Source: Candidatus Calditenuaceae archaeon
Lineage (GTDB): Archaea > Thermoproteota > Nitrososphaeria_A > Caldarchaeales > Calditenuaceae
Assembly (NCBI GenBank): GCA_025058175.1
Contig: JANXED010000001.1
Location: 124,001 to 188,000 of the forward strand
Direction: 5' to 3'
Length of the DNA: 64,000 bases
Shown here: piece after piece, positions 1 to 64,000 of the stretch
How the letters are laid out: the number at the start of each line of letters is the position of its first letter
Position numbering within the stretch: position 1 is the first letter of the stretch
Notes under the pieces: model-generated
The model's input: the letters and a program-made list of their open reading frames with translations, nothing else
Told to the model about the DNA's origin: nothing
Databases searched by the model: none
Position numbers and translations under genes: made by a program

Positions 1-748
1 TGGTCGCCCCGAAGCGGACGTCCGTGACCTCAGCCGCGAGGACGCACCTCCCAAGCGCCCTCCACCTCCGCGTCCCATAGGGCTCCCAGTACTCATCGGG
101 CATCGGGACCACCTTCACCGTGAAGTGGATCCCCCTGAACTCCCCAGCAAGCCTCTTCCTCGACTCGAGCTCGATCCAAACCTCGACGGGAAGCGCCGAG
201 TCGGCCCTCTTGGAGGCGACGTCCCTCGCGACCGATTCCCGACCGCTAACGACTAAACCTTTCCTCCTCAGCCCTTCCAGCACCTCCGCTACTTCCGGGA
301 CCTTCCTTGCCGAGAAGGCGACTAGGTCGATGTCCGAGGACTCGTCGTGAAGCCCGAGGAGTATTGAGCCCGTCAGCTTTACGCCGAGCTCGCCGTCGGG
401 GTCGATCAGCCCCATCAGCTCCCTGGCCCTCTCAGCCAGCGTGTCTGAGGCCGCGACCTGACGTCTTTCCACCGGGGCGATGACCCTGTCGACCCTCGAG
501 AGGGGCACCGCGGGGATCATCTGTCCGGCCGAGTCGTCGAGGAGGAGGGCCTCCGGCAGGACCTCCGCGAGCAGCCCGTACGTCTCGTCTAGGCGCGTAG
601 CCCTGACATACCGATCGTGCGCCCACCTCCAAGCAAGGACCGAGACCAGTCTGCCAGTAGGGTGGGCTACGCCCTTGACCGCGAAGTAGTGGCCGCCCAC
701 TGTAACGTAGAACGACTCGACTGGCGCGGGCGGACAGTCCTCGCTCAT
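1..748 (-). CDS. Predicted nucleotidyltransferase, C-terminus cut by window edge
   Basis: The reverse-strand frame opens at ATG 748 and runs off the left edge, giving 249 codons. An N-terminal part of about 115 residues of unknown fold is followed by a polymerase-beta-type nucleotidyltransferase motif: GSILLGL followed by SDIDLVAF (roughly residues 125-145). In this superfamily the Gly-Ser and the two Asp bind nucleotide and metal. The start is supported by an A/T element about 24 nt upstream (768-774), which implies a leaderless transcript. The gene is divergent from the protease gene at 802. The substrate cannot be told. It could be a tRNA- or antibiotic-type transferase or a regulatory nucleotidyltransferase, and the missing C-terminus limits the call. 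Confidence 0.7.
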   Translation of the reverse strand, partial: MSEDCPPAPVESFYVTVGGHYFAVKGVAHPTGRLVSVLAWRWAHDRYVRATRLDETYGLLAEVLPEALLLDDSAGQMIPAVPLSRVDRVIAPVERRQVAASDTLAERARELMGLIDPDGELGVKLTGSILLGLHDESSDIDLVAFSARKVPEVAEVLEGLRRKGLVVSGRESVARDVASKRADSALPVEVWIELESRKRLAGEFRGIHFTVKVVPMPDEYWEPYGTRRWRALGRCVLAAEVTDVRFGAT

Positions 749-767
749 CGCGTAACCAAGCGTCAGC

Positions 768-774
768 TTATTTA
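768..774. promoter_or_regulatory. A/T promoter element between divergent leaderless genes
   Basis: The heptamer TTATTTA (TAAATAA on the other strand) is the only A/T run in the 53-bp gap between the divergent starts at 748 (minus) and 802 (plus). It lies at about the usual archaeal TATA distance from both, 23 nt from one and 31 nt from the other measured from its centre. It may serve as TATA box for both genes. Confidence 0.45.
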
Positions 775-801
775 CCGACCGATCAACCTTAGCGCCGGCG
801 G

Positions 802-2058
802 ATGGCGAGAAGGAGGTCCGTGGAGTTCAGGTTCCCGCTGATCATCATCAGGTCCGAGCGGATGCTGGGCGCCTTCGACAGGCTAGGGAGGACCAGGGCG
901 ATGGGGCCTCTCTCGACCCTCGCGCTACTCGCGATGCCGGCCCTCGCGGGCACCGCGACCTTCTTCCTCCTCATCTCGTTGACCGCGATCCTCACGAGGC
1001 CCGAAGTTCAACAGGCCCAGAGGGAGGCAGGCCCCGCGTCGTTCCTCCTGCTGCCGGGCGTCAACCCGTACCTCCCGGTGATCTACGGGTGGCTGGGCAT
1101 CTTCGTGGCGCTGATGGTCCACGAAGGGGCGCACGGCGTCGTTGCCAGGCGGTACGGTTACACCGTGAGGTCGACGGGCCTGATACTCTTCCTGGGGATC
1201 CCGATAGGCGCGTTCGTCGAGACCGAGGACGTCGAGATGAAGCGCGGCAAGCTAAGGGAGGTCCTGAAGATCCTCTCGGCGGGTCCGACCTCGAACGCGG
1301 TCGTGGCAGTGGCGTCCCTCGTCGCCATGGTCGCGATAGCGGGCTCAGTCACAGTCGCGCTGCCCATCGTCGTCGACTCGGTGATGGAGGGCGGCCCAGC
1401 GAGCGTCGCGGGGCTGCGGCCGAACGACCAGATCGTCTCTGTCAACGGCGTTCGAGTCGACGGTCTCAGGCAACTGGTCGAGGCCTTTGCCACAACGGGC
1501 GTCGGGGGCAGGGTAGAGTTGGGCGTCGTGAGGGAGGGAAAGCCACTGACCTTCAGCCTCACGCTGATCGACCTCGGGGGAGGGCGGCCGGGGATCGGCG
1601 TCGTGATAAGGGACGCGGACTTCCACCTCCTCGCAGCCCAGATACTCGAGAGGTACAGGTCGATCACGGGCTCCAACCCACTCGCCTTCTTCGCGCCGCC
1701 GACGTTCAACGTGATCGCCTACCCGTTCTCCGAGAGCGAGGTTTGTCTCGTCGAGAACTCTGTGGAGAGGTGCAGGACAATAAGCTCCCTCTTCACCCAC
1801 CCCGTCTTGGGAAGCGGCTTCGCGGCGTTGAGCAACGCGCTCTACTGGATGTGGTTCGTCAACATCAACGTCGCGATCTTCAACGCCCTCCCGATATACC
1901 CGCTCGACGGAGGTCAGGCCATGAGGAAGCTGCTCTCGACGCTTTTCAGGTCCGGGGAGAGGTCGGGGCTCGTGGTGACGATTACGACCGCGGTCTCGCT
2001 CTTCTTCCTCTCGATGCTCCTCTCGATCATCATCCTGCCATACGTACTGACGGGATAA
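802..2058 (+). CDS. Site-2-type membrane metalloprotease with PDZ domain (M50)
   Basis: An intramembrane zinc protease of the S2P/RseP family, which cleaves transmembrane segments of membrane-anchored proteins. The zinc motif HEGAH is at residues 107-111 inside a hydrophobic segment. The second conserved motif NALPIYPLDGG is at 361-371 and supplies the third ligand (Asp). A PDZ-like domain lies between them at about 185-262 (MEGGPASVAGL, NDQIVSVNG). There are membrane segments at about 38-65, 95-112, 160-192, 340-365 and near the C-terminus. The length (418 aa) is normal for archaeal members. It starts at ATG 802 and ends 7 bp before the next gene, which has a GGAGG-like ribosome site, so the two are probably cotranscribed. 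The target is unknown. Confidence 0.9.
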   Translation: MARRRSVEFRFPLIIIRSERMLGAFDRLGRTRAMGPLSTLALLAMPALAGTATFFLLISLTAILTRPEVQQAQREAGPASFLLLPGVNPYLPVIYGWLGIFVALMVHEGAHGVVARRYGYTVRSTGLILFLGIPIGAFVETEDVEMKRGKLREVLKILSAGPTSNAVVAVASLVAMVAIAGSVTVALPIVVDSVMEGGPASVAGLRPNDQIVSVNGVRVDGLRQLVEAFATTGVGGRVELGVVREGKPLTFSLTLIDLGGGRPGIGVVIRDADFHLLAAQILERYRSITGSNPLAFFAPPTFNVIAYPFSESEVCLVENSVERCRTISSLFTHPVLGSGFAALSNALYWMWFVNINVAIFNALPIYPLDGGQAMRKLLSTLFRSGERSGLVVTITTAVSLFFLSMLLSIIILPYVLTG

Positions 2059-2065
2059 GGAGGAG

Positions 2066-2803
2066 ATGGGAAAGGTCGTTGTCAGGACCCCGAGGCTCAG
2101 GGGAGCCCTTGAGGCCGCAGATCTGTGCATGTTGATGGAGCACTCGGTCCTCCTACTCGAGGTCACGGAGGAGGCACAAGCCGCACTGACCGCCTACCTG
2201 CGTTCCGGTGACGAGTCGGTCCTAGAGGAGGTGAGCGAGACGGCGAAGCTGACCATCAGGTCTCAGCTCGAGTTCCTCAGGGCGCTCAGGAGGCTCGGGT
2301 ATCGCGGCGAGGTAATCGGGGTCATGCCCGACGAGGCCGCTGAAGCCGACTACGAGCTAGGAGTCGAGGCGGTGAGGCTCACGCTCAGGTACAAGTTGAC
2401 TGGAAAGGTGGACGTCGAGGAGTGGCTCGGCCTCATCGACAGGTACGCGACGGCATCAGAGGTGATCACGCACAGAAGGGTCCTCGATGAACTCGCGGAG
2501 GGCTGGAGGGGTTGGCTTCTCGTCACGTCGCCCTCGTCGTACTTCGACCTCGTAAGAAGTGTCGCGTTCGAGGAGGTGAGATATGCGGGTTTCCCAGCCG
2601 CCCACGCACCGTTGGTTCAGATCCTCAGGTTGCGTAAGCTCGGAAGGCTTACACCGAGGGACCTCAGGAGGCTCGTCTCGGAGCAGGCGGAGTTCGCGGA
2701 GGTCGTCATGGCTTCGCGGAGCGTCGAGGAGGCCCACGAGCGCTGGACGGTCAGGAAGCTCGGGAGCTGGGCTCAAAGCGATAAGAGGCTCCTCACCCGT
2801 TGA
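2066..2803 (+). CDS. Unrecognised conserved-looking protein
   Basis: I do not recognise this 245-residue protein. It looks soluble and mostly helical, rich in Leu, Glu and Arg, with no Cys pairs or nucleotide-binding loop. A segment around residues 55-80 (SETAKLTIRSQLEFLRALRR) and the C-terminal half are amphipathic. It begins 7 bp after the protease stop with GGAGGAG just before ATG 2066, so it is probably made from the same mRNA and could be functionally linked to the protease. Its 3' end overlaps the convergent ABC ATPase gene by 11 bp. Codon use matches its neighbours, which supports a real gene. Confidence 0.7.
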   Translation: MGKVVVRTPRLRGALEAADLCMLMEHSVLLLEVTEEAQAALTAYLRSGDESVLEEVSETAKLTIRSQLEFLRALRRLGYRGEVIGVMPDEAAEADYELGVEAVRLTLRYKLTGKVDVEEWLGLIDRYATASEVITHRRVLDELAEGWRGWLLVTSPSSYFDLVRSVAFEEVRYAGFPAAHAPLVQILRLRKLGRLTPRDLRRLVSEQAEFAEVVMASRSVEEAHERWTVRKLGSWAQSDKRLLTR

Positions 2804-3536
2804 CCTTCCACGAGTGTCCGACGGTGTAGACGTGGAAGCCGTAGACGTTGCAGAGCTCCTCCGAGGAGACCAACTCCTCCAGCGACCCTGAGTAGAACCT
2901 GTCCCTGTTGACGCAGAGGACCCTCGCGCCCCTGTACCCTATCACTGAGACGTCGTGGGTCACCATCAGTATCGTCATCCCAAGCTCAGTATTCAGCCTC
3001 CAGACCAGCTCCATCACTCTCGAGATCCCGGTGGGGTCGACGTAGGTAGTCGGCTCGTCGAGCAGGAGGAGCTCGGGGCCGTTCACGAGCGCTGCCGCTA
3101 TGACCACTCTCTGGAACTCGCCCCCGGAGAGGCTGAAGAGCGGCTTCCCCAGCAGCCGGGCCGGGTCCTCGAACCCCACGAGCATCAGAACCTCTTCCTT
3201 CCCCATTGGCCTCCCCCTTCCCGTCGAGACCGCGCTGAGCAGCTCGCCGACGCTGATCGGCATCCTGGATAGAGCGCTTGGCGCGTTCTGGGGTACGTAC
3301 CCTACTCGCCACCACTCCCGGAACTCGCCGACGTCCTTCCCGAATACCCTCACGCGCCCCCTCGAGGGCTTCACGGCGCCGATGATGGCCCTTAAGATCG
3401 TCGTCTTCCCGCCGCCGTTCGGCCCGAGGAGGTATGCGACCTCGCCCCCTCGGACCTCGAAGCTCACGTTCTCTACCGCGTACGCCCCCTTAGTGTAGGA
3501 GACTGCAAGGTCCTTTACCTCGATCACCGCGCTCAA
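2793..3536 (-). CDS. Zn/Mn-type ABC transporter ATP-binding protein
   Basis: The ATPase of a metal-uptake ABC transporter (ZnuC/MntB-like), 247 aa. Walker A is GPNGGGKTT (about residues 38-46), the signature LSGGEFQRV is at about 137-145, and Walker B LLLLDEPTT with the His switch (VTHD) follows. Start ATG 3536 overlaps the binding-protein stop as ATGA, so the two are translationally coupled. The association with a ZnuA-like binding protein and a DtxR-type regulator identifies the substrate class as a transition metal. No permease gene follows. The next gene is convergent. Confidence 0.88.
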   Translation of the reverse strand: MSAVIEVKDLAVSYTKGAYAVENVSFEVRGGEVAYLLGPNGGGKTTILRAIIGAVKPSRGRVRVFGKDVGEFREWWRVGYVPQNAPSALSRMPISVGELLSAVSTGRGRPMGKEEVLMLVGFEDPARLLGKPLFSLSGGEFQRVVIAAALVNGPELLLLDEPTTYVDPTGISRVMELVWRLNTELGMTILMVTHDVSVIGYRGARVLCVNRDRFYSGSLEELVSSEELCNVYGFHVYTVGHSWKVNG

Positions 3537-4486
3537 GACCCAAAGCCCTTGAGCAGCGCCTCGAGGTTCTCCTCCATCACGTGGAGGTACCCGTGACCGT
3601 TCAGCGCGTCCTCCAGGGTCAACCCCTCCATCGTGTCGAGGAACATTATCTCAAGGCCCAGCTCCTCTGCGAACTCCTCGACAAGTTCGGAGGCGTGGGC
3701 GTGGTGGTCGTGGGCGTGGTGGGTGTGGTGGTCCCGCGAAGTCGGCTCTGCGTAGATCACCTTAACGCCGTGCTTCTTTATCTCCTCCTTCAGTTCCAAT
3801 AGGTGCTTAGCCGTAGGCTCCTCTTCCTCCACGCCCTTGAGGGCGAGGTTCTTCAGCCCGAACTCCTCCGCCAGGTACCTGAACGCGAGGTGCTCGGTCA
3901 CGAAGGGCTTGCCCCTGTGCTTCTCCAGCTTCGGGGCGAACTCGTTGTACAGCCCCATCACTTGCTTCTTTAGCGCCTCCGCCCTCGACCTGACGCGATC
4001 GGAGAGGTCGGGGAACGCCTTCACGAGCTCCGACGCGATCACCTCGACCATCGACGCGTAGTTCCGCAGGGAGAGCCAGACGTGCGGATCGGGGACACCG
4101 TCCGTCCTGATCACCTTGATCGAGGGATGTGCTGCTACCTCGATGACCCTCGCCCCGGAGCCCGCGGACCTAACGAGGTCGACGACCCATCCGTCGAGCG
4201 TTTTGATGACGTGGAACACCAGCACAGCGCGCTTGACCCTCTCGACCTCCTTCGGGGTCGGCTCCCAGTCGTGAACTTCGGCTCCCGGAGGTACAACGAC
4301 CTGAACCCTGACGGCACCGTCGGTCAGCCTGTGGACGATCTCGCCCAACAGCCCGATCGAGACCGCGACCTCCCTCTCCCCAGAGGACTCGGGCTGCCTC
4401 ATGACTGCCGTTAAGGTCAGGGAGACGGAGATCGCCGCGACCGCAGCCACGACCGCGGTCAGCAGGAGGACCCTCCGGGCGTTCAA
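3533..4486 (-). CDS. Metal-binding lipoprotein-like substrate-binding protein (ZnuA/PsaA family)
   Basis: Extracytoplasmic binding protein of the cluster 9 (zinc/manganese) family. The start chosen is TTG 4486, which overlaps the regulator stop as TTGA and removes a non-conserved upstream extension of 26 residues. It gives 317 aa beginning with a hydrophobic anchor (ARRVLLLTAVVAAVAAISVS). Family ligand motifs are VHDWEPT, DPHVWLS, TEHLAFRYLAEEFG and YAEPT. A histidine stretch, DHHTHHAHDHHAHA (8 His in 14 residues), is inserted directly after the YAEPTSR ligand loop. ZnuA proteins usually carry their His-rich loop earlier, so the position is unusual. It is cotranscribed with the DtxR-type regulator upstream and the ATPase downstream. 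Zinc is the likeliest metal, with manganese the alternative. Confidence 0.85.
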   Translation of the reverse strand: MNARRVLLLTAVVAAVAAISVSLTLTAVMRQPESSGEREVAVSIGLLGEIVHRLTDGAVRVQVVVPPGAEVHDWEPTPKEVERVKRAVLVFHVIKTLDGWVVDLVRSAGSGARVIEVAAHPSIKVIRTDGVPDPHVWLSLRNYASMVEVIASELVKAFPDLSDRVRSRAEALKKQVMGLYNEFAPKLEKHRGKPFVTEHLAFRYLAEEFGLKNLALKGVEEEEPTAKHLLELKEEIKKHGVKVIYAEPTSRDHHTHHAHDHHAHASELVEEFAEELGLEIMFLDTMEGLTLEDALNGHGYLHVMEENLEALLKGFGS

Positions 4487-4926
4487 GGTCCGCCACCCCT
4501 GCAGAATCCGTGGTGAATGGGCCGGCCGTGGACGCAGATGTTGGGCCAGGAGAGCGCCCTGCACATCCTAGCGATCAAGACGTCGCTCACGACCGCATCG
4601 ATCTTCGCGGCCTCTGCGCACGCGTCGTCCTCGCTCAGACCGAGGACCGAGACGAAGTAGGTCTCTAAGACCCTGTGGTTGTGGGACATCCTCATCGCCA
4701 CTTCCCAACCCTTCTGGCTAAGGGCGTACCTCCCCCAGCTCCTCCTCTCGACGAGCTTCCTCGACTCTAATTGCCTCAGGGCCTCCGAGACGCTGGCCGG
4801 CGTGACGCCTAGCGCTTTGGCTAGCTCCCCCGTCGTGACCTCCCTGCCCTGCTCGGCGAAGCCGTAAATCGTCGCGAGGTACCTGTCCTGTGCCGATGTG
4901 AGGGTCTTTGATTTAGGCATCGGCAA
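4483..4926 (-). CDS. DtxR/MntR-family metal-dependent repressor
   Basis: A 147-aa metalloregulator. The N-terminal winged helix (about residues 8-70) has the family pattern ELAKALGVTPASVSEALRQLE, with recognition helix TPASVSEALRQL. The dimerisation/metal domain follows, with SHNHRVLETYF, DDACAEAAKID, and the C-terminal CVHGRPI. It probably represses its own operon (regulator, binding protein, ATPase) when metal is sufficient. A candidate operator, TTAGG-N5-CCTAA, lies at 4930-4944 between the TATA-like box and ATG 4926. The mRNA appears leaderless, so bound repressor would sit over the start site. The C-terminal SH3-like domain of long DtxR members is absent, as in MntR. Confidence 0.88.
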   Translation of the reverse strand: MPMPKSKTLTSAQDRYLATIYGFAEQGREVTTGELAKALGVTPASVSEALRQLESRKLVERRSWGRYALSQKGWEVAMRMSHNHRVLETYFVSVLGLSEDDACAEAAKIDAVVSDVLIARMCRALSWPNICVHGRPIHHGFCRGGGP

Positions 4927-4929
4927 AAG

Positions 4930-4944
4930 TTAGGATTGACCTAA
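4930..4944 (-). promoter_or_regulatory. Candidate DtxR-type operator
   Basis: A perfect inverted repeat, TTAGG ATTGA CCTAA, whose half sites equal the outer half sites of the known DtxR consensus (TTAGG...CCTAA). It sits between the TATA-like TTAAAATT (4944-4951 on the minus strand) and the regulator start at 4926. The spacer is 5 bp rather than the 9 bp of corynebacterial sites, so the exact binding mode is uncertain. Confidence 0.65.
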
Positions 4945-5027
4945 ATTTTAACCTGCCGTCGCGGTCAGGTCCTATTTCTCGAGAGGGTCGACAACGTATA
5001 TCACTCGGGACCGAACGCTCACCGTTG

Positions 5028-5519
5028 ATGGGGGCCCAGCTTCCTCCTGAGGTCGAGGAGGTCTTAGAGAACGCCCTCGTCGCGCTGCTGACGACGATCG
5101 ACGAGAGGTCTGAGCCTGTCACGCATCCGATGCTCCCGCTCTACGAGAGGGGCTCCGGGAAGATTTACTTCACGTCCAGCGTGCTGTTCAGCAGGAAGCT
5201 CGAGTACATCAAGAGCAACCCCAAGGTCTCCGTCCACTTCTCGGTGGAAGAGTTCATGCGGACGGGGAAGGTGAAGGCGGTAACGGTGAAGGGCAGGGCG
5301 GCGATAGACGACTCGAACCTGAGCGAGGGATGGATGAGGTTGTTGCCGCTCTGGAGGAGGAAGGAGCCTTACATCGACGCCTACCTCAAACAGAGGTTCG
5401 CCTTCCCGCTCTTCTGGGAGAGGGCGGTGATCGAGGTGGTACCGGAAGAGGTCGTCGTCTGGAGGGGCGACCCGATGTCCACGAGGCCCGAGGTCATCAA
5501 GGTCGGAGGTGGGTCCTGA
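5028..5519 (+). CDS. Pyridoxamine 5'-phosphate oxidase-like split-barrel flavoprotein
   Basis: A small (163 aa) member of the FMN-binding split-barrel superfamily. The pattern is typical: LVALLTTIDE at the first strand, then KIYFTSSVLFSRKLEYIKSN and PKVSVHF, and KAVTVKGRAAI further on. Members bind FMN, F420 or heme and reduce or oxidise small molecules. The start could be TTG 5025 or ATG 5028. The TATA-like TATAT at 4997-5001 fits either as a leaderless start. The stop is followed at once by the GTG start of the UbiA fusion, itself carrying a split-barrel-like N-terminus, so both may act in quinone chemistry. Substrate and cofactor are not determined. Confidence 0.75.
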   Translation: MGAQLPPEVEEVLENALVALLTTIDERSEPVTHPMLPLYERGSGKIYFTSSVLFSRKLEYIKSNPKVSVHFSVEEFMRTGKVKAVTVKGRAAIDDSNLSEGWMRLLPLWRRKEPYIDAYLKQRFAFPLFWERAVIEVVPEEVVVWRGDPMSTRPEVIKVGGGS

Positions 5520-6845
5520 GTGATCAGCGCTAATGTCCTGCAGGAGTTCGAGCAGGTCTCGGTCTCGTTCGTTGACGAAGACGGGTATCCGGTAACGGTC
5601 CCTGCGAAGGTGAGGATAGAGGACGGACGCGTCACGGTGGAGCTGCCCGAGGGATTCAAGGGGCTTACCTTCGCCGGTAGGAAGGTCAACGTAACCTTCA
5701 ACCACATCACTCCGATCCCGGGAGGAGGTTACACCGACCGCAGGTACCTCATGATAAGGGGGACTGCCCGTCCGGCTCCCGAAGGCATTGAAGTCGATGT
5801 CGAGAAGAGCTACAGGTGGGACGAGAAGGAGGTCCCGTTCCCTGAGTACGTGGAAGTCTCGTCAGTCAGGGCGCGAAGATACCTCGAGAGGCTCGGGCTG
5901 AGGCTCGGCCTCGACTTCAAGCCCCGCATCGGCGCCTTCTGGGCCTTCTTCAGGGTCGTCAGGCTGCCGTTTCTAATAGCGACCGCCGTACCGACCGCGA
6001 TCGGGGCATCGGTCGCGTACTACAACGGGTTCTTCGACCCTCTGTTACTCCTGTTGACCTTCGTCGGGCTCGCGTTCATCCACCTGGGACTGAACGTCGC
6101 GAACGATTATTTCGACACGAAGCTCGGGGCAGACCCAGCCAACAGGAGGCCAACACCGTTCAGCGGTGGATCGAGGGCTATAATCTACGGTCTCATCTCG
6201 GAGTCCGAGTCGAGGACGCTCTTCGCCTCGTTCTTCGCCGCCGGATCAGCTATCGGAATGTACCTCGCAATCACCAGAGGTCCATTGGTCATATTGGGGT
6301 TGATGGCGCTCGGCCTCTTCCTGGCTTATTTCTACACCGCGCCACCGATCAAGCTTGCGTATAGGGGAATGGGGGAGCTGGCGGTCGGAACTGGGTTCGG
6401 GCCGGTGATCGTGTTGGGCGCGTACTTCGTCCAGACACAGAAGCTGACCCTTGACGCTCTCCTCGCATCGATACCGATAGGAATACTGATCATGTTGATC
6501 CTGTATGTCAACGAGATACCCGACGCACCATTCGACAAGGTCGCCGGTAAAATGCACCTCGTCACGAGGATCTCGAAGGAAAATGCGCTGAGGCTCCTCG
6601 CGGTCTTCTACGCGGCCGCCTACGCCTCCACCGCCCTTATCCCTGTCCTTAGGCTCGGCCCGCCGACGGTCCTGATCGCGCTCGTCACGATCCCGACCGC
6701 GGTGAGGGTTTACAGGATGGTTTCAGGGACTTTTGGGATCCAGTACGCGATGATCCCGGCGATGGCCTTGAACATACGCAACGTCGCAACTACAGGTTCG
6801 CTACTGGCGGCGGGCTATGTGATCGGAGCGATATTAGGCCTCTAA
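5520..6845 (+). CDS. UbiA-type prenyltransferase (MenA-like) with N-terminal split-barrel-like domain
   Basis: A 441-residue fusion. Residues 1 to about 110 look like a flavin-type split beta-barrel (VSFVDEDGYPVTVPAKV, then VTFNHITPIPGGGYTDRRYL). Residues about 140-441 form a polytopic UbiA prenyltransferase with NVANDYFD (193-199, preceded by Asn192) and a second Asp-rich loop NEIPDAPFDKVAGK. The second loop resembles MenA more than CtaB. UbiA enzymes attach a polyprenyl chain to an aromatic acceptor using Mg-diphosphate chemistry in the membrane. A role in making a naphthoquinone- or thiophene-type respiratory quinone is inferred, and fits the oxidase at 29539-32509. Start GTG 5520 abuts the stop of the upstream split-barrel gene, so the pair form an operon. 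Confidence 0.82.
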   Translation: MISANVLQEFEQVSVSFVDEDGYPVTVPAKVRIEDGRVTVELPEGFKGLTFAGRKVNVTFNHITPIPGGGYTDRRYLMIRGTARPAPEGIEVDVEKSYRWDEKEVPFPEYVEVSSVRARRYLERLGLRLGLDFKPRIGAFWAFFRVVRLPFLIATAVPTAIGASVAYYNGFFDPLLLLLTFVGLAFIHLGLNVANDYFDTKLGADPANRRPTPFSGGSRAIIYGLISESESRTLFASFFAAGSAIGMYLAITRGPLVILGLMALGLFLAYFYTAPPIKLAYRGMGELAVGTGFGPVIVLGAYFVQTQKLTLDALLASIPIGILIMLILYVNEIPDAPFDKVAGKMHLVTRISKENALRLLAVFYAAAYASTALIPVLRLGPPTVLIALVTIPTAVRVYRMVSGTFGIQYAMIPAMALNIRNVATTGSLLAAGYVIGAILGL

Positions 6846-6934
6846 CCCGTATAATCCTCTCTCGTTGATGGAGTCCGTATACGAATCTAACCTCCAGAAG
6901 TCCGAGAAGTCCGAGCACTTGATGTACTCGCAAT

Positions 6935-7363
6935 TCAACGCTTCGGCTTCTTCACCTTCCCGATGACGAGCAGCTTGAGCGGTACGCCGTTGACCATGAA
7001 GACTTCATACCTCACTCCGGGCAGATCTCCGTAGGACTTGCCGAGCGTTCCGCCGATACCCTGCACGAGGACCTCGTCGTGCTCGTCGATGACGTTCAGG
7101 GAACCGTCTCCGGGGCAGAAGGCGGTGATCACCTTACCGTTCTTGATCAGCTGGACCCTGACGCACTTCCTGACCGCGCTGTTGGGCTGCCTGGACTCAA
7201 TCCCCTTCTTCTCGAGGACGATCCCCCTAGCCATCGGCGCGCCCTCGAGCGGGTCGTACTTCTCCTTCAGCCGCATCATCTTGTTCCTGTAGGGCCGATA
7301 GCTCCACCTGAACCTCTGCCTCGTCCTGATCAGCGACCTCGCCGCGAACTCCCCGTTGCCCAT
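6935..7363 (-). CDS. rps12: 30S ribosomal protein uS12
   Basis: A 142-residue decoding-centre protein of the small ribosomal subunit. The archaeal/eukaryotic form is recognised by [20 protein letters not shown], then the universally conserved [19 protein letters not shown] (the decoding loop) and EVLVQGIGG. It starts at ATG 7363. A TATA-like TTAAAA lies about 30 nt upstream (7390-7398). In many archaea uS12 sits with uS7, EF-1-alpha or NusA genes. Here it is alone, flanked by the UbiA fusion and an Nramp-like transporter. Confidence 0.97.
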
Positions 7364-7510
7364 GATCTAGACATTTGGAGGTCCGGCCAGTTTTAACTGT
7401 TGTGAGCTCGATGAGCGCCTCGCGATCTCTGGTGCATGCTATAAGCTGTGGCGACTCCGACGCGGGGGATCCCGAGCGGTCCAATAGTTTAACTGCACGC
7501 TTCATCATTA

Positions 7511-7528
7511 TATTGAGGTTACTCAATA
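7511..7528 (+). promoter_or_regulatory. 18-bp inverted repeat overlapping the Nramp-like gene promoter
   Basis: TATTGAG GTTA CTCAATA is a perfect repeat with 7-bp arms. It overlaps the 3' end of the TATA-like ATTATATT (7506-7514) and ends 10 bp before ATG 7539. A protein bound here would block TBP/TFB or the start site. The arms differ from the TTAGG/CCTAA site at 4930, so a different regulator is likely. Confidence 0.6.
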
Positions 7529-7538
7529 CTGCGGCGCG

Positions 7539-8993
7539 ATGGTGCAGAAGAGGCTCTCCTTCGCGAACATGATGAGGGCGAAAATGCCGGCTGCGCTCCC
7601 TCCGCTGGCGCTTTTGGGGCCCGGATACGTGCTGGCATCGTTCGCCTTCGGGAGCGGGGAGCTGATCTGGTGGCCGACGCTGTCGGCGAAGTACGGCCTG
7701 GCCTTCGTCTGGCTGCTTGTGCCCGCAGCGTTACTCCAGTGGTGGATCAACCTCGAGCTGGCGAGGTACGTCGTCATCACGGGAGAGTCGCCATGGGTCG
7801 GGTTCGCGAGGCTGAACAGGGCATTCTCGATACTTTTGTGGGCGATGGCGATCGTGACGCTCTCGGCGTGGGGTGGGTATGCCGGGGCTGCGGGGAACGC
7901 GATAGCCTTCCTCACCGGGTTTCCGCCGGGTTGGGGGATCAGGGAGCAGACGACGTTCTGGGCCTACGTCACGATGGCGCTCTCGATCCTCGGCCTGACG
8001 CTATTCCCCGTCGTCTACAAGGGCCTCGAGTGGCTCCTGAAGGTCTGCATCATAATCGGCGCCGGAGGCGTGGTCGTGGCTGCCATAAACCCGCTCCTCT
8101 GGTCGAAGTGGCCGGAGTTCGCGGCAGCTGTCTTCACGCCGAGGCCGTTCCCAGCCAACTGGGACCCGAGGGACATTGGGCTCCTAGTGTCCGCGATCGC
8201 CTTCGCAGGGCTCGGGGGGTTCTTCCAGCTCGCCTACGCGTACTGGATCAGGGACGCGAACGCAGGGATGGGAGGGCTGATCGGAAGGATCACCAGCCCG
8301 ATAACCGGAAGGCCTGAGCCGGTCCAGCTCACCGGATACCTTCCTGAGGGGTCCGAAGATGATAAGAGGAACTACAGGGGCTGGATGAAGACGGTCTACC
8401 TCAACAACAGCTGGGGCGTCTTCATCAACCTCCTAACGACGATGTTGATGATGTTCCTCGCGTACGCCGTCCTCCATCCCCAGGGCAGGGTCCCAGGTGG
8501 CTACGCGCTTGTCGTCGAGCAGGGTCAGTTCTTCGGGTTCTACCTCGGCGAGGTCGGGTTCAGGCTCTTCCTCTTCGTCGCGGCGATGCTGATCGTCGAC
8601 ACCTACATCGTTATCCTCGACCTGGTCTGCAGGATGTACAGCGAGTCGATCCTCACGCACATCCCGCCAGCCAGGAAGAAGTCCTACAGGTGGTGGTATT
8701 ACGCGCTGGTCGGTGTATTCGCGGTCGTCACTTCCACCAACCTCCTGATCGGAGACCCTGGGACGCTGATACTTTGGGGGGGCGTCTTCAACTTCATTGC
8801 GATGCCAGTCCTCTACGTCGCGATGCTGGTCATTAACTACTACGTCCTCCCGAAGCACGGTGGTAACTGGTTGAGGCCCTCGATGCCGTGGCTGATCGTC
8901 GGGCTGGTCTCGACTGCGGTGTACATCTATCTCGTCCTCTGGTACCTGCAGATTCAGGTGCCGGTCCTGATCAGGTCGATAACGGGCCGGTGA
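7539..8993 (+). CDS. Nramp-like membrane transporter
   Basis: A 484-aa polytopic protein with about 11-12 membrane segments. The first helix carries GPGYVLASFAFGSGELIWWP, the form of the Nramp TM1 (GPG...GSGE) found in divergent Nramp-related proteins. The classical metal-binding DPGN is absent, so manganese or iron transport is not assured. A cytoplasmic insertion at about residues 245-285 (GRITSPITGRPEP) is not seen in ordinary Nramp. The long C-terminus keeps the LeuT-type helix pattern. It starts at ATG 7539 under a promoter with an 18-bp inverted repeat, so expression is probably controlled. It overlaps the next SDR gene as GTGA, so the two are coupled. Confidence 0.7.
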   Translation: MVQKRLSFANMMRAKMPAALPPLALLGPGYVLASFAFGSGELIWWPTLSAKYGLAFVWLLVPAALLQWWINLELARYVVITGESPWVGFARLNRAFSILLWAMAIVTLSAWGGYAGAAGNAIAFLTGFPPGWGIREQTTFWAYVTMALSILGLTLFPVVYKGLEWLLKVCIIIGAGGVVVAAINPLLWSKWPEFAAAVFTPRPFPANWDPRDIGLLVSAIAFAGLGGFFQLAYAYWIRDANAGMGGLIGRITSPITGRPEPVQLTGYLPEGSEDDKRNYRGWMKTVYLNNSWGVFINLLTTMLMMFLAYAVLHPQGRVPGGYALVVEQGQFFGFYLGEVGFRLFLFVAAMLIVDTYIVILDLVCRMYSESILTHIPPARKKSYRWWYYALVGVFAVVTSTNLLIGDPGTLILWGGVFNFIAMPVLYVAMLVINYYVLPKHGGNWLRPSMPWLIVGLVSTAVYIYLVLWYLQIQVPVLIRSITGR

Positions 8994-9760
8994 CCGGAGT
9001 GTACAGAGAGCTCTTCGACCTAACCGGGAGGAAAGCTCTCGTCATTGGTGCTGCGTCTGGGATCGGGAGGGCGGTGTCGCAGGGGCTGAGGGAGTTCGGG
9101 GCCTACGTGATAGCGGCGGACAAGGACGTGAGGGGCGCAGCGGAGGTCGGCGATGAGGCGCATTACGTCGACGTCACGGACCTGAGCTCGATACGGGAGC
9201 TGATGTCGAGGGTCGAGGTGCTACACGTGCTGGTTGTCACACCTGCAGTCAACTTCAGGAAGAGGATCGAGGACTACACCTACGAGGAGTTCAGGAGGGT
9301 GGTCGACGTGAACCTCTTCGGGGCCTTCGCAGCAGTCAAGGAGGCGATCCCGGCCTTGAAGAGGTCCGGGAGGGGAAGCGTCGTCTTGATCTCGTCGATA
9401 AGGGCGTTCGTCGTCGAGCCGGGTCAAGGTCCGTACGCGATGACTAAGGCCGCAGTAGTGCAGCTGGTGAAAGCGCTGGCGGCGGAGCTCGCGCCGTACG
9501 GAATCAGGGCGAACGCGGTGGCTCCGGGGATCGTCGACACGCCGTTCGTCGAGCAGATCAAGCGGAGGCCGGATTGGGCGCGTGCTTACGCGGAGAAGAC
9601 TGCCCTGAGGAGGTGGGCGAGCCCGTCGGAGATCGTGGGTCCGGTGATATTGCTCGCCTCGGACGCGGGGAGCTACATCACGGGCTCCTTGATAACGGTC
9701 GACGGTGGGTGGACAGCGATCGACGGAAGGTTCGACCCGTTCGGTGCGCAGTCCACGTGA
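8990..9760 (+). CDS. Short-chain dehydrogenase/reductase
   Basis: Classical SDR of 256 aa, an NAD(P)-dependent oxidoreductase with a Rossmann fold. The dinucleotide loop GAASGIGRAV follows the first strand, the catalytic Ser is in VVLISSIRA, and the Tyr-x-x-x-Lys pair is in GPYAMTKAAV. The family-typical NAVAPGIVDTPF and C-terminal GSLITVDGGW are present. The usual NNAG of the fourth strand is replaced by VTPAVN, a deviation at the substrate/cofactor region. Start GTG 8990 overlaps the transporter stop as GTGA, and longer upstream frames are in the transporter's shadow. The substrate is unknown. The pairing with a transporter suggests it modifies what is carried in. Confidence 0.85.
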   Translation: MTGVYRELFDLTGRKALVIGAASGIGRAVSQGLREFGAYVIAADKDVRGAAEVGDEAHYVDVTDLSSIRELMSRVEVLHVLVVTPAVNFRKRIEDYTYEEFRRVVDVNLFGAFAAVKEAIPALKRSGRGSVVLISSIRAFVVEPGQGPYAMTKAAVVQLVKALAAELAPYGIRANAVAPGIVDTPFVEQIKRRPDWARAYAEKTALRRWASPSEIVGPVILLASDAGSYITGSLITVDGGWTAIDGRFDPFGAQST

Positions 9761-9782
9761 ACAACGAAGCCGTACCGCTCCG

Positions 9783-9788
9783 TTTTTT
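9783..9788 (+). terminator. Oligo-T terminator after transporter/SDR operon
   Basis: A run of six T 22 bp after the SDR stop in otherwise GC-rich DNA, the usual archaeal intrinsic stop. The remaining space up to the tRNA at 9970 shows only the tRNA promoter (TAAATA at 9942-9947). Confidence 0.45.
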
Positions 9789-9969
9789 CGGAATGTGTGA
9801 TCTGCTCGTCCGACCTGACGCGAGGCTCGCACTCCTCGCCGCAGCGTAAGATTACAGCCTGCAGCTTGTCGACCCAGTTTCGTTCTGAGGGTACGCGGAG
9901 GTCCAAGCGCGCGACCATCGGTCCTCTCCTGAGGAGAGGCTAAATAGAGACCCGAGAGGTCAACCGTTA

Positions 9970-10071
9970 GGGCCCGTAGCTCAGCCTGGCGGAGCGTCCG
10001 GCTGATAACCGGATGGCGGGATGTGAGGGCTCGCCCGGGAGAGGTCGTGGGTTCGAATCCCACCGGGCCCA
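9970..10071 (+). tRNA. tRNA-Ile (anticodon GAT) with about 28-nt insertion after the anticodon arm
   Basis: The acceptor strands GGGCCCG (9970-9976) and CGGGCCC (10064-10070) pair, with discriminator A 10071. D arm GCTC/GAGC, anticodon arm TCCGG-CTGATAA-CCGGA (anticodon GAT at 10004-10006), T arm GTGGG-TTCGAAT-CCCAC. Between the anticodon stem (ends 10013) and an ordinary AGGTC variable loop (10042-10046) there are 28 extra bases, 10014-10041, containing GGCG/CGCC that can pair. This is most simply a non-canonical intron at the anticodon-stem/variable-loop boundary. I could not draw a convincing bulge-helix-bulge, so the exact splice sites are uncertain. A TATA-like box lies about 25 bp upstream. 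Confidence 0.88.
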
Positions 10072-10151
10072 GTGTCAACGGTTCGGCTTGGGGGTAATTG
10101 AATCAAGAGGGTTTCAACCAAAAATATGGAGAATTAGATTTCGGAAAGACC

Positions 10152-11624
10152 CTACGTCTGCTTCTTGCCCTTCGCGATGAGGTAAATCGACGCCACGCCG
10201 ATGATGAAGAGCGCGATGATGGCGAAGCCCATCGACGGATGGCCCGCGAACCACAGCGCACCCGGACTGTTCGGTATCCCGAACAAAGTGAGGAACCTGG
10301 AGGCCAGGTTGAAGGTCGGCGCGAGCGGAATCAGTGCGGCGAGCAGTATCAGTAGCCCGATGCGGGCGCCGAGCAGCGACGGCCCGAAGACCAGTAGAGT
10401 GATCATCCAGATCGCCGCGACGTGGTACCAACTGCCCGCGCTGAAGTGGGCAAGCTCCCAGCCCCTCGGCGTCCCCCTCGCGGGAGCGGTGCCGATGTAC
10501 TTTGCTGGATAAGGTCCTGGGTACGGTGAGCCCTCGGGCTGCCTGTAGGTAACGGTGACGTTCGGGTTCGTGTCCCAGATCATGGCGATGCTCGCTCCTA
10601 TCGCGACGGTCACGGCTATCCCGATGAATATTATCGCGATTCCCCATCTGTAGGCCGGAACATGGGGTCCGCTGACCCCCCTCTCTGCGGCGGGCTTGGC
10701 GGAAAAGTAACCGAACGCGGCCGGGATCATCATCAGGATCAGCAGGTAGTAAATGGCTGCTGGCGCTACCCAAACTACGCTGTGGACCCCCAGGAAGTTG
10801 AAGGCGAAGAGGCCCGCGGTCACGAGGGGCAGCGAGATCACCATCAACTTATAGCCGAGCCGCTGGACCCGCTCACTTACTCCGAGGACGCTCATCCCGA
10901 TCAGGACGATCATAGAGCTGACCGCGAAGAGCGCGATGTGGTCGTGGAGCTGGACAAGGGCGGCGGGCCTAATCGGTATATGGGTCACCTTGAAGATGCC
11001 CGTGATCGCGAAGCCTATGACGACGCTGAGCGCGATGGCGAGCGTCGGGACCAGGAACACTTTCCTCGGGACTTCTATGTTCGTCAGGAGCTCGTACTTG
11101 GACTTCGGCGGTGGCGACTCGGTCGAGATCAGCGGCAGCCTAACGCCACCCGCGGACAGCCCGACTACCCCCAGCGCGATGAACCCAAGGAACTCGAGAG
11201 CCGCCGCGATCACCCCGAGAACCGGCAGCTCGTAGTAGGCGATGGGTCCGAGAGGCGCCTCGACGCGCCATAGCGTGGGCCCTCCTATTTCGTAGTAAGA
11301 CGCCAGTACTCCGGTCCAGAGCACTGGTCCCACGAACGTTCCCGCGACGATCAGCTTCTTCGCCCACGGCTTGATGCTCAGACTCGGGAGCACCATCGCG
11401 GCGATGATGATCAGCACGGCCCACCAAGCGGTGTGCGCGTGGCCGACCTTCTCCCACTCGGGGACCGGCCGCCCCCATGCTGCGGCCCCCCAGACCCCCA
11501 TCATCCCGACCAGCGTCCCCGAGCCTATCGCCACCATCGCCGCGACGAACATCGGGAGGTTGAGCCCGAGCCTTATCGTGCCCTTTCCGGCGCTCACGCC
11601 TTTTGTCACTACTGGAATGGACAT
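10152..11624 (-). CDS. Polytopic His-rich membrane protein of unknown family (paralogue 1)
   Basis: A 490-aa integral membrane protein with about 12 helices that I do not recognise. Start ATG 11624 is preferred because the TATA-like GCATATAG lies 26 nt upstream. A longer frame begins at 11666. Conserved His lie in or near helices: H62/H64 (GHAHTAWW), H227/H229 (VQLHDHIAL), H281 (FLGVHSVVW), H393 and H401 (AHFSAGSWYHVAA) and H462 (FAGHPSM). Three His-bearing helices with similar following sequence suggest a threefold internal repeat, like the architecture of heme-copper oxidases. However, HPEVY, the HH pair and HFHY of those enzymes are all absent. A long Pro/Gly/Tyr loop (about 355-390) probably faces outside. 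It is about 75-80% identical by eye to the protein at 19188-20663. Heme or metal binding and a respiratory role are inferences. A T5 run at 10119-10123 may end the transcript. Confidence 0.85.
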   Translation of the reverse strand: MSIPVVTKGVSAGKGTIRLGLNLPMFVAAMVAIGSGTLVGMMGVWGAAAWGRPVPEWEKVGHAHTAWWAVLIIIAAMVLPSLSIKPWAKKLIVAGTFVGPVLWTGVLASYYEIGGPTLWRVEAPLGPIAYYELPVLGVIAAALEFLGFIALGVVGLSAGGVRLPLISTESPPPKSKYELLTNIEVPRKVFLVPTLAIALSVVIGFAITGIFKVTHIPIRPAALVQLHDHIALFAVSSMIVLIGMSVLGVSERVQRLGYKLMVISLPLVTAGLFAFNFLGVHSVVWVAPAAIYYLLILMMIPAAFGYFSAKPAAERGVSGPHVPAYRWGIAIIFIGIAVTVAIGASIAMIWDTNPNVTVTYRQPEGSPYPGPYPAKYIGTAPARGTPRGWELAHFSAGSWYHVAAIWMITLLVFGPSLLGARIGLLILLAALIPLAPTFNLASRFLTLFGIPNSPGALWFAGHPSMGFAIIALFIIGVASIYLIAKGKKQT

Positions 11625-11750
11625 AACCTTTTCGATCTGTATGAAACTATATGCAATTTTACGCAATAACGTTGACGCGGATCTGCGACACTTCAGTTCG
11701 CGCTAACATCGTAACATCAAGATAGGCCTGATTACCGAAAAACGTTGGAC

Positions 11751-13067
11751 ATGTCGAGGCGGAGGAGGGTCGTAATCATGGGCGCGGCAGGGAGGGACTT
11801 CCACAACTTCAACGTCCTCTTCAGGGAGGACCCTGGCTACGAAGTGGTCGCGTTCACCGCTGCACAGATACCAGGAATCGCGAACAGGGTCTATCCGTAC
11901 CCGCTCTCCGGCGAGCTGTACCCGATGGGGATACCGATCCACGACGAGTCCGAGCTGCCGAGGTTGGTCAGGGAGAAGGCCGTAGACCTCGTGGTCCTCT
12001 CCTACAGCGACCTCTCGTTCGAGGAGGTGATGAGGAAGGCGTCGGTGGCGCTGGCGAACGGCGCGGACTTCGCGCTCCTCGGTCCGAGGTCGACCTGTCT
12101 GAGGAGTAGGGTCCCGGTGGTCGCGGTGACGGCCGCGAGGACGGGAGCCGGGAAGAGCACGGTGACGAGGCACGTCGCGAGGCTGCTGAGGTCCGCGGGA
12201 AGGAGGTTCGTCGTGGTGAGGCACCCGATGCCCTACGGCGACCTCAAGCATCCGGTCCAGAGGTTCTCGAGCTTCAGGGACCTTGACACGTACGGGTGCA
12301 CCTTCGAGGAGAGGGAGGAGTACGAGCCGCACGTAAGGGAAGGGAACGTCGTCTACGCGGGGATCGACTACGCCGAGGTCCTCAAGGAGGCGGAGAGGGA
12401 GGCGGAGGTGATCGTTTGGGACGGCGGGAACAACGACTTTCCCTTCTTCGAGCCGACGCTGCACGTGGTGGTCCTCGACGCGCTGAGGCCGGGGAGCGAG
12501 GTCTCCTACTACCCCGGAATGGTCAATCTCCTCATGGCTAACCTCGTGGTGATCAACAAGGCGAACGTCGCGCCGAGGGAGAACGTCGAGCGGATCGCAG
12601 AGAACGTCAGGTTGCACAACCCTAGGGCGAAGGTGGTGGTCGCGGGCGCCGAAAGAGTGGTCGCGGGCGAGGCCGAGCTCTTCGGGAGGAGGGTACTGGT
12701 GATCGAGGACGCGCCGACCGTGACCCATGGAGGGATGCCCCACGCGGCGGGGTATGCAGTTGCGGTCGAGAGGGGAGCCCTCGTGATCGATCCCAGGGCC
12801 TGTGCGGTGGGTGAGGTCAAGAGGGTTTACGAGGAGTACCCGCACATCGGACCGGTCCTGCCATCACTCGGCTACACGCCGCAGCAGCGGCTTGACCTGA
12901 GGGAGACGATAGTCAGGTGCGACCCTGAGGTGATAGTGAACTCGACGCCGATCGACGTCGCGAGGCTCCTCGGCGTTGAGAAACCCCAGGCCTTCGTTAG
13001 GTACGAGCTGAAGGTCGAGGGCGAGGACCCGATCGCCGCAGCGATGAGGGAGAAGGGGATCTTGTGA
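11751..13067 (+). CDS. Cyclic 2,3-diphosphoglycerate synthetase-like P-loop protein
   Basis: A 438-aa protein of the family containing cyclic 2,3-diphosphoglycerate synthetase and related predicted GTPases. The N-terminus has a Rossmann-like strand (RVVIMGAAGRDFHNFN). The P-loop is VTAARTGAGKSTVTRHVARLL (about residues 127-147). WDGGNNDFPFF follows, and VINKANVAP resembles an NKxD base-recognition motif. cDPG is a thermoprotective solute in some thermophilic archaea, but many homologues sit in species without it, so the function may be different. ATG 11751 is chosen, and TTG 11745 is also possible. The gene is divergent from the membrane protein at 10152-11624. Confidence 0.75.
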   Translation: MSRRRRVVIMGAAGRDFHNFNVLFREDPGYEVVAFTAAQIPGIANRVYPYPLSGELYPMGIPIHDESELPRLVREKAVDLVVLSYSDLSFEEVMRKASVALANGADFALLGPRSTCLRSRVPVVAVTAARTGAGKSTVTRHVARLLRSAGRRFVVVRHPMPYGDLKHPVQRFSSFRDLDTYGCTFEEREEYEPHVREGNVVYAGIDYAEVLKEAEREAEVIVWDGGNNDFPFFEPTLHVVVLDALRPGSEVSYYPGMVNLLMANLVVINKANVAPRENVERIAENVRLHNPRAKVVVAGAERVVAGEAELFGRRVLVIEDAPTVTHGGMPHAAGYAVAVERGALVIDPRACAVGEVKRVYEEYPHIGPVLPSLGYTPQQRLDLRETIVRCDPEVIVNSTPIDVARLLGVEKPQAFVRYELKVEGEDPIAAAMREKGIL

Positions 13068-13104
13068 ATCGGATTTTTGAGAAGGCCTAATCCACTTCGT
13101 CAGG

Positions 13105-13668
13105 TTGACCGAGGACGGGGAGCTGCGGGTGGTGAGGGCGGTCGTCGAGTCGGGGCTGCTCGAGGCCGGCGGCCGGTTCAGGGCCGTCGTGATCTCCCCG
13201 AAAGGCGAGGGGCTCCTGAGGTTGAGGGGCGTCGAGGTGCTGGGCGGCGTCCCCGAGTATACCGACGCGGTCGAGTCGGGGCTCCGGCTCCCCCTCAGGT
13301 CGTCGTCGGTCCAGCTCGTCGTCGCCCTCGACCGAGGTCCGGGAGGTGCCTCAGTGGACCTACAGGAGGTCAACAGGGTCCTCGAGGTCGGCGGCGTTCT
13401 GGTGACCGGACCTTGGGAGGACAGGGCCATGGCGGAGTCGGAGCTCCTTTCAGCGGGCTTCACGGTCTCGGAGGCGAGGGGGCTTGAAAGCCTCATGACC
13501 GCGGTGAAGGTCTGGAAGAGCTACACGAGGGAGAGGTGTCCGAAGTGCGGCGGCCCGGTCAACATACCGCTAATCCCCGAGGACAGCACTGTTGTCAAGA
13601 TCTGGTCCTTCTATTGCACCAGCTGCGGTTACGTCTGGAAGTCCGAAGAGTACGCACTGAGGGACTGA
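13105..13668 (+). CDS. Methyltransferase-like protein with C-terminal zinc ribbon
   Basis: A 187-aa protein opening at TTG 13105. An in-frame TGA at 13078-13080 allows no other standard start upstream. Residues about 60-130 resemble the second half of a class I methyltransferase (VDLQEVNRVLEVGGVLVTG and a following ELLSAGF strand-helix), but the glycine-rich AdoMet loop is not evident, so the catalytic fold may be degenerate. The C-terminus is a clear zinc ribbon with CPKCGG and CTSCGY (about 145-175), suggesting nucleic-acid or protein contact. The last 74 bp overlap the convergent DUF429 gene. The role is unknown. Confidence 0.6.
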   Translation: MTEDGELRVVRAVVESGLLEAGGRFRAVVISPKGEGLLRLRGVEVLGGVPEYTDAVESGLRLPLRSSSVQLVVALDRGPGGASVDLQEVNRVLEVGGVLVTGPWEDRAMAESELLSAGFTVSEARGLESLMTAVKVWKSYTRERCPKCGGPVNIPLIPEDSTVVKIWSFYCTSCGYVWKSEEYALRD

Positions 13669-14239
13669 GGCAGGCCCTGGGGAGGACTATCGTGCCCTCT
13701 TCGGGGTCGCCGAGCTCGACGGCCCTTCCGCTCAGCATCATGAAGGCCACCCAGGCGCACGTCAGTGCGTCGATCGCGTGCTCGTTCGGCTCGACCTCGA
13801 CCTTGACCCGGAATGTCTTGAGGAGCCCTCTCAGGGCCTCCTCGCCGGGCTTCTCGCCCCTTTTAACCCATCCCATCAGCCTTTGAACCGCCCTCGGATA
13901 GACCTCGACGACCTCGATCCCCGCAGACTTCAGCTCCGCGGAGAGAGCGACGGCCCTCGACGTGAGGAGCCTCATCGGCCCGAGCACCGGGGGGAGTATC
14001 CCGACGCCCAGCCATCGGACCGTCCTGTCGCAGGCCCTCAGACCTCGCCCCCGCTTCGGCCAGGAGAGGGGAGCATCAACCGCCACGAGCTCCGGATCGA
14101 ACTCCGCGATCCGCCTGACGATCTCGTCGTCGCCTCCGAGCCCCTCCACAGAAGCTCGATCCCTGAAGACGAAGGCCGTCGCCGACCTCCTCGTCGGTGT
14201 CGCGGTGAGGTCAATGCCTACGACCCTCCTACCCGCCAC
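13595..14239 (-). CDS. DUF429 family RNase H-like protein
   Basis: A 214-aa DUF429 protein, a family with a predicted RNase H-like fold and no settled biochemical role. Motifs are VGIDLTATPTRRS at the N-terminus, VAVDAPLSWP in the middle, the FYPR-like VVEVYPRAVQ, and HAIDALTCAWVAF near the end. The acidic residues in these match the family pattern. Start is GTG 14239. The final 20-25 residues are Arg/Ser-rich and unlike the family. They are read from the antisense of the zinc-ribbon gene, suggesting that a former stop was lost. Confidence 0.75.
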   Translation of the reverse strand: MAGRRVVGIDLTATPTRRSATAFVFRDRASVEGLGGDDEIVRRIAEFDPELVAVDAPLSWPKRGRGLRACDRTVRWLGVGILPPVLGPMRLLTSRAVALSAELKSAGIEVVEVYPRAVQRLMGWVKRGEKPGEEALRGLLKTFRVKVEVEPNEHAIDALTCAWVAFMMLSGRAVELGDPEEGTIVLPRACLSPSVRTLRTSRRNRSWCNRRTRS

Positions 14240-14246
14240 GGCCGCC

Positions 14247-15332
14247 TCAGAGCGTCGGCGGTATCCTCGCTAGGTCGATCAGCTCCCTCACGTGCTCGGG
14301 GGATTTCGCGCCGACGAGCGTCGTGGTGACCGGAGACCTCCTGCAGAACTGAACGAGGGCCTGTGCGAGGGTCAGGTTCCCCTTCGTCGACACGCTGAGC
14401 TCGGGCATCCGGAGAAGCTTGCCCTGGAGTAGGGGCGCGCTAGTGACCACGACCAGCCCGAGCGACTTCGCTGCCTCAACGGGAGTCATCGGCTCCCCCG
14501 AGACCCTCTGGACTCTCGACTCGACCGCCCCCCTCATCAGGGCGTTGAACGGCATCTGGACGAACCTGAACCCGTTCGACCTTCCCGCGACCTTCCGGGC
14601 CAACCCGGTCAGCTCTTCGAGCTCGAGGTGCTCTTCCGCGTCCTCAGGGACGACCAGTGAGCTCCAAGTCGCGAGCCCGTACCACCCGATCAGCCCATCC
14701 GACCTGAGGTCCTCCAAGACGCCGAAGGCCTCCTCGATCCGTCTGAGCGTCTCGGCCCTCCCGAAGACGGGCGCCTGGGACTCGGCGACGTTGTGGAGGT
14801 AAAACACGTCAATCGATTCGAGGCCCATGTTCTCGAGGCTCCTCTTCGCGCTCCACCTCAGGTACTTCGGAGCGATGCAGTGTATGCCTGCGGCGACCTC
14901 CTCCGGTCTGGCGAGGCCCGTTCCGATCACCTTCCCCACGAGGAATTCCTCGTACCTCTCCCCTGACGCGGGGTCGTGGGTCAGGTATCCGGCTTTGGTG
15001 CAGACCAACACGCTCCTCCTGTCGACCTCGCTCGACTCGACGAGCGACCTCAGGCCCGCGCCGACGCACCTCTCCGAGGCCATCCACCTGTAGTTGATCG
15101 CGGTGTCGATGACGTTCACGGCGCCCTCCGAGACCGTCCGGATAATCGCCTCGGTCATCAGCGTGTCCGTCGCCGGGTCCAGGTCGCCGAGGTATGTCCC
15201 AAGGCCGATGCTCGAGAGCGGGCCGAGCTCGGTCTGCCTGTAGTGCTCCCTCGCGATTCCCCTGCTCACAGCACGCTCGACGAACGCCGCGGCCGAGCCC
15301 GGGTCGTACCTCCCCACGAGCAACTCCCTCAC
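14247..15332 (-). CDS. Aldo/keto reductase
   Basis: A 361-aa TIM-barrel oxidoreductase. The AKR tetrad is visible: Asp and Tyr in NVIDTAINYRWM, Lys in VLVCTKAGYL, and His in DVFYLHNV. Phosphate-binding residues sit in the C-terminal TTLVGAKSPEHVREL. It uses NAD(P)H to reduce an aldehyde, ketone or sugar, with substrate unknown. An extra N-terminal segment of about 30 residues precedes the first strand (LGPLSSIGLGTYLG). Start GTG 15332 directly abuts the stop of the nuclease gene, so the two are cotranscribed. The downstream gap to DUF429 is 7 bp, so all three probably form one operon. Confidence 0.85.
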   Translation of the reverse strand: MRELLVGRYDPGSAAAFVERAVSRGIAREHYRQTELGPLSSIGLGTYLGDLDPATDTLMTEAIIRTVSEGAVNVIDTAINYRWMASERCVGAGLRSLVESSEVDRRSVLVCTKAGYLTHDPASGERYEEFLVGKVIGTGLARPEEVAAGIHCIAPKYLRWSAKRSLENMGLESIDVFYLHNVAESQAPVFGRAETLRRIEEAFGVLEDLRSDGLIGWYGLATWSSLVVPEDAEEHLELEELTGLARKVAGRSNGFRFVQMPFNALMRGAVESRVQRVSGEPMTPVEAAKSLGLVVVTSAPLLQGKLLRMPELSVSTKGNLTLAQALVQFCRRSPVTTTLVGAKSPEHVRELIDLARIPPTL

Positions 15333-15626
15333 CTACGGGACGAACTCGTCTCCGGTGTTCACGTCGATCAAGCTGACCTTTCCGCGTTTCTCCTTCACCG
15401 CGACCACCACCGCGACGCCCGCGCTCTGCGAGATCGACCTGATCTGCTCGAGCTCCGACCTCGACGGCCTTTCGTTATACTTGCACTCGACCAGGACGGC
15501 GGTCCCGGCCTTCAGGCAGACTAAGTCGATCGGTTTGCTCGCGGCCGCCCTGATCACGAGCCACCCCCTCGACCTGAAGAGGTCCCTGACCTCGTACTCG
15601 AACCTCCTCCCCCTCCTGTAGCTCAA
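15333..15626 (-). CDS. Hjc-like PD-(D/E)xK nuclease
   Basis: A compact 97-aa protein resembling archaeal Holliday-junction resolvases and related restriction-like nucleases. Residues 4-12 (RRGRRFEYE) give the N-terminal Glu, KPIDLVCLKAG the Asp, and VLVECKYN the E-x-K pair, in the right order. The S/T-x-E-x-x-Q type segment SELEQIRSI follows. It is shorter than typical Hjc (about 120-140 aa), because the loop between the catalytic strands is reduced. It may be Hjc itself or a related repair nuclease. Start is TTG 15626. It is the first gene of the operon with the aldo/keto reductase. Confidence 0.7.
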   Translation of the reverse strand: MSYRRGRRFEYEVRDLFRSRGWLVIRAAASKPIDLVCLKAGTAVLVECKYNERPSRSELEQIRSISQSAGVAVVVAVKEKRGKVSLIDVNTGDEFVP

Positions 15627-15814
15627 GCCCGGCCTGCCCGGGGCGGTCTTCGCTTAAATCGGTTCCCCGACGAAGAGCTCAAGTTTTTCTGGGGTCGGCG
15701 GTGAGGATTTCGATGGGGCGATGAGCGGGGAGGTGAAACCTGCCCGGTGATGAGTTCGGCCTTGAGCGAGCCCCGCACCGCTAATATCCACCTCGACCCC
15801 CACTCCGGGTCGGG

Positions 15815-16282
15815 TTGGCCCACGAGACCATCGCAGAGTTCCTTAGGCGGAACGGCGTGAGTTTCCAACTCTACAGGCTGAGCGGGAGCGAGGCAGCCAC
15901 CGTTGAGAGCGCGGCGAGGTCGATCGGCTGCGACCCCGCGATGATCGTGAAGAACGTCGTCTTCGTCGGCAGCGTCGGGCCGGTCGTGGTCCTCTGCTCT
16001 GGTGACAGGAGCGTCGACAGGTCGAAGCTCTCGCAGGTCCTAGGCGAGAGGGTGAGGCTCGCAACGAGGGAGGAGGTCGAGAGGCTGACCGGCTACGCGG
16101 CCGGCGGTGTGCCTCCTTTCTGCCACAGGGAAGGTGTCAGGGTGCTCGCGGACACAGGCGTGACACGCTTCGAGGAGGTGGTGACGTCGGGAGGCTCTTC
16201 CGACACGCTGATCAGGCTGAGGACCGACGACCTCATCCGGCTCTCGGGCGCTGCCGTTCACGACGTCTCGAAGGCCCCGTGA
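15815..16282 (+). CDS. YbaK/ProX-type aminoacyl-tRNA deacylase
   Basis: A 155-aa member of the YbaK/EbsC editing-domain family, which hydrolyses mischarged aminoacyl-tRNA in trans. Family signatures are the catalytic-Lys strand AMIVKNVVFVG, VVVLCSGDRSVD, and GYAAGGVPPFCHR near residues 93-105. TTG 15815 is 26 nt from the TATA-like TAATAT at 15782-15787, which supports a leaderless TTG start. The 188-bp space upstream holds this promoter and a doubtful C/D-box-like sequence. The amino acid specificity cannot be read from the sequence. Confidence 0.83.
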   Translation: MAHETIAEFLRRNGVSFQLYRLSGSEAATVESAARSIGCDPAMIVKNVVFVGSVGPVVVLCSGDRSVDRSKLSQVLGERVRLATREEVERLTGYAAGGVPPFCHREGVRVLADTGVTRFEEVVTSGGSSDTLIRLRTDDLIRLSGAAVHDVSKAP

Positions 16283-16354
16283 CAAGAGTCCGCGACCACG
16301 AGGTTCAGCAGGTTCAGCAACACTTAACTACTGTGGCTCGGACGCAAAGCTGAA

Positions 16355-17053
16355 GTGAGACGTTTACCCAGCGCGATCCTAGCGGCGGTCCTAACGGTTT
16401 CAGTCGTGGTTCAGCTTTCAAGCGGGTACTACTTCGAGACCACTGACGGCAGGACGGAGCAGGCGGCCGCTCAGACCGGGACTCCAAGGTACGGCGAGAG
16501 GAGTTACACGCTATACCTCAACGACTACGGCTTCAACGCCTCGAGGGGAGGCCCGACGCTGATGGCGTATCAAGGAGAGCTGGTCAGGATCAGGTTGATC
16601 GGCAACGGCTCGGGACCGATAGTCCACGACTTCGTCCTAGATGAAGGATCTCCTTCGCCCTACAACGTCAAGAGCAGGAGGCTCTCGAGGGGCCAGGAGC
16701 AGGTGATCGAGTTCGTCGCGAACCATCCGGGTGAGTTCAAGTACTACTGCAGCGTCAGGCCGCCGTACGGACCGAGCCACAGGGATAGGGGACAGGAGGC
16801 GACGATAGTCATCTACCCGAGGGCTCAGGCGACGGCGACCGAGACGGCGACTACCACCCCGGCGCAACAGGCCACCCAGACCCCGACCGGACAGCCCCCG
16901 CACCGACAGGTCACCCAGACGCCGACTACCCAAGCTCCGCAGGCACCGACGCAGCAAGGAGGTGACATAGTGACCGTCCTCGTCCCGGCCGTACTCGTTG
17001 TAGCGGTCGCAGCCGGTGCGGTGGCTTGGCTGGTAAGGTCGCGGCGCCGTTAG
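16355..17053 (+). CDS. Membrane-anchored blue copper protein (cupredoxin) with Gln at the axial position
   Basis: A 232-aa exported protein. Residues 5-24 form a signal or anchor, about 45-155 a cupredoxin beta-barrel, about 158-205 a Thr/Pro/Gln-rich linker (repeats like TPTGQPP and TQTPTT), and 208-227 a C-terminal helix followed by RSRRR. Copper ligands read H91 (IVHDF), C132 (YYCSV) and H142 (PSHRD). The residue five after H142, where plastocyanin and sulfocyanin have Met, is Gln147, as in stellacyanin. The Cys-His loop is also long (9 residues between). It could donate electrons to the CuA oxidase of this window. Start GTG 16355 follows the TATA-like CTTAACT by about 26 nt. Confidence 0.8.
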   Translation: MRRLPSAILAAVLTVSVVVQLSSGYYFETTDGRTEQAAAQTGTPRYGERSYTLYLNDYGFNASRGGPTLMAYQGELVRIRLIGNGSGPIVHDFVLDEGSPSPYNVKSRRLSRGQEQVIEFVANHPGEFKYYCSVRPPYGPSHRDRGQEATIVIYPRAQATATETATTTPAQQATQTPTGQPPHRQVTQTPTTQAPQAPTQQGGDIVTVLVPAVLVVAVAAGAVAWLVRSRRR

Positions 17054-17409
17054 CGCTCCACTCGACCTCGATCGCGTCTCAAGTCTTCCTTCTCCTCACT
17101 GATGCTGAGCTCTGGGCAGTGGCGCCTTCTCACGCCTACGGCCTGATCGCGATCACCGGGGTCGACGTCGTCGCCTTTCCCGTGGTTTACAGATCTCCCA
17201 GGAGTGGGCTGAGGGTTCTCGCGGTCTGGGCGGCCCTGAAGCTCGCCCTCTTCCTCGGGGACGTGCTCACCGCTCCGGAGTTCGGGATGACCTACGCCGA
17301 GTTCGCCGCCTACCTCTTCGGCCTGCCGGCCTACGTCGTATCGGTCGCGGTCCAGCCCCCGCTGATCGTCCTCTCCGTCATCGGCTCGGGGGTGGTACGA
17401 AATTCGTAA
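17026..17409 (+). CDS. Small four-helix membrane protein, unrecognised
   Basis: A 127-aa hydrophobic protein with about four predicted membrane helices (around residues 10-30, 36-56, 64-84 and 98-122). His at 12 and 36 (SHAYGLIAI) and two acidic residues (TDAELW, TAPEFG) lie near helix ends. I do not recognise the family. The TTG start at 17026 overlaps the cupredoxin gene by 28 bp, so it is likely translated from the same mRNA and may anchor or partner the copper protein. A later start is possible. Confidence 0.6.
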   Translation: MAGKVAAPLALHSTSIASQVFLLLTDAELWAVAPSHAYGLIAITGVDVVAFPVVYRSPRSGLRVLAVWAALKLALFLGDVLTAPEFGMTYAEFAAYLFGLPAYVVSVAVQPPLIVLSVIGSGVVRNS

Positions 17410-17459
17410 ATCAGAAGAAAAGGGTGTGACGGTTTATTAGAAGCTGAAGGCGCGCGGGG

Positions 17460-18518
17460 TTGAGTTTGCCGCGCTCGAAGTCTGTCGTCCTGATCAGAGG
17501 GGACGGGACCGGACCGGAGCTCACCGAGGCGACGCTCCTCGTGCTCGAGAAGGTCAATCCGGGGCTTGAGGTGATCGTGAAGGACGCGGGGTACGAGTGG
17601 TGGGTCTCCGCCGGGAAGCCGAAGACCTTCGCCCTGATACCCGACGAGACCTGGGATGCGATCACGAGCAGCGACGCGTGCCTCAAGGCCCCCACGACCA
17701 CGCCTCCGGACCCCGACGCGCCCAGGAGCGTCGCGGTCAGCATCAGGCAGAGGATGGACCTCTACGCCAACGTCAGGCCGATCAAGACCTTCAAGGGCCT
17801 CCCGGGACCGCTCGGGGACGTCGACTTCGTCTGCGTCAGGGAGGCGACGGAGGGCCTCTACATCGGGATCGAGTACATGATAGCCCCAGGAGTGGCCGTG
17901 GCGATCAGGCGGATTTCCGACTTCGCCTCCGAGAGGGTCGCGAGGTACGCGTTCGAGGAGGCCAAGAGGAGGGGCTACGGCAAGGTGATCGCGGTGACCA
18001 AGAGGAACATACTGAGGCTGACGGACTCGGTCTTCTTCAACGCGGTCCAAAGGGTCGCTTCCAACTACCCCGAGATCGCGCTTGAAGAGTACTACATCGA
18101 CAACATGGCTCAGCAGCTGGTGAAGAACCCGCAGAGGTTCAACCAGAACGTGATCCTCAGCACCAACCTCTTCATGGACGTCCTCTCGGAGCTCGCGTCA
18201 GCGCTGGTCGCGAACATAGGCATGATCTACTCGGCTAACTTCGGGGACAGGTACGCGATGTTCGAGCCCGCCCACGGCAGCGCTCCCAAGTACAAGGGCA
18301 TGTACAAGGTGAACCCGACCGCGATGATCCTCTCCGCGGCCTGGATGCTCGAGTATTTGGGCTTCGCGAAGGAGGGCAAGGCGATCTTCAGCGCGGTAGA
18401 GCACGTGGTGGCCGAGAGGAACCGAGTCACCTACGACTTGGGAGGAACCGCGAGCACGCTCGAGATGGCGGAGGCGGTCGCGGACAGGGCCGTCAAGATC
18501 CTGGAGTCAGGCGGATGA
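17460..18518 (+). CDS. Isocitrate/isopropylmalate-type dehydrogenase
   Basis: A 352-aa beta-decarboxylating dehydrogenase that oxidises a 2-hydroxy acid with NAD(P) and releases CO2. Visible landmarks are the N-terminal GDGTGPELTE, the substrate Arg cluster SIRQRMDLYANVRPIK, the catalytic Tyr region VREATEGLYIGIE, and the metal-binding Asp loop around NLFMDVLSE. C-terminal landmarks are FEPAHGSAPKYKG and TYDLGGTAST. Choice between isocitrate and 3-isopropylmalate is not certain. DLYANVRPIKTF and YIGIEY resemble archaeal isocitrate dehydrogenases, while IlvC at 60677 shows that a branched-chain pathway exists. TTG 17460 or TTG 17466 is the start, about 25 nt after TTTATTAG. The 3' end overlaps the convergent kinase gene by 12 bp. 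Confidence 0.82.
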   Translation: MSLPRSKSVVLIRGDGTGPELTEATLLVLEKVNPGLEVIVKDAGYEWWVSAGKPKTFALIPDETWDAITSSDACLKAPTTTPPDPDAPRSVAVSIRQRMDLYANVRPIKTFKGLPGPLGDVDFVCVREATEGLYIGIEYMIAPGVAVAIRRISDFASERVARYAFEEAKRRGYGKVIAVTKRNILRLTDSVFFNAVQRVASNYPEIALEEYYIDNMAQQLVKNPQRFNQNVILSTNLFMDVLSELASALVANIGMIYSANFGDRYAMFEPAHGSAPKYKGMYKVNPTAMILSAAWMLEYLGFAKEGKAIFSAVEHVVAERNRVTYDLGGTASTLEMAEAVADRAVKILESGG

Positions 18519-19049
18519 GGAGAGGTACCTGAGCAGCTCCTCGAGCCTGGACTCCTCCATCGAGCTGAGCCAGTCGACCCGCTCTCCAGAGTACTCTCCT
18601 TTGACCACCTGCAAAGCGAGGTCCACCACCTCATCCACTGACCTCCCGGTCACGTCCAGCTGCGCGACGGTCCTCTCCCCGAACCTCCTGACCGCCTCCC
18701 AGTAGACGAGCCCGATGAGCTCAACCTCGACGTTCTCCCTGACCTTCCGCTCTTCGTAGCCCCGGGACCTCAGTACCCCGACCAGTTCCAAGGGATCCCT
18801 CCTCAGCACCACGGCCCTCCTCACCTCGAGGGACCTCGGCTTGAAGACGACGTGGCTGCAGACGACCCCTCCTCCGAGCCTCCTGAGCAGCGCGCCGCTT
18901 CTCGCGGAGAGGGCTCTCGGGTCGACCTCCTCATCTCCGCCAGCCAGCTCCGTTAGCTCGACCAGCCTTATGCCGAGCTTCGACGCGAGCGCCCTCCCGA
19001 CGGTGCTCTTCCCGACGCCTGGCGTCCCGAGGAGCATCACCACCAGCAT
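18507..19049 (-). CDS. AK6/Fap7-type nucleoside monophosphate kinase
   Basis: A 180-aa P-loop kinase of the AK6 (Fap7/hCINAP) family, which acts as adenylate kinase or ATPase and in eukaryotes helps 40S ribosome maturation with uS11. Walker A is LLGTPGVGKSTVGRALA (about residues 6-22). The short NMP-binding region follows. VVCSHVVFKPRS and VVLRRDPLELVGVLRSRGY are the typical middle and lid elements, with RKVRENVEVELIGLVYWEA behind. The length is normal. It starts at ATG 19049. Its function in ribosome biogenesis here is inferred from family knowledge. Confidence 0.88.
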   Translation of the reverse strand: MLVVMLLGTPGVGKSTVGRALASKLGIRLVELTELAGGDEEVDPRALSARSGALLRRLGGGVVCSHVVFKPRSLEVRRAVVLRRDPLELVGVLRSRGYEERKVRENVEVELIGLVYWEAVRRFGERTVAQLDVTGRSVDEVVDLALQVVKGEYSGERVDWLSSMEESRLEELLRYLSSSA

Positions 19050-19156
19050 CCTACCGACCTTTCAGACAACCCCGTGAGTATTAAGGCGGCGCTCGAGGGG
19101 AACAGTTGGCGAGGCGGCTGAGACCTCAGACACATCAGTGATCGTAGGAGAGAAGT

Positions 19157-19163
19157 AAAAAAA
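19157..19163 (-). terminator. Oligo-T terminator of the second His-rich membrane gene
   Basis: On the minus strand the sequence after the stop at 19188 runs into TTTCTTTTTTTACTTC, including seven consecutive T. This is a typical archaeal U-tract terminator. Confidence 0.55.
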
Positions 19164-19187
19164 GAAAGCAGAGGCGTGTGTTCGGGG

Positions 19188-20663
19188 TTAAGTCTGCTTC
19201 TTACCCTTTGCGACGAGGTAGACCGTTATGACGGCGATCGCGAAAAGCGCGATCAGGTTGAAGCCCTTCAGCGGGTGTCCGGCGAACCAGAGGGCCCCGA
19301 TCCCGTTCGGTATGCCTAGCCATGCGAAGTACCTCCCAACCACATTGAAGGTCGGTGCCAGAGGTATTGTCGCCGCGAAGAGGATCAGCAGCCCCAGCCT
19401 CGCTCCCAGCAGCGAGGGCCCGAAGACCATCAGCGCGATCATCCAGACGGCCGCGACGTGGTACCAGCTTCCGGGGCTGAGGTGCGCGTTCTCGAGGCCC
19501 CTGGGCGTGCCCCTCACCGGCGCGGTGCCAGTGTACGTGACCGGGTAAGGACCTGGGTAAGGCGAGCCCTCGGGCTGCTTGTAGGTGACCGTAAGGTTTG
19601 GGTTCGTGTCCCAGATCAGGGCGATCGCGGCTCCAGTCGCTATGAGCAGCGCGAGCCCTGCGAAGATCACCGCGAGGCCCCACCTGAAGGCTGGGACGTG
19701 CAATCCCTGAACCCCGCGCTCACTGCCGGACCCTTTCTGAGTGAAGTAACCGAGCGCAGCTGGTATCATCGCGAGGAGCAGAACGTAGTAAATTCCTGCG
19801 GGGGCGACCCAGACGAGGCTGTGGACCCCCAGGAAGTTGAAGACGAAAAGGCCGGCGATCGTCAAGGGCACGGCGACCTGCATCAACCTGTACCCGATCT
19901 GCTGAACCCGCTCGCTAACCCTGAGGACGCTCATCGTCATGAGGATGATCAGGGAGCTAACCGCGATGAGGGCTGTGTGGTCGTGGAGCTGGACGAGCGC
20001 GGCGGGCGAGATAGGCCTGTGGGCGACCTTGAAGACCGCGTTGATCCCGAAGCCCACTATGACGCCGAGCGCGATCGCAAGCGTCGGAATCAGGAAAATC
20101 CTTCTGGGGACCTCGATGTCTGAGATGAGCTCGTACTTGGACTTCGGCGGCGGCGACTCGGCCGAGACCAGCGGAAGCTTAACGCCCGCGGCGGATAGGC
20201 CCACGATCCCCAGCGCGACGAACCCTAAGAATTCGAGGAAGGCCGCGATCAGTCCGATCAGAGGCAGCTCGTAGTAGGTCCCGGGCGCGGCAGGGGCCTC
20301 GACCCTCCAGATCGCGGGGCCTCCGATCTCGTAGTAGGTCGCCAGCACGCCGACCCAGAGCGTAGGGCCAAGGTAAGTCCCGGCGATGATCAGCTTCTTC
20401 GCCCAGGGCTTGATGCTGAGGCTTGGGAGCACCATCGCCGCAATCATGATTAGGACGGCCCACCAGGAGCTGTGCGCGTGGCCGACCTTCTCCCATTCCG
20501 GAACGGGTCGACCCCAAGCGGCGGCCCCCCAAATACCCATCATTCCCACCAGCGTCCCGGTGCCCATCGCTATCGTAGCAGCGATGAAGAGAGGGAGGTT
20601 GAGTCCTAGCCTAATCGTGTTGCCTTCCGCCTTCACGGATAGTAGATGCCGCAGGCACCTCAT
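19188..20663 (-). CDS. Polytopic His-rich membrane protein of unknown family (paralogue 2)
   Basis: A 491-aa paralogue of the protein at 10152-11624, starting at ATG 20663, the position that aligns with the start of the other copy. A longer frame begins at 20699. All the His positions of paralogue 1 within membrane segments are kept (GHAHSSWW, VQLHDHTAL, FLGVHSLVW, GSWYHVAAV, FAGHPL), as are the loops KPWAKKL, SPPPKSKYEL, EGSPYPGPYP and the C-terminal AKGKKQT. The two diverge mainly in the first 15 residues and in a loop at about 308-322. Such conservation in both copies argues that both are functional. The promoter carries a 12-bp palindrome (20678-20689) absent from the other copy, so regulation differs. 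A seven-T terminator follows. The function is unknown; heme or metal binding is inferred. Confidence 0.85.
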   Translation of the reverse strand: MRCLRHLLSVKAEGNTIRLGLNLPLFIAATIAMGTGTLVGMMGIWGAAAWGRPVPEWEKVGHAHSSWWAVLIMIAAMVLPSLSIKPWAKKLIIAGTYLGPTLWVGVLATYYEIGGPAIWRVEAPAAPGTYYELPLIGLIAAFLEFLGFVALGIVGLSAAGVKLPLVSAESPPPKSKYELISDIEVPRRIFLIPTLAIALGVIVGFGINAVFKVAHRPISPAALVQLHDHTALIAVSSLIILMTMSVLRVSERVQQIGYRLMQVAVPLTIAGLFVFNFLGVHSLVWVAPAGIYYVLLLAMIPAALGYFTQKGSGSERGVQGLHVPAFRWGLAVIFAGLALLIATGAAIALIWDTNPNLTVTYKQPEGSPYPGPYPVTYTGTAPVRGTPRGLENAHLSPGSWYHVAAVWMIALMVFGPSLLGARLGLLILFAATIPLAPTFNVVGRYFAWLGIPNGIGALWFAGHPLKGFNLIALFAIAVITVYLVAKGKKQT

Positions 20664-20677
20664 AGATCTTCTATTGT

Positions 20678-20689
20678 ATACGATCGTAT
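20678..20689. promoter_or_regulatory. 12-bp palindrome upstream of paralogue 2
   Basis: ATACGATCGTAT is a perfect palindrome 15-26 bp before ATG 20663 of the leftward gene, overlapping its only TATA-like sequence (GTATAC). This placement suits a repressor site. Confidence 0.45.
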
Positions 20690-20907
20690 GCTCTTGCATA
20701 CAAATTCACATTTGTAGATTCCGGGGCTAGGTGAACCACAAAGTTGTAGCACCTTACGTCGAGGTCGAGGTTGAGGCACGACTGAGGGTCGCCTGATTCG
20801 TTGGAATCGAGCGGTCATTACAGTCCGAGTGCGGTCCACGCGCACCGCGAACTTCGGTCCGATTCTGAGAGCTGGGCTTAAATCGGGCGCTGGACGAATC
20901 GGCTCGC

Positions 20908-21411
20908 ATGCGGGGAGGGGTGCTTGTGGTTGTCGATGAGCGGGTCGAGGGCGAGGCGCTGAGCGCGGTCTCAGTGGCCGAGGAGGTCTACGGCCTGCCC
21001 CTGAGGGTTGAGAGGTCGAACCTAACGGACCACATCGCGGCCTCCACGAACAGGAGGAGGGGTCAGGTAGACGCGCTGCAGCTCCTGAAGAGGACTGAGT
21101 CGATGGTGCCCGAGAGGGGGCTCCTGCTCATCCTCGTGCCGAGCGACATCTACGTCAACGGCTTCAACTTCTGCTTCGGGCTCGCGTACATGAGGTCCGC
21201 GGTCGTCTCGACCTTCAGGCTCAGGCACCCCGATCCCCGGAGGTTCGTCGAGAGGGTTAGGAAGGAGATAGCCCACGAGCTCGGTCACCTCCTGGGGTTG
21301 AGGCACTGCCCGAGGAGGGAGTGCGTGATGTACTTCAGCAACACGATCGATGACACGGACGAGAAGGGGGTCGCGCCCTGCGACCGGTGCAGGACTCTAA
21401 TCCTCGGCTGA
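20908..21411 (+). CDS. amzA: Archaemetzincin zinc metalloprotease
   Basis: A 167-aa protein with the archaemetzincin zinc signature HELGHLLGLRHC (about residues 123-134), that is HExxHxxGxxHC. It is followed by the C-x4-C-type segment CPRRECVMYFSN with the Met of the metzincin turn, and a distal CDRC, which bind a second structural zinc. The length is normal for the archaeal family. The physiological substrate is unknown. ATG 20908 lies 26 nt after the TATA-like CTTAAAT (20877-20883), so the mRNA is leaderless. It is convergent with the next gene, overlapping it by 15 bp. Confidence 0.95.
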   Translation: MRGGVLVVVDERVEGEALSAVSVAEEVYGLPLRVERSNLTDHIAASTNRRRGQVDALQLLKRTESMVPERGLLLILVPSDIYVNGFNFCFGLAYMRSAVVSTFRLRHPDPRRFVERVRKEIAHELGHLLGLRHCPRRECVMYFSNTIDDTDEKGVAPCDRCRTLILG

Positions 21412-21828
21412 GCCCTCGCCCTCCTTCGCGGCCTTCAGCTCCTGCGTGTGGGAGACTAGGCCCTCCACGTACTCCTTCGTGAGCACCTTCGACTCGATCA
21501 GGTTGACGAGCGAGTTGAGCGAAGCGTGGCCCGTGAGCCTCCCGAGGGTCCCGCTGATCTGCCTCCATCTCAGCTGGGTGTTGCCGCTCTTCGAGTTGTA
21601 GATGATCCCGAGGACGTCCACCGCCTTCACGAAGGTGATGTCCCTGATCTTCGCCAGCTCGATCTTCGCCGCCGCCTCGAGGTAAATTTGGCCCTTCTCG
21701 CTGTTCCTCTCCGGGAAGACGGTAGGGTCCCTAAGGTAACCCTTGGGTATGAAGGAGAGGCAGGTGTTGTAGATCATGAACCTCCTGAACCGCTCGAGCG
21801 TCGTCTTCACGTCGATCGGCACGCTCAT
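21397..21828 (-). CDS. Unrecognised soluble protein
   Basis: A 143-aa protein that I do not recognise. ATG 21828 is preferred over an upstream ATG at 21867 because the TATA-like TTTTATAGG lies about 26 nt before it. The sequence is mostly helical with few charges clustered. Landmarks include RFMIYNTCLSFIPKGYLRDP and SKSGNTQLRWRQISGTLGRLTG. The acidic tail is KAAKEGEGSAED. Codon use is like the neighbours, and a clean promoter supports expression. No function is proposed. Confidence 0.65.
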   Translation of the reverse strand: MSVPIDVKTTLERFRRFMIYNTCLSFIPKGYLRDPTVFPERNSEKGQIYLEAAAKIELAKIRDITFVKAVDVLGIIYNSKSGNTQLRWRQISGTLGRLTGHASLNSLVNLIESKVLTKEYVEGLVSHTQELKAAKEGEGSAED

Positions 21829-21900
21829 ATTCCAGAGACGGGACGTTCGCCTTCCTATAAAAGCCATAACCCCCTCTAGGTCGTTGGGGACTCTGGACCC

Positions 21901-22794
21901 TCAGAGGAGGGCGTCGACCATCATCGCAGCGTAGAGGACCGCGAGGTGGGGGCTAGTGAACTTGAAGAGGATCCAGAAGTTCCTCATCGTCGGCCTGAGG
22001 GCTGTCAAGAGGCTTAGGCAAATCAGGGCAGCTCCGGTAACGACCGCGGATGCGGTGTAGACGAGGCCGAGCCTGGGCTCGAGGTACGCGAGGAGCAGAG
22101 AGAACGCGACCAACAGGAGGACCGTCGAGACGATGCACCTGATCGCCTTCCTCTCCTCGACGACGACCGGGAGCATCGGGATCCCGGCCCTCGCGTAGTC
22201 CTCCCTGTACTTCAGCGCTAGGCTCCAGACGTGCGCAGGTATCCATAGGACCACCAACGCGGCCAGCAGCCATCCGGTTAGGTCCGGGAAGCCCCTCGAG
22301 GACACGTACCCGATCATTGCCGGAGCCCCTCCGGCGAAGCTCCCTAACAGGATGTTCAGGGGGGTCCTCCGCTTGGTCAGCAGGACGTAGACGACCACGT
22401 AGTCCAGCACTCCTGCGACCATGAACAGGAGCGCGTAGACGTTGATCAGAGCAGAGGCTGCGATGCCGGCTGTAGTCAGGGCGATGCCCAACCAGAGGGC
22501 CCTCTCAGGCGGGTTTATCGCGCCGGATGGCAGGGGCCTCCTCCTCGTCCTCACCATCAGCGCGTCGATGTCCCTCTCGATGTAGTTGGAGACGGCCTCG
22601 GCGCCCGCGGACCCGCAGGCGAGGGCGAGCGCGGTCAGGCCCAACAGCCCGAGGTCGAGCCCGCCAGTCGACCCGACGACGAACCCGCCGATCCCCGTGA
22701 AGACGAGGAGCCACCAGACGTTCGGCTTGGTGACCATCACGTAGGCCTTTATGCTCGTCTGCACTGAGACGGCGCTCCTCAGCTGAGACGGCAA
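21901..22794 (-). CDS. ctaB: Protoheme IX farnesyltransferase (heme O synthase)
   Basis: A 297-aa membrane prenyltransferase that adds a farnesyl-type chain to heme B to make heme O for terminal oxidases. The Asp-rich loop NYIERDIDALMVRTRRRPLP (about residues 90-109) and the second loop YREDYARAGIPMLPVV are diagnostic of CtaB rather than MenA or UbiA. About nine membrane helices are present. Start TTG 22794 is likely, and a GTG ten codons later is possible. The TATA-like GTTAATAC at about 22822-22829 fits either. It is divergent from the SDR at 22892. It should supply the oxidase at 29539-32509. No heme A synthase is in the window. Confidence 0.94.
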   Translation of the reverse strand: MPSQLRSAVSVQTSIKAYVMVTKPNVWWLLVFTGIGGFVVGSTGGLDLGLLGLTALALACGSAGAEAVSNYIERDIDALMVRTRRRPLPSGAINPPERALWLGIALTTAGIAASALINVYALLFMVAGVLDYVVVYVLLTKRRTPLNILLGSFAGGAPAMIGYVSSRGFPDLTGWLLAALVVLWIPAHVWSLALKYREDYARAGIPMLPVVVEERKAIRCIVSTVLLLVAFSLLLAYLEPRLGLVYTASAVVTGAALICLSLLTALRPTMRNFWILFKFTSPHLAVLYAAMMVDALL

Positions 22795-22891
22795 CTCTGA
22801 GGCCTCCTCCCCTCCTCCACGGTATTAACGTGAAACCTCAATGCGCTGGCGCTCGTTAAGCTAATAGTGCCCGCGTGTTGATCTCGGTGGA

Positions 22892-23668
22892 TTGAGGGGG
22901 TTAGAGGGGCGCGTCGCGGTAGTGACCGGATCTTCCAGGGGCATAGGAAGGGCGATAGCGGTGGAGCTCGCGAGGCGCGGGTGCAGCGTCGTCTGCAACT
23001 ACGTGAACAGGGACGTGGAGGCGAGGAGGACGGTCGAGGCGATAGAGGGCGCCGGAAGGAGGGCGATAGCGGTGAAGGCCGACGTCTCGGTCAGGGGGGA
23101 GGCGGAGAGGCTGATAGCTGAGGCCGTGAACGCGTTCGGCAGGCTGGACGTCCTCGTGAACAACGCGGGCATCTTCTTAAGGGGAGGGGTGATGGACGAC
23201 GTCTCAATCCTCGACAGGCTCTACGCGGTGAACGTCAAGGGCGTCGTGAACTGCATAGCCGCCGCGGTGCCCTACATGCGGGTCAACAGGTGGGGTAGGA
23301 TCATCAACGTCAGCTCGATCGCGGGCTTCGGGACCAGCGCCAGGAACACGACTTACTACGCGATGAGTAAGGCCTCGATCGTGGTCCTGACGAAGAGGCT
23401 CGCGATGGAGCTCGGCGAGTACGGAATAACCGTTAACGCGGTCGCGCCGGGACTGATCCTGACCGACTTGGTCTTCGGGAGCCCGAAGGAGGAGGCTGAG
23501 GAGCTGATCAAGTGGACCTCGGAGAGGACCTCGCTCAGGAGGGTCGGGAGGCCTGAAGAGGTCGCCCATCTCGTGGCCTTCCTCGCCTCCGAGGAGTCCT
23601 CCTTCATCACGGGGCAGGTCATCACGATCGACGGCGGAAGGATCGACTTCCTCTCCCACTCCGGGTGA
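22892..23668 (+). CDS. FabG-like short-chain dehydrogenase/reductase
   Basis: A 258-aa classical SDR. The cofactor loop is [13 protein letters not shown], the fourth strand is [10 protein letters not shown], the catalytic Ser is in [10 protein letters not shown], and Tyr/Lys are in [21 protein letters not shown] and the terminal [10 protein letters not shown] complete the FabG-type pattern. Acidic residues after the second strand are lacking (CNYVNRD), consistent with NADP preference. TTG 22892 is about 27 nt after CTAATAG (22861-22867), a leaderless start. The substrate (3-oxoacyl-CoA, sugar or other) is not determined. Its stop overlaps the next start as GTGA. Confidence 0.87.
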
Positions 23669-24486
23669 CCGGATGGCTTTCATACCGGGCGGGCGGCGTA
23701 AGTAGGGGGTTGGGCAGGGAGCGGCGGACGGTCCAGAGAATCGCGGAGTTCTTCAGGAGAGCGGGCTACTCGGTGGAGGTCGAGGAGGACCAGATCAGGA
23801 TTTCTCAGGGCTCGATCGAAGGGAGCGTGAGGGTGGTCCACGAGGACGCCACCGCTGCGGAGCTCTTCTCAGCGCTGATAGAGGCGTCGATGGACGCGGC
23901 GACGGGAAAGGCCGCCTACGTCGCGGCACCTGAGAGGGTCGCGGTCAGGATCGGCGAACACGTCTTCAGGCTCTACGGCCTCGGCCTTGTCGAGTACGGT
24001 GATGACTTCGTCGAAGAGTCGATACCGCCTAAATTCAGACCGTCCCAGGCGCCCGCCGGTCAAGCCGCGACCGCGGTCGAGTCGAGGGCGCTCGAAGAGG
24101 TAATGGGTGCAATCGCGGAAGTCCTGAAGAGGATCGATCAACTCGAGACGACGATACGGCAGCAGATCCCTGCCCCCGAGAGGCAGGCCGTTCAGGTCTC
24201 CGGCGAGGACGCCAGCGGCCTGATCGCCCGGATCGAGAGGTTGGAGGCCAGGGTCAGCTCGCTCGAGAAGCTCGGCGAGATCGCCTCCCTGATCGAGAAG
24301 CTCAGGGCGCGCCTAGAGCAGCTGGCGGCTAGGGTCGAGGCGCTCGAATCGGCCGGGAAGAGGGAGGTCAGGGCCGAGAGAAGCGAGCAGGCGCCCAAGG
24401 AGGTCCCTCCGGAGCCAGTGCAACTACCGAGCTTCCTCAAGGACAACCCGTGGGTCGAGATCCTTTCCAAGAGGGGCAAGGAGTGA
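23665..24486 (+). CDS. Coiled-coil protein of unknown function
   Basis: An acidic 273-aa protein with no recognised domain. An N-terminal globular part (about residues 18-125) contains [24 protein letters not shown] long coiled coil at about 190-240 has heptads such as [20 protein letters not shown] and [13 protein letters not shown]. The tail ends [19 protein letters not shown], conserved-looking and possibly a binding peptide. The start is GTG 23665 (overlapping the SDR stop) or TTG 23710. The second fits better because the first 15 residues look random. A structural or scaffold role is possible but not shown. Confidence 0.65.
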
Positions 24487-24634
24487 TGTCAGCAGGTGGG
24501 CCCGGAACAGGTCTGCTGTCGTGAGATCGTCCAGCGTTGCCCTCGGAAGCTGACTCAGCTCGAGTCATCGGCTTATCAACGTTACATCGCGTCGCCGCCC
24601 AAGTCATTTCTAGTGGTGACGGGTGAAGTTCACG

Positions 24635-25705
24635 ATGTCCGAAGGCCTGCTGCTGCTCGCCGGCGGTCGGGTGATAAGGGGGAGGTCCATCGGCGTCGAG
24701 GGCGAGGCCTTCGGGGAGCTGGTCTTCACGACCTCCATCTCGGGGTACGAGGAGACCCTCACCGACCCCTCTTACAACGGCCAGATCGTGCTCTTCACCT
24801 ACACCCACATCGGGAACTACGGCGCGTGGACGGGCGAGCTCGAGTCCGAGAGGGTCTGGGCCGAGGGCGTGGTCGTGAGGGACGCCTGCAGCTACCCCTC
24901 CAACGCGAAGAGCAGGGGGACGCTCCGGGACTTCCTCAGGGAGCACGGCGTCGTTGGGATCGAGGGCGTCGACACGAGGGCGCTGACGGTCGCGATAAGG
25001 GAGCACGGCACCATCCCGGCGGCGATGGTCTGCGGCGACGTCGGGTCAGTTGACCTGGGAGGTGTGAGGGAGAGGCTCGCGGCGTGGAGGTACGAGGTCG
25101 ACCTGGTCAGGGAGACGACCTGCGGGAGGGTAGAGGTCCTCGGTAAGGGCAGGAAGACGGTCGCACTGCTCGACTGCGGTGTCAAGCACGGCATCCTGAG
25201 GAGACTGGTCGATTCCGGCGTCACGGTGTTGAGGTTCCCCGCGTGGGCCTCGGCTGATGAGATCCTCAGCTGGGGCCCTGATGGCGTGCTGGTCTCCAAC
25301 GGTCCCGGAGACCCGGCGGTGCTCGGTTACGCGGTCGAGACTGTGAAGAGGTTGATCGGGAGAGCCCCGATGATGGGCGTCTGCCTCGGCCACCAGCTGA
25401 TAGCCCTCGCGATGGGCTGCAGGACCTACAAGATGAAGTTCGGGCACAGGGGCACCAATCACCCCGTTAAAGACTTGAAGACGGGCAAGATCCACATCAC
25501 CCTCCAGAACCACGGCTACGCCGTCGACCCCCGGAGCCTCGAGGGCAAGGGCCTGCGGGTCAGGCAGGTCAGCCTCAACGACGGCACGATCGAGGGCCTC
25601 GAGCACGAGGACCTCAACCTCCTATCGACCCAATACCACCCCGAGGGGAAGCCTGGACCATCCGACGGAGCGGGGATCTTCGACGAGTTCCTGGTGATGC
25701 TCTGA
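24635..25705 (+). CDS. carA: Carbamoyl-phosphate synthase small subunit
   Basis: Glutamine amidotransferase subunit (356 aa) that supplies ammonia to CarB for carbamoyl phosphate, used in arginine and pyrimidine synthesis. The N-terminal CarA-specific domain has GEAFGELVFTTSISGYEETLTDPSY. The class I glutamine amidotransferase domain has SNGPGDP, the nucleophile Cys in MMGVCLGHQLIA, and the His-x-Glu in TQYHPEGKPGP. ATG 24635 matches the usual CarA N-terminus, and GTG 24623 is the alternative. The stop overlaps the carB start (TGATG), so they are coupled. The 136 bp upstream hold no gene that I can support. Confidence 0.95.
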   Translation: MSEGLLLLAGGRVIRGRSIGVEGEAFGELVFTTSISGYEETLTDPSYNGQIVLFTYTHIGNYGAWTGELESERVWAEGVVVRDACSYPSNAKSRGTLRDFLREHGVVGIEGVDTRALTVAIREHGTIPAAMVCGDVGSVDLGGVRERLAAWRYEVDLVRETTCGRVEVLGKGRKTVALLDCGVKHGILRRLVDSGVTVLRFPAWASADEILSWGPDGVLVSNGPGDPAVLGYAVETVKRLIGRAPMMGVCLGHQLIALAMGCRTYKMKFGHRGTNHPVKDLKTGKIHITLQNHGYAVDPRSLEGKGLRVRQVSLNDGTIEGLEHEDLNLLSTQYHPEGKPGPSDGAGIFDEFLVML

Positions 25706-28700
25706 TGCCGAAGCTAGACTGGGTCAACAGCGTCCTCGTGATAGGCTCCGGGCCGATCGTGATAGGTCAGGCTGCGGAGTTCGACTACTCGGGGTCTCAG
25801 GCCTGCTTAGCGCTCAGGGAGGACGGGGTGAAGGTGATACTCGTCAACTCGAACCCCGCGACGATACAGACCGACCACGAGATCGCCGACGTCGTCTACA
25901 TCGAGCCGCTCGACGTCGAGACGGTCGCGAGGGTACTGAGGAGGGAGAGGCCCGACGCGCTGCTGCCGACGATGGGGGGACAGACGGGCCTGAACCTCGC
26001 GGTGAGGCTGAAGGAGTCAGGGGTCCTCGACGAGGTAGGGACGAAGGTGATAGGTACGCCGGTCGAGGCGATCAAGAGGGCCGAGGACAGGAGGCTCTTT
26101 CACGAGCTGATAAGGTCGATCGGCGAGCCGATACCTAGGTCGATCGAGGTCTCGAGTGTCGAGGAGGCCAGGGATGCCGTGAGGGAGCTCGGAGGTTACC
26201 CGGTCCTCTGCAGGGCGAGCTACGCTCTGGGCGGCACGGGATCCGGAGTCGCGAGGAACGACGAGGACCTGAGGAGGCTCGTCAGCACGGGATTGATGGT
26301 CAGCATGAACGGGAGGGTCGCGGTCGACGAGTACCTCGAGGGGTGGAAGGAGTACGAGCTCGAGATTCTTCGGGACTCCGCGGACAACTGCGTCTGCGTC
26401 TGCCCGATGGAGAACCTGGACCCGCTAGGGATCCACACCGGCGAGAGCATCGTCGTCGCTCCGGCGCAGACCCTGACCGACGAGGAGTTCCACGTCCTGA
26501 GGAGGGTCGCGTTCAAAGTCGTCAGGGCGATAGGGATAGAGGGGGCCTGCAACATCCAGTTCGGCGTCAACCCCGAGAGCTTCGAGTACACAGTGATCGA
26601 GGTGAACCCGAGGGTCAGCAGGAGCTCGGCACTCGCCTCTAAGGCCACCGGCTATCCGATAGCCCGGACCGCCGCGAAGATCGCGCTGGGCTACAAGCTC
26701 GACGAGATTCCGAACAAGGTCGTGGGGACCGTGACGGCCGCGATGGAGCCGACGGTCGACTACGTAGTGGTCAAGATCCCGAGGTGGCCGGTCGACGTCT
26801 TCGACGACATGGACCCCGTGATCGGGACCATGATGAAGTCCACCGGCGAGGCGATGGGGATCGGGAGGACCTTCGAGGAGGCGCTCCAGAAGGCGATCAG
26901 GTCGCTCGATATCGGAAGACACGGACTCGGGGCCGACGGGCGCGACGCCCCGAGGACGCTCGAGCAGGTGATGGGTCTCCTCTCGAGGCCGACGTGGGAG
27001 CGCGTCTTCGCGATCAGGGAAGCCTTCCTCCTCGGTATGGACGTCGAGGAGGTCTACAGGCTCACTAGGATCGATCGGTGGTTCCTGAACGGGATCAGGA
27101 GGATCGTGGAGATGGAAAGGGAGCTGAAGTCCGCTGACCCGAGGTCGTCCGACTTTCCGGAGAAGCTCAGGATGGCGAAGAGGCTCGGCTTCTCCGACAA
27201 GCAGATCGCGTACGTCCTCGGGACGACCGAGGACGAGGTCAGGAGGCTGAGGAAGTCCCTCGGGATCAGGCCGGTATACAAGATGGTCGACACTTGCGCC
27301 GGTGAGTTCGAAGCCGTCACGCCGTACTACTACTCGACCTATGAGGACGCTGACGAGGCAAGGGCCGACGAAGGCAGTCGGAGGGTCCTGATCATCGGGT
27401 CGGGGCCGATAAGGATCGGCCAAGGGATCGAGTTCGACTACTGCTCGGTCCACGCGTCGCTCGCGCTGAGGCAGATGGGGATCGACTCCATCGTGGTGAA
27501 CAACAACCCGGAGACCGTAAGCACGGACTTCGACGTCTCGACGAGGCTCTACTTCGAGCCGCTCACGTTCGAGGACGTGATGAACGTGATCGAGCGGGAG
27601 AGGCCCGAGGGCGTGATCGTCCAGCTGGGAGGCCAGACGCCGCTGAAGCTCGCGAAGAGGTTGGCGGACTCGGGCGTCAAGATCCTCGGGACGGGCGTCG
27701 AGGGCATCGACGTCTGCGAGGACAGGGAGCGGTTCAGGGAGCTCCTCCTGAGGCTCGGGATACCTCAGCCCGAGGGAGGGGCCGCGAGGAGCGTCGAGGA
27801 GGCGGTGCGGATCGCGGAGTCGCTCGGGTACCCGGTCCTCGTGAGGCCCTCGTACGTCCTGGGGGGAAGGGGGATGGGCGTCGTCTGGAACGAAGAAGAG
27901 CTCCTGAAGCTCCTAGGCGTTGCGCTGGAGGTCTCCGAGGAGAGGCCTGTCCTGATAGACAAGTACCTCTACCCCGCGGTCGAGGTCGACGTCGACGCGA
28001 TCTCCGACGGCGAGACCGTCTTCATCTGCGGCATACTCGAGCACGTCGAGCTGGCGGGCGTCCACAGCGGCGACGCCGCGATGGTGATACCGCCCCGAGG
28101 CCTCTCGGAGAGAGCAATCCATAGGATCAAGGAGTACACCAGGAGGCTCGCCCTCGAGCTGAGGGTAGTAGGGTTCATCAACGTCCAATACGCGGTGATG
28201 GGTGACGAGGTCTATGTCCTCGAGGCGAACCCCAGGGCCTCTAGGACGGTTCCGTTCGTAGGTAAGGCGACCGGCCTGCCCTTAGTCAAGATAGCGACTC
28301 GGGTCATGATGGGGAGCAAGCTCAGGGACCTCGGGCTCCCGGAGGAGGTCGCGCTGCCGTACTTCGCGGTCAAGGAGTCGGTCTTCTCCTTCTCGAAGCT
28401 CCCTGGGGTCGACCCGATACTCGAGCCGAGGATGAAGTCGACCGGCGAGGTCATGGGCGTGGGCTCGACCTTCGAGGAGGCCTACTGGAAGGCCCAGCTG
28501 GCGGCCAACAACCCGATTAGGAGGGGCGCGAGGGTCCTGGTAGCCTTCAGCCGCGAGACGCTGCAGGAGGCCACGTTCGCGATTAGGGCCCTGAGGTCTG
28601 CTGGAACTGAAGTCTGCGTCGTCTCAGAGGGCGGCTCGGCCGACCTGATCAGCGTAGGCGAGGACTCGGTCGGGGTAGACCCTTCAGGGTGGGCCCACGA

Positions 28701-28968
28701 GGTCGACGCGGCCCTTACCTTCAGGGCACTGGGCGTGGGGCTGGTGGTCGACGTGAGGAGGCTAAGGGCCGGCGAGAGGGACAGGCTCGGCTACCTGATC
28801 AGGAGGGGCGCGGTCGTAACCGGCATCCCTTACGTCACCACCTTCCAAGCGCTGAGCGCGGCGATCGGGGTGATCGACTGGCTGGGACGGGCCGACTGGG
28901 ACGTCAGGTCCCTAAACGAGCTCCACGCGGCGGCCGCGAAGGGCCAGCGGGGTCAGGCCGCGACGTAG
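25705..28968 (+). CDS. carB: Carbamoyl-phosphate synthase large subunit
   Basis: A full-length 1087-aa synthetase with the two homologous ATP-grasp halves. GSGPIVIGQAAEFDYSGSQA opens half one. GSGPIRIGQGIEFDYCSVHA opens half two at about residue 565. GGQTGLNLA and GGQTPLKLA, and the two EVNPR/EANPRASR motifs, mark the active sites that phosphorylate bicarbonate and carbamate. An oligomerisation region lies between, and a C-terminal MGS-like allosteric domain begins around residue 940. Fusion and length are normal. Archaeal carB is often split, but here it is intact. Confidence 0.97.
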   Translation: MPKLDWVNSVLVIGSGPIVIGQAAEFDYSGSQACLALREDGVKVILVNSNPATIQTDHEIADVVYIEPLDVETVARVLRRERPDALLPTMGGQTGLNLAVRLKESGVLDEVGTKVIGTPVEAIKRAEDRRLFHELIRSIGEPIPRSIEVSSVEEARDAVRELGGYPVLCRASYALGGTGSGVARNDEDLRRLVSTGLMVSMNGRVAVDEYLEGWKEYELEILRDSADNCVCVCPMENLDPLGIHTGESIVVAPAQTLTDEEFHVLRRVAFKVVRAIGIEGACNIQFGVNPESFEYTVIEVNPRVSRSSALASKATGYPIARTAAKIALGYKLDEIPNKVVGTVTAAMEPTVDYVVVKIPRWPVDVFDDMDPVIGTMMKSTGEAMGIGRTFEEALQKAIRSLDIGRHGLGADGRDAPRTLEQVMGLLSRPTWERVFAIREAFLLGMDVEEVYRLTRIDRWFLNGIRRIVEMERELKSADPRSSDFPEKLRMAKRLGFSDKQIAYVLGTTEDEVRRLRKSLGIRPVYKMVDTCAGEFEAVTPYYYSTYEDADEARADEGSRRVLIIGSGPIRIGQGIEFDYCSVHASLALRQMGIDSIVVNNNPETVSTDFDVSTRLYFEPLTFEDVMNVIERERPEGVIVQLGGQTPLKLAKRLADSGVKILGTGVEGIDVCEDRERFRELLLRLGIPQPEGGAARSVEEAVRIAESLGYPVLVRPSYVLGGRGMGVVWNEEELLKLLGVALEVSEERPVLIDKYLYPAVEVDVDAISDGETVFICGILEHVELAGVHSGDAAMVIPPRGLSERAIHRIKEYTRRLALELRVVGFINVQYAVMGDEVYVLEANPRASRTVPFVGKATGLPLVKIATRVMMGSKLRDLGLPEEVALPYFAVKESVFSFSKLPGVDPILEPRMKSTGEVMGVGSTFEEAYWKAQLAANNPIRRGARVLVAFSRETLQEATFAIRALRSAGTEVCVVSEGGSADLISVGEDSVGVDPSGWAHEVDAALTFRALGVGLVVDVRRLRAGERDRLGYLIRRGAVVTGIPYVTTFQALSAAIGVIDWLGRADWDVRSLNELHAAAAKGQRGQAAT

Positions 28969-29032
28969 TACGACCGAGATGGACCGTCATCGCATAAATA
29001 CCGCTTAATGGATTCTATACTTCAGGGGGTTC

Positions 29033-29410
29033 ATGCAGTCCTCGTCGAAGATCTCGAAGCTCGAGGAGCAGGCGATAAAGTTGCTTCTCGAGAGGGAGGA
29101 GGGGATACTCCAGTCGGAGCTTTGGCACGAGCTGGGGGTCACAAGCAGGGACGGGTCGAGGATCGCGATCAAGCTGGAGAGGAAGGGGCTCGTGAAGAGG
29201 GTCAAGGTCCTCGCGAACGACCGGTGGACCCTCAAGCTCGTCCCTCAGATAAGGCGGTTCAACCCATCGGCCCTCTTCGGCGCGCCTTGTCCCCTCTGCC
29301 CCTATAACCAGAGCTGCGGTCCGAGTCAGAGCGTCAGCCCCGTCGGGTGCACCCTCATAGAAGACTGGGTCGTGTCGTCGTTCTTGAAGGGTAAGGGAGA
29401 GCCGAGGTAA
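29033..29410 (+). CDS. Transcription factor TFE beta subunit (RPC39/RPC6 homologue)
   Basis: A 125-aa protein with a winged helix (about residues 8-72: LEEQAIKLLLEREEGILQSEL, then SRIAIKLERKGLVKR). The C-terminal four-Cys cluster APCPLCPYNQSCGPSQSVSPVGC followed by TLIEDWV is the pattern of the cubane Fe-S domain in archaeal TFE-beta and eukaryotic RPC39. TFE-beta pairs with TFE-alpha to help open the promoter. The TATA-like ATAAATA (28993-28999) lies 33 bp upstream. The gene stands alone between carB and the oxidase genes. Confidence 0.82.
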   Translation: MQSSSKISKLEEQAIKLLLEREEGILQSELWHELGVTSRDGSRIAIKLERKGLVKRVKVLANDRWTLKLVPQIRRFNPSALFGAPCPLCPYNQSCGPSQSVSPVGCTLIEDWVVSSFLKGKGEPR

Positions 29411-29538
29411 TCCACGCGCCCTGTCCGAGACGTCGACTTCAGTCGCCCAAGGCCGGAGCTGGTGCCCCCTCGTTGTAAGCGTTGAGACTGAGCTGCGAGT
29501 TCGCGTCAACTTTATTTCGTGAATCAATAGGACTTCAA

Positions 29539-30177
29539 ATGAGTATGGTCTCGACCTCTGCGGAGGCCGTCTACGGGCTCTTCAACCTCTTCCTGACGCT
29601 GGGGACTCTGGTGGGCGTGGTCGTCGGCGCTTACATGCTCTACAACATCCTCAGGTACAAGGCTAAGGAGGACAAGCCTGCCGAGGGCGAGGTGAGCCTC
29701 GGCGAGCTCCCGCCCCCTCAGGGCTTCCCAGTTAAGCTTCTCGTCTCGATCTTCCTGAGCGCCGCGATCGTGTTGTCGCTGATCGTGGGCACCTTCTCGA
29801 TTCTCGAGTACCTTGAGTCCCCACCGAGGGACGCCCTCGAGGTCAGGGTGATCGCGTTCCAGTGGGGCTGGGAGTTCGTCTATCCAAACGGCGCGACGGT
29901 GCTCGGTGAGGGCAGGATACCGGCGAACAAGCCGGTCAAGTTCATCGTCACCAGCAGGGACGTCTTCCACAAGTTCGGGGTCCTCGAGCTTGGAATCGGC
30001 ATCGACGCGATACCGGGCAAAATCAACTACTACTGGACCGAGGTCAGGGTCCCGGGGACCTACGAGGTAAGGTGCTTCGAGCTCTGCGGCCCCGGTCACG
30101 GCGTGATGGTGGGTAAGCTTATTGTTATGGAGCCCTCCGAGTTCGATAAGTGGTACAAGGCTCAGGGAGGTGGTTGA
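29539..30177 (+). CDS. coxB: Cytochrome c oxidase subunit II with CuA site
   Basis: A 212-aa oxidase subunit. ATG 29539 is chosen because CTTTATTT lies 25 nt upstream. A longer frame from 29482 lacks support. Two membrane helices (about residues 12-36 and 66-90) precede a periplasmic cupredoxin domain. CuA ligands are complete: H144 (DVFHKF), C179, E181, C183, H187 and M190 (CFELCGPGHGVM). The aromatic QWGWEF that passes electrons on is present. It takes electrons from a soluble or membrane donor, possibly the blue copper protein at 16355. It is followed after 1 bp by the subunit I/III gene. Confidence 0.95.
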   Translation: MSMVSTSAEAVYGLFNLFLTLGTLVGVVVGAYMLYNILRYKAKEDKPAEGEVSLGELPPPQGFPVKLLVSIFLSAAIVLSLIVGTFSILEYLESPPRDALEVRVIAFQWGWEFVYPNGATVLGEGRIPANKPVKFIVTSRDVFHKFGVLELGIGIDAIPGKINYYWTEVRVPGTYEVRCFELCGPGHGVMVGKLIVMEPSEFDKWYKAQGGG

Positions 30178-30178
30178 A

Positions 30179-32509
30179 ATGGCGCCCGATCCACTACCTC
30201 CTGCCTCATCGATAAAGAGGTGGTTGATGACTACCAGCCACAAGGACGTCGGGATCCTCTACTTGGTGACGTCGATTTACTTCCTCGTTGTGGCCGGAGT
30301 TCTCGCGCTCCTCTTCAGGTTCCAGTTGGTTGACCCCTCGCTGAACTTCCTGAACGCCCAGAAGTTCAACCAGGCGGTCAGCATGCACGGGCTGATGATG
30401 ATCCTCTTCGTGATTTCGCCTCTGGGGTTTGCTCTCGCGAACTACGTCGTGCCCCTCCAGATAGGGGCCAGGGACCTCGCGTTCCCGAGGCTAAACGCGC
30501 TGAGCTACTGGCTCTACCTCTTCGGGGGGATCCTGGCGATTATCTCGTTCTTCCAGGACAGCGCTATAGACGCAGGCTGGACGATGTACGCGCCGCTGAC
30601 CGCGAAGAGCTTCTCGCCGTACGTCGGCGTCGACACGGGAGGGCTCGGTGTGGCCCTGCTCGTGGCCTCGGTGACGGTCTCGACTGTCAACTTCATCGTC
30701 ACGATCTTCAGGTCTAGGGCCCAGGGGTTAACGATCGACAAGCTCCCGATGTTCACCTTCACGATCCTTCTCACGGTCCTGATGATGCTCTACGCGTTCC
30801 CGCCCCTCCTCGCCGCGATCATCATCCTTCTCTCCGACAGAATGCTCGGGACGGTCTACTTCACGTCGCCAGAGGGAGGTTCGTTGCTCTGGGACCACAT
30901 GTTCTGGTTCTTCGGGCATCCTGAGGTCTACATCGTCCTCTTCCCGGCTCTGGGAGCTGTCGCGGAGGTCATACAGGCTTCGACGAGGAGGTACCTCTAC
31001 GGTAGGACCGCTGTGATGATAGCCATGGCGATCGTCGCGGTTTTGAGCTTCTTGGTCTGGGGCCACCACATGTTCAACACAGGCATTAGCCAAGACATCC
31101 GCAAGGTCTTCACGATAACGACCATCGCGATCTCGATACCCTTCGACGCGATAATTCTCTCATACATCTATTCGCTGGTAAAGGCGAAGATACGCATCAA
31201 CACGCCCATGCTCTTCGCGCTCGGGACGATCGGCGTCTTCATCATCGGCGGGATAACCGGCGTCTTCCTAGGGTCCAACGTCCTCAGCTACGTCCTCAGA
31301 GGTACCTACTTCGTCGTTGCGCACTTCCACTACACGATGGTCGGCGGAGGCCTGCTGGGTCTGATCGCGGGACTCTACTACTGGTATCCAAAGATGACCG
31401 GCAGGATGTTCGACGAGAGGCTCGGAAGGATACACTTCGTCGTCTCGATGATCGGCTACAACCTCCTCTACTTCCCGCTCTTCATAGCATGGGAGACCCC
31501 AAGGAGGGTGCCCATTTACCAGCCGGACCTGATTTTCTGGCACCAGCTCGCGACCGCGGGAGGGATCGTCTTCGGTCTCTCCTTCCTGATCATGTTCTGG
31601 AACTTCCTCTGGAGCCTGAAGAACGGTCCGCCGGCCGGGAACAACCCGTGGGGAGCCTTCACCCTCGAGTGGGCCACCGAGTCGCCGCCGCCTCCGAACA
31701 ACTTCCCGGGGATTCCGACCTTCTCTGGCGGCAAGCTCGCGTTCATCTCGACCAACGGAGCTGCCCACGGCCACCACGAGACCCACCTCTCGCCGTACCC
31801 GTTCGCGGTCAGCCTAGGCGCGTTCCTGGCTCTGGCCGGGATCACAGTTCACCCGCTGCTGCTTCTGGTCGGGATAGCGGTCCTCGGCGTGAGCGCGGTC
31901 GGTTGGGGGAGGGAGAGGTTCATCGCTCACGAGGACCCTATAGGCGAGCGCTGGCCCTTCGAGGACGTCGATAGGGTAAAGCTCGGGTGGTGGACGTTCA
32001 TCGCCTCCGAAATCGCGCTCTTCGGGATCGTCATCTCGGCGTACCTCTATGTCAGGACAGCGTCGGCGTCGTGGCCCGCGCCCGGTGCCCTGTTCGACGT
32101 CTGGCACGGAGCAGTCAACACCTTCATCCTCCTAACCAGCAGTCTGACGGTAGTCCTCGCGCTAGCCTCAGCCAAGGCCGACAGGAAGGGGATGACGACG
32201 GCCTTCCTCGCAGCCACCGTCGCGCTCGGGCTCCTCTTCCTCTTCAACAAGTACGACGAGTGGGCCAAGCTCTTCAAGCACGGCGTCACCTTCGGGAGCT
32301 CGCTACCGGCCTCGACGTTCTTCCTGACGACTGGCATCCACGGCGCCCACGTGACGGCAGGGGTAATCGCGCTGCTCTACCTTGTCCACAGGTCCGCCAA
32401 GGGCGCGTACGGGAAGGACAACTGGGAGCCGATCGAGTACTTCGGTTACTACTGGCACTTCGTAGACATCGTCTGGGTGTTCCTCTTCCCGCTGTTCTAT
32501 CTAGTCTGA
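30179..32509 (+). CDS. A-type heme-copper oxidase, subunits I and III fused
   Basis: A 776-aa fusion. The catalytic subunit I part has all six metal-ligand His: H70 (SMHGL), H247 and Y251 (HPEVY, Tyr crosslink), H296/H297 (GHHMF) and H382/H384 (AHFHY). Glu249 of HPEVY is the A1-type D-channel residue. From about residue 590 the chain is subunit III, with DVDRVKLGWWTFIASE, FDVWHGAVNT, HGAHVTAGVIAL and the final EPIEYFGYYWHFVDIVW. It reduces O2 to water and pumps protons. Fused subunit I/III genes occur in several aerobic archaea and bacteria. It starts at ATG 30179, 1 bp after coxB. Confidence 0.95.
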   Translation: MAPDPLPPASSIKRWLMTTSHKDVGILYLVTSIYFLVVAGVLALLFRFQLVDPSLNFLNAQKFNQAVSMHGLMMILFVISPLGFALANYVVPLQIGARDLAFPRLNALSYWLYLFGGILAIISFFQDSAIDAGWTMYAPLTAKSFSPYVGVDTGGLGVALLVASVTVSTVNFIVTIFRSRAQGLTIDKLPMFTFTILLTVLMMLYAFPPLLAAIIILLSDRMLGTVYFTSPEGGSLLWDHMFWFFGHPEVYIVLFPALGAVAEVIQASTRRYLYGRTAVMIAMAIVAVLSFLVWGHHMFNTGISQDIRKVFTITTIAISIPFDAIILSYIYSLVKAKIRINTPMLFALGTIGVFIIGGITGVFLGSNVLSYVLRGTYFVVAHFHYTMVGGGLLGLIAGLYYWYPKMTGRMFDERLGRIHFVVSMIGYNLLYFPLFIAWETPRRVPIYQPDLIFWHQLATAGGIVFGLSFLIMFWNFLWSLKNGPPAGNNPWGAFTLEWATESPPPPNNFPGIPTFSGGKLAFISTNGAAHGHHETHLSPYPFAVSLGAFLALAGITVHPLLLLVGIAVLGVSAVGWGRERFIAHEDPIGERWPFEDVDRVKLGWWTFIASEIALFGIVISAYLYVRTASASWPAPGALFDVWHGAVNTFILLTSSLTVVLALASAKADRKGMTTAFLAATVALGLLFLFNKYDEWAKLFKHGVTFGSSLPASTFFLTTGIHGAHVTAGVIALLYLVHRSAKGAYGKDNWEPIEYFGYYWHFVDIVWVFLFPLFYLV

Positions 32510-32548
32510 CGATCGGGCCGAGAAATCCAACCGCCCAGCTAAATCAGT

Positions 32549-32565
32549 TTTTGAAAATCTTAAAC
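32549..32565 (+). promoter_or_regulatory. Promoter element TTTTGAAAAT plus TATA before synthetase gene
   Basis: TTTTGAAAAT (32549-32558) followed by CTTAAAC, with its end 31 nt before the ATG. The same ten bases stand at the same distance before the DUF4212/symporter operon (36472-36481). It may be a strong BRE plus TATA, or a regulator site around TTTT-G-AAAA. Confidence 0.55.
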
Positions 32566-32588
32566 GAGAGCTCAGGATCGCTCGACCG

Positions 32589-34535
32589 ATGACTGCGAGT
32601 CCGGAGGACCCGATCAAGGCCTTCAAGGAGCTCTGGGAGGAGGAGAGGAAGGACCCTCAAGGCTTCTGGGAGAGGAGGGCTGAGGAGGCGTGGGAGCGGG
32701 GCGACGTCGTCTGGTTCAGGAGGTGGGAGAGGACCTTCGAGTGGATCTATCCGAGGTTCTCGTGGTTCGTCGGGGGCAAGACCAACGTCGCCTACAACTG
32801 CCTCGACGTCAAGCTGCAGAGGTACGGTGGCAAGCCTGCCTACATTTACCACTCGCCGGAGCTCGGCCTCCATTACTCCATAACTTACGACGAGCTCGCC
32901 TCGACGGTCAGGCGTTACGCGGCAGCCCTTAGGGGAGCAGGAGTGGAGCGAGGGGACAGGGTCCTGGTTTACATGCCGAACTCGGTCGAGGCCGCCGCGA
33001 TGATGCTGGCCTGTGCCAGGATCGGCGCGATCTCCTGTACCGTCTTCTCAGGGTTTTCTTCGGAGGCGGTGGCGGACAGGATCGAGCTGACGACCCCGAA
33101 GCTCGTCTTGACCCAGGACTTCCTCGTCAGGAGGGGCAAGGACGTTCCCCTGAAGCAGAAGCTCGACAAGGCCCTCGAGCGGTTCCCGGGCATGAAGGTC
33201 ACGAAGGTCGTGAAGAGTGTCAGGCCCTCCGAGGAGGTTGAGATGAAGGAGAACGACCTCACGCTTGAGGAGTTCCTGAGGCTCGGCGAGGGCGAGAGCC
33301 ACGAGATGATCGAGACCGACGCCAGCGACCCGATCTTCGTCATGCCCACGTCCGGGACGACCGCTAAGCCCAAGCCGGTTGTGCACGTCCACGGAGGATA
33401 TCAGATCTGGAACTACTGGACGGCGAAGTGGGTGTACGGGCTGGGGCCCGACGACGTCGTCTTCAACACCTCCGACATCGGGTGGATCGTCGGCCAGAGC
33501 TACATCGTCTTCGGCCCGCTCCTCGCGGGGGCTACGGCGGTCATTTACGACGGCACGCCGGACCACCCACACGCCGGGGTCTGGTGGGAGGCGATCTCTA
33601 AGTATAGGGCCACGCTCTTCTGGACCTCTCCTACCGGGCTGAGGATGCTGAGGAGGTTCGGGACCGAGCTTGCGAGGGAATACGACCTCAGCTCCGTCAA
33701 GAGGGTCGCGGTTGCAGGTGAGGTCCTCAACCCCGAGGTCTGGAGGTGGCTCCAGGTCGACGTCTTTGAGAACAGGATACCGGTGATAGACCACATGTGG
33801 CAGACCGAGACGACCGGCGCGCTCTTCGGCTACCCCTACGGCATCGGGGGGAACAGCGTGATGAGGTACATCAAGCCGGGGTCCGCGGGCCTGCCCCTGC
33901 CAGGCGTCGACCCAGTCATCTACGACGAATCGGGAAGGGAGGAGCTACCGAGGGGTCAGAAGGGAGTCCTCTACCTCAGGAGGCCCTTCCCCGGGCTGAC
34001 GCCAACCCTCTGGGACAGCTTCGAGAGGTACGTCTCCTCTTACTGGGAGGTTAGGGTGAAGGGACTCTACTGCACCGGAGACGCAGCCATGATCGACGAG
34101 GACGGATACGTCTGGTTCAGCGGGAGGGCCGACGAGATAATCAAGATCTCCGGTCACAGGATAGGGACGATCGAGGTCGAGAGCAGCCTGATCACGCACC
34201 CCGCGGTCGCTGAGGCAGGAGTCTGCGGTGTGCCCGACGAGCTCAGGGGCGAGGTGGTCGCTGCGTTCGTGGTGCTCAAGCCAGGTTACTCCCCGAGCGA
34301 GGAGCTGAAGAGGGAGCTGATCCAGCACGTCAGGGATACGCTCGGGCCGATCGTGGTCATCAGGGACCTGAGGTTCGTCAACATGCTCCCGAAGACCAGG
34401 AGCGGGAAGATCATGAGGAGGGTGATGAGGAGGCTCTGGCTCGGCCAGGAACTCGGGGACCTCTCAACCCTCGAGGAGGAGGCGTCCGTAGAGGAGATAA
34501 GGGAAGCGGTCGCCAAGATGAAGGAGGTCGGATAA
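32589..34535 (+). CDS. AMP-forming acyl-CoA synthetase (acetyl-CoA synthetase family, copy 1)
   Basis: A 648-aa ligase that makes acyl-AMP and then acyl-CoA from a short carboxylic acid. Motifs are MPTSGTTAKPKPVVHVHG (the ATP loop; Ala-Lys replaces the usual Gly-Lys), MWQTETTGALFG, TGDAA, RADEIIKISGHRIGTIEVES and the C-terminal catalytic Lys in PKTRSGKIMRR. The Trp before QTE, which restricts acetyl-CoA synthetases to short acids, is kept, but the following GG is TG. It could act on acetate, propionate or 3-hydroxypropionate. It is leaderless from ATG 32589 and shares a promoter element with the symporter operon. The next gene is a convergent ion carrier. Confidence 0.88.
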   Translation: MTASPEDPIKAFKELWEEERKDPQGFWERRAEEAWERGDVVWFRRWERTFEWIYPRFSWFVGGKTNVAYNCLDVKLQRYGGKPAYIYHSPELGLHYSITYDELASTVRRYAAALRGAGVERGDRVLVYMPNSVEAAAMMLACARIGAISCTVFSGFSSEAVADRIELTTPKLVLTQDFLVRRGKDVPLKQKLDKALERFPGMKVTKVVKSVRPSEEVEMKENDLTLEEFLRLGEGESHEMIETDASDPIFVMPTSGTTAKPKPVVHVHGGYQIWNYWTAKWVYGLGPDDVVFNTSDIGWIVGQSYIVFGPLLAGATAVIYDGTPDHPHAGVWWEAISKYRATLFWTSPTGLRMLRRFGTELAREYDLSSVKRVAVAGEVLNPEVWRWLQVDVFENRIPVIDHMWQTETTGALFGYPYGIGGNSVMRYIKPGSAGLPLPGVDPVIYDESGREELPRGQKGVLYLRRPFPGLTPTLWDSFERYVSSYWEVRVKGLYCTGDAAMIDEDGYVWFSGRADEIIKISGHRIGTIEVESSLITHPAVAEAGVCGVPDELRGEVVAAFVVLKPGYSPSEELKRELIQHVRDTLGPIVVIRDLRFVNMLPKTRSGKIMRRVMRRLWLGQELGDLSTLEEEASVEEIREAVAKMKEVG

Positions 34536-34559
34536 GAATGGAGCAAGAGGAACGAGCCG

Positions 34560-35957
34560 TCACACGATCAGGAGCCAGGCGATCGCGACCGCGGTCGGTA
34601 CCAACGCTCCCACCAAACCCGGCTTTATCCAGCCCGTGAACGTGACGTGGCCCAACCTCTGCCTCTCGACCATGCCTATAGCGACGATGTTCGCGGTGCT
34701 CCCGATCATGGTTAAGTTTCCGACGTAGGTCCCGGCGAACAGCATCGCCCACCACACCTTCTCTGAGACCGCCCCGGACGCGAGCATCTCCTGGACGACT
34801 GGAATCCAGAACGCTACCGCGAGCACGTTGTCCATGAAAGCGGTCATGAACCCCACTATCGAGTAGAGGACCGAGATCACTGCGAACTCCCCCATCCTGC
34901 CGAAGGCCGAAGTTAAGGCGTCCGAGATGAAACCCGTCACGCCCGTGTACCTCAACGTGCCCACCGAGGCGAAAAAGAGCATGAAGAACGTCAGAGTCCA
35001 CCAGTCGACCCGCTTCTCGACCAAGTCCCTCGCCCTCTCCCTCTCGAGGAGTAGGACCGTCCCAGCGCCAGCCATAGCGACGCCGATCAGCATCGTGTTC
35101 TTCTTCAGCCTCAACATCTCTTCAATCGGTGTGTGGAGCACGAGCCCGCCTATCACGCCCAAGAAGACGATCAGGGCGGTCCTGTCGAGCCTGTTGTTGG
35201 ACTTGGGGTTGCCAGCGTGGGCCAGTTGGACCCTCGCCTCCCTCGCGGCCCTTAGCCTAACGTCGAGCTCGCCGAGGAACCCCCTGTAGTAGAGGAAGCA
35301 GGCGGCATAGGTGATCAGCGTAGCGATTATCGCGGGTGGCGTAGCCCACCTGAGGAAGTCCAGGAAGCCGTAACCGGAACTAAGGGCTATCATTACCCCG
35401 ATCGGGTTCCCGACGACCGTGGCGCTGCTGCCGATGTTGGTGGCGAAGACCGTCATCAGCATCAGCGGTATCAGGGGGACTTGGAACCTGCTCGCTAGAG
35501 TGATCACGGACGTCATCATGAAGAGTATTGAGGTCACCTCGTCCACGAGGGCCGCTGAGAGGGCGGACATCAGCATGAGGATGAGTATCAGCCTCGAGGC
35601 GCTCCCGCCTCCGACCCCCAGGACCCTGTCGACCACTACCTCGAAGAACCTCCTCTCTTCAAGGAACCCGATCACGGTCATCATGCAGAGGAGGAACGCG
35701 ATCACGTCTATCCTAGCGAACTCAATGAACGTCGCGACGTCCATCAGCCCCGCCCCCATCAGGATGAAGATCCCGACCATCGCGAAGGCGAGCCTGAACC
35801 TCCAGAACAGGAGCGTCCCGCCAATAATCCCCGTGAAGACGGCCATCGCTATCGCCTGCGGTGCCCCAAGCCCCGCGAGGAGCGTCAGTCCCCCGAAGGT
35901 CAGAGGTATGACGGGGTAAGCGAGTCCCTTCAGGCCCTCGTGACTGATCGGCCTCAT
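34560..35957 (-). CDS. SLC13/ArsB/NhaD-type ion transporter
   Basis: A 465-aa carrier of the ion-transporter superfamily, with two inverted halves of about five helices each and re-entrant loops. The landmarks are SALSAALVDEVTSILFMM with TNIGSSATVVGNPIGVM in the first half, and AFMDNVLAVAFWIPV with NLTMIGSTANIVAIGM in the second, the repeated Asn/Gly-Ser hairpins typical of the family. The substrate may be a dicarboxylate, Na+/H+ or arsenite. No arsenic genes are near. The position next to two acyl-CoA synthetases makes an organic anion plausible. It starts at ATG 35957. Confidence 0.78.
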   Translation of the reverse strand: MRPISHEGLKGLAYPVIPLTFGGLTLLAGLGAPQAIAMAVFTGIIGGTLLFWRFRLAFAMVGIFILMGAGLMDVATFIEFARIDVIAFLLCMMTVIGFLEERRFFEVVVDRVLGVGGGSASRLILILMLMSALSAALVDEVTSILFMMTSVITLASRFQVPLIPLMLMTVFATNIGSSATVVGNPIGVMIALSSGYGFLDFLRWATPPAIIATLITYAACFLYYRGFLGELDVRLRAAREARVQLAHAGNPKSNNRLDRTALIVFLGVIGGLVLHTPIEEMLRLKKNTMLIGVAMAGAGTVLLLERERARDLVEKRVDWWTLTFFMLFFASVGTLRYTGVTGFISDALTSAFGRMGEFAVISVLYSIVGFMTAFMDNVLAVAFWIPVVQEMLASGAVSEKVWWAMLFAGTYVGNLTMIGSTANIVAIGMVERQRLGHVTFTGWIKPGLVGALVPTAVAIAWLLIV

Positions 35958-36511
35958 GGCTCGAGCGCTCCTTCCCGACCTGTCCTCGTGTCATCGGCCT
36001 TCTCGCGGAGGAACCCGAACCCAGTGTACGTGAGACGATAGTCTTGGACCTTCGTTGACCTGTCCTCGTCCATAGCAACCTTCTGTTATCTAATGCTCTA
36101 TAAATTTTTGGTGTCGCAGCATCAAGGTGAAGGTGAAGAGGGGGTGACTTGGCGCGCACCGGTCGGGCTGAGCTCACGGTGGAAAGCCTCGTCGCGGAGA
36201 GAGAGTCGCTCGTCCTAGGACGGAACGGCCCCGTACCGGCACATTCGGGTTCCGCAGCCGTCCGAATCGCTTACCTATTATTGAGGTCCCAGTGTGTTTA
36301 TCGTCATAAAGATGTCAGAATTGGTCCGATCAAATATGTATGCGTTCGGATATCGTCAACACCTACCTTGTGAGATGCGGGAGGTTGAACATTTGGCTAA
36401 TTTCGCGAAAAGTGAGGAAAAGCGAAATCGAGAAGTCAAAGGCTATTTGTTAACTGATGATTTATCCCCACTTTTGAAAATTCATATACTACCATCTTTC
36501 GCATTCGAGGC
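35958..36511. other. 554-bp intergenic region with AT-rich part and operon promoter
   Basis: No gene is supported here. The left part is GC-rich and holds two copies of GACCTGTCCTCGT (35977-35989 and 36057-36069). An A/T stretch (TCTAATGCTCTATAAATTTTTGG, about 36088-36110) is a possible promoter for the leftward carrier. About 36290-36490 is clearly richer in A/T than any other stretch of this size in the window and includes TCGCGAAAAGTGAGG with AAAAGCGAAAT. It ends in the symporter promoter. Confidence 0.5.
36472..36489 (+). promoter_or_regulatory. Promoter of the DUF4212/symporter operon
   Basis: TTTTGAAAAT (36472-36481) then TCATATAC, with the decamer ending 31 nt before GTG 36512, the same arrangement as at 32549. 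The TATA distance of about 26 nt predicts a leaderless mRNA. Confidence 0.6.
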
Positions 36512-36787
36512 GTGACGAGGGAAGATCCATACAAATGGTACTGGAAGCGGCTTGCGCGAGCGACGCTGGTCTGGTTCGTGATCTGGTTGTTCATCGCGGT
36601 GTTGATAGAGATTCCGAACCCGTACGTCTTCAGAGGGGTGAGGATTGGGTCGCTGCCACCGCTCCACTGGTACGTGCCGGCGTTCATCGTGATCGTCGCG
36701 GGCATCCTGGCGATCTTCGCCTACGCGGCCTACATGGATAAGGTCGACAGGGAGTTCATGAGAATTGCCAAGGAGGGTGAGAGGTAA
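36512..36787 (+). CDS. DUF4212 small subunit of a sodium/solute symporter
   Basis: A 91-aa membrane protein of the DUF4212 family, the small partner of VC_2705-type sodium:solute symporters. The N-terminal segment DPYKWYWKRLARATLVWFVIW leads into the first helix. A short loop PPLHWYVPAF precedes a second helix (about residues 52-72), and AYAAYMDKVDREF follows. These features and the length are characteristic. Start GTG 36512 is 26 nt after the TATA-like box. Its TAA overlaps the symporter ATG (TAATG), so translation is coupled and the two proteins probably form a complex. Confidence 0.9.
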   Translation: MTREDPYKWYWKRLARATLVWFVIWLFIAVLIEIPNPYVFRGVRIGSLPPLHWYVPAFIVIVAGILAIFAYAAYMDKVDREFMRIAKEGER

Positions 36788-38556
36788 TGGGTCTGGTCTC
36801 GGACATAATGTCGGACCCGAAGAGGGCGACCGGGACTGCGTTAGTGGTCTACGCGGCGGCGATCGCGTTCTCGGCGTTGGCGCTGGGGACATACATCGCG
36901 TCTCTGGTGATCGTGATAGGATCGCTCTTCGTGTACTTCGTCCTAGCGCTCAGCCTCAGGAGGGCGACGGTCGAGGCCTTCTACGTCGCCGAGAGGAAGA
37001 TTCCGCCGGTGATCAACGGTGCCGCGACCGCGGCGGACTGGATGTCGGCCGCCTCCTACCTATCGATGGCCGGGACGATCGCGCTCTTAGGATTCGACGC
37101 CCTGATCTACATCATCGGCTGGACGCTAGGTTACACGCTGATGTCGTTCACCGTCGCGCCCTTCATCAGGCGGTCGGACACGTACACCGTGCCGGAGTTC
37201 ATCGAGACCAGGGCCGGGCACTGGGGTCCTGCTAGGATCGTGGCAGTCATCATGCTATTCATAATGAACCTGACGTACCTCTCAGCACAGCTCTTAGGAG
37301 TCGGCGTCGTCTTCGGGAGGTTCCTGGGGATACCTGCCACCATCGGTGTCTTCGTGGGCGTCCTTGGAACGGTGCTCTATTCGTGGACGAGCGGGTGGAG
37401 GAGCATCACGTGGGTCCAGTTCCTGCAGTACATCTTCCTGATCTCGATGTATTGGACGCCGGTGCTGATCGCCTCCTATTACCTCGGGCTCTTCAGGCCG
37501 TTGCCGCACTTCGCCTACGGCGACCTGGTGTCGTCTCTCGAGGCAAAGGAGGTCGCCTACGGTCTCAGGACCTGGACCGAGCCCTTCGCGCGGCCTTTAG
37601 CCGCTGGGACCGGACAGCTGAACTGGATCATGTCCGCCGTCCTCCTGATGCTAGGGACGATGGGGTTGCCCCATATCCTGATACGATACTACACTGTGCC
37701 GAGCATGAGGGACGCGAGGTACAGCGTCGGTTGGAGCCTTGTTTTCATCGGGCTGCTCTACGTGACCGCCTCGATATACGCCGCGATCGCCAGGTACTCC
37801 TTCACCCAGCTCTGGGGGATGCCGGTCAAGGACGCGATGGAGGTGGACTGGGTCAAGAAGTGGCTCCCGACGGGGCTTATCACGATCAGGGACGCCAACA
37901 ACGACGGCATACTTCAGCCTGCTGAACTGACCTTCCACGGCGACATCGTAGTCGTCGGTATGCCTGACATGTTCGGTATGATCTGGATCATCTCACCCTT
38001 CGTCGCGATGGGAGGGCTCGCAGCCGCGATTAGCACCGCCGACGGCCTGCTACTGGCGATGTCGACGGGCGTCACGAGGGACATCTACAAGCGTTTCATC
38101 AACCCCCAGGTCTCAGAGAGGAGCGAGGTTTGGCTGGCGAGGGTGATACTCTGGATTATCGGCGTGATCGCTGCGATCCTCGCTGCGCAAGCGGTTGCAG
38201 ACCCGAGGTTCGCGATCTACGTAGCTCTGCTCGTCGCGTGGGCGTTCGTCTTCGCGGCCTCTTCGCTGACGCCGATCATCATGCTAGGCATATTCTGGAA
38301 GAGGCTGAACAGGTACGGAATAGTCGCTGGGATGATCGCGGGCATGCTGACGGCCTTCCCGTACGTCCTGCTAGTCGGAATCTTCAACTATCCGCCGATA
38401 GAGATCGCCGGCCAGAAGATCGGGACCATCGCTTGGGGCATAATCGGGTTCTTCGCCAACCTGATCACCGCGGTCGTGGTCTCGCTGCTCACGAGGCCAG
38501 AGGGCGAGGAGGTGATGAAATTCGTGGATAAGTGCAGGACGCCCGAGATAAAGTGA
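36787..38556 (+). CDS. SSS-family sodium:solute symporter, VC_2705 type (acetate-like substrate)
   Basis: A 589-aa, about 13-helix LeuT-fold carrier. Family landmarks are EAFYVAERKIPPVINGAATAAD, SAASYLSMAG, YTVPEFIETRAG, TMGLPHILIRYYTVPSM and the sodium-site helix MGGLAAAISTADGLLLAMST. A loop insert of about 60 residues (around 330-390, PVKDAMEVDWVKKWLP) contains a Ca-like DANNDGILQP. Relatives include the acetate permease ActP. A short monocarboxylate is the likely substrate, since two acyl-CoA synthetases flank the operon. It is followed after 4 bp by the CBS/DUF294 protein. Confidence 0.88.
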   Translation: MGLVSDIMSDPKRATGTALVVYAAAIAFSALALGTYIASLVIVIGSLFVYFVLALSLRRATVEAFYVAERKIPPVINGAATAADWMSAASYLSMAGTIALLGFDALIYIIGWTLGYTLMSFTVAPFIRRSDTYTVPEFIETRAGHWGPARIVAVIMLFIMNLTYLSAQLLGVGVVFGRFLGIPATIGVFVGVLGTVLYSWTSGWRSITWVQFLQYIFLISMYWTPVLIASYYLGLFRPLPHFAYGDLVSSLEAKEVAYGLRTWTEPFARPLAAGTGQLNWIMSAVLLMLGTMGLPHILIRYYTVPSMRDARYSVGWSLVFIGLLYVTASIYAAIARYSFTQLWGMPVKDAMEVDWVKKWLPTGLITIRDANNDGILQPAELTFHGDIVVVGMPDMFGMIWIISPFVAMGGLAAAISTADGLLLAMSTGVTRDIYKRFINPQVSERSEVWLARVILWIIGVIAAILAAQAVADPRFAIYVALLVAWAFVFAASSLTPIIMLGIFWKRLNRYGIVAGMIAGMLTAFPYVLLVGIFNYPPIEIAGQKIGTIAWGIIGFFANLITAVVVSLLTRPEGEEVMKFVDKCRTPEIK

Positions 38557-38560
38557 CAAG

Positions 38561-40159
38561 ATGAGCGGCAAGACTAACAGCGACCTCCGGGATCTTATTA
38601 GACAGTTCGACAGTTTTTTGAAGCATTTCAGGGACTCTGTCTCGATAATCTATTTACCCCCGAAGACTGAGGTCAAGCTGTCCGGAAAGGTTTACGTCTA
38701 CAAAGGCGTCATAAGATACAACGAGAATTTTTACGAGAGCGGCGAGAGCCTCATGGTGAGGGGCGGAGTAGTGGCAGAAGAGGAGTCGATCCTCTTGGTC
38801 GACGAGCAAAACGCGGTCCTTCCGGCCTCCTACAGGACTGAAAGCCCCATCTTCGAGGTGATAAGGGGAGAGCCTGTAACGGTCCCTGAGGGCACGACGA
38901 TCAGGGAGGCGGCGAGGGTCATGACCGAGAGGTCGGTCTCTTCGGTAGTTATCGTCAGCGAGGACGGGTACCCGCTCGCGATCTTCACGGACACCGACCT
39001 CAGGAGGGCGGTCGCGAGCGGAGTCGACCTGAACCTGCCGGTGACGTACGTCTCGAGCAGGGAGCTCTTAACCGTAGAGGAGACCACGTCGAGCCTCGAG
39101 GCCCTGATCAGGATGACAATGTCCAACGTCAAGCACCTGATCGTCGTGGACCCGAAGGGAAGACTGAGGGGTGTGGTCACGATGAGGGACATAGCCTACC
39201 GGATGGTTCCGATCCCCCTTCACACCATAAGGGACCTGAGGAGGGTCAAGTCTGCCGACGAGCTCAAGCGTCACCTGAGGGAGGTCGGCGAGTGGGCGAA
39301 GCGGGCCTCGCAGCTCATATTGAACCCCGAGGCCCCTCACCCGCTCCACCTCACGAGGGCAATCAGCTACATCAACGACGAGGTGATGAGGATCGTGATA
39401 GGTGAGGTCGAAAGGGAGCTCGGACACCCACCCCATCCCTTCTGCGTGGCGGTCACGGGGTCTCAAGGCGTGTACGAGCAGTTCGTGGTCACGGACATGG
39501 ACAACTTCATCGTCGCGGCCTACGACGACAGTTACTTCAAGGAGCTAGGGTCTAAGGTGATTGAGAGGCTGCTGGAGCTCGGGTTCCCTGCGTGCAAGGA
39601 CGGCAACACGATGGACAGCCTCCAGTTCTCCGTCCGCAGGCTCGGCGAAGCGATAGAGAGGTCGGGAGAGAGGGACGTCATACTGATGAACCTGATCTAC
39701 GACGGGAGGGCGATCTACGGGCACCGGGAGCTTCTAGATAGAGCGAAGGAAGTGGTACACAGGATCGCGTCGGAGAACCGGGCCAGAGTCCTCTCGAACT
39801 CGCTCCGCTTCAAGCCGCCGCTCACGACCCTCGACCGGGTCAAGAGGACGTTCAAGCCGAAGGAGGAGGCGCTCGCGTCCCTCTCCATGCCCGTCAGGGC
39901 GGTATCGATGGTCCTGGGGGTTCAGGGCGAGACGATACCCGAGAGGATAACGGCGCTCGCCGACAGGTGGGTGATAAGCAGGGAGCTGGAGGTGAGGCTG
40001 AGGGAGGCCTACGATGTCCTCCTAAGGATCAGCGTCTGGGCCAAGTCCCAGGGCAAAGGGGAGCTCCACGCCGACGAGGTCCCGCTCAAGGACGAGCTCA
40101 AGGCGGCCTTGAGGGCCGTGAAGACGTTCCACGATAAGCTCGAGAGGGAGCCGGTGTGA
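38561..40159 (+). CDS. CBS-pair protein with DUF294 nucleotidyltransferase-like domain
   Basis: A 532-aa cytoplasmic protein. Residues 1-95 resemble a degenerate cyclic-nucleotide-binding barrel, 105-225 hold two CBS motifs that usually bind adenylates, and 240-390 the DUF294 nucleotidyltransferase-like domain (GSQG 300-303, E306, D312, D314). The rest is the DUF294 C-terminal helical part. The canonical GS-x-G-R-x-EQ reads GSQGVYEQ here, so the Arg is lost while the acidic residues remain. In bacteria such proteins are encoded with SSS symporters and acetyl-CoA synthetase and are thought to sense energy state and regulate by nucleotidyl transfer. That role here is inferred from the context. 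Its stop overlaps the exonuclease start. Confidence 0.85.
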   Translation: MSGKTNSDLRDLIRQFDSFLKHFRDSVSIIYLPPKTEVKLSGKVYVYKGVIRYNENFYESGESLMVRGGVVAEEESILLVDEQNAVLPASYRTESPIFEVIRGEPVTVPEGTTIREAARVMTERSVSSVVIVSEDGYPLAIFTDTDLRRAVASGVDLNLPVTYVSSRELLTVEETTSSLEALIRMTMSNVKHLIVVDPKGRLRGVVTMRDIAYRMVPIPLHTIRDLRRVKSADELKRHLREVGEWAKRASQLILNPEAPHPLHLTRAISYINDEVMRIVIGEVERELGHPPHPFCVAVTGSQGVYEQFVVTDMDNFIVAAYDDSYFKELGSKVIERLLELGFPACKDGNTMDSLQFSVRRLGEAIERSGERDVILMNLIYDGRAIYGHRELLDRAKEVVHRIASENRARVLSNSLRFKPPLTTLDRVKRTFKPKEEALASLSMPVRAVSMVLGVQGETIPERITALADRWVISRELEVRLREAYDVLLRISVWAKSQGKGELHADEVPLKDELKAALRAVKTFHDKLEREPV

Positions 40160-40689
40160 GCCTATTAGCCTTCGACGCCGAGTACACCAGCCCGAACCCG
40201 AAGGACGCGAAATTGGTGGCGTTCGCTACCGTACCCATAGAGGACGACGTGATAAGGGTCTCGAGGTCGAAGTACGTCGTGGTCTCTCGAGGTCTCGTTG
40301 GGGAGAGCGCTAAGATTCATGGGATAACCGGTCAGGACGGCGTCGACGAGCTAGAGGCGATCGAGGTCCTCTACGAGGAGGTCAACGGGCAGACGCTCGT
40401 GGTCTTCGGGAGGATAGACGTCAACTTCCTCAAGAGGACCTTCGGGAAGAAGCTCAGGGCCAACTATGTCGACGTCGCGTACGGTTACCTGAGGTGGAGG
40501 GCTTCCCGGGAGAACCTCGAGTACGTCCTGATGAGGGAGGGGATGAACCTCACGGAGATCTGCAAGCAGTTCGGCCTCTGCGTGGGAGACTTCATCTTCC
40601 ACAACTCGCTGGTGGACGCGATCCACACGGCCCTCCTGTATCTGAAACTGCGCTCAGTGGGCGTGAGCTTCAGGTTGGAGAGGGTCTAG
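40156..40689 (+). CDS. DEDD-type 3'-5' exonuclease (DnaQ-like) of the acetate module
   Basis: A 177-aa RNase T/DnaQ-fold protein. The catalytic acidic residues are visible: AFDAEYTS (Asp-x-Glu), FGRIDVNFLKR (second Asp, normally NxxFD), and the final His-x4-Asp in HNSLVDAIHTA. Start GTG 40156 overlaps the DUF294 stop as GTGTGA. Bacterial acetate-transport operons carry the same exonuclease gene after DUF294, so this is a retained module rather than a replication gene. Its substrate is unknown and might be a nucleotide signal or short RNA. The 3' end overlaps the convergent small gene by 20 bp. Confidence 0.85.
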   Translation: MSLLAFDAEYTSPNPKDAKLVAFATVPIEDDVIRVSRSKYVVVSRGLVGESAKIHGITGQDGVDELEAIEVLYEEVNGQTLVVFGRIDVNFLKRTFGKKLRANYVDVAYGYLRWRASRENLEYVLMREGMNLTEICKQFGLCVGDFIFHNSLVDAIHTALLYLKLRSVGVSFRLERV

Positions 40690-40978
40690 GGGGCCACCTG
40701 AGCCTTGCGCTCGGCTTGAAGAGGGCCAGCGTCACCATCTTGAGCTTCTTGCCCGAATAGTCCAGGGTAATTGAGATCTTCTTCTGGCCGTCCTCATCGT
40801 AACAGAAGACCCTTCTCCTTCCGAACAGCATCCTCCTTTCATCGAAGCACCTGAGCTCCGGGACTACTATGCCCTTCGGCACCCTCACGAAGAGGTAGTA
40901 AGCGTTCTCGTCTTCGTGCCAGCGGTACGTGCCCGTCGTCCCGAACGCCCTCTCGAAGTACCTCACTAAGAACTCCAT
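40670..40978 (-). CDS. Unrecognised small protein
   Basis: A 102-aa protein from ATG 40978. An upstream TTG (41008) would add ten residues. It has no known motif. The central part alternates hydrophobic and polar residues (AYYLFVRVPKGIVVPELR, ISITLDYSGKKLKMVTL), suggesting a small beta sheet. It is divergent from the acetyl-CoA synthetase at 41082 and could be linked to its control, but nothing in the sequence shows this. Confidence 0.55.
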   Translation of the reverse strand: MEFLVRYFERAFGTTGTYRWHEDENAYYLFVRVPKGIVVPELRCFDERRMLFGRRRVFCYDEDGQKKISITLDYSGKKLKMVTLALFKPSARLRWPPRPSPT

Positions 40979-41081
40979 GGCGTCCCTCGCAGGGTGCGAA
41001 GAGTTCAACGAACTCCTCTGAGGTCAGGTGTCATATGCGTGTGTATTAAACCTTATTACTGACATACATCGTTCTTAGACC

Positions 41082-43094
41082 GTGAGCTACGAGACTTTTC
41101 AGAGCGAGCCCCTGCCGTTCGATGAGAAGATTGTCGTGAAAGGGTGGGAGAACAGGACGGTAGACGTGGAGACTTACTGGAGGTTCCATCAACTGACGAC
41201 GAAGGACTTCGAGAGGTTCTGGGAGAGCGTCGCGAGCGAGATCGAGTGGTTCAGGAAGTGGGACAGGATCGTAGAGCCGGGCGAGTACCCGAACGTCTAC
41301 AGGTGGTTCCCGGGATCGCTACAGAACGTCTCGTACCTATGCCTGGACAGACACGTCAGGACCTGGCGCAAGAATAAGCTCGCGATCCTATGGGAAGGCG
41401 AACCTGTCGACGAACGCGGCGAGCCGAAGGAGGTCAGGAAGCTCACCTACTACGACCTCTGGAGGCTCACCAACAGGATCGCGGAGGGGCTCAGGAGAAT
41501 CGGGGTCAAGAGGGGGTCGAGGGTCGCGATCTACATGCCTATGATACCGGAGCTCCCGGCGGTGATGTACGCCTGCGCGAGGCTGGGAGCGACCTTCACG
41601 GTAGTCTTCAGCGGCTTTACCAGCGAGAACCTCGCGATGAGGATGAGGGACCTCGGGGCGAAGTTCCTGGTCACCGCAGACGGATTCTACAGGAGGGGTA
41701 GGGTCGTGAGGCTGAAGGAGGTCGCGGACTCGGCGTGCCAGCTCTACGACGGGGTCGAGAAGGTGGTAGTGGTCAGGAGGCTGAGGGAGGATGTGCCGAT
41801 GAAGGAGGGGAGGGACGTCTTCCTCGACGACCTCCTGGCGCAGGTCCCCGTCAACGCGTACGTCGAGCCCGAGAGGATGACTATAGATGAGCCCCTCTAC
41901 GTCCTCTACACCTCCGGGACCACGGGCAAGCCGAAGGGGATCATCCACGACCACCACGGTTACTCGGTCATCCTCCACGCGACGATGAAGTGGGTCTTCG
42001 ACATCAGGGACGAGGACGTCTACTTCTGTACCGCCGACATAGGTTGGGTCACTGGCCACAGCTACGTCGCCTTCGGGCCGATCATGGAGGGAGCAACGAT
42101 CGTGATGTACGAGGGCGCGCCGGACTTCCCTGGTCCTGACAGGTGGTGGAGTATCGTCGAGAGGTACGGTGCCACCGTGCTCTACACGACACCCACCGCG
42201 GTCCGGATGCTGATGAAGTTCGGTGAGGAGCCGGTCAGAAGGCACGACCTCTCGACGCTAAGGCTGATCCACAGCGTAGGCGAGCCCATCAACCCCTCCG
42301 CGTGGAGGTGGCTCTTCGAGGTCGTCGGGGGCAAGAGGTGTCCCGTCGGGAGCACGTGGTGGCAGACCGAGACCGGCGGCATCCTGATCAGCCACCTCCC
42401 AGGCCTGATGCTCGTGCCCTTGAAGTCCGGGACCAACGGCCCGCCCTTACCAGGGATCGAGGTCGAGGTCGTCGACGAGCAGGGCAACCCGCTCCCACCG
42501 GGCGCGAAGGGCCTTCTCGTGGTCAAGAAGCCGTGGCCTGGGATGCTGGGACCTCCGACCGGGATGTGGGGCGACCCCGAGGGGTACAACAGGGTTTACT
42601 GGAGCAGGTTCCCGGGCGTCTACTACACCGGCGACTACGCGATTAAGGACCAAGACGGGTACATCTGGGTCGCGGGTAGGGCCGACGAGGTCCTCAAGGT
42701 CGCTGGTCACAGGATAGGGACCTTCGAGCTCGAGTCGGCGCTGGTCTCCAACCCTGCGGTCGCGGAGGCCGCTGTCGTGGGGATCCCGGATCCCGTGAAG
42801 GGCGAGGTCCCGCTGGCCTTCGTCACCCTGAAGGTCGGATACGTGCCCTCTGAGCAGGTCAAGAACGAGCTCCTCACCTGGATAAGGGAGAGGTACGGGC
42901 CCGTCGTCGTTCCTAAGGACGTCCTCTTCGTGAGGGGCCTGCCGAAGACTAGGAGCGGCAAGATCATGAGGAGGCTTCTGCGGGCGGTCGTGATGGGCGC
43001 CCCCCTGGGCGACGTGACGACGCTCGAGGACGAGGCGACCGTGGATGAGGTCAAGAAGGCCTACGAGGAGCTGAAGGAGTACCTGCAGCGCTGA
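41082..43094 (+). CDS. acs: Acetyl-CoA synthetase (AMP-forming)
   Basis: A 670-aa enzyme converting acetate, ATP and CoA to acetyl-CoA. ATP loop YTSGTTGKPKGIIHDHHG, acetate-pocket STWWQTETGG with the Trp gate, YYTGDYAI, hinge RADEVLKVAGHRIGTFELES, and catalytic, acetylatable Lys in PKTRSGKIMRR. The N-terminal VETYWRFHQLTTKDFERFW is the ACS-specific domain. Start GTG 41082 is 26 nt after TTATTA (41053-41058), so it is leaderless. Compared with the copy at 32589 all motifs are canonical, so this is the better candidate for true acetate use. A hairpin plus T6 at 43101-43126 ends the transcript. Confidence 0.93.
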   Translation: MSYETFQSEPLPFDEKIVVKGWENRTVDVETYWRFHQLTTKDFERFWESVASEIEWFRKWDRIVEPGEYPNVYRWFPGSLQNVSYLCLDRHVRTWRKNKLAILWEGEPVDERGEPKEVRKLTYYDLWRLTNRIAEGLRRIGVKRGSRVAIYMPMIPELPAVMYACARLGATFTVVFSGFTSENLAMRMRDLGAKFLVTADGFYRRGRVVRLKEVADSACQLYDGVEKVVVVRRLREDVPMKEGRDVFLDDLLAQVPVNAYVEPERMTIDEPLYVLYTSGTTGKPKGIIHDHHGYSVILHATMKWVFDIRDEDVYFCTADIGWVTGHSYVAFGPIMEGATIVMYEGAPDFPGPDRWWSIVERYGATVLYTTPTAVRMLMKFGEEPVRRHDLSTLRLIHSVGEPINPSAWRWLFEVVGGKRCPVGSTWWQTETGGILISHLPGLMLVPLKSGTNGPPLPGIEVEVVDEQGNPLPPGAKGLLVVKKPWPGMLGPPTGMWGDPEGYNRVYWSRFPGVYYTGDYAIKDQDGYIWVAGRADEVLKVAGHRIGTFELESALVSNPAVAEAAVVGIPDPVKGEVPLAFVTLKVGYVPSEQVKNELLTWIRERYGPVVVPKDVLFVRGLPKTRSGKIMRRLLRAVVMGAPLGDVTTLEDEATVDEVKKAYEELKEYLQR

Positions 43095-43100
43095 GCTCGT

Positions 43101-43126
43101 CGGCGACCGCCGACCCACGGTTTTTT
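43101..43126 (+). terminator. Hairpin plus T6 terminator after acs
   Basis: CGGC GACC GCCG can form a 4-bp stem at 43101-43112. Eight bases later there are six T (43121-43126). It lies 7 bp after the acs stop. Confidence 0.6.
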
Positions 43127-43191
43127 CCCTCGCCCCTTTCTCCGGTCAGGAGGTCTTCCCGGAAAGACCTTAATTTGCCGGGGAGAGCTGT

Positions 43192-44412
43192 ATGACGAAG
43201 TTGGTCAGGCTCGGCCTGATCGGCAAGACCAACACCGGCAAGACGACGTTCTTCAACGCAGCGACGCTTCAGTCGGCCGAGGTCTCGACGTACCCGTTCA
43301 CCACGAAGCAGCCCAATTACGGGATCGCCCACGCGGTCACACCATGCGTAGACAAGGAGTTCGGGGTCAAGTGCAACCCGAGGTCCGCGCCGTGCGTCGA
43401 CAACTGGCGTTACCTGCCCCTCGAGTTGATCGACCTCCCGGGGTTGATAAAGGGCGCCTGGGCAGGGAAGGGGCTCGGTAATCAGTTCCTCGCGGTCGCG
43501 TCCCAGTCCGACGCGCTGCTTCACGTCGTGGACGCCTCGGGGAGCGTCGACGAAGAGGGGAAGCTCACCGAGCCGGGGACTGGCAACCCGGTCGCGGACG
43601 TCTTCGACATAGAGGAGGAGCTCGATATATGGCTGATGAAGGTGATCGAGAGGAACGATGACAGGATCTCCAAGTCAATCAAGGGAGGGAAGCCCCTCGC
43701 TGAGGCGATCGCCGAGCCCCTCAACGGCATCAGGATATATGAAGAGCACGTGGAGAAGGCGCTGAAGCTCACGGGTCTTGTGAGCAAGGACTTCGAGAAC
43801 TGGAACCTCAACGACGACAGGAGGTTCGCGAAGGCCCTCAGGGAGGTCTCGAAACCGACGATCATCGTGGCTAACAAGGTCGACATCGAGACGGCCGACA
43901 GGTTCTACCAGGAGCTGGTGGAGAAGTTCCCAGACAAGATAGTGGTCCCTTGCAGCGCCGAGGCCGAGCTGATCCTGAGGAGGGCCGAGCAGAAGGGCCT
44001 GATCAAGTACAAGCCGGGGCAGGAGAAATTCGTCATCACGGGGGGAAGCTCGCTCACGGAGCGTCAGAGGTGGGCGCTGGACGTGATCAACGAGAGGGTC
44101 ATCGGGTTATACATGAGGACGGGCGTCCAGTTCGCGATCAACGTCGCGGTCTTCAAGCTCCTGGGGATGAACACGGTATACCCGGTCTACGACGTCCAGA
44201 CCCTCACCGACAGGGCAGGGAACGTCCTACCCGACGCGTTCCTCGTCCCGCCGAACGCGACCGTGAGGGACTTAGCCGAGAGGGTCCACAAGGAGCTGGC
44301 GAAGGGGCTGCTCTACGCCATCGACGCCCGCACCGGCCTGAGGGTCCCCGCGGACCACAAGCTGAAGGACCGGGACGTGATCAAGATCGTCTCGGCGACA
44401 GCGCACGGCTGA
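43192..44412 (+). CDS. YchF/Ygr210-type GTP-binding protein
   Basis: A 406-aa member of the OBG/YchF family in its archaeal (Ygr210-like) form. G1 is GLIGKTNTGKTTFFNAAT, the G3 region is LIDLPGLIKGAWAGKGLG, and the G4-like NKVD is in VANKVDIE. A helical insertion (about residues 145-215) separates the G domain halves, and a C-terminal TGS domain begins about 320 (AINVAVFKLLGMNTVYPV ... DAFLVPPNATVRDLAE). YchF proteins hydrolyse ATP or GTP and bind ribosomes. The precise archaeal role is not known. It starts at ATG 43192. Confidence 0.93.
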   Translation: MTKLVRLGLIGKTNTGKTTFFNAATLQSAEVSTYPFTTKQPNYGIAHAVTPCVDKEFGVKCNPRSAPCVDNWRYLPLELIDLPGLIKGAWAGKGLGNQFLAVASQSDALLHVVDASGSVDEEGKLTEPGTGNPVADVFDIEEELDIWLMKVIERNDDRISKSIKGGKPLAEAIAEPLNGIRIYEEHVEKALKLTGLVSKDFENWNLNDDRRFAKALREVSKPTIIVANKVDIETADRFYQELVEKFPDKIVVPCSAEAELILRRAEQKGLIKYKPGQEKFVITGGSSLTERQRWALDVINERVIGLYMRTGVQFAINVAVFKLLGMNTVYPVYDVQTLTDRAGNVLPDAFLVPPNATVRDLAERVHKELAKGLLYAIDARTGLRVPADHKLKDRDVIKIVSATAHG

Positions 44413-44470
44413 GGTTCCACGGGGCCGATCGTTGTAACCTTTTATGAGGCAGGGAGGCCCAGAGCGGGGA

Positions 44471-45271
44471 ATGTCCGTTCTGAGGAAGGAGGGCTTCCCG
44501 AGGGAGGGCGAGCTGGTGGTGGCCACGGTGAAGAGGGTCGAGAGGCACGGCGCGATCGTCGCGCTGGAGGAGTACGACGGCCTCGATGCCTTCGTCCACG
44601 TCTCGGAGATCTCGCTGAAGTGGGTGAGGAACATCACGGACTACCTCAGGGTGGGGCAGAGGGCGGTCCTGAAGGTGATCAGGAGCAACCCGGAGACCCT
44701 TCAGGTCGACGTCAGCCTGCGCAGGGTCTCGAACAAGGAGAGGGAGGAGAAGATGATAGAGTGGAGCAGGAAGGTGAAGGCCGCCAGGTTGATAGAGGCT
44801 GTCGCGAAGGAGACGAACACGCCGATGCACGTCGTCGAGCAGGGACTGGTTCAGCCGTTGAGGGAAAGGGGGATCAACGTCTACTCCTTCCTCGAGGAGC
44901 TAGCGATGGGTGAGCCCCTTCCTGGCTGGATCAAGGTCCCGGAGGCTTTCGCGGCCAAGCTCGCCGAGAAGTGCGCGAGGGACCTCAAGAGGCCGGTCCA
45001 CGTCGCGAAGGCCGTCGTCAAGCTCTCCTCGAGGAGAGGAGGGGTCGACGCGATCAGGAGGGCGGTGGAGGAGGCGATCTCCGTGGACCCGAGGTCGGTG
45101 AGGATCACGGTCATCGGCTCTCCGAGGTTCTTCGTGAGGGTCGAGGGCAGGAGCCCCGAGGAGGCCGAGTCGAGGCTCAGGGCCTGCGTCGAGAGGATGA
45201 GGGCCGTCCTCACGAACGAGGGCGACGTCGTCGAGGTCCTGCCCGCCGCGGAGGCGAAGGAGAAGAAGTGA
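44471..45271 (+). CDS. Translation initiation factor aIF2 alpha subunit
   Basis: A 266-aa subunit of the factor that brings initiator tRNA to the small ribosomal subunit. The N-terminal S1 domain reads GELVVATVKRVERHGAIVALEEYDGLDAFVHVSEIS. KWVRNITDYLRVGQRAVLKV and LQVDVSLRRVS follow, then a helical domain and the C-terminal alpha-beta domain that binds aIF2-gamma. ATG 44471 gives the usual N-terminus. The upstream in-frame ATG at 44444 would add nine residues. It overlaps the nop10 start as GTGA. Confidence 0.95.
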   Translation: MSVLRKEGFPREGELVVATVKRVERHGAIVALEEYDGLDAFVHVSEISLKWVRNITDYLRVGQRAVLKVIRSNPETLQVDVSLRRVSNKEREEKMIEWSRKVKAARLIEAVAKETNTPMHVVEQGLVQPLRERGINVYSFLEELAMGEPLPGWIKVPEAFAAKLAEKCARDLKRPVHVAKAVVKLSSRRGGVDAIRRAVEEAISVDPRSVRITVIGSPRFFVRVEGRSPEEAESRLRACVERMRAVLTNEGDVVEVLPAAEAKEKK

Positions 45272-45459
45272 GGATCAGGAGATGCGGGAGGTGCGGGAGG
45301 TACACGTTGAGGCCGGAGTGCCCGGCCTGCGGATACCCCACCTCTTCTCCACATCCGCCGCACTTCAAGGAGGGGAGCCCGGTGCTCGACGAGATGGCGA
45401 GGGCGGTTGTCGAGAGGTGGAGGGCCGAGGGCGCGAGGACTGGAGGGGACGGCGAGTGA
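45268..45459 (+). CDS. nop10: H/ACA ribonucleoprotein subunit Nop10
   Basis: A 63-aa zinc protein of the box H/ACA pseudouridylation complex. The four zinc Cys are in RRCGRCGRYTLRPECPACGYPT (C-x2-C, C-x2-C). The C-terminal helix (MARAVVERWR) corresponds to the segment that packs on Cbf5, although the usual RFSP and YRR residues are altered. It starts at GTG 45268 within the aIF2-alpha stop (GTGA), and its TGA overlaps the next ATG. The aIF2-alpha/Nop10 pairing is a well-known archaeal arrangement and supports the call despite the small size. Confidence 0.9.
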   Translation: MRIRRCGRCGRYTLRPECPACGYPTSSPHPPHFKEGSPVLDEMARAVVERWRAEGARTGGDGE

Positions 45460-46013
45460 TGAGCAGCTGGATAGTCCGGCTCCACGCCGCCGCGACCCGC
45501 CTCAAGTCGACCGAGAGGAAGGGCTGGAGGCTGAGGGGGGTCAGGGACCCGGAGAGCGTGGCCGACCACTCGCTGGCGCTCGCGGTCCTGAGCGTCGCGG
45601 TCGCCGCCTCGCGTGGCCTCGACCCGGGGAAGGCCGCGGTCATAGCGGTCCTCCACGACGTCGCCGAGTCCTACACCGGAGACCTCACGCCGGAGGAGAA
45701 GGACCATATGGGCGAGGAGAGGCTCTCGGAGCTAGAGGACAGCGCGCTCGAGCGGATACTGGAGGGCGCGCCGCCGGCGGTGAGGAAGCTCGTGAAGGAG
45801 GCCCTTGAGGAGTACAGGTCCGGGAGCTCCCCGGAGGCGAGGCTCGTTAGGGACCTCGACAAGCTCGAGATGGCCCTGACCGCCCTCGAGTACCGCGACC
45901 AGCTCGGCCCGGCGGGCGTGATGGAGTTCCTTGACTCAGCCGCGAGGTCCGTGAACGACAACGAGGTCTCGGAGCTGATAGGTGGGCTGGTCCGTGGCCT
46001 CAGCACTTCCTGA
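45459..46013 (+). CDS. HD-domain hydrolase (YfbR/HDDC2-like 5'-nucleotidase)
   Basis: A 184-aa metal-dependent phosphohydrolase. The His and His-Asp ligands are in RDPESVADHSLALAV (His), IAVLHDVAESYTGDLTP (HD plus Glu), and the final Asp in LVRDLDKLEMAL. The arrangement VADHS...HDxAE...GD is that of YfbR-type deoxynucleoside-5'-monophosphatases. A role in nucleotide clean-up is inferred. Start ATG 45459 overlaps the nop10 stop, and the last 20 bp overlap the priL start, so all four genes 44471-47097 look like one operon. Confidence 0.88.
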   Translation: MSSWIVRLHAAATRLKSTERKGWRLRGVRDPESVADHSLALAVLSVAVAASRGLDPGKAAVIAVLHDVAESYTGDLTPEEKDHMGEERLSELEDSALERILEGAPPAVRKLVKEALEEYRSGSSPEARLVRDLDKLEMALTALEYRDQLGPAGVMEFLDSAARSVNDNEVSELIGGLVRGLSTS

Positions 46014-47097
46014 CGAGTTTTACGTCCGGTCGAAGCTCTTCATGGCGAAGTATCCGTTCTCAGCCAGCGCGAGGGAGTACGTCGCGAGCTACTGGGGCTC
46101 GACGGTCGAGGAGCTCTCGAGGTCTTGGCACGCGGGGGCAGTTGACGCGGCAGTCCGGAGGGTCCTCGATGCAGTCAATCGGGGGGAGGAGGTCGGGGAG
46201 GTCAGGGTCGGGGAGGACGTCGACGCGGAGATCCTCAGCTTCCCGATAGCCCTGATGATGGTCGCCTCGGTCGGGGCCAGCTGGCTCGCCAGGAGGTGGG
46301 CCCTTTACGAGTCGAGGAGGGTCGAGAGGCTCCTCTCGGAGGAGGACGACCCGACGTTGCTGCACCTGTTGAGGGCTGAGCTCGGGATCAGGGTCGAGTT
46401 CGTCCCCACCTCGGAGGAGCAGAGGAAGGGAGGGAGCGCGTATAAGGTCTCCCTCCACGACTACTTGCGGCTGGTGAAGGGCCTCGACGGCGTCGAGTGG
46501 AGGCTCGTGAACAGGACCGTCCACTCTGGGTGGGTTTACGTCTCGAGGCGGGAGCTCATTCGGCTCGCGGCGGAGGAGGTCGAGTCGCGGGTCCTGAGGA
46601 GGGTCTCGGAGGTCGGACAGCCCAAACTCCCCGAGGAGCTCTTGCGGAGGTTGAGCGAGGTGAGGGAGGTCGTCCTCTCGAGGGCCGCGAGGCTCGGGGC
46701 TAAGGCGGAGTTCAGGGGCGAAGAGACTTGGCCTCCGTGCATGAGGGCCCTCAAGAACGCCCTCGTCTCAGGAGGCAAGGTGGGGCACTTCGGGAACTTC
46801 GCGATCGCGACGTTCCTCCTCTCGATAGGCTGGACCGTTGAGGACGTGATCGGCATCTACGCCCAGAGGGCAGACTTCAACGAGAGGATCGCCCGCTACC
46901 AGACCGAGCACATAGCGGGGCTGCGGGGCTCGAGGACGAAGTACTCAGTTCCCTCTTGCCAGACGATGAGGGCCCATGGGCTGTGCGTCGAGCAGGGGAG
47001 GCTCTGCCCTTCGGGCATCAAGAACCCGAGGCAGTACGCGAGGCTCCTTGGGGCGGCGAGGAGGTCAGCCGGAGAGGCCGCAGGTAGCGTCACCTGA
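45994..47097 (+). CDS. priL: DNA primase large subunit
   Basis: A 367-aa Fe-S primase subunit that works with PriS to start DNA chains. The N-terminus LFMAKYPFSASAREYV is typical. The C-terminal Fe-S domain has four Cys: WPPCMRAL, VPSCQTM, HGLCVEQ and RLCPSGIKNPRQY, with HFGNFAIATFLLSIGW between the first two. GTG 45994 is preferred, with GTG 45982 possible. The start lies inside the HD gene. The 3' end overlaps the convergent malate synthase by 8 bp. Confidence 0.93.
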   Translation: MASALPDEFYVRSKLFMAKYPFSASAREYVASYWGSTVEELSRSWHAGAVDAAVRRVLDAVNRGEEVGEVRVGEDVDAEILSFPIALMMVASVGASWLARRWALYESRRVERLLSEEDDPTLLHLLRAELGIRVEFVPTSEEQRKGGSAYKVSLHDYLRLVKGLDGVEWRLVNRTVHSGWVYVSRRELIRLAAEEVESRVLRRVSEVGQPKLPEELLRRLSEVREVVLSRAARLGAKAEFRGEETWPPCMRALKNALVSGGKVGHFGNFAIATFLLSIGWTVEDVIGIYAQRADFNERIARYQTEHIAGLRGSRTKYSVPSCQTMRAHGLCVEQGRLCPSGIKNPRQYARLLGAARRSAGEAAGSVT

Positions 47098-49561
47098 AGT
47101 CGTGCACATACCTGTAGAGCTCAAGGACCTTCGGGTCGGCTCTCCCTTCCCTCACCATCTCCTCTAGCTCATCAGGGCTGCTCCCCAGGACCAGGTTGAT
47201 CGTCGTAAGGGCGGTCTCGTTCTCCATCTCTGCAGCCGCGAAGAGGAGCCTCGCGTTGTGCTGGACGTACCTCGGCGATGTGATCAGGGCCCTCAAGAAC
47301 TCCATCACGAGGGGCGCCCTCGACCTGTCGAACCTGGGCGCGTTCGCGACCACCTCCCTCTTGGCCTCCTCGAGCACTACGCCGAGCTTCTCTGAGACCT
47401 GCTTAGCTGCTTCTTCGGCGCTCAACTCCGCGAACGGCCCGGAAGCGTACGCCCTCCTCAGGACCTCCTTCACCCTCGAGACGAGCTCCGGCTCGGCCCT
47501 GCCCTTCAACGACTTTACGACCCTCTCAGCGGCGATCGAGTCGAGGTCGTCGTAGAAGGCCCGAGTCCACTCGTAGTGGAGTTCCCAGACCTTCCTGAAG
47601 AGCGTCTCGTCGAACCTCGTCCCCTTGGGGACTTGCTCGACCCTCCTCGCTAGCACGACGCCGTCCTTCGTCCTCTCCGGCCCCAGGAGGTAGCCGTCCC
47701 TCGTGACCCGGGCGCCGTTCCTGTAGAGCGACCAGAGCCAAGCCGTGAAGATCCTGTAGGTCGCGAGGTCGTTCATGAAACGCTGATTCAGCTCGTAGTC
47801 GTCGATGGCCGCCGCGAGGTTTCCGTTCAGGATCTGGAAGGCGTAGTTCGCGGCCATGTAGAAGGCGTGCTGGATGTGCTCCACCGTGATCTCCCCCTGG
47901 GGGATCGAGTAGAGGGCCTCCCAGAGCCCCTTCCCTCCCCACAACCTCTCCGAAAAGAGGTCCTCTGGCCTCGAGAGGTCGGACGCCCTGACGGTCCAGG
48001 GCTTGATCTTCCCGTCCTGCGTCAGCAGTCCCAGCTCCGCGAACCTCCTCCTCTCCTCAGGGGTGAGGCCGCTCCCCGGCGCAGGCAACCTCTGTCCCTC
48101 GACCTCGACGTACTCGACCGGCGCGTCGATCAGTCCCTGCAGCTCCTCGAGCCTCGCCCTCAGCGGGGCGTTCCCTGCGGCCACGTACTGCTCCTCCTTC
48201 GTCGCAACCCAGCTCTGCCTGAAGAGGTCGTAGAGCCTCCCCCTATATCTCCCCTCCAGTACGTCCCTCAAAGTCACGACGGCGCCCTCCGGCAGGTCCT
48301 CGGCGACGAAGATCAGACCCGTGAGCCTCTCCCTGAGCTTGTCGATCCAGATCCCCCTGATCGCCCTCGCGTTATACCTGTGGCGTCCGTAGTAGTCTGT
48401 CTGCGGGTAGAGCATGACGGCCGCCATTCCGCCGACCGGTGCGGCGCGGGCCTCTCCGTCCGTCATGCCAGCCATCAGCATGAGGAGCGCGTTGTACCTC
48501 TGATAGACCATCATGTTCGGAGAGGTCATCGTGACGTTCTGCGGGTCCGGGAAGACCGACTCGTCCTTCCACATCTCGATCAGCGACCCGAGGTAGTCCC
48601 AGCGGCCGTTGCTGGACTTGATTAGCCTCTCCCTCCATATCCAGAGAATCACGGGGAGGTAGAGCCCAGCCATCCCCTCCTCGTAGAGCATAGCGACCTT
48701 GATCTCTCCGGTCCTGAGCCCCGCGGCCCGCTCAAGCGACCTGAGCATCCTCTCGACGACTAGCGCCTCCTCCGGCGTCATCACCTTCGGTACGTAGAAG
48801 TAGACTCCAGAGCCAGCCCTCCTCAGCGCGTCGTAATTGTTCAGAAGGTAGACCGTGGCCGAGACAACGATCGCAGGGGCCGGTCTGCCGTCGACGAGGA
48901 CGTAGTGGTCGAGGAGGTGGATTCCTGGGAGCCGATGGAAGACCGCGGGCCACTCTGACCTGGGCTTCCTGATCTCGTAGGACTTCCCTCCCTCGAAGTA
49001 GGGCTTAGGGACCGACTCCGAGAGGACCAGCTTCACGTTCCGCCTGCCCTCCCAGACCGCGGGGCACCTCCTCCCGGACCCCCGGGGCACGAACCAGGCC
49101 GGCGACGCGTCCTCCTCGTCCTCGAACGCGGTCACGACGTCGGCGTTGATCTGGTGGATCGCCCTGCTGAGCGGATACCAGGGTCCGGTGAGCTCGAGGC
49201 CCGCCCTCCTGACGGGGTCGATCTCGTCTGGGACCGGCACCCGGTCGTTCAGCCTCCAGGCGAGCTCGGTCCTCCGGCCGTGGAAGTTGTCGATCAGCCC
49301 CTGGACGATCTCCCTGAACGTCCAGACGTTGCCGTCGGCGTCCGCAAAGCGCTCCTCCCACGACGGGAACCTGCCCTTCGACCTGAGGGGCGACCTGTCG
49401 TCGAGCCACCTCCTCCTCGCGGCGACCGCTGCGTCCAGCTCCGGTCTAAGGGAGACGGTCAGCTCGCCGATCGTTCGCTCCACGTTGAGCGTCCTCGCGT
49501 TGATTACTTTGTCGCCGAGGAGCTCAGGGTACTCGTCGCGGCAGAGAATCTCAACACGCAC
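47090..49561 (-). CDS. aceB: Malate synthase (large archaeal form)
   Basis: An 823-aa enzyme condensing glyoxylate with acetyl-CoA to malate. The catalytic TIM barrel shows FYVPKVMTPEEA, MLYEEGMAGLYL, the diagnostic GRWDYLGSLIEMWK, and GGMAAVMLYPQTDYYGR. A C-terminal domain of about 250 residues follows. The length matches the large malate synthase described from Sulfolobus rather than bacterial MSA or MSG. Together with two acyl-CoA synthetases it suggests growth on acetate by the glyoxylate route. Isocitrate lyase is not in this window. It starts at GTG 49561. Confidence 0.9.
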   Translation of the reverse strand: MRVEILCRDEYPELLGDKVINARTLNVERTIGELTVSLRPELDAAVAARRRWLDDRSPLRSKGRFPSWEERFADADGNVWTFREIVQGLIDNFHGRRTELAWRLNDRVPVPDEIDPVRRAGLELTGPWYPLSRAIHQINADVVTAFEDEEDASPAWFVPRGSGRRCPAVWEGRRNVKLVLSESVPKPYFEGGKSYEIRKPRSEWPAVFHRLPGIHLLDHYVLVDGRPAPAIVVSATVYLLNNYDALRRAGSGVYFYVPKVMTPEEALVVERMLRSLERAAGLRTGEIKVAMLYEEGMAGLYLPVILWIWRERLIKSSNGRWDYLGSLIEMWKDESVFPDPQNVTMTSPNMMVYQRYNALLMLMAGMTDGEARAAPVGGMAAVMLYPQTDYYGRHRYNARAIRGIWIDKLRERLTGLIFVAEDLPEGAVVTLRDVLEGRYRGRLYDLFRQSWVATKEEQYVAAGNAPLRARLEELQGLIDAPVEYVEVEGQRLPAPGSGLTPEERRRFAELGLLTQDGKIKPWTVRASDLSRPEDLFSERLWGGKGLWEALYSIPQGEITVEHIQHAFYMAANYAFQILNGNLAAAIDDYELNQRFMNDLATYRIFTAWLWSLYRNGARVTRDGYLLGPERTKDGVVLARRVEQVPKGTRFDETLFRKVWELHYEWTRAFYDDLDSIAAERVVKSLKGRAEPELVSRVKEVLRRAYASGPFAELSAEEAAKQVSEKLGVVLEEAKREVVANAPRFDRSRAPLVMEFLRALITSPRYVQHNARLLFAAAEMENETALTTINLVLGSSPDELEEMVREGRADPKVLELYRYVHDFR

Positions 49562-49592
49562 GGCGTCACGACAGACGGGCGGGATATATCTC

Positions 49593-51140
49593 TCAGCAGG
49601 GCTCGATCGTGCTCGGCGGCTTGCTGCTGACTGCGTAGCAGACCATCGCGACGCCCGGGACCTCGTTGGTGATCCTCCTCGATATCCGGTCGAGCAGGTC
49701 GTGGTCGAGCCTCATCCAGTCGGCGGTCATCCCGTCCTCGCTGGTCACGACCCTCACGATCACGATCCTCCCCTCCTCGCGCTCGTCGCCCTTCACCCCG
49801 ACCCACCGGTCGTCACCGACGGCTGCAAACGCCTGCCAGACCTGGTCGTAGAGACCGGCCCTCGTCAGCTCTTCCTCCACGATCGCGGAGGCCCTCCTGC
49901 AGACCTCGAGCTTCTCCTCGGTGACCTCGCCCATCACCCTCACCGCAAGACCGGGGCCCGGGAACGGGTGCCTCCTCACGACCGACTCGGGGACTCCGAG
50001 GGCCCTCGCGACCTGTCTCACCTCGTCCTTATAGAGGTCCTTGAGCGGCTCGATCAGACCGAGCCCCAGCTCCCTAGGGAGGCCTCCGACGTTGTGGTGG
50101 GACTTGATCACGCTCGTGGCGGTCCCCGTAGCACCGCTCTCGACCCTGTCCGGGTAGATCGTGCCCTGCGCGAGATACTCGATCCTCCCGATCCTCGAGG
50201 CGACATCCTTGAAGACCTCGACGAAGAGCGCTCCGATCGCCTTCCTCTTCTCCTCCGGGTCCCTCAACCCCCTTAGCGCGTTCATGAACCTAGACCTCGC
50301 GTCGACGAAGTGGACGTTCTTCAACCCCATCGACCTCAGGACCTCGAGGACCTCCTCGGCCTCGCCCTCCCGCATCAGCCCGTGGTCGACGAAGACGACG
50401 TGGAGCCTGTCGCCGACCGCCCTGTGGAGGACAACGGCAGTCGTAATGGAGTCGACGCCTCCGCTGACGCCCAGCAGGACGCCCGCGCCTTCGGGGACCG
50501 ACCTCCTCACCTCCTCTATGACCTCCGCGACCCTGTCGAGCGGGTTCCACCTCTCCCTCAGCCCCGCGCCCCTCCTGAGGAAGTTCTCGAGGACCTTCGT
50601 CCCGTGCTCGGTGTGCCTCACCTCCGGGTGGAACTGGACCGTGAAGACGGGCAGCTCCTTCGACTCCATCGCCGCGATCAGGCCGTACTCGGACCTCGCC
50701 ACGACCCTAAAGCCCTCGGGGGGCCGCACGACGACGTCTCCGTGGCTCATCCAGACGACCTGCTGTCTCGGGAGGTCCGCGAAGAGGACGCTCTCCTCGT
50801 CCTCGACGATGACCCTGGTCCTCCCGTACTCCCTCCTCTCGGACCTCATTACCTCCCCGCCGAGCGCCTTCGCGATCAGCTGGTGGCCGTAGCAGATTCC
50901 GAGGACCGGTATGCCCGCGCCGATCACAGACGGGTCGAGTTGCGGCGCGCTTGGCTCGTAGACCGATCTCGGTCCTCCAGAGAGGATCAAGGCCGAGTAC
51001 TCCGCCAGCGGGACCTCCCTCAACCTCGAGTGGTCGACGATCTCCGAGTAGACTCCGAGCTCCCTGCACCTCCTCGCGATAAGGTGGGTGTACTGGCCTC
51101 CGAAGTCCACTACCAGGACCTTTTCCCTGACCGTCGACAC
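49593..51140 (-). CDS. guaA: GMP synthase (glutamine-hydrolysing)
   Basis: A 515-aa enzyme making GMP from XMP. The amidotransferase domain comes first (LILSGGPRSVYE, nucleophile Cys in LGICYGHQLIA, FHPEVRHTEHG). The ATP-pyrophosphatase domain follows with P-loop GVSGGVDSI, then YLAQGTIYPD and the C-terminal HHNVGGLP and PFPGPGLAVRVMG. In many archaea these two domains are separate genes; here they are fused as in bacteria. It starts at GTG 51140. Confidence 0.96.
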   Translation of the reverse strand: MSTVREKVLVVDFGGQYTHLIARRCRELGVYSEIVDHSRLREVPLAEYSALILSGGPRSVYEPSAPQLDPSVIGAGIPVLGICYGHQLIAKALGGEVMRSERREYGRTRVIVEDEESVLFADLPRQQVVWMSHGDVVVRPPEGFRVVARSEYGLIAAMESKELPVFTVQFHPEVRHTEHGTKVLENFLRRGAGLRERWNPLDRVAEVIEEVRRSVPEGAGVLLGVSGGVDSITTAVVLHRAVGDRLHVVFVDHGLMREGEAEEVLEVLRSMGLKNVHFVDARSRFMNALRGLRDPEEKRKAIGALFVEVFKDVASRIGRIEYLAQGTIYPDRVESGATGTATSVIKSHHNVGGLPRELGLGLIEPLKDLYKDEVRQVARALGVPESVVRRHPFPGPGLAVRVMGEVTEEKLEVCRRASAIVEEELTRAGLYDQVWQAFAAVGDDRWVGVKGDEREEGRIVIVRVVTSEDGMTADWMRLDHDLLDRISRRITNEVPGVAMVCYAVSSKPPSTIEPC

Positions 51141-51219
51141 CTCACTGGTCCCTTAGGCCCGGCGCTATTAATCGGAGCCTCCGGGCTTAGAATAAATACG
51201 CCCCGTGACTCCGAGATTG

Positions 51220-51311
51220 GGGGCCGTGGTCTAGCGGTCATGACGCCGCCCTTACGTGACCGACGTCAGGGGACACGGCGGAGGTCGCCGGTTCGAGTCC
51301 GGCCGGCCCCA
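51220..51311 (+). tRNA. tRNA-Val (anticodon TAC) with 19-nt intron
   Basis: Acceptor GGGGCCG (51220-51226) pairs with CGGCCCC (51304-51310), discriminator A 51311. Anticodon stem CCGCC (51246-51250) pairs with GGCGG (51277-51281), and the loop begins C-T-T-A-C, giving anticodon TAC at 51253-51255. Restoring a seven-base loop C-TTAC-A-C requires removing about 51256-51274, which can fold as TGAC-CGAC-GTCA. The intron is at or one base from the canonical 37/38 site. A TATA-like AATAAATA lies about 25 bp upstream. Confidence 0.92.
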
Positions 51312-51346
51312 CCTCGCATCCACCGGATCTCCCTCGAAATGCCTTA

Positions 51347-51979
51347 ATGACAAGGGCTCGGACTGACGGTGGAGTGCACCCTTCGGCGCTCATCGTCACG
51401 GAGTTCAGGCAGATAGGTGGCTCGAGGAGGGGCCTGGTGAGGCTCCATGACAAGCCGCTGATCCAGTACGTCATCGAGTCGATACCGGACGAGGTCGAGG
51501 AGCTCGTGGTCTCGGTCGCGAGCGAGTCGGAGGCCGAGGACTACAGGGAGCTCGTGGAGCAGTACATGGGCCGGTTCGTGATCTCCTCGAACAACCCTTT
51601 GCCCCAGGTCCTCCACGAAGTCCTCTCGGAGGGTGAGACCGACAGGCTGCTGGTCCTCCCCTGTGACGCTCCGCTCCTCACGATTGAGTTCACCTCGATG
51701 CTCCTGGACCTCACGAAGAGGTTCAACGCGGCCGTGCCGACCTCCTCCGACGGCGAGAGGAACTTCCTGTTCTCGGCCTACAGGGTCGAGGAGTACGTGA
51801 GGGCCTACGGGGCCGCGAGGTACAGGACTTCGATGAACGAGGTCGTGGGATCGATGAGGAACGTGATCTACGTCAACTATAGGGCTCTCAGGTCGCTGGA
51901 CCCCAGGCTCGCGTTCCTACTGAGGGTCAACAGCCCCGAGGACCTGAGGAGGGCGGAGCTCTTGATGCAGAGGAGGTGA
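51347..51979 (+). CDS. MobA-like nucleotidyltransferase with altered signature
   Basis: A 210-aa protein with the fold order of MobA/GlmU-type NTP transferases: SALIVTEFRQIGGSRRGLVRLHDKPL at the N-terminus, SNNPLPQVLHEVL, and LLVLPCDAPLLTIEF (the CDxP metal site). The usual LAGGxSxRMGxDK loop is changed: the glycines are shifted and the expected Lys is replaced by a late Lys in HDKPL. It may transfer a nucleotide to molybdopterin, cobinamide or another phosphate, or may have lost activity. No other molybdenum genes are nearby. The stop is followed by the helicase gene. Confidence 0.65.
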   Translation: MTRARTDGGVHPSALIVTEFRQIGGSRRGLVRLHDKPLIQYVIESIPDEVEELVVSVASESEAEDYRELVEQYMGRFVISSNNPLPQVLHEVLSEGETDRLLVLPCDAPLLTIEFTSMLLDLTKRFNAAVPTSSDGERNFLFSAYRVEEYVRAYGAARYRTSMNEVVGSMRNVIYVNYRALRSLDPRLAFLLRVNSPEDLRRAELLMQRR

Positions 51980-52043
51980 AGAGGGGACGAGGGCGCTCGA
52001 CAGCTCGAAGATCCTAGAGGCGCTCGGCATCGACTACTACGTC

Positions 52044-55000
52044 GTGAGGAGAGAGGGCTCGAGGCCGAAGAGGGTCGAGGTCAGGTTCAGGGACCTGTTG
52101 CCAGAGCTCGCGGAGAGGGGACTCGAGATCGCGGAGAAGCAGCTCTACGTCCACCAGATGAGGGCCCTGATCGCCCTCAATTCCGACAAGAACCTCATCT
52201 TGAGGTCGGGGACCGGCTCCGGGAAGACCGAGGCCTGGTTCGTCTACGTCGCGAGGAAGAGGCTCAAGGCGATGGCCGTCTACCCGACCCTGGCCCTCGC
52301 GAACGACCAGATCAGGAGGCTCAAGAGCTACTGTGAGGCGCTGGGGATGAAGGCGACGATAGTCGACTCGCCGACGGTCAAGGAGTACGCGAAGTCGTCG
52401 GGGACGAGGGCGCTCAGGTATGAGATCTCAGGGAGCGACGTCGTGATCACGAACCCCGCCTTTCTCCTCAACGAGCTGAAGAGGATCGGGACCGACCGGC
52501 CGCCCTACACGCGGAGCTTCCTCGAGAACTTGGACCTCCTGGTGATCGACGACCTCGACTTCTACAACCCGAGGAGCCTCGCGATAATGCTCGCGATGAT
52601 GGCGATCCTTCGTGAGGAGGTCTCCCCGAAGGTGAGGTTCGTAGTCCTGACAGCGATGCTGAAGGACCCCACCGGGCTCGCCGAGTACGTGAGGCGGATC
52701 ACGGGGAAGGAGGTGGAGGTGATCGACGGCCTCCCGTTCAGCGCGGAGAATTACACCTACGTCGTCTTCGGGAAGGACCTGAGGAGGCTCTGGGAGGGGC
52801 TGAGGGGCGCTAGGCCTGTCATCGAGGCTGCGGGCGCGGGGCGCGACGCCCTTCAGGCCCTCGAGGACTTCCAGAAGTTCAGGGCGTCGCTCTTCAAGGT
52901 GATGGAGGTCGCGAGGGCGGCTGGCATCGAGGTCCCGGAGGACCTGGGGCTCAACCCGGTTGAAGTGTTGGAGAGGTACGTGGAGGACGAGGGGATCACG
53001 CTGGTCTTCACCAAGAGCATCGCCAAGGCCGAGGAGGTCGCGAGGGCCCTGAGGGAGAGGGTCGGGGACGCGGTAGCCTCTCATCACCACCTCCTCGAGA
53101 AATCGCTGCGGGCCGAGGTAGAGGAGAGGGCCAGGAGGGGCGAGGTGAAGATACTGGTCTCGCCGAGGACGCTCTCCCAGGGGATAGACATCGGGCAGAT
53201 CGTAAGGACGGTGCACATCGGGCTCCCCGACAGCCTGAGGGAGTTCCTCCAGAAGGAGGGGAGGAAGGGGAGGAGGGAGGAGGTCGAGCGGACCGAGACC
53301 CTGATCTTCCCTTCCTCGGGCTGGGACTACAACCTCCTGAGGAGGGGACCTTCGGCGCTCCTGAAGTGGCTCGAGCTCCCGAGGGAGATTCTGGTCATCA
53401 ACCCGGAGAACAAGTACGTGGTGCTGGTGAAGGGCCTGATTAGGCTCTCGAACCCGAACAGGGCCGTGAACGCGTCTCCGGAGGAGCTGGAGCTGCTGAG
53501 CAGGCTCGGGCTGAGGGACGGCCTCCAGCTCAACGACCGCGGAAAAAGGGCGCTCCTCAACCTGAACTTCTACGAGTTCGCGCCACCCTACGGTATCAAG
53601 AGGATAAGGAGGACCAAGGAGTCGGAGAAGTACCTCGAGGAGATCTCGCATGCGGACCTCGTCGAGAAGTTCCAGATCGGGTGCATCGACTACACCTCCG
53701 ACGGCGTCGTGACCGCGTTCAGAAAGACGGACTCGAAGGGCAGGGTGGTGACCGGGGTGATAGTGGAGGACATCGCGGAGCACGTGCTAAGGAGGCACGA
53801 CCCGCTCGCCTACGTCCTCGAGGAGTACTACGCCTTCGCGAGGAGGTGGGGCGTCACGCCGGACATCAGGAGGGACTACAGGGCCGGGCTGATCCACAGC
53901 GACGTCATATGCGTCGTGAGGCCCCCTGAGGGCTTCGAGCGCTATGTGAAGATCCCCAACAGGACGATCTGGACCGTGATGAGCAGGGTGCCGAAGGTAG
54001 TCGTGGTGGGGGACGGGAAGACGGTCGTCATGAGGGAGGCGAAGAGAATGGCCGTGCCCGCGATCACGGACGGAATCTACACGGACTTCTCATACGGAAC
54101 TATGGTCGAGCTTGACCCGAGGACCGAGCCTGACCTCGCGAGGCTCGGGGCGGCCTTCATCGAGCTGGTGATGCGGAGGGCCCTCTCGATCCCGTTCTGG
54201 ACTATAGCGTACGACGTCCTCGTGATGGGCGAGAGGAAGTTCCTCACGGTCCACGAGCCCGATTCGGCGGGGCTGCTGGAGGGGATGGATTGGGTGAAGC
54301 TCAGGGAGATTGTCGCGACCTACAACCCCGACGAGCTGGACGAGGCCCTCCTCGAGAGCGTGAACGAGCTCGGCTACTCGGCCCTGGTCGCGAAGGGGAT
54401 GGACTGGGAGGTGGCCAGGCACTACGCGCTCTCGATCATCGACCGGTTCATCGCCCGAGAGAGGATCAGGGTCGAGTTCAGGGGGAAGGAGCTGATGCTG
54501 CCTAAGCCCTCGAGGGCCCTAAAGAGGGCCGCGATGCTGGTCTACACCCTATCGGTCGGAGAGCGTTCGGTCCTGACGGGGTCCTCCGAACAGCAGGACG
54601 AGCTATACGCGGTCGCGGTCTTCGACGGCGAGTCGCTGAAAGTCCCGGTTGGTGTGTTCACGCCAGAGGGCCCTGACGAGGCCTACCTCGAGTCCTCCGC
54701 CTACGTCTCGAAGCTCGTCGACCAGGAGTTCACCATATACACCTACGACGTCGAGTCCCTGGAAGCCGCCCTGACCAGGCTCAAGATGAAGTCCCTAAAG
54801 GCGAAGCTCGCGGGCCTTCAGGGCGAGAACCTCCTGATCGACCTCTCGCCGCACGCCTCGAGGCTCCTTGGGCCCGACCACACCTTCAGGGACGTCGTCG
54901 AGTCCTTCGTGGGGTTGGCCGAAGGTCGGGTCGTCACGCCGATAGACGTCCTACTCCGGGGGATCAGGGTCCAGACCTCCCGAAGGGGATGGAGGGAGAA

Positions 55001-55106
55001 GGCGGTTAACGCGGTCGCGCCGGCTTTAGAGAAGCTCGCGGAGGTGGAGCTGACCGCGCTCTACCTCCTGAGCCTCATCGTGGACCCAAGGAGGGACGCT
55101 GGGTGA
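52044..55106 (+). CDS. Large SF2 helicase with DDLD motif II
   Basis: A 1020-aa superfamily 2 helicase. Q motif LYVHQMRAL (about residues 34-42), Walker A GTGSGKT (56-62), motif II DDLD (169-172, in place of DEAD/DEAH), motif III LTAML (202-206), motif V LVSPRTLSQGIDIG and motif VI QKEGRKGRREE. About 550 residues after the core match nothing that I know. The first available start is GTG 52044, but the open frame continues back to 51966 without ATG, GTG or TTG, encoding plausible protein (SKILEALGIDYYV). The true N-terminus is therefore uncertain. AGGAGGTGA, a strong ribosome site, lies at 51971-51979. DNA or RNA unwinding is inferred. Confidence 0.85.
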   Translation: MRREGSRPKRVEVRFRDLLPELAERGLEIAEKQLYVHQMRALIALNSDKNLILRSGTGSGKTEAWFVYVARKRLKAMAVYPTLALANDQIRRLKSYCEALGMKATIVDSPTVKEYAKSSGTRALRYEISGSDVVITNPAFLLNELKRIGTDRPPYTRSFLENLDLLVIDDLDFYNPRSLAIMLAMMAILREEVSPKVRFVVLTAMLKDPTGLAEYVRRITGKEVEVIDGLPFSAENYTYVVFGKDLRRLWEGLRGARPVIEAAGAGRDALQALEDFQKFRASLFKVMEVARAAGIEVPEDLGLNPVEVLERYVEDEGITLVFTKSIAKAEEVARALRERVGDAVASHHHLLEKSLRAEVEERARRGEVKILVSPRTLSQGIDIGQIVRTVHIGLPDSLREFLQKEGRKGRREEVERTETLIFPSSGWDYNLLRRGPSALLKWLELPREILVINPENKYVVLVKGLIRLSNPNRAVNASPEELELLSRLGLRDGLQLNDRGKRALLNLNFYEFAPPYGIKRIRRTKESEKYLEEISHADLVEKFQIGCIDYTSDGVVTAFRKTDSKGRVVTGVIVEDIAEHVLRRHDPLAYVLEEYYAFARRWGVTPDIRRDYRAGLIHSDVICVVRPPEGFERYVKIPNRTIWTVMSRVPKVVVVGDGKTVVMREAKRMAVPAITDGIYTDFSYGTMVELDPRTEPDLARLGAAFIELVMRRALSIPFWTIAYDVLVMGERKFLTVHEPDSAGLLEGMDWVKLREIVATYNPDELDEALLESVNELGYSALVAKGMDWEVARHYALSIIDRFIARERIRVEFRGKELMLPKPSRALKRAAMLVYTLSVGERSVLTGSSEQQDELYAVAVFDGESLKVPVGVFTPEGPDEAYLESSAYVSKLVDQEFTIYTYDVESLEAALTRLKMKSLKAKLAGLQGENLLIDLSPHASRLLGPDHTFRDVVESFVGLAEGRVVTPIDVLLRGIRVQTSRRGWREKAVNAVAPALEKLAEVELTALYLLSLIVDPRRDAG

Positions 55107-55556
55107 TCAGGACCGCTTCCAGAGCTGTAGCCCCCCTAGTCTCCTCATGACCTCGTCTGTGAACGCGGAGACCTCGGACCACTCGACGCCACGGGACTTC
55201 AGCAGCCCGGCGATCTCCCTCTCGACCAGCCTGTAGCTCTTCAGCCGCTCGTTCAGGGTTCGCCACCTCACGTCCTTCAGGGGCTCTGCGATCCTCTCAT
55301 CGTAGGGAAGGACGCCCCTAACCATGAGGTACGCGATGATCGGGTAACCCACGTAGTTCCTGAAGACGGTACCGTTGTCGTCGGAGCTCGCCTCGCCCGT
55401 GTTCAGGTCGACCCTCACCGTGTAGACCCTGTCGCCCTCAGACGCGGCCACCCTGCACCCGTTCTCGGCGACCTCGGTGACCCTTCCTCCCGCGACCGCG
55501 CCCAGCGCCTCGAGGACTTTGACCCTCGGAGGGAGCGAGAGGACCGTTCTGTCCAT
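55107..55556 (-). CDS. Unrecognised protein
   Basis: A 149-aa protein without a known motif. Residues about 20-60 look like small beta strands (GGRVTEVAENGCRVAASEGDRVYTVRVDLNTG). The C-terminal half is helical (DVRWRTLNERLKSYRLVEREIAGLL). It ends exactly where the convergent helicase gene ends. It starts at ATG 55556, 23 bp after the end of the phosphoesterase gene, and may be the last gene of the rtcB-phosphoesterase operon. No function is proposed. Confidence 0.6.
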   Translation of the reverse strand: MDRTVLSLPPRVKVLEALGAVAGGRVTEVAENGCRVAASEGDRVYTVRVDLNTGEASSDDNGTVFRNYVGYPIIAYLMVRGVLPYDERIAEPLKDVRWRTLNERLKSYRLVEREIAGLLKSRGVEWSEVSAFTDEVMRRLGGLQLWKRS

Positions 55557-55579
55557 CCCATCCTTCCCGGTGCCCGTCG

Positions 55580-56311
55580 TTAATCAACGATGAGTAGCTC
55601 CGGCCTCGAGTTGACCCTGACCTGGTGGAACATCTGCCCGATCCCCCTCGAGACGTAGAGCCTCGCGCCCCTCAGCTCGTAGAGCCCCCTGTTGTACCTC
55701 GAGTTGGTGAGCAGGGTCAGGCCTCCGACCACGAGGCCCCCGTGGGTGTGTCCAGCGAGCACAAAGGCCCCGCCCGACACGCTGTCCGCCACGTTCGGGT
55801 CGTGGGCTAGAACCAGACCGTCCGTGACCACCCGCGCGTACCTCCTGTCCTCCCTCCAGTCGTAGCCGAAGACCCTCCCGAACGGGGTCTCCGCGAACCG
55901 GTCAACTAGGACCTCGAACCCCCACCTCCTCAGAGCATTCGCCGTCTCCGAGGCCCGCCCGCTCCAATACTCGTGGTTCCCCAGGACCGCGAGTTTGACC
56001 CGAGCCTCTGTCCTCCGGAGGACCGAGTCGAGGCCCTCCATGTCCTTCGTCTCCTCATCGACGAGGTCGCCCGCGATCACCACCGCGTCCGGGTCTAGGC
56101 GCTCGAGGGCCTTGAGGGCGCCATCGACGTGGGCCTCGCCGCGGAAGTGGTAGTGGACGTCGGGGAGGAACGCGACCCTTCCCCCCAGTCCCACCTCGAG
56201 CTTCGTGACCTCCAGCCCGTAGTCGATCGAGCCGAGTGCGATCGAGCCGACCGCGGCGAGGGAGCCGAAGAGAGTCGCGGCTAGGGCCTTCCTCCTCGAG
56301 ACCCCGGGCAA
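55580..56311 (-). CDS. Exported calcineurin-like metallophosphoesterase
   Basis: A 243-aa dimetal phosphoesterase of the YkuE/LpxH-like class. The N-terminus VSRRKALAATLFGSLAAVG is a Tat-type signal (twin Arg then hydrophobic core), so it probably acts outside the membrane. Metal motifs are FLPDVHYH, VVIAGDLVD, VLGNHEYWSG, LAHDPN and LAGHTHGG, all complete. The substrate may be a phospholipid or nucleotide. Start TTG 56311 is 1 bp after the rtcB stop, so it is cotranscribed with the RNA ligase. Confidence 0.87.
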   Translation of the reverse strand: MPGVSRRKALAATLFGSLAAVGSIALGSIDYGLEVTKLEVGLGGRVAFLPDVHYHFRGEAHVDGALKALERLDPDAVVIAGDLVDEETKDMEGLDSVLRRTEARVKLAVLGNHEYWSGRASETANALRRWGFEVLVDRFAETPFGRVFGYDWREDRRYARVVTDGLVLAHDPNVADSVSGGAFVLAGHTHGGLVVGGLTLLTNSRYNRGLYELRGARLYVSRGIGQMFHQVRVNSRPELLIVD

Positions 56312-56312
56312 C

Positions 56313-57809
56313 TCATCCCTTCACTACGCCGATCGGAACTAGCCTCGCGACCTTCGTGCTCATCCCGACGCTGTGCGCGACCTCGACGACGTCGTCCGGG
56401 TTCTTATAGGCCTCGGGGACCTCCTCGACGATCGTGTCCATCGTGTCACCCTTGACGTAAATCCCTCTGCTCTCGAGGGCCCTCACGACCTGGTCGCCCC
56501 TGTACGCCCTCTTCGCACCGGCCCTGCTCATCTGCCTCCCCGCGCCGTGGACGCTGCTCCCGAACGTGATCTCGAGCGAGTTCCTCTGGCCGAGGAGGAC
56601 CCAGCTCGCGGTCCCCATGCTGCCGGGCACGAAGACCGGCTGGCCGAGGTCCCTGTAGGTCTCCGGGATGTGGTCCGAGTAGGGCGGCGCGTTGCCGGGG
56701 TAGCTCCTCGTAGCTCCCTTCCTGTGGACGAAGACGTCCCTCGTCTCGCCGTCGACCTTGTGCTTCTCGAGCTTGACGATGTTGTGGCAGACGTCGTAGA
56801 CTATCTTCAGGCCCATCTCCTCAGCAGGCCTCTTGAAGACCTGCTCGAAGCTCTGCCGTATCCAATGGCTGATCGCCTGCCTGTTAGCGAAGGCGAAGTT
56901 GACCGCGCACCCGAACGCCTTGAGGTACATGGTGGCCTCGGGGCTGCTTGCGGGAGTGCAGGCCAGCTCCCTGTCCGGGAGCCTGATGTTGTACTTCATC
57001 ACCGCCCTCTCCATCACCCTGAGGTAGTCGCTGCAGATCTGGTGGCCGTAGCCCCTGCTTCCGCAGTGGATGAGGATCGTTATCTGGCCCTCCTCGTAGA
57101 TACCCATCCTCTTCGCAGCGACCGGGTCGAAGATCTTCTCGACCTTCTGGATCTCGAGGAAGTGGTTCCCGCTCCCGAGGGTCCCGATCTGATCGAGTCC
57201 CCTGTGCTTCGCCTCGTTCGAGACCACGCTCGGGTCCGGGTCCGGTATGTCCCCGGTCTTGTACCTCGGGTACCTGCCCTCCTCCTCGATGTGCTTGTAG
57301 TCCTCGTGCCACCCGAGCCCGTACTTATCGATGATGTAACGGGCTCCCTCTGTCGCGACCCTGTCGAGGTCGGACATCGAGACGACGAAGTCCCTCCTCC
57401 TCGACCCGAGGCCCGCGGGGACGTTCCTGAAGATCACGTTCACCAACTCAACGATCTTCAGCCTGACCTCCTTCTCTGTGAGGTTGGTGACCATCAGCCT
57501 GACCCCGCAGTTTATGTCATATCCGACCCCTCCGGGTGAGATGACGCCCTCGGTCGCGTCCATCGCGGCCACCCCTCCGATCGGGAAGCCGTAACCCTCG
57601 TGTGCATCGGGAAGGACGGCGACGTGCTTCTGGACCCCGGGTAGGGTCGCGACGTTGACCCCCTGAATCAGGGTCCTGTCGGTCCTCATCTTCTCGAGGA
57701 GCTTCTCGGAGGCGAAGACGTAGACCGGTACCCTCATGTCGTGTCTGAAGGTCTTCGGGATCAGCCAGACGCTCGGCGCCACCTTCTGCAGCGGAACTGA
57801 GGCGCTCAT
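56313..57809 (-). CDS. rtcB: tRNA-splicing ligase RtcB
   Basis: A 498-aa RNA ligase joining 2',3'-cyclic phosphate and 5'-OH ends with GTP and Mn. Metal ligands are in VGYDINCGVRLM, TLGSGNHFLE, LIHCGSRGYGHQ and YDVCHNIVKLEKH. The guanylylated His is in GSSVHGAGRQMSR. No intein is present, although archaeal rtcB often carries one. This is the ligase needed to finish the spliced tRNAs of this genome, two of which lie in the window. It starts at ATG 57809. Confidence 0.97.
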   Translation of the reverse strand: MSASVPLQKVAPSVWLIPKTFRHDMRVPVYVFASEKLLEKMRTDRTLIQGVNVATLPGVQKHVAVLPDAHEGYGFPIGGVAAMDATEGVISPGGVGYDINCGVRLMVTNLTEKEVRLKIVELVNVIFRNVPAGLGSRRRDFVVSMSDLDRVATEGARYIIDKYGLGWHEDYKHIEEEGRYPRYKTGDIPDPDPSVVSNEAKHRGLDQIGTLGSGNHFLEIQKVEKIFDPVAAKRMGIYEEGQITILIHCGSRGYGHQICSDYLRVMERAVMKYNIRLPDRELACTPASSPEATMYLKAFGCAVNFAFANRQAISHWIRQSFEQVFKRPAEEMGLKIVYDVCHNIVKLEKHKVDGETRDVFVHRKGATRSYPGNAPPYSDHIPETYRDLGQPVFVPGSMGTASWVLLGQRNSLEITFGSSVHGAGRQMSRAGAKRAYRGDQVVRALESRGIYVKGDTMDTIVEEVPEAYKNPDDVVEVAHSVGMSTKVARLVPIGVVKG

Positions 57810-57872
57810 TCCGTACCCATGGGTGAGGCGGGGAATATTAACGTAGACCTAAATCGCGAGTCTCCGGAGAGG

Positions 57873-60077
57873 TCAGGAGATGTACGCCATCTGGGTCTTC
57901 ATCCGCTCCTCGATCCTCTCGTAGGCGGTCCTCAGCTCCTCGCTGATGCTGGGCTTGACCTTCTCGAAGGCCCTCTCGAAGTGCCTCCAGGAGACCTTCA
58001 GCTTCTCGAGCTCCTCCTTCCTCTGCTTCGACGCAGCGATCAGCGACGAGTGCTCCCTCGCGGCGTTTAGGGCCGCCTCCCTGCAGAGCGCCTCGATGTC
58101 GGCACCGGTGTAGCCCTCCGTGAGCCTCGCGAGCCTCTCGAGGCTGACGTCGTCGTCGAGCGGCATCCCCCTCGTGTGGACGTTGAGGATCTCGAGCCTC
58201 GCCTTGTAGTCAGGTATCGGGACCCTGATCACCCTGTCGAACCTCCCGGGCCTGAGGAGGGCTGGGTCCAGCAGGTCGGGCCTGTTCGTCGCGCCTATCA
58301 CTACAACCCCAGTGAGTGCCTGAATTCCGTCCATCTCGGTCAGCATTTGGTTCACGATCCTGTCCGTGACGCCCGCGTCGGTGTGCGTCCCCCTCCTGGC
58401 CGCGATCGAGTCGAGCTCGTCGAAGAAGACGATGCACGGCGCGGTCTCCCTCGCCTTCCTGAAGATCTCCCTGATCGCCTTCTCCGACTCTCCGACCCAC
58501 TTGGAGAGGACCTCGGGGCCCTTGACGCTGATGAAGTTCGCCTCAGACTCGGTCGCGACCGCCTTCGCGAGCAAGGTCTTTCCAGTCCCGGGCGGACCGT
58601 AGAGCAGGATCCCCTTCGTCGGCCTGATCCCGAGCCTCTTGAAGAGCTCCGGGTACCTGAGCGGCCACTCGACGGCCTCCCTCAGCTCCTGTTTGACCTC
58701 GTCGAGGTCGCCGACCATGTCCCAGGTCACGTTCGGGATCTCGAGGACAACCTCCCTAAGGGCAGAGGGCTGAACGACCTTCAGGGCCTGCATGAAGTCA
58801 TCCCTGGTCACCTTCAGTTGCTCGAGGACCTCCGCAGGTATCACCTCCCTCTCGAGGTCGATCTTCGGCAGGAACCTCCTCAGCGCGTTCATCGCCGCCT
58901 CCCTACAGAGCGCGGCTATGTCGGCGCCCGTGAAGCCGTGGGTGACGTCGGCCAGCTCGTCGATATTGACGTCCTCGGCGAGCGGCATCCTCCTGGTGTG
59001 TATCTGGAAGATCTCCTTCCTCCCGTTCCTATCCGGGACGCCTATCCTGATCTCCCTGTCGAACCTCCCGGGCCTTCGGAGCGCCGGGTCGACCGCGTCG
59101 ATCCTGTTCGTCGCGCCGATCACTACCACCTGTCCCCTAGACTTCAGGCCGTCCATGAGCGTGAGGAGCTGCGAGACCACCCTCCTCTCCACCTCGCCAG
59201 TCACCTCGCTCCGCTTCGGGGCGATCGCGTCCAACTCGTCGATGAAGATGATGCTGGGGGCGCTCTTCTCGGCCTCGGCGAAGATCTCCCTGAGCCTGGC
59301 CTCGCTCTCTCCGTAGAACTTGCTCATGATCTCGGGGCCGTTGATGCTGAAGAACCTAGCCCCGGTCTCGTTCGCGAGGGCCTTCGCTATCAGGGTCTTC
59401 CCGGTCCCCGGAGGTCCGTAGAGGATGACGCCCTTGGGAGGTTCGATCCCGAGGTGCCTGAAGAGCTCAGGGTGTTTCAGGGGCAGCTCGACCATCTCCC
59501 TGATCCGCTGAAGCTCGTTCGCGAGGCCTCCGATGTCCTCGTACGTGACCCCTCCGACCTCCTCGGTCCTCGCGACCGGAGAGGTCGAGACCTCGATAAC
59601 AGTGTCCTCCGTCACGAAGACGTAGCTCTTCGGGACCGTGTGGATGACCTTCAGCTCGAGCCCCATCCCCAGTATCGGGATCACGACCGTGTCACCCTTC
59701 GCGACCGGGAGGTTCATCAACTGCTGCTTGACGACCCTCGAGATGTCGCCGATGAAGGGGAGCTGCTCGTAGGGCGCGAGGACCACTTTCGTACCCCTGA
59801 CGGTCTCGGCCTTGGCGACGGTAACGTAGTCCCCGACGTTCACGCCCGCGTTCCTCCTGATCTCGCTGTCGATCCTGATCAGCCTCTGGCCTTCGTCCTC
59901 CCTGTAGGCTGGCCACGCCCTCGCGACCGTCGACTTCTTTCCGGTCACCTCGACGAGCTCGCCCGGGGAGACGTTCAGCTCCCTCAGGACCGAGTTGTCG
60001 ATCCTCGCGATCCTCATGCCGATGTCCCTCTGGCGCGCCTCTGCGACGCGCAGCTGGACGCCCCGCTTGTGGGACAT
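57873..60077 (-). CDS. Cdc48/VAT AAA+ ATPase
   Basis: A 734-aa unfoldase. The N domain (about residues 10-180) starts [19 protein letters not shown]1 has Walker [21 protein letters not shown] and Walker [16 protein letters not shown]2 has [20 protein letters not shown] and [14 protein letters not shown] with Arg fingers in RPGRFD. Pore loops [10 protein letters not shown] and [10 protein letters not shown] are present. It extracts and unfolds proteins, probably feeding the proteasome whose alpha subunit is encoded at 61785. The tail ends without the eukaryotic extension. It starts at ATG 60077. Confidence 0.97.
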
Positions 60078-60183
60078 GCCGCCGACTCAGGGTCCGTCCC
60101 GGTAATTAAGAGATTCCGAGCGATCAGTGAGCGGTGCCCCCGCCTCGCTCAAACTTAAAAATGGACGCGGGATCCTCAGCGCC

Positions 60184-60462
60184 GTGAAGGTCCCCGAGGT
60201 GATCAGCACCTACTGCCCAAAGTGCAACGCCCACACAGAGCACAAGGTCTCGCTCTACAAGAAGGGGAAGGAGAGGGCGCTGGCGATAGGCGCGAGGCGG
60301 CACGAGAGGGAGCTGCACGGGTACGGAGGCCAGAAGTACCCGATACAGAGGAACAAGGCCAAGACCACCGATAAGAAGACGCTCGTCCTGACATGCAACA
60401 AGTGCGGGAGGAAGCTGCTGAGAAAGGGGGTTAGGCTCAGGAAGCTCGAGATCGTGAGGTGA
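60184..60462 (+). CDS. rpl44e: 50S ribosomal protein eL42 (L44e)
   Basis: A 92-aa zinc ribosomal protein near the E site. VPEVISTYCPKCNAHTEHKVSLYKKG and the second Cys pair TCNKCGRKLLRKG are diagnostic. GTG 60184 is chosen because CTTAAAAAT (60152-60160) lies 26 nt upstream and the homologous proteins begin here. The longer frame from 60127 would place codons inside the promoter. It is followed after 7 bp by eS27. Confidence 0.96.
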   Translation: MKVPEVISTYCPKCNAHTEHKVSLYKKGKERALAIGARRHERELHGYGGQKYPIQRNKAKTTDKKTLVLTCNKCGRKLLRKGVRLRKLEIVR

Positions 60463-60469
60463 AGCGACG

Positions 60470-60673
60470 ATGTCGCGGGTCGAGATCGAGGGGATGATAC
60501 CACAGCCGAGGTCGCGGTTCCTCCTGGTCTCGTGCTTGAGCTGCGGCAACAAGCAAGTGGTCTTCGACAGCGCGAAGACGGTCGTGAGGTGCGCGGTTTG
60601 CAGGGAGGTGCTCGCGGTCCCGAGGGGCGGGAAGTCGAAGGTCCTGGGGAAGGTGGTTGCGGTCCTCACTTGA
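60470..60673 (+). CDS. rps27e: 30S ribosomal protein eS27
   Basis: A 67-aa zinc-ribbon ribosomal protein. Its Cys pairs are in VSCLSCGNKQVVFDSA and VRCAVCREVLAVP. PQPRSRFLLV precedes the ribbon as in archaeal homologues. ATG 60470 is 7 bp after the eL42 stop. The usual archaeal order eL42-eS27-aIF2alpha-Nop10 is broken here: the last two are at 44471-45459. Confidence 0.96.
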   Translation: MSRVEIEGMIPQPRSRFLLVSCLSCGNKQVVFDSAKTVVRCAVCREVLAVPRGGKSKVLGKVVAVLT

Positions 60674-60676
60674 GCC

Positions 60677-61660
60677 TCAGAGCAGCCCCCTCTCCCTGAG
60701 GGACCTCCCGACGGCCTCGATGGGGTGGGCCTCTACCTCGGACATCAGCCTGTTCAGCTCCTCGTAGGCCTTAGGGTTTCCGGTCCAAGTCCTCTCGAAC
60801 TCGCCGCTCCTGATCGCTCTCAGGGCCTCCCTCATCCTCTGCTTGACCTCCTCGTCGATCACCTTGGGCCCGACGGTGAGGCCTCCGAACTTCGCGGTGT
60901 CCGATACCCCCCTCAGCATCCCGGTCAGGCCGCCCGAGTAGATCAGGTCGACGATCAGCTTCAGCTCGTTGCAGACCTCGAAGTAAGCCAGCTCGGGCTG
61001 GTAACCGTTCTCGACGAGGACCTCGAACCCCTTCTTGATCAGCTCCATCACGCCGCCGACCAGGACCGTCTGCTCTCCGAAGAGGTCGGTCTCAGTCTCC
61101 TCCGCGAACGTCGTCTCGATGACCCCCGCCCTCGTGCATCCTATCGCCTTAGCGATCGCTAGGGCGATCGACTTCGCGTCGCCCGTGGCGTCGTTGTGGA
61201 CCGCGACGAGCGCGGGCACGCCCTTCCCCTCGACGAACTTCTGGCGGAGCAAGGCACCTGGCGACTTCGGAGCGACCAGGACCACGTTGACGTCGGGCGG
61301 CGTCTTGATCCTCCCGAAGTGGACGTTATAGCCGTGGGCGAAGACCAGCGTCTTCCCGCGGCGGAGGTGCGGCTCCACGTGTCTCCGGTAGACCTCGGCC
61401 ATCGGGACGTCCGGGATCAACATCAGTATCACGTCGCCGGCCCTTGCTGCCTCTTCGATCGGGACAGGCTCGAAACCGTCGGCCCGCGCCTGCGCGTAGC
61501 TCCGGCCCTCGCCCCTCAGTCCGAGGAGAACCCTGATCCCCGAGTCACGGAGGTTCAGCGCCTGAGCCCTCCCTTGACTCCCGTATCCGATCACGGCGAC
61601 CGTCTTGTCCTTGATCGGGTCGAGGGAAGCGTCCGGGTCGTAGTGAACCTTAGCCCGCAT
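60677..61660 (-). CDS. ilvC: Ketol-acid reductoisomerase
   Basis: A 327-aa class I enzyme of valine, leucine and isoleucine synthesis: isomerisation and NAD(P)H reduction of acetolactate. The cofactor loop is [26 protein letters not shown] and [10 protein letters not shown] follow, and Mg and catalytic residues are in [16 protein letters not shown] and [21 protein letters not shown] 61660 is chosen because AAAAACG (61685-61691) lies about 26 nt upstream. An upstream ATG at 61699 would add 13 residues. It is convergent with eS27. Confidence 0.96.
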
Positions 61661-61784
61661 CTCGAGCTGAGCCGGAGGTCCCACTAAAAACGTTTCCACG
61701 GCCCACAGAGTCGGGAAGGGTTGCGATGTCGCGTCGAGCTCGAGGCGACAACTATTATAGGACCGGGAGTCGGGGTGAAGGGAG

Positions 61785-62516
61785 ATGGCAGCCCTAGGGA
61801 TGGCAGGCGCGTACGACAGGGCGATAACGGTCTTCTCGCCGCAGGGCAGGCTCTACCAAGTAGAGTACGCGCTTGAGACGGTGAAGTCGGGCTCGAGCTC
61901 AGTCGGGATCAGGGTGGAGGAGGGCGTGGTGCTCGCGGTCGAGGAGAGAGCCCACAGCAAGCTACAGTCGCCGACGTACTCCCAGAAGCTCTTCCAGGTC
62001 GACCTCCACATAGGGGCCGCAGCCTCGGGCCTGATCTCCGACGCCAGAGTCCTCGTCGACAGCGCGAGGATCTTCGCTCAGAGCTACAGGCTCACTTACG
62101 ACGAGCCACCATCCGTCGAGAGCGTCGCCAAGAGGGTCGGAGACTTGATGCAGCTGTACACTCAGCACGGCGGGGTGCGGCCGTTCGGCGTGGCGCTCCT
62201 GATCGGCGGCGTCTCGGTCGACGGGGCGAGGCTCTTCTACACCGAGCCCAGCGGGGTCGTGATGGAGTACAACGCCTGGAGCATCGGGAGAGGAGCCGAG
62301 AAGGTCAAGGAGGTCCTCGAGGCGTCCTACGACCCGATGATGCCGCTCGAAAGGGCTAAGGCCCTCGCGATCACGTCGCTGGTGAGGTCGGTCGACAAGA
62401 TCGAGGAGAACTGGATGGCGAGGATGGTCGTGATACCCGCGGACACGAGGAGCTATACGCCCGTCCCGGTCGAGGAGGTCAACAGGCTGGTCAAGGAGGC
62501 CCTTCAGTCGAGGTAG
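61785..62516 (+). CDS. psmA: Proteasome alpha subunit
   Basis: A 243-aa alpha-ring subunit of the 20S proteasome. The N-terminal gating sequence [20 protein letters not shown] is diagnostic, and [15 protein letters not shown] and [17 protein letters not shown] follow. The inter-subunit pocket Lys is in RAHSKLQS. The C-terminus is normal. ATG 61785 lies behind TATTATAGG and a GGTGAAGGGAG leader. It probably partners the Cdc48-type ATPase at 57873. The beta subunit is not in the window. Confidence 0.97.
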
Positions 62517-62518
62517 CC

Positions 62519-63535
62519 CTAGGGCGTTATCAGGACCTTCATCCCGTCTCCGGACTCGAAGACCCTCAGCGCCTCCTCGAACCTCTCGATGGGGAACCTG
62601 TGAGTTATCAGCCTCGATGCCCTGACCCTGCGCTCCTCTAGGATCCTGATGGCCTCGACCATCTCCTCCTCGGTAGCGGCGTTGGATGAGATCAAGCTCA
62701 CCTCCCTGACCAATAGCTCGCTGAAGTCCTGATCGACCTTCGTCCCCCTCGGCGGCAGCCCGAAGAGGCAGACCGTTCCGCCGTTCCTAGTCGACCTGAT
62801 GGCCGTGACGATCGCCGCTGAGCTGCCCGTCGCGATGATCGAGAGGTCGGCTCCCCTCCCTCCACTCAGCTCCCTCACCTCGCGGTCTACATCAGCCCTC
62901 GAGGCGTCCAAGGCCCTCACGCCCAGCGAGTCCGCGAACCTGAGCCTCGACTCCTTGACGTCGACCGCGACGGCCTCGCAGCCGAGCGACCTCAGGAGCT
63001 CCAGGAAGATCGCGCCCATCGGGCCGACCCCGAAGACCGCGACTGTCCAGCCCTGCCTCACTCCGGATCGCTCGAGGGCCCTCAGGCAGCAGGCCAACGG
63101 CTCAGTCAGCGACGCCTCTTCTAGCGAGAGGCCACCGGGGACCTTATAGATCGCACCGCGCCTCACGATGAACTCGGGGACCCTGAAGTACTCCGAGAAC
63201 CCGCCGGGGTCGAAGTGGTGCCTCCTGTACTCGGGGCACATCGTCGGGCTCCCGTTGAGGCAGTAGTAGCAGTCGCCGCAGTTAGTGTGGTGGTGCGGGA
63301 CTACCCTGTCGCCCCTCCTGAGCCACTCCACCCCTTCACCCACCTCCTCGACGACCCCGGAGGCCTCGTGCCCGATCACCTGCCTCCCCGCGGTGTATCC
63401 TCCCCTGATCCGCTCGACGTCGGTCCCACAGAGGCCGCAGGCCGCCAGCCTCACTAGCACCTCCCCCTTCCCGATCTTGGGCCTCTCGACCTCGAGGACG
63501 ACTGCCCTCCCCCCCTCGACGAGGACCGCCTTCAC
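62519..63535 (-). CDS. Zinc-dependent medium-chain alcohol/polyol dehydrogenase
   Basis: A 338-aa medium-chain dehydrogenase (sorbitol/threonine dehydrogenase-like). Catalytic zinc ligands are in CGLCGTDVERIRGG and IGHEASGVVEE. The structural zinc Cys are in HTNCGDCYYCLNGSPTMC. The Rossmann domain has VAVFGVGPMGAIFLELL, followed by the acidic VDVKESR that prefers NAD. GTG 63535 is chosen because TTTACG/CGTAAA at 63560-63565 is 27 nt upstream. GTG 63571 and 63544 are upstream alternatives. The substrate (polyol, amino alcohol or sugar) is not determined. Confidence 0.87.
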   Translation of the reverse strand: MKAVLVEGGRAVVLEVERPKIGKGEVLVRLAACGLCGTDVERIRGGYTAGRQVIGHEASGVVEEVGEGVEWLRRGDRVVPHHHTNCGDCYYCLNGSPTMCPEYRRHHFDPGGFSEYFRVPEFIVRRGAIYKVPGGLSLEEASLTEPLACCLRALERSGVRQGWTVAVFGVGPMGAIFLELLRSLGCEAVAVDVKESRLRFADSLGVRALDASRADVDREVRELSGGRGADLSIIATGSSAAIVTAIRSTRNGGTVCLFGLPPRGTKVDQDFSELLVREVSLISSNAATEEEMVEAIRILEERRVRASRLITHRFPIERFEEALRVFESGDGMKVLITP

Positions 63536-63623
63536 GCGGTTCACTGCTGAGACCTCTGATTTACGTCTCACGCGCTTGGTCGGAAACCCTTTTCACCGGA
63601 CGTACGGAACGTGTGTCAGAGCG

Positions 63624-64000
63624 ATGGCCGACGAGTGCGTCTTCTGCAGGATCGCCTCAGGCGAGGAGTGGGGCGCGATCGTCTGGGACGACGGCGAGTA
63701 CGTCGCCTTCATGGACAAGTACCCGGTCTCGGTGGGCCACACGCTCGTGGCGCCGAAGTTCCACAGGTCCGACGTCCTCGAGATGTCCTTCGAAGAGGCC
63801 GGGAGACTCTTCTCGCTCGCGGCGAAGGTCGCGAGGGCGATCAAGGCCTCCCTGAACCCCGACGGCATCAACATCCTTCAGAACAACGGCGCCGCCGCAG
63901 GGCAGGTGATCTTCCACGCCCACGTCCACGTCATCCCGAGGTACGCCGGACACCATGGGAACCCGTCCAGGCCACTGAAGGGGATGAGGCTCAGCGTCAC
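63624..64000 (+). CDS. HIT-family nucleotide hydrolase/transferase, C-terminus cut by window edge
   Basis: ATG 63624 opens a frame that continues past the right edge (125 codons seen). It has a zinc Cys pair CVFCR near the N-terminus, GHTLVAPKFH in the middle, and the histidine triad HAHVHVIPR (about residues 97-105), so it is an HINT-like phosphoramidase or Ap4A hydrolase. The pattern DECVFCRIASGE is typical of archaeal HIT proteins. Only the last part is missing. Confidence 0.9.
   Translation, partial: MADECVFCRIASGEEWGAIVWDDGEYVAFMDKYPVSVGHTLVAPKFHRSDVLEMSFEEAGRLFSLAAKVARAIKASLNPDGINILQNNGAAAGQVIFHAHVHVIPRYAGHHGNPSRPLKGMRLSV

Follow-up and report, generated by a model that had tools for sequence, protein, structure and literature searches.

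The stretch of DNA analysed here (the window; 64,000 nucleotides of the genome of Candidatus Calditenuaceae archaeon) carries a block of genes which we read, with somewhat more confidence than doubt, as an acetate-uptake locus of mosaic origin with a DUF294-exonuclease regulatory pair dedicated to its transporter. What the analysis shows is the gene content, the conserved catalytic residues, the linkage and co-occurrence and the conflict between trees; the substrate, the target, the nucleotidylation and the role of the exonuclease are inferred. By analogy, the DUF4212 protein and the symporter would import acetate or a similar short monocarboxylate, and the acetyl-CoA synthetases ACS1 and ACS2 would convert the imported acetate into acetyl-CoA. 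The DUF294 protein and the exonuclease would be regulators dedicated to SSS-family transporters, where DUF294 may bind adenine nucleotides via its CBS pair and its nucleotidyltransferase domain would modify a target, for which the transporter is the likeliest candidate, while the DEDDh partner probably hydrolyses a phosphodiester product of the DUF294 activity. A small protein, m112, would act as an accessory of its symporter clade. The transporter and m112 appear to have a recent ancestry in common with thermophilic bacteria, and the regulatory pair appears to be archaeal. The pair has long been known beside the acetate genes of Pseudomonas, with its mechanism lacking; new here are its breadth among archaea, a split arrangement of DUF294, the mosaic origin and m112, and the survey, the split systems and m112 make the function of the pair testable.

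The module opens with the DUF4212 small subunit of the symporter (36512..36787, + strand, GTG start; PF13937 39.9 bits; TIGR03647 28.1 bits, cut-off 26.05), followed by the large subunit of a VC_2705-type sodium/solute symporter (36787..38556, +; TIGR03648 526 bits, cut-off 320.75), a CBS/DUF294 protein (38561..40159, +; DUF294 PF03445 68.6 bits, DUF294_C PF10335 34.4 bits, CBS pair 76.7 bits) and a DEDDh (DnaQ-like) 3'-5' exonuclease (40156..40689, +; RNase_T PF00929 42.6 bits; residues D7, E9, D88, H149 and D154). All four reported genes of this genome (Calditenuaceae, Aigarchaeota) are intact with profile matches over curated cut-offs, and their adjacency is that of the bacterial four-gene acetate module. 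The original prediction had them joined throughout by overlapping starts and stops, which proved right for two of the three junctions, namely DUF4212/symporter (1 base, TAATG at 36787) and DUF294/exonuclease (4 bases, GTGA at 40156-40159), but the symporter and DUF294 genes stand 4 bases apart (38557-38560). Downstream lie m112, a small conserved family of 112 residues (40670..41008, - strand; HED, CFDE, CYDE and WPP motifs, from alignment), and ACS2, an acetate-CoA ligase with an apparent promoter of its own (41082..43094, +; TIGR02188 853 bits, cut-off 725). The placing of acs after one small gene was borne out by position, but as the intervening m112 is encoded on the opposite strand and divergent to ACS2, the latter falls outside the transcription unit of the module. 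By eye, a TATA-like element (TTCATATA) was located about 27 bases 5' of GTG 36512 and a second one 5' of GTG 41082, the start of ACS2; as candidate promoters, both would fit leaderless promoters.

Upstream, the same block includes a CitMHS-family transporter (34560..35957, -; PF03600 151.8 bits), and before it lies ACS1, an acetyl-CoA synthetase-like enzyme (32589..34535, +; NF001208 667.9 bits, cut-off 657; below the cut-off of TIGR02188). ACS1 is 58% identical to the acs adjoining the module in locus L049 and is probably a member of the block, as the sister genome G247 (see below) suggests. The upstream ACS1 had been left unconnected to the module in the earlier account of this DNA. The source genome is 57% complete, and the contig from which the window is taken measures 368 kb. 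Comparison with the sister genome L045 revealed purifying selection (dN/dS: symporter 0.04, exonuclease 0.12, m112 0.19; synonymous sites of DUF294 were saturated, so that its dN/dS was not calculable), indicating that the open frames are real and not due to chance.

The DUF294 protein of the window comprises an N-terminal domain of ~92 aa, two CBS domains, a nucleotidyltransferase domain and DUF294_C. Its nucleotidyltransferase motif is formed by D312, D314 and D381, the third carboxylate being assigned by inference, along with GSQGVYEQ, and the three aspartate positions are kept in 50/50 primary DUF294 copies. The AF2 model of the protein (pLDDT 84.9) found its best structural matches over the nucleotidyltransferase half in DrrA (6yx5; E 6e-10) and in both halves of GlnE (PDB 3k7d, 1v4a; E 3e-9 and 1.5e-8), a likeness at the level of fold (12-15% identity) with proteins that differ in their regulatory domains, and it also matched CBS pairs whose crystal structures contain AMP (2rif, rmsd 1.1 A, 31% identity). 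With the aspartates kept and with adenylyltransferases and AMP-binding CBS pairs as structural matches of the model, a role of DUF294 as protein nucleotidyltransferase is plausible. Against this, nucleotidyltransferases of the DUF294/GlnE/DrrA fold also act on small molecules and RNA. The suggestion of nucleotidylation by DUF294 is strengthened by the conserved residues and the adenylyltransferase-like model, but it is not new, as regulation by nucleotidylation was already proposed for Pflu5625 of P. fluorescens (PMC5715377). The activity of the window copy itself is less sure, because the Arg of GSxGRxEQ is replaced by Val in the window, L045 and L046 (the Calditenuaceae-P. oguniense lineage), the remaining 47 primary copies having Arg, and because its N-terminal domain gave no cNMP match (PF00027), as was also found for L045, L046, L031 and L049. 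The PF00027 cNMP domain is present in bacterial DUF294 copies.

The loci of Archaeoglobi and Methanomethylicia encode two DUF294 genes each. The first copy keeps DxD and has no N-terminal domain; the copy adjoining the exonuclease carries an N-terminal region of 148-180 residues (PF00027 cNMP in the copy tested) and has lost the first Asp of DxD in 18/18 cases. This split of sensor and catalysis over two genes suggests that neither function is of use without the other and that the exonuclease belongs to the sensor side, and these two groups offer natural systems in which catalysis and sensing reside on separate genes.

The D/E/H/D positions of the exonuclease are kept in 42/43 aligned proteins, with the second-motif Asp position occupied by D in 35 of the 43 and by E in 6, and a proteobacterial copy (L220) lacks all catalytic residues. 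The nearest solved structures by sequence are the exonucleases of PolC and DnaQ (2p1j, 8h18), which have the fold family and catalytic residues in common with the window protein; unlike them, the latter is not part of a polymerase and is associated with DUF294 and with a transporter of the SSS family. The conserved DEDDh residues and these closest relatives would also fit an exonuclease that trimmed or degraded operon mRNA or nanoRNA while DUF294 served as a nucleotide sensor with a separate catalytic role, a reading to which we give a real but minor chance. It also draws on the loss of DxD from the exonuclease-associated DUF294 copy described above, and mRNA decay has been proposed as the role of PP_0353 in P. 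putida (PMC9927547). However, a general RNase would not need to be paired as strictly as this with DUF294 and a transporter of the SSS family in two domains.

This pairing emerged from a survey in which the symporter model scored over its cut-off in 12/250 Thermoproteota genomes, 30/197 genomes of the phylum of the Archaeoglobus locus and 66/249 genomes of the phylum of the Ramlibacter locus. Among 73 symporter loci whose gene surroundings were read, a small number coming from the same species, 47 had DUF294 together with the exonuclease, 24 had neither gene and 2 had DUF294 without the exonuclease, where one of the latter (L058) is cut by a contig end and the other (L069) is a possible real exception. 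All of the non-haloarchaeal archaeal loci surveyed had DUF294 and nearly all the exonuclease: DUF4212-symporter loci with DUF294 were found in Pyrodictiaceae, Pyrobaculum oguniense, a Thermoproteales genome, Methanomethylicia and Archaeoglobi, and the exonuclease was also present in the loci of these groups, barring cut contigs and L069. Versions of the same gene set occur in Thermodesulfovibrio, Armatimonadota and Thermaceae, and the statement that the set is known in proteobacteria was confirmed by loci L221 and L222 as well as by published work (PMC9927547). Since the genes are linked in both domains, and commonly so in other archaea, the objection that these genes might rarely be linked there does not hold. 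In the literature searched, no paper on the DUF294-exonuclease pair in archaea was found.

A test independent of the symporter was provided by searching an exonuclease profile in 250 Thermoproteota genomes. It matched 14 of them, once each, and the exonuclease was present in 12/12 symporter-bearing genomes as compared to 2/238 without the symporter (Fisher p 1e-18, on genomes that are phylogenetically non-independent). In the latter two genomes, with no VC_2705 symporter over the cut-off (G076 and G228), DUF294 directly adjoins the exonuclease beside SSS symporters nearest PutP and PanF, and acs was not seen near the pair within the stretches read. On the strength of these two genomes and of the co-occurrence of exonuclease and symporter, it is transporters of the SSS family that the pair tracks, and neither acs nor acetate, and the archaeal survey narrows its object to this family. 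The claim that the pair does something specific for acetate is contradicted by the PutP/PanF-like neighbours and by the haloarchaea, where comparable acs-DUF4212-symporter loci were without the pair in 13/13 cases.

The same observations bear on whether the pair might control acetate activation, DUF294 nucleotidylating Acs or glyoxylate enzymes and the exonuclease removing the group. In favour of this, acs adjoins the module in Calditenuaceae, Archaeoglobi, Methanomethylicia, Armatimonadota and some proteobacteria, and the P. putida pair is located near glcB (PMC9927547). Against it speak not only the two genomes with PutP/PanF-like symporters and the haloarchaeal loci but also Pyrodictiaceae and several proteobacterial loci, where pair and symporter occur with no acs in the stretches read. 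We therefore hold it improbable that Acs is the target, and the transporter is the more likely object of the pair, mainly because the pair follows SSS transporters.

An extension of transporter control, to which we assign a similarly low probability, is that DUF294 and the exonuclease form a writer-eraser pair for SSS transporters in both domains, where a nucleotide-sensing DUF294 nucleotidylates and the DEDDh enzyme removes the group, the work being divided between two DUF294 copies in Archaeoglobi and Methanomethylicia and m112 being a subunit or adaptor. Under it, the two copies of these groups would be a sensor-less catalytic one and a cNMP-bearing pseudo-enzyme adjoining the exonuclease. 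De-nucleotidylation by the exonuclease, put forward in the original prediction, is a guess made from gene pairing. In P. putida, deletion of either DUF294 or the exonuclease left growth on 20 mM acetate unaffected (PMC9927547), which also weighs against our main reading.

The best known counterparts of the pair are PP_0354/PP_0353 and Pflu5625 of Pseudomonas, targets of MxtR/ErdR (= CrbS/R) in which the same two proteins share an operon. PP_0354/PP_0353 of P. putida form an operon and PP_0354 is a direct MxtR/ErdR target; deletion of the exonuclease delays growth on pyruvate, as does deletion of actP-I (PMC9927547). The pair of P. aeruginosa adjoins actP/yjcH (PMC9927547, PMC5715377), and the Pseudomonas pair is co-regulated with acs. 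Bacterial copies possess a cNMP domain and GSxGR, whereas the window copy has a short N-terminal domain and Val for Arg, and the neighbours in the window differ in including m112 and two acs genes. The CrbS/R (MxtR/ErdR) regulon is controlled by an SSS-STAC kinase with a response regulator, and STAC kinases have been reported to be absent from archaea (PMC5715377).

Among archaea, acetate import has been proven by deletion and uptake for an acs-SSS operon of Haloferax volcanii that includes a small hypothetical gene, the transporter being co-transcribed with acs7 (PMC7746861). This operon (acs7-HVO_A0155-ssf-uspA) likewise unites an archaeal SSF acetate transporter, a small gene and acs, but unlike the window it has no DUF294, exonuclease or m112; HVO_A0155 is presumably a DUF4212 protein, the order in the surveyed haloarchaea being acs-DUF4212-symporter. 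Acetate-inducible haloarchaeal operons manage without the pair, a point to be set against our main reading. Related transporters carry other monocarboxylates and the substrate is assigned here by analogy. Pyrodictium delaneyi encodes an ActP-type permease even though acetate is not among its electron donors (PMC5556600), which calls for caution on the substrate.

Phylogenies of the individual proteins pointed to different histories within the module. The window symporter shows 93% identity with that of Candidatus Calditenuaceae archaeon SKYB46, the nearest named relative, 71% with P. oguniense, 65% with Thermodesulfovibrio and 67% with Meiothermus rufus. In a mixture-model tree its clade (99/95) also held Thermodesulfovibrio, Thermaceae, Armatimonadota, a Bacillota genome and P. 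oguniense and was separate from the symporters of Archaeoglobi, Methanomethylicia and Pyrodictiaceae, and the haloarchaeal symporters formed a distant clade. In the DUF294 tree, on the other hand, the window was sister to P. oguniense within an archaeal group (100/100), and in the exonuclease tree Calditenuaceae joined P. oguniense (100/99) and then Thermoproteales and Pyrodictiaceae (95/95). Monophyly of the archaeal symporters was rejected (p-AU 0.0008), as was a grouping of DUF294 with thermophilic bacteria (p-AU 7e-47), both values being somewhat favourable because the tested groups were named after the first trees had been seen. From the conflict between these trees it follows that the transporter and its regulators differ in history here. 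The module genes do not derive from a single bacterial lineage, so this is not simply a bacterial module transferred as a whole, and independent assembly, which had been named beforehand as evidence against the original prediction, applies in part. The set is widespread among heat-loving members of both archaea and bacteria and, judging from the trees, has been exchanged in part between them, which shows that a regulated transporter can be reassembled from parts of different domains.

The relationship of the symporter to Thermodesulfovibrio and Meiothermus (65-67% identity and common grouping) and the restriction of the module to 2 of some twelve members of the family could also be accounted for by transfer of a whole bacterial operon into the archaeon as a single piece, but with DUF294 and the exonuclease grouping with archaea we consider this very unlikely. 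G+C content was set aside as proof of recent transfer, the difference between the block (59.7%) and 62-65% being unconvincing; at third positions the values are 80-88% for the block and 84-92% for its neighbours. That the neighbours are mere hitchhikers with no common function, as the differing gene order and orientation among the surveyed groups and the weak phenotypes of Pseudomonas single-gene deletions (PMC9927547, PMC5715377) might suggest, is hardly credible for genes under purifying selection that co-occur near-perfectly over several phyla.

Within the family, the module was detected in the window and in congener G938/SKYB46 and was not found in the other members searched, several of which are >90% complete. 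Congener G247 has the order coxA-acs-ychF without the module, and its coxA-acs gap contains two short stretches matching ACS1 in collinear order (E 8e-5 and 3e-4), one of which encodes EEVREVVAKAKEKK-stop, resembling the ACS1 C-terminus EEIREAVAKMKEVG. An interpretation of this arrangement as an empty pre-insertion site was dropped, the ACS1 remnants making deletion likelier, and G247 has probably lost a block ACS1-CitM-module. ACS2 occurred in all ten relatives tested, module-less ones included, and is the acs resident in the lineage. In G098, coxA adjoins ychF and acs is located elsewhere, for which reason gain at the site followed by loss is the simplest reading but is not proven. The CitMHS gene is present with the module in L263, and both are absent from L258.

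No sequence match to m112 was obtained in Pfam, NCBIfam or the PDB. Its AF2 model (pLDDT 91.3) consists of one helix and six strands; no fold relative was below E 0.001, and the best, DcrB (TM 0.40), was set aside. m112 was found in 3/300 Thermoproteota genomes, 2/118 genomes of the Thermodesulfovibrio phylum and 3/111 of the Meiothermus phylum, and it adjoins the symporter in 8/9 loci of one symporter clade as against 0/66 others. Since its distribution follows the symporter and not the regulators, m112 probably acts as a transporter partner, and it is a new, previously unnamed conserved family that tracks this clade of symporters in both domains. In Meiothermus rufus, m112 lies away from the module, in contrast to two other Deinococcota genomes.

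The DUF294 function was found to be divided over two genes per locus in Archaeoglobi and Methanomethylicia (loci L055-L057, L059-L062, L064, L066, L068 and L188-L193). At these loci, the catalytic copy adjoins the symporter and is devoid of the N-terminal sensor, and the second copy, which carries a long N-terminal region and adjoins the exonuclease, has lost the DxD motif in all cases (18 of 18). As the Methanomethylicia proteins were enclosed by those of Archaeoglobi in both the symporter and the DUF294 trees, transfer of the module between these two lineages is suggested. The DUF294-exonuclease pair was also located next to PutP- and PanF-like symporters of the sodium/solute symporter (SSS) family in two Thermoproteota genomes (L273:4416-9437; L274:17-3561), with no acs seen in the neighbourhood of either pair. 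Besides, none of the five catalytic residues is retained in the module exonuclease at one proteobacterial locus (L220, genome G314), where these positions read AARQE.

In the module-lacking congener G247, a relic of the acetyl-CoA synthetase-like gene ACS1 was detected within the coxA-acs gap (L258:6474-6974), which points to loss of the entire block in this genome. Immediately upstream of ACS1, the window encodes a heme-copper oxidase frame of 795 aa (30122-32509) in which subunits I and III appear to be fused.

A malate synthase of 823 aa is encoded near the module (47090-49561, minus strand), and an isocitrate-lyase-superfamily frame is present elsewhere in the same genome (G000:C81:6850-7443). 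Together these possibly constitute a glyoxylate shunt supporting growth on acetate; the latter frame could be a different member of its superfamily.

The Meiothermus rufus homologue of m112, a small conserved family, lies distant from the symporter (L228:8400-8735), flanked by mutY-like and GntR-like frames.
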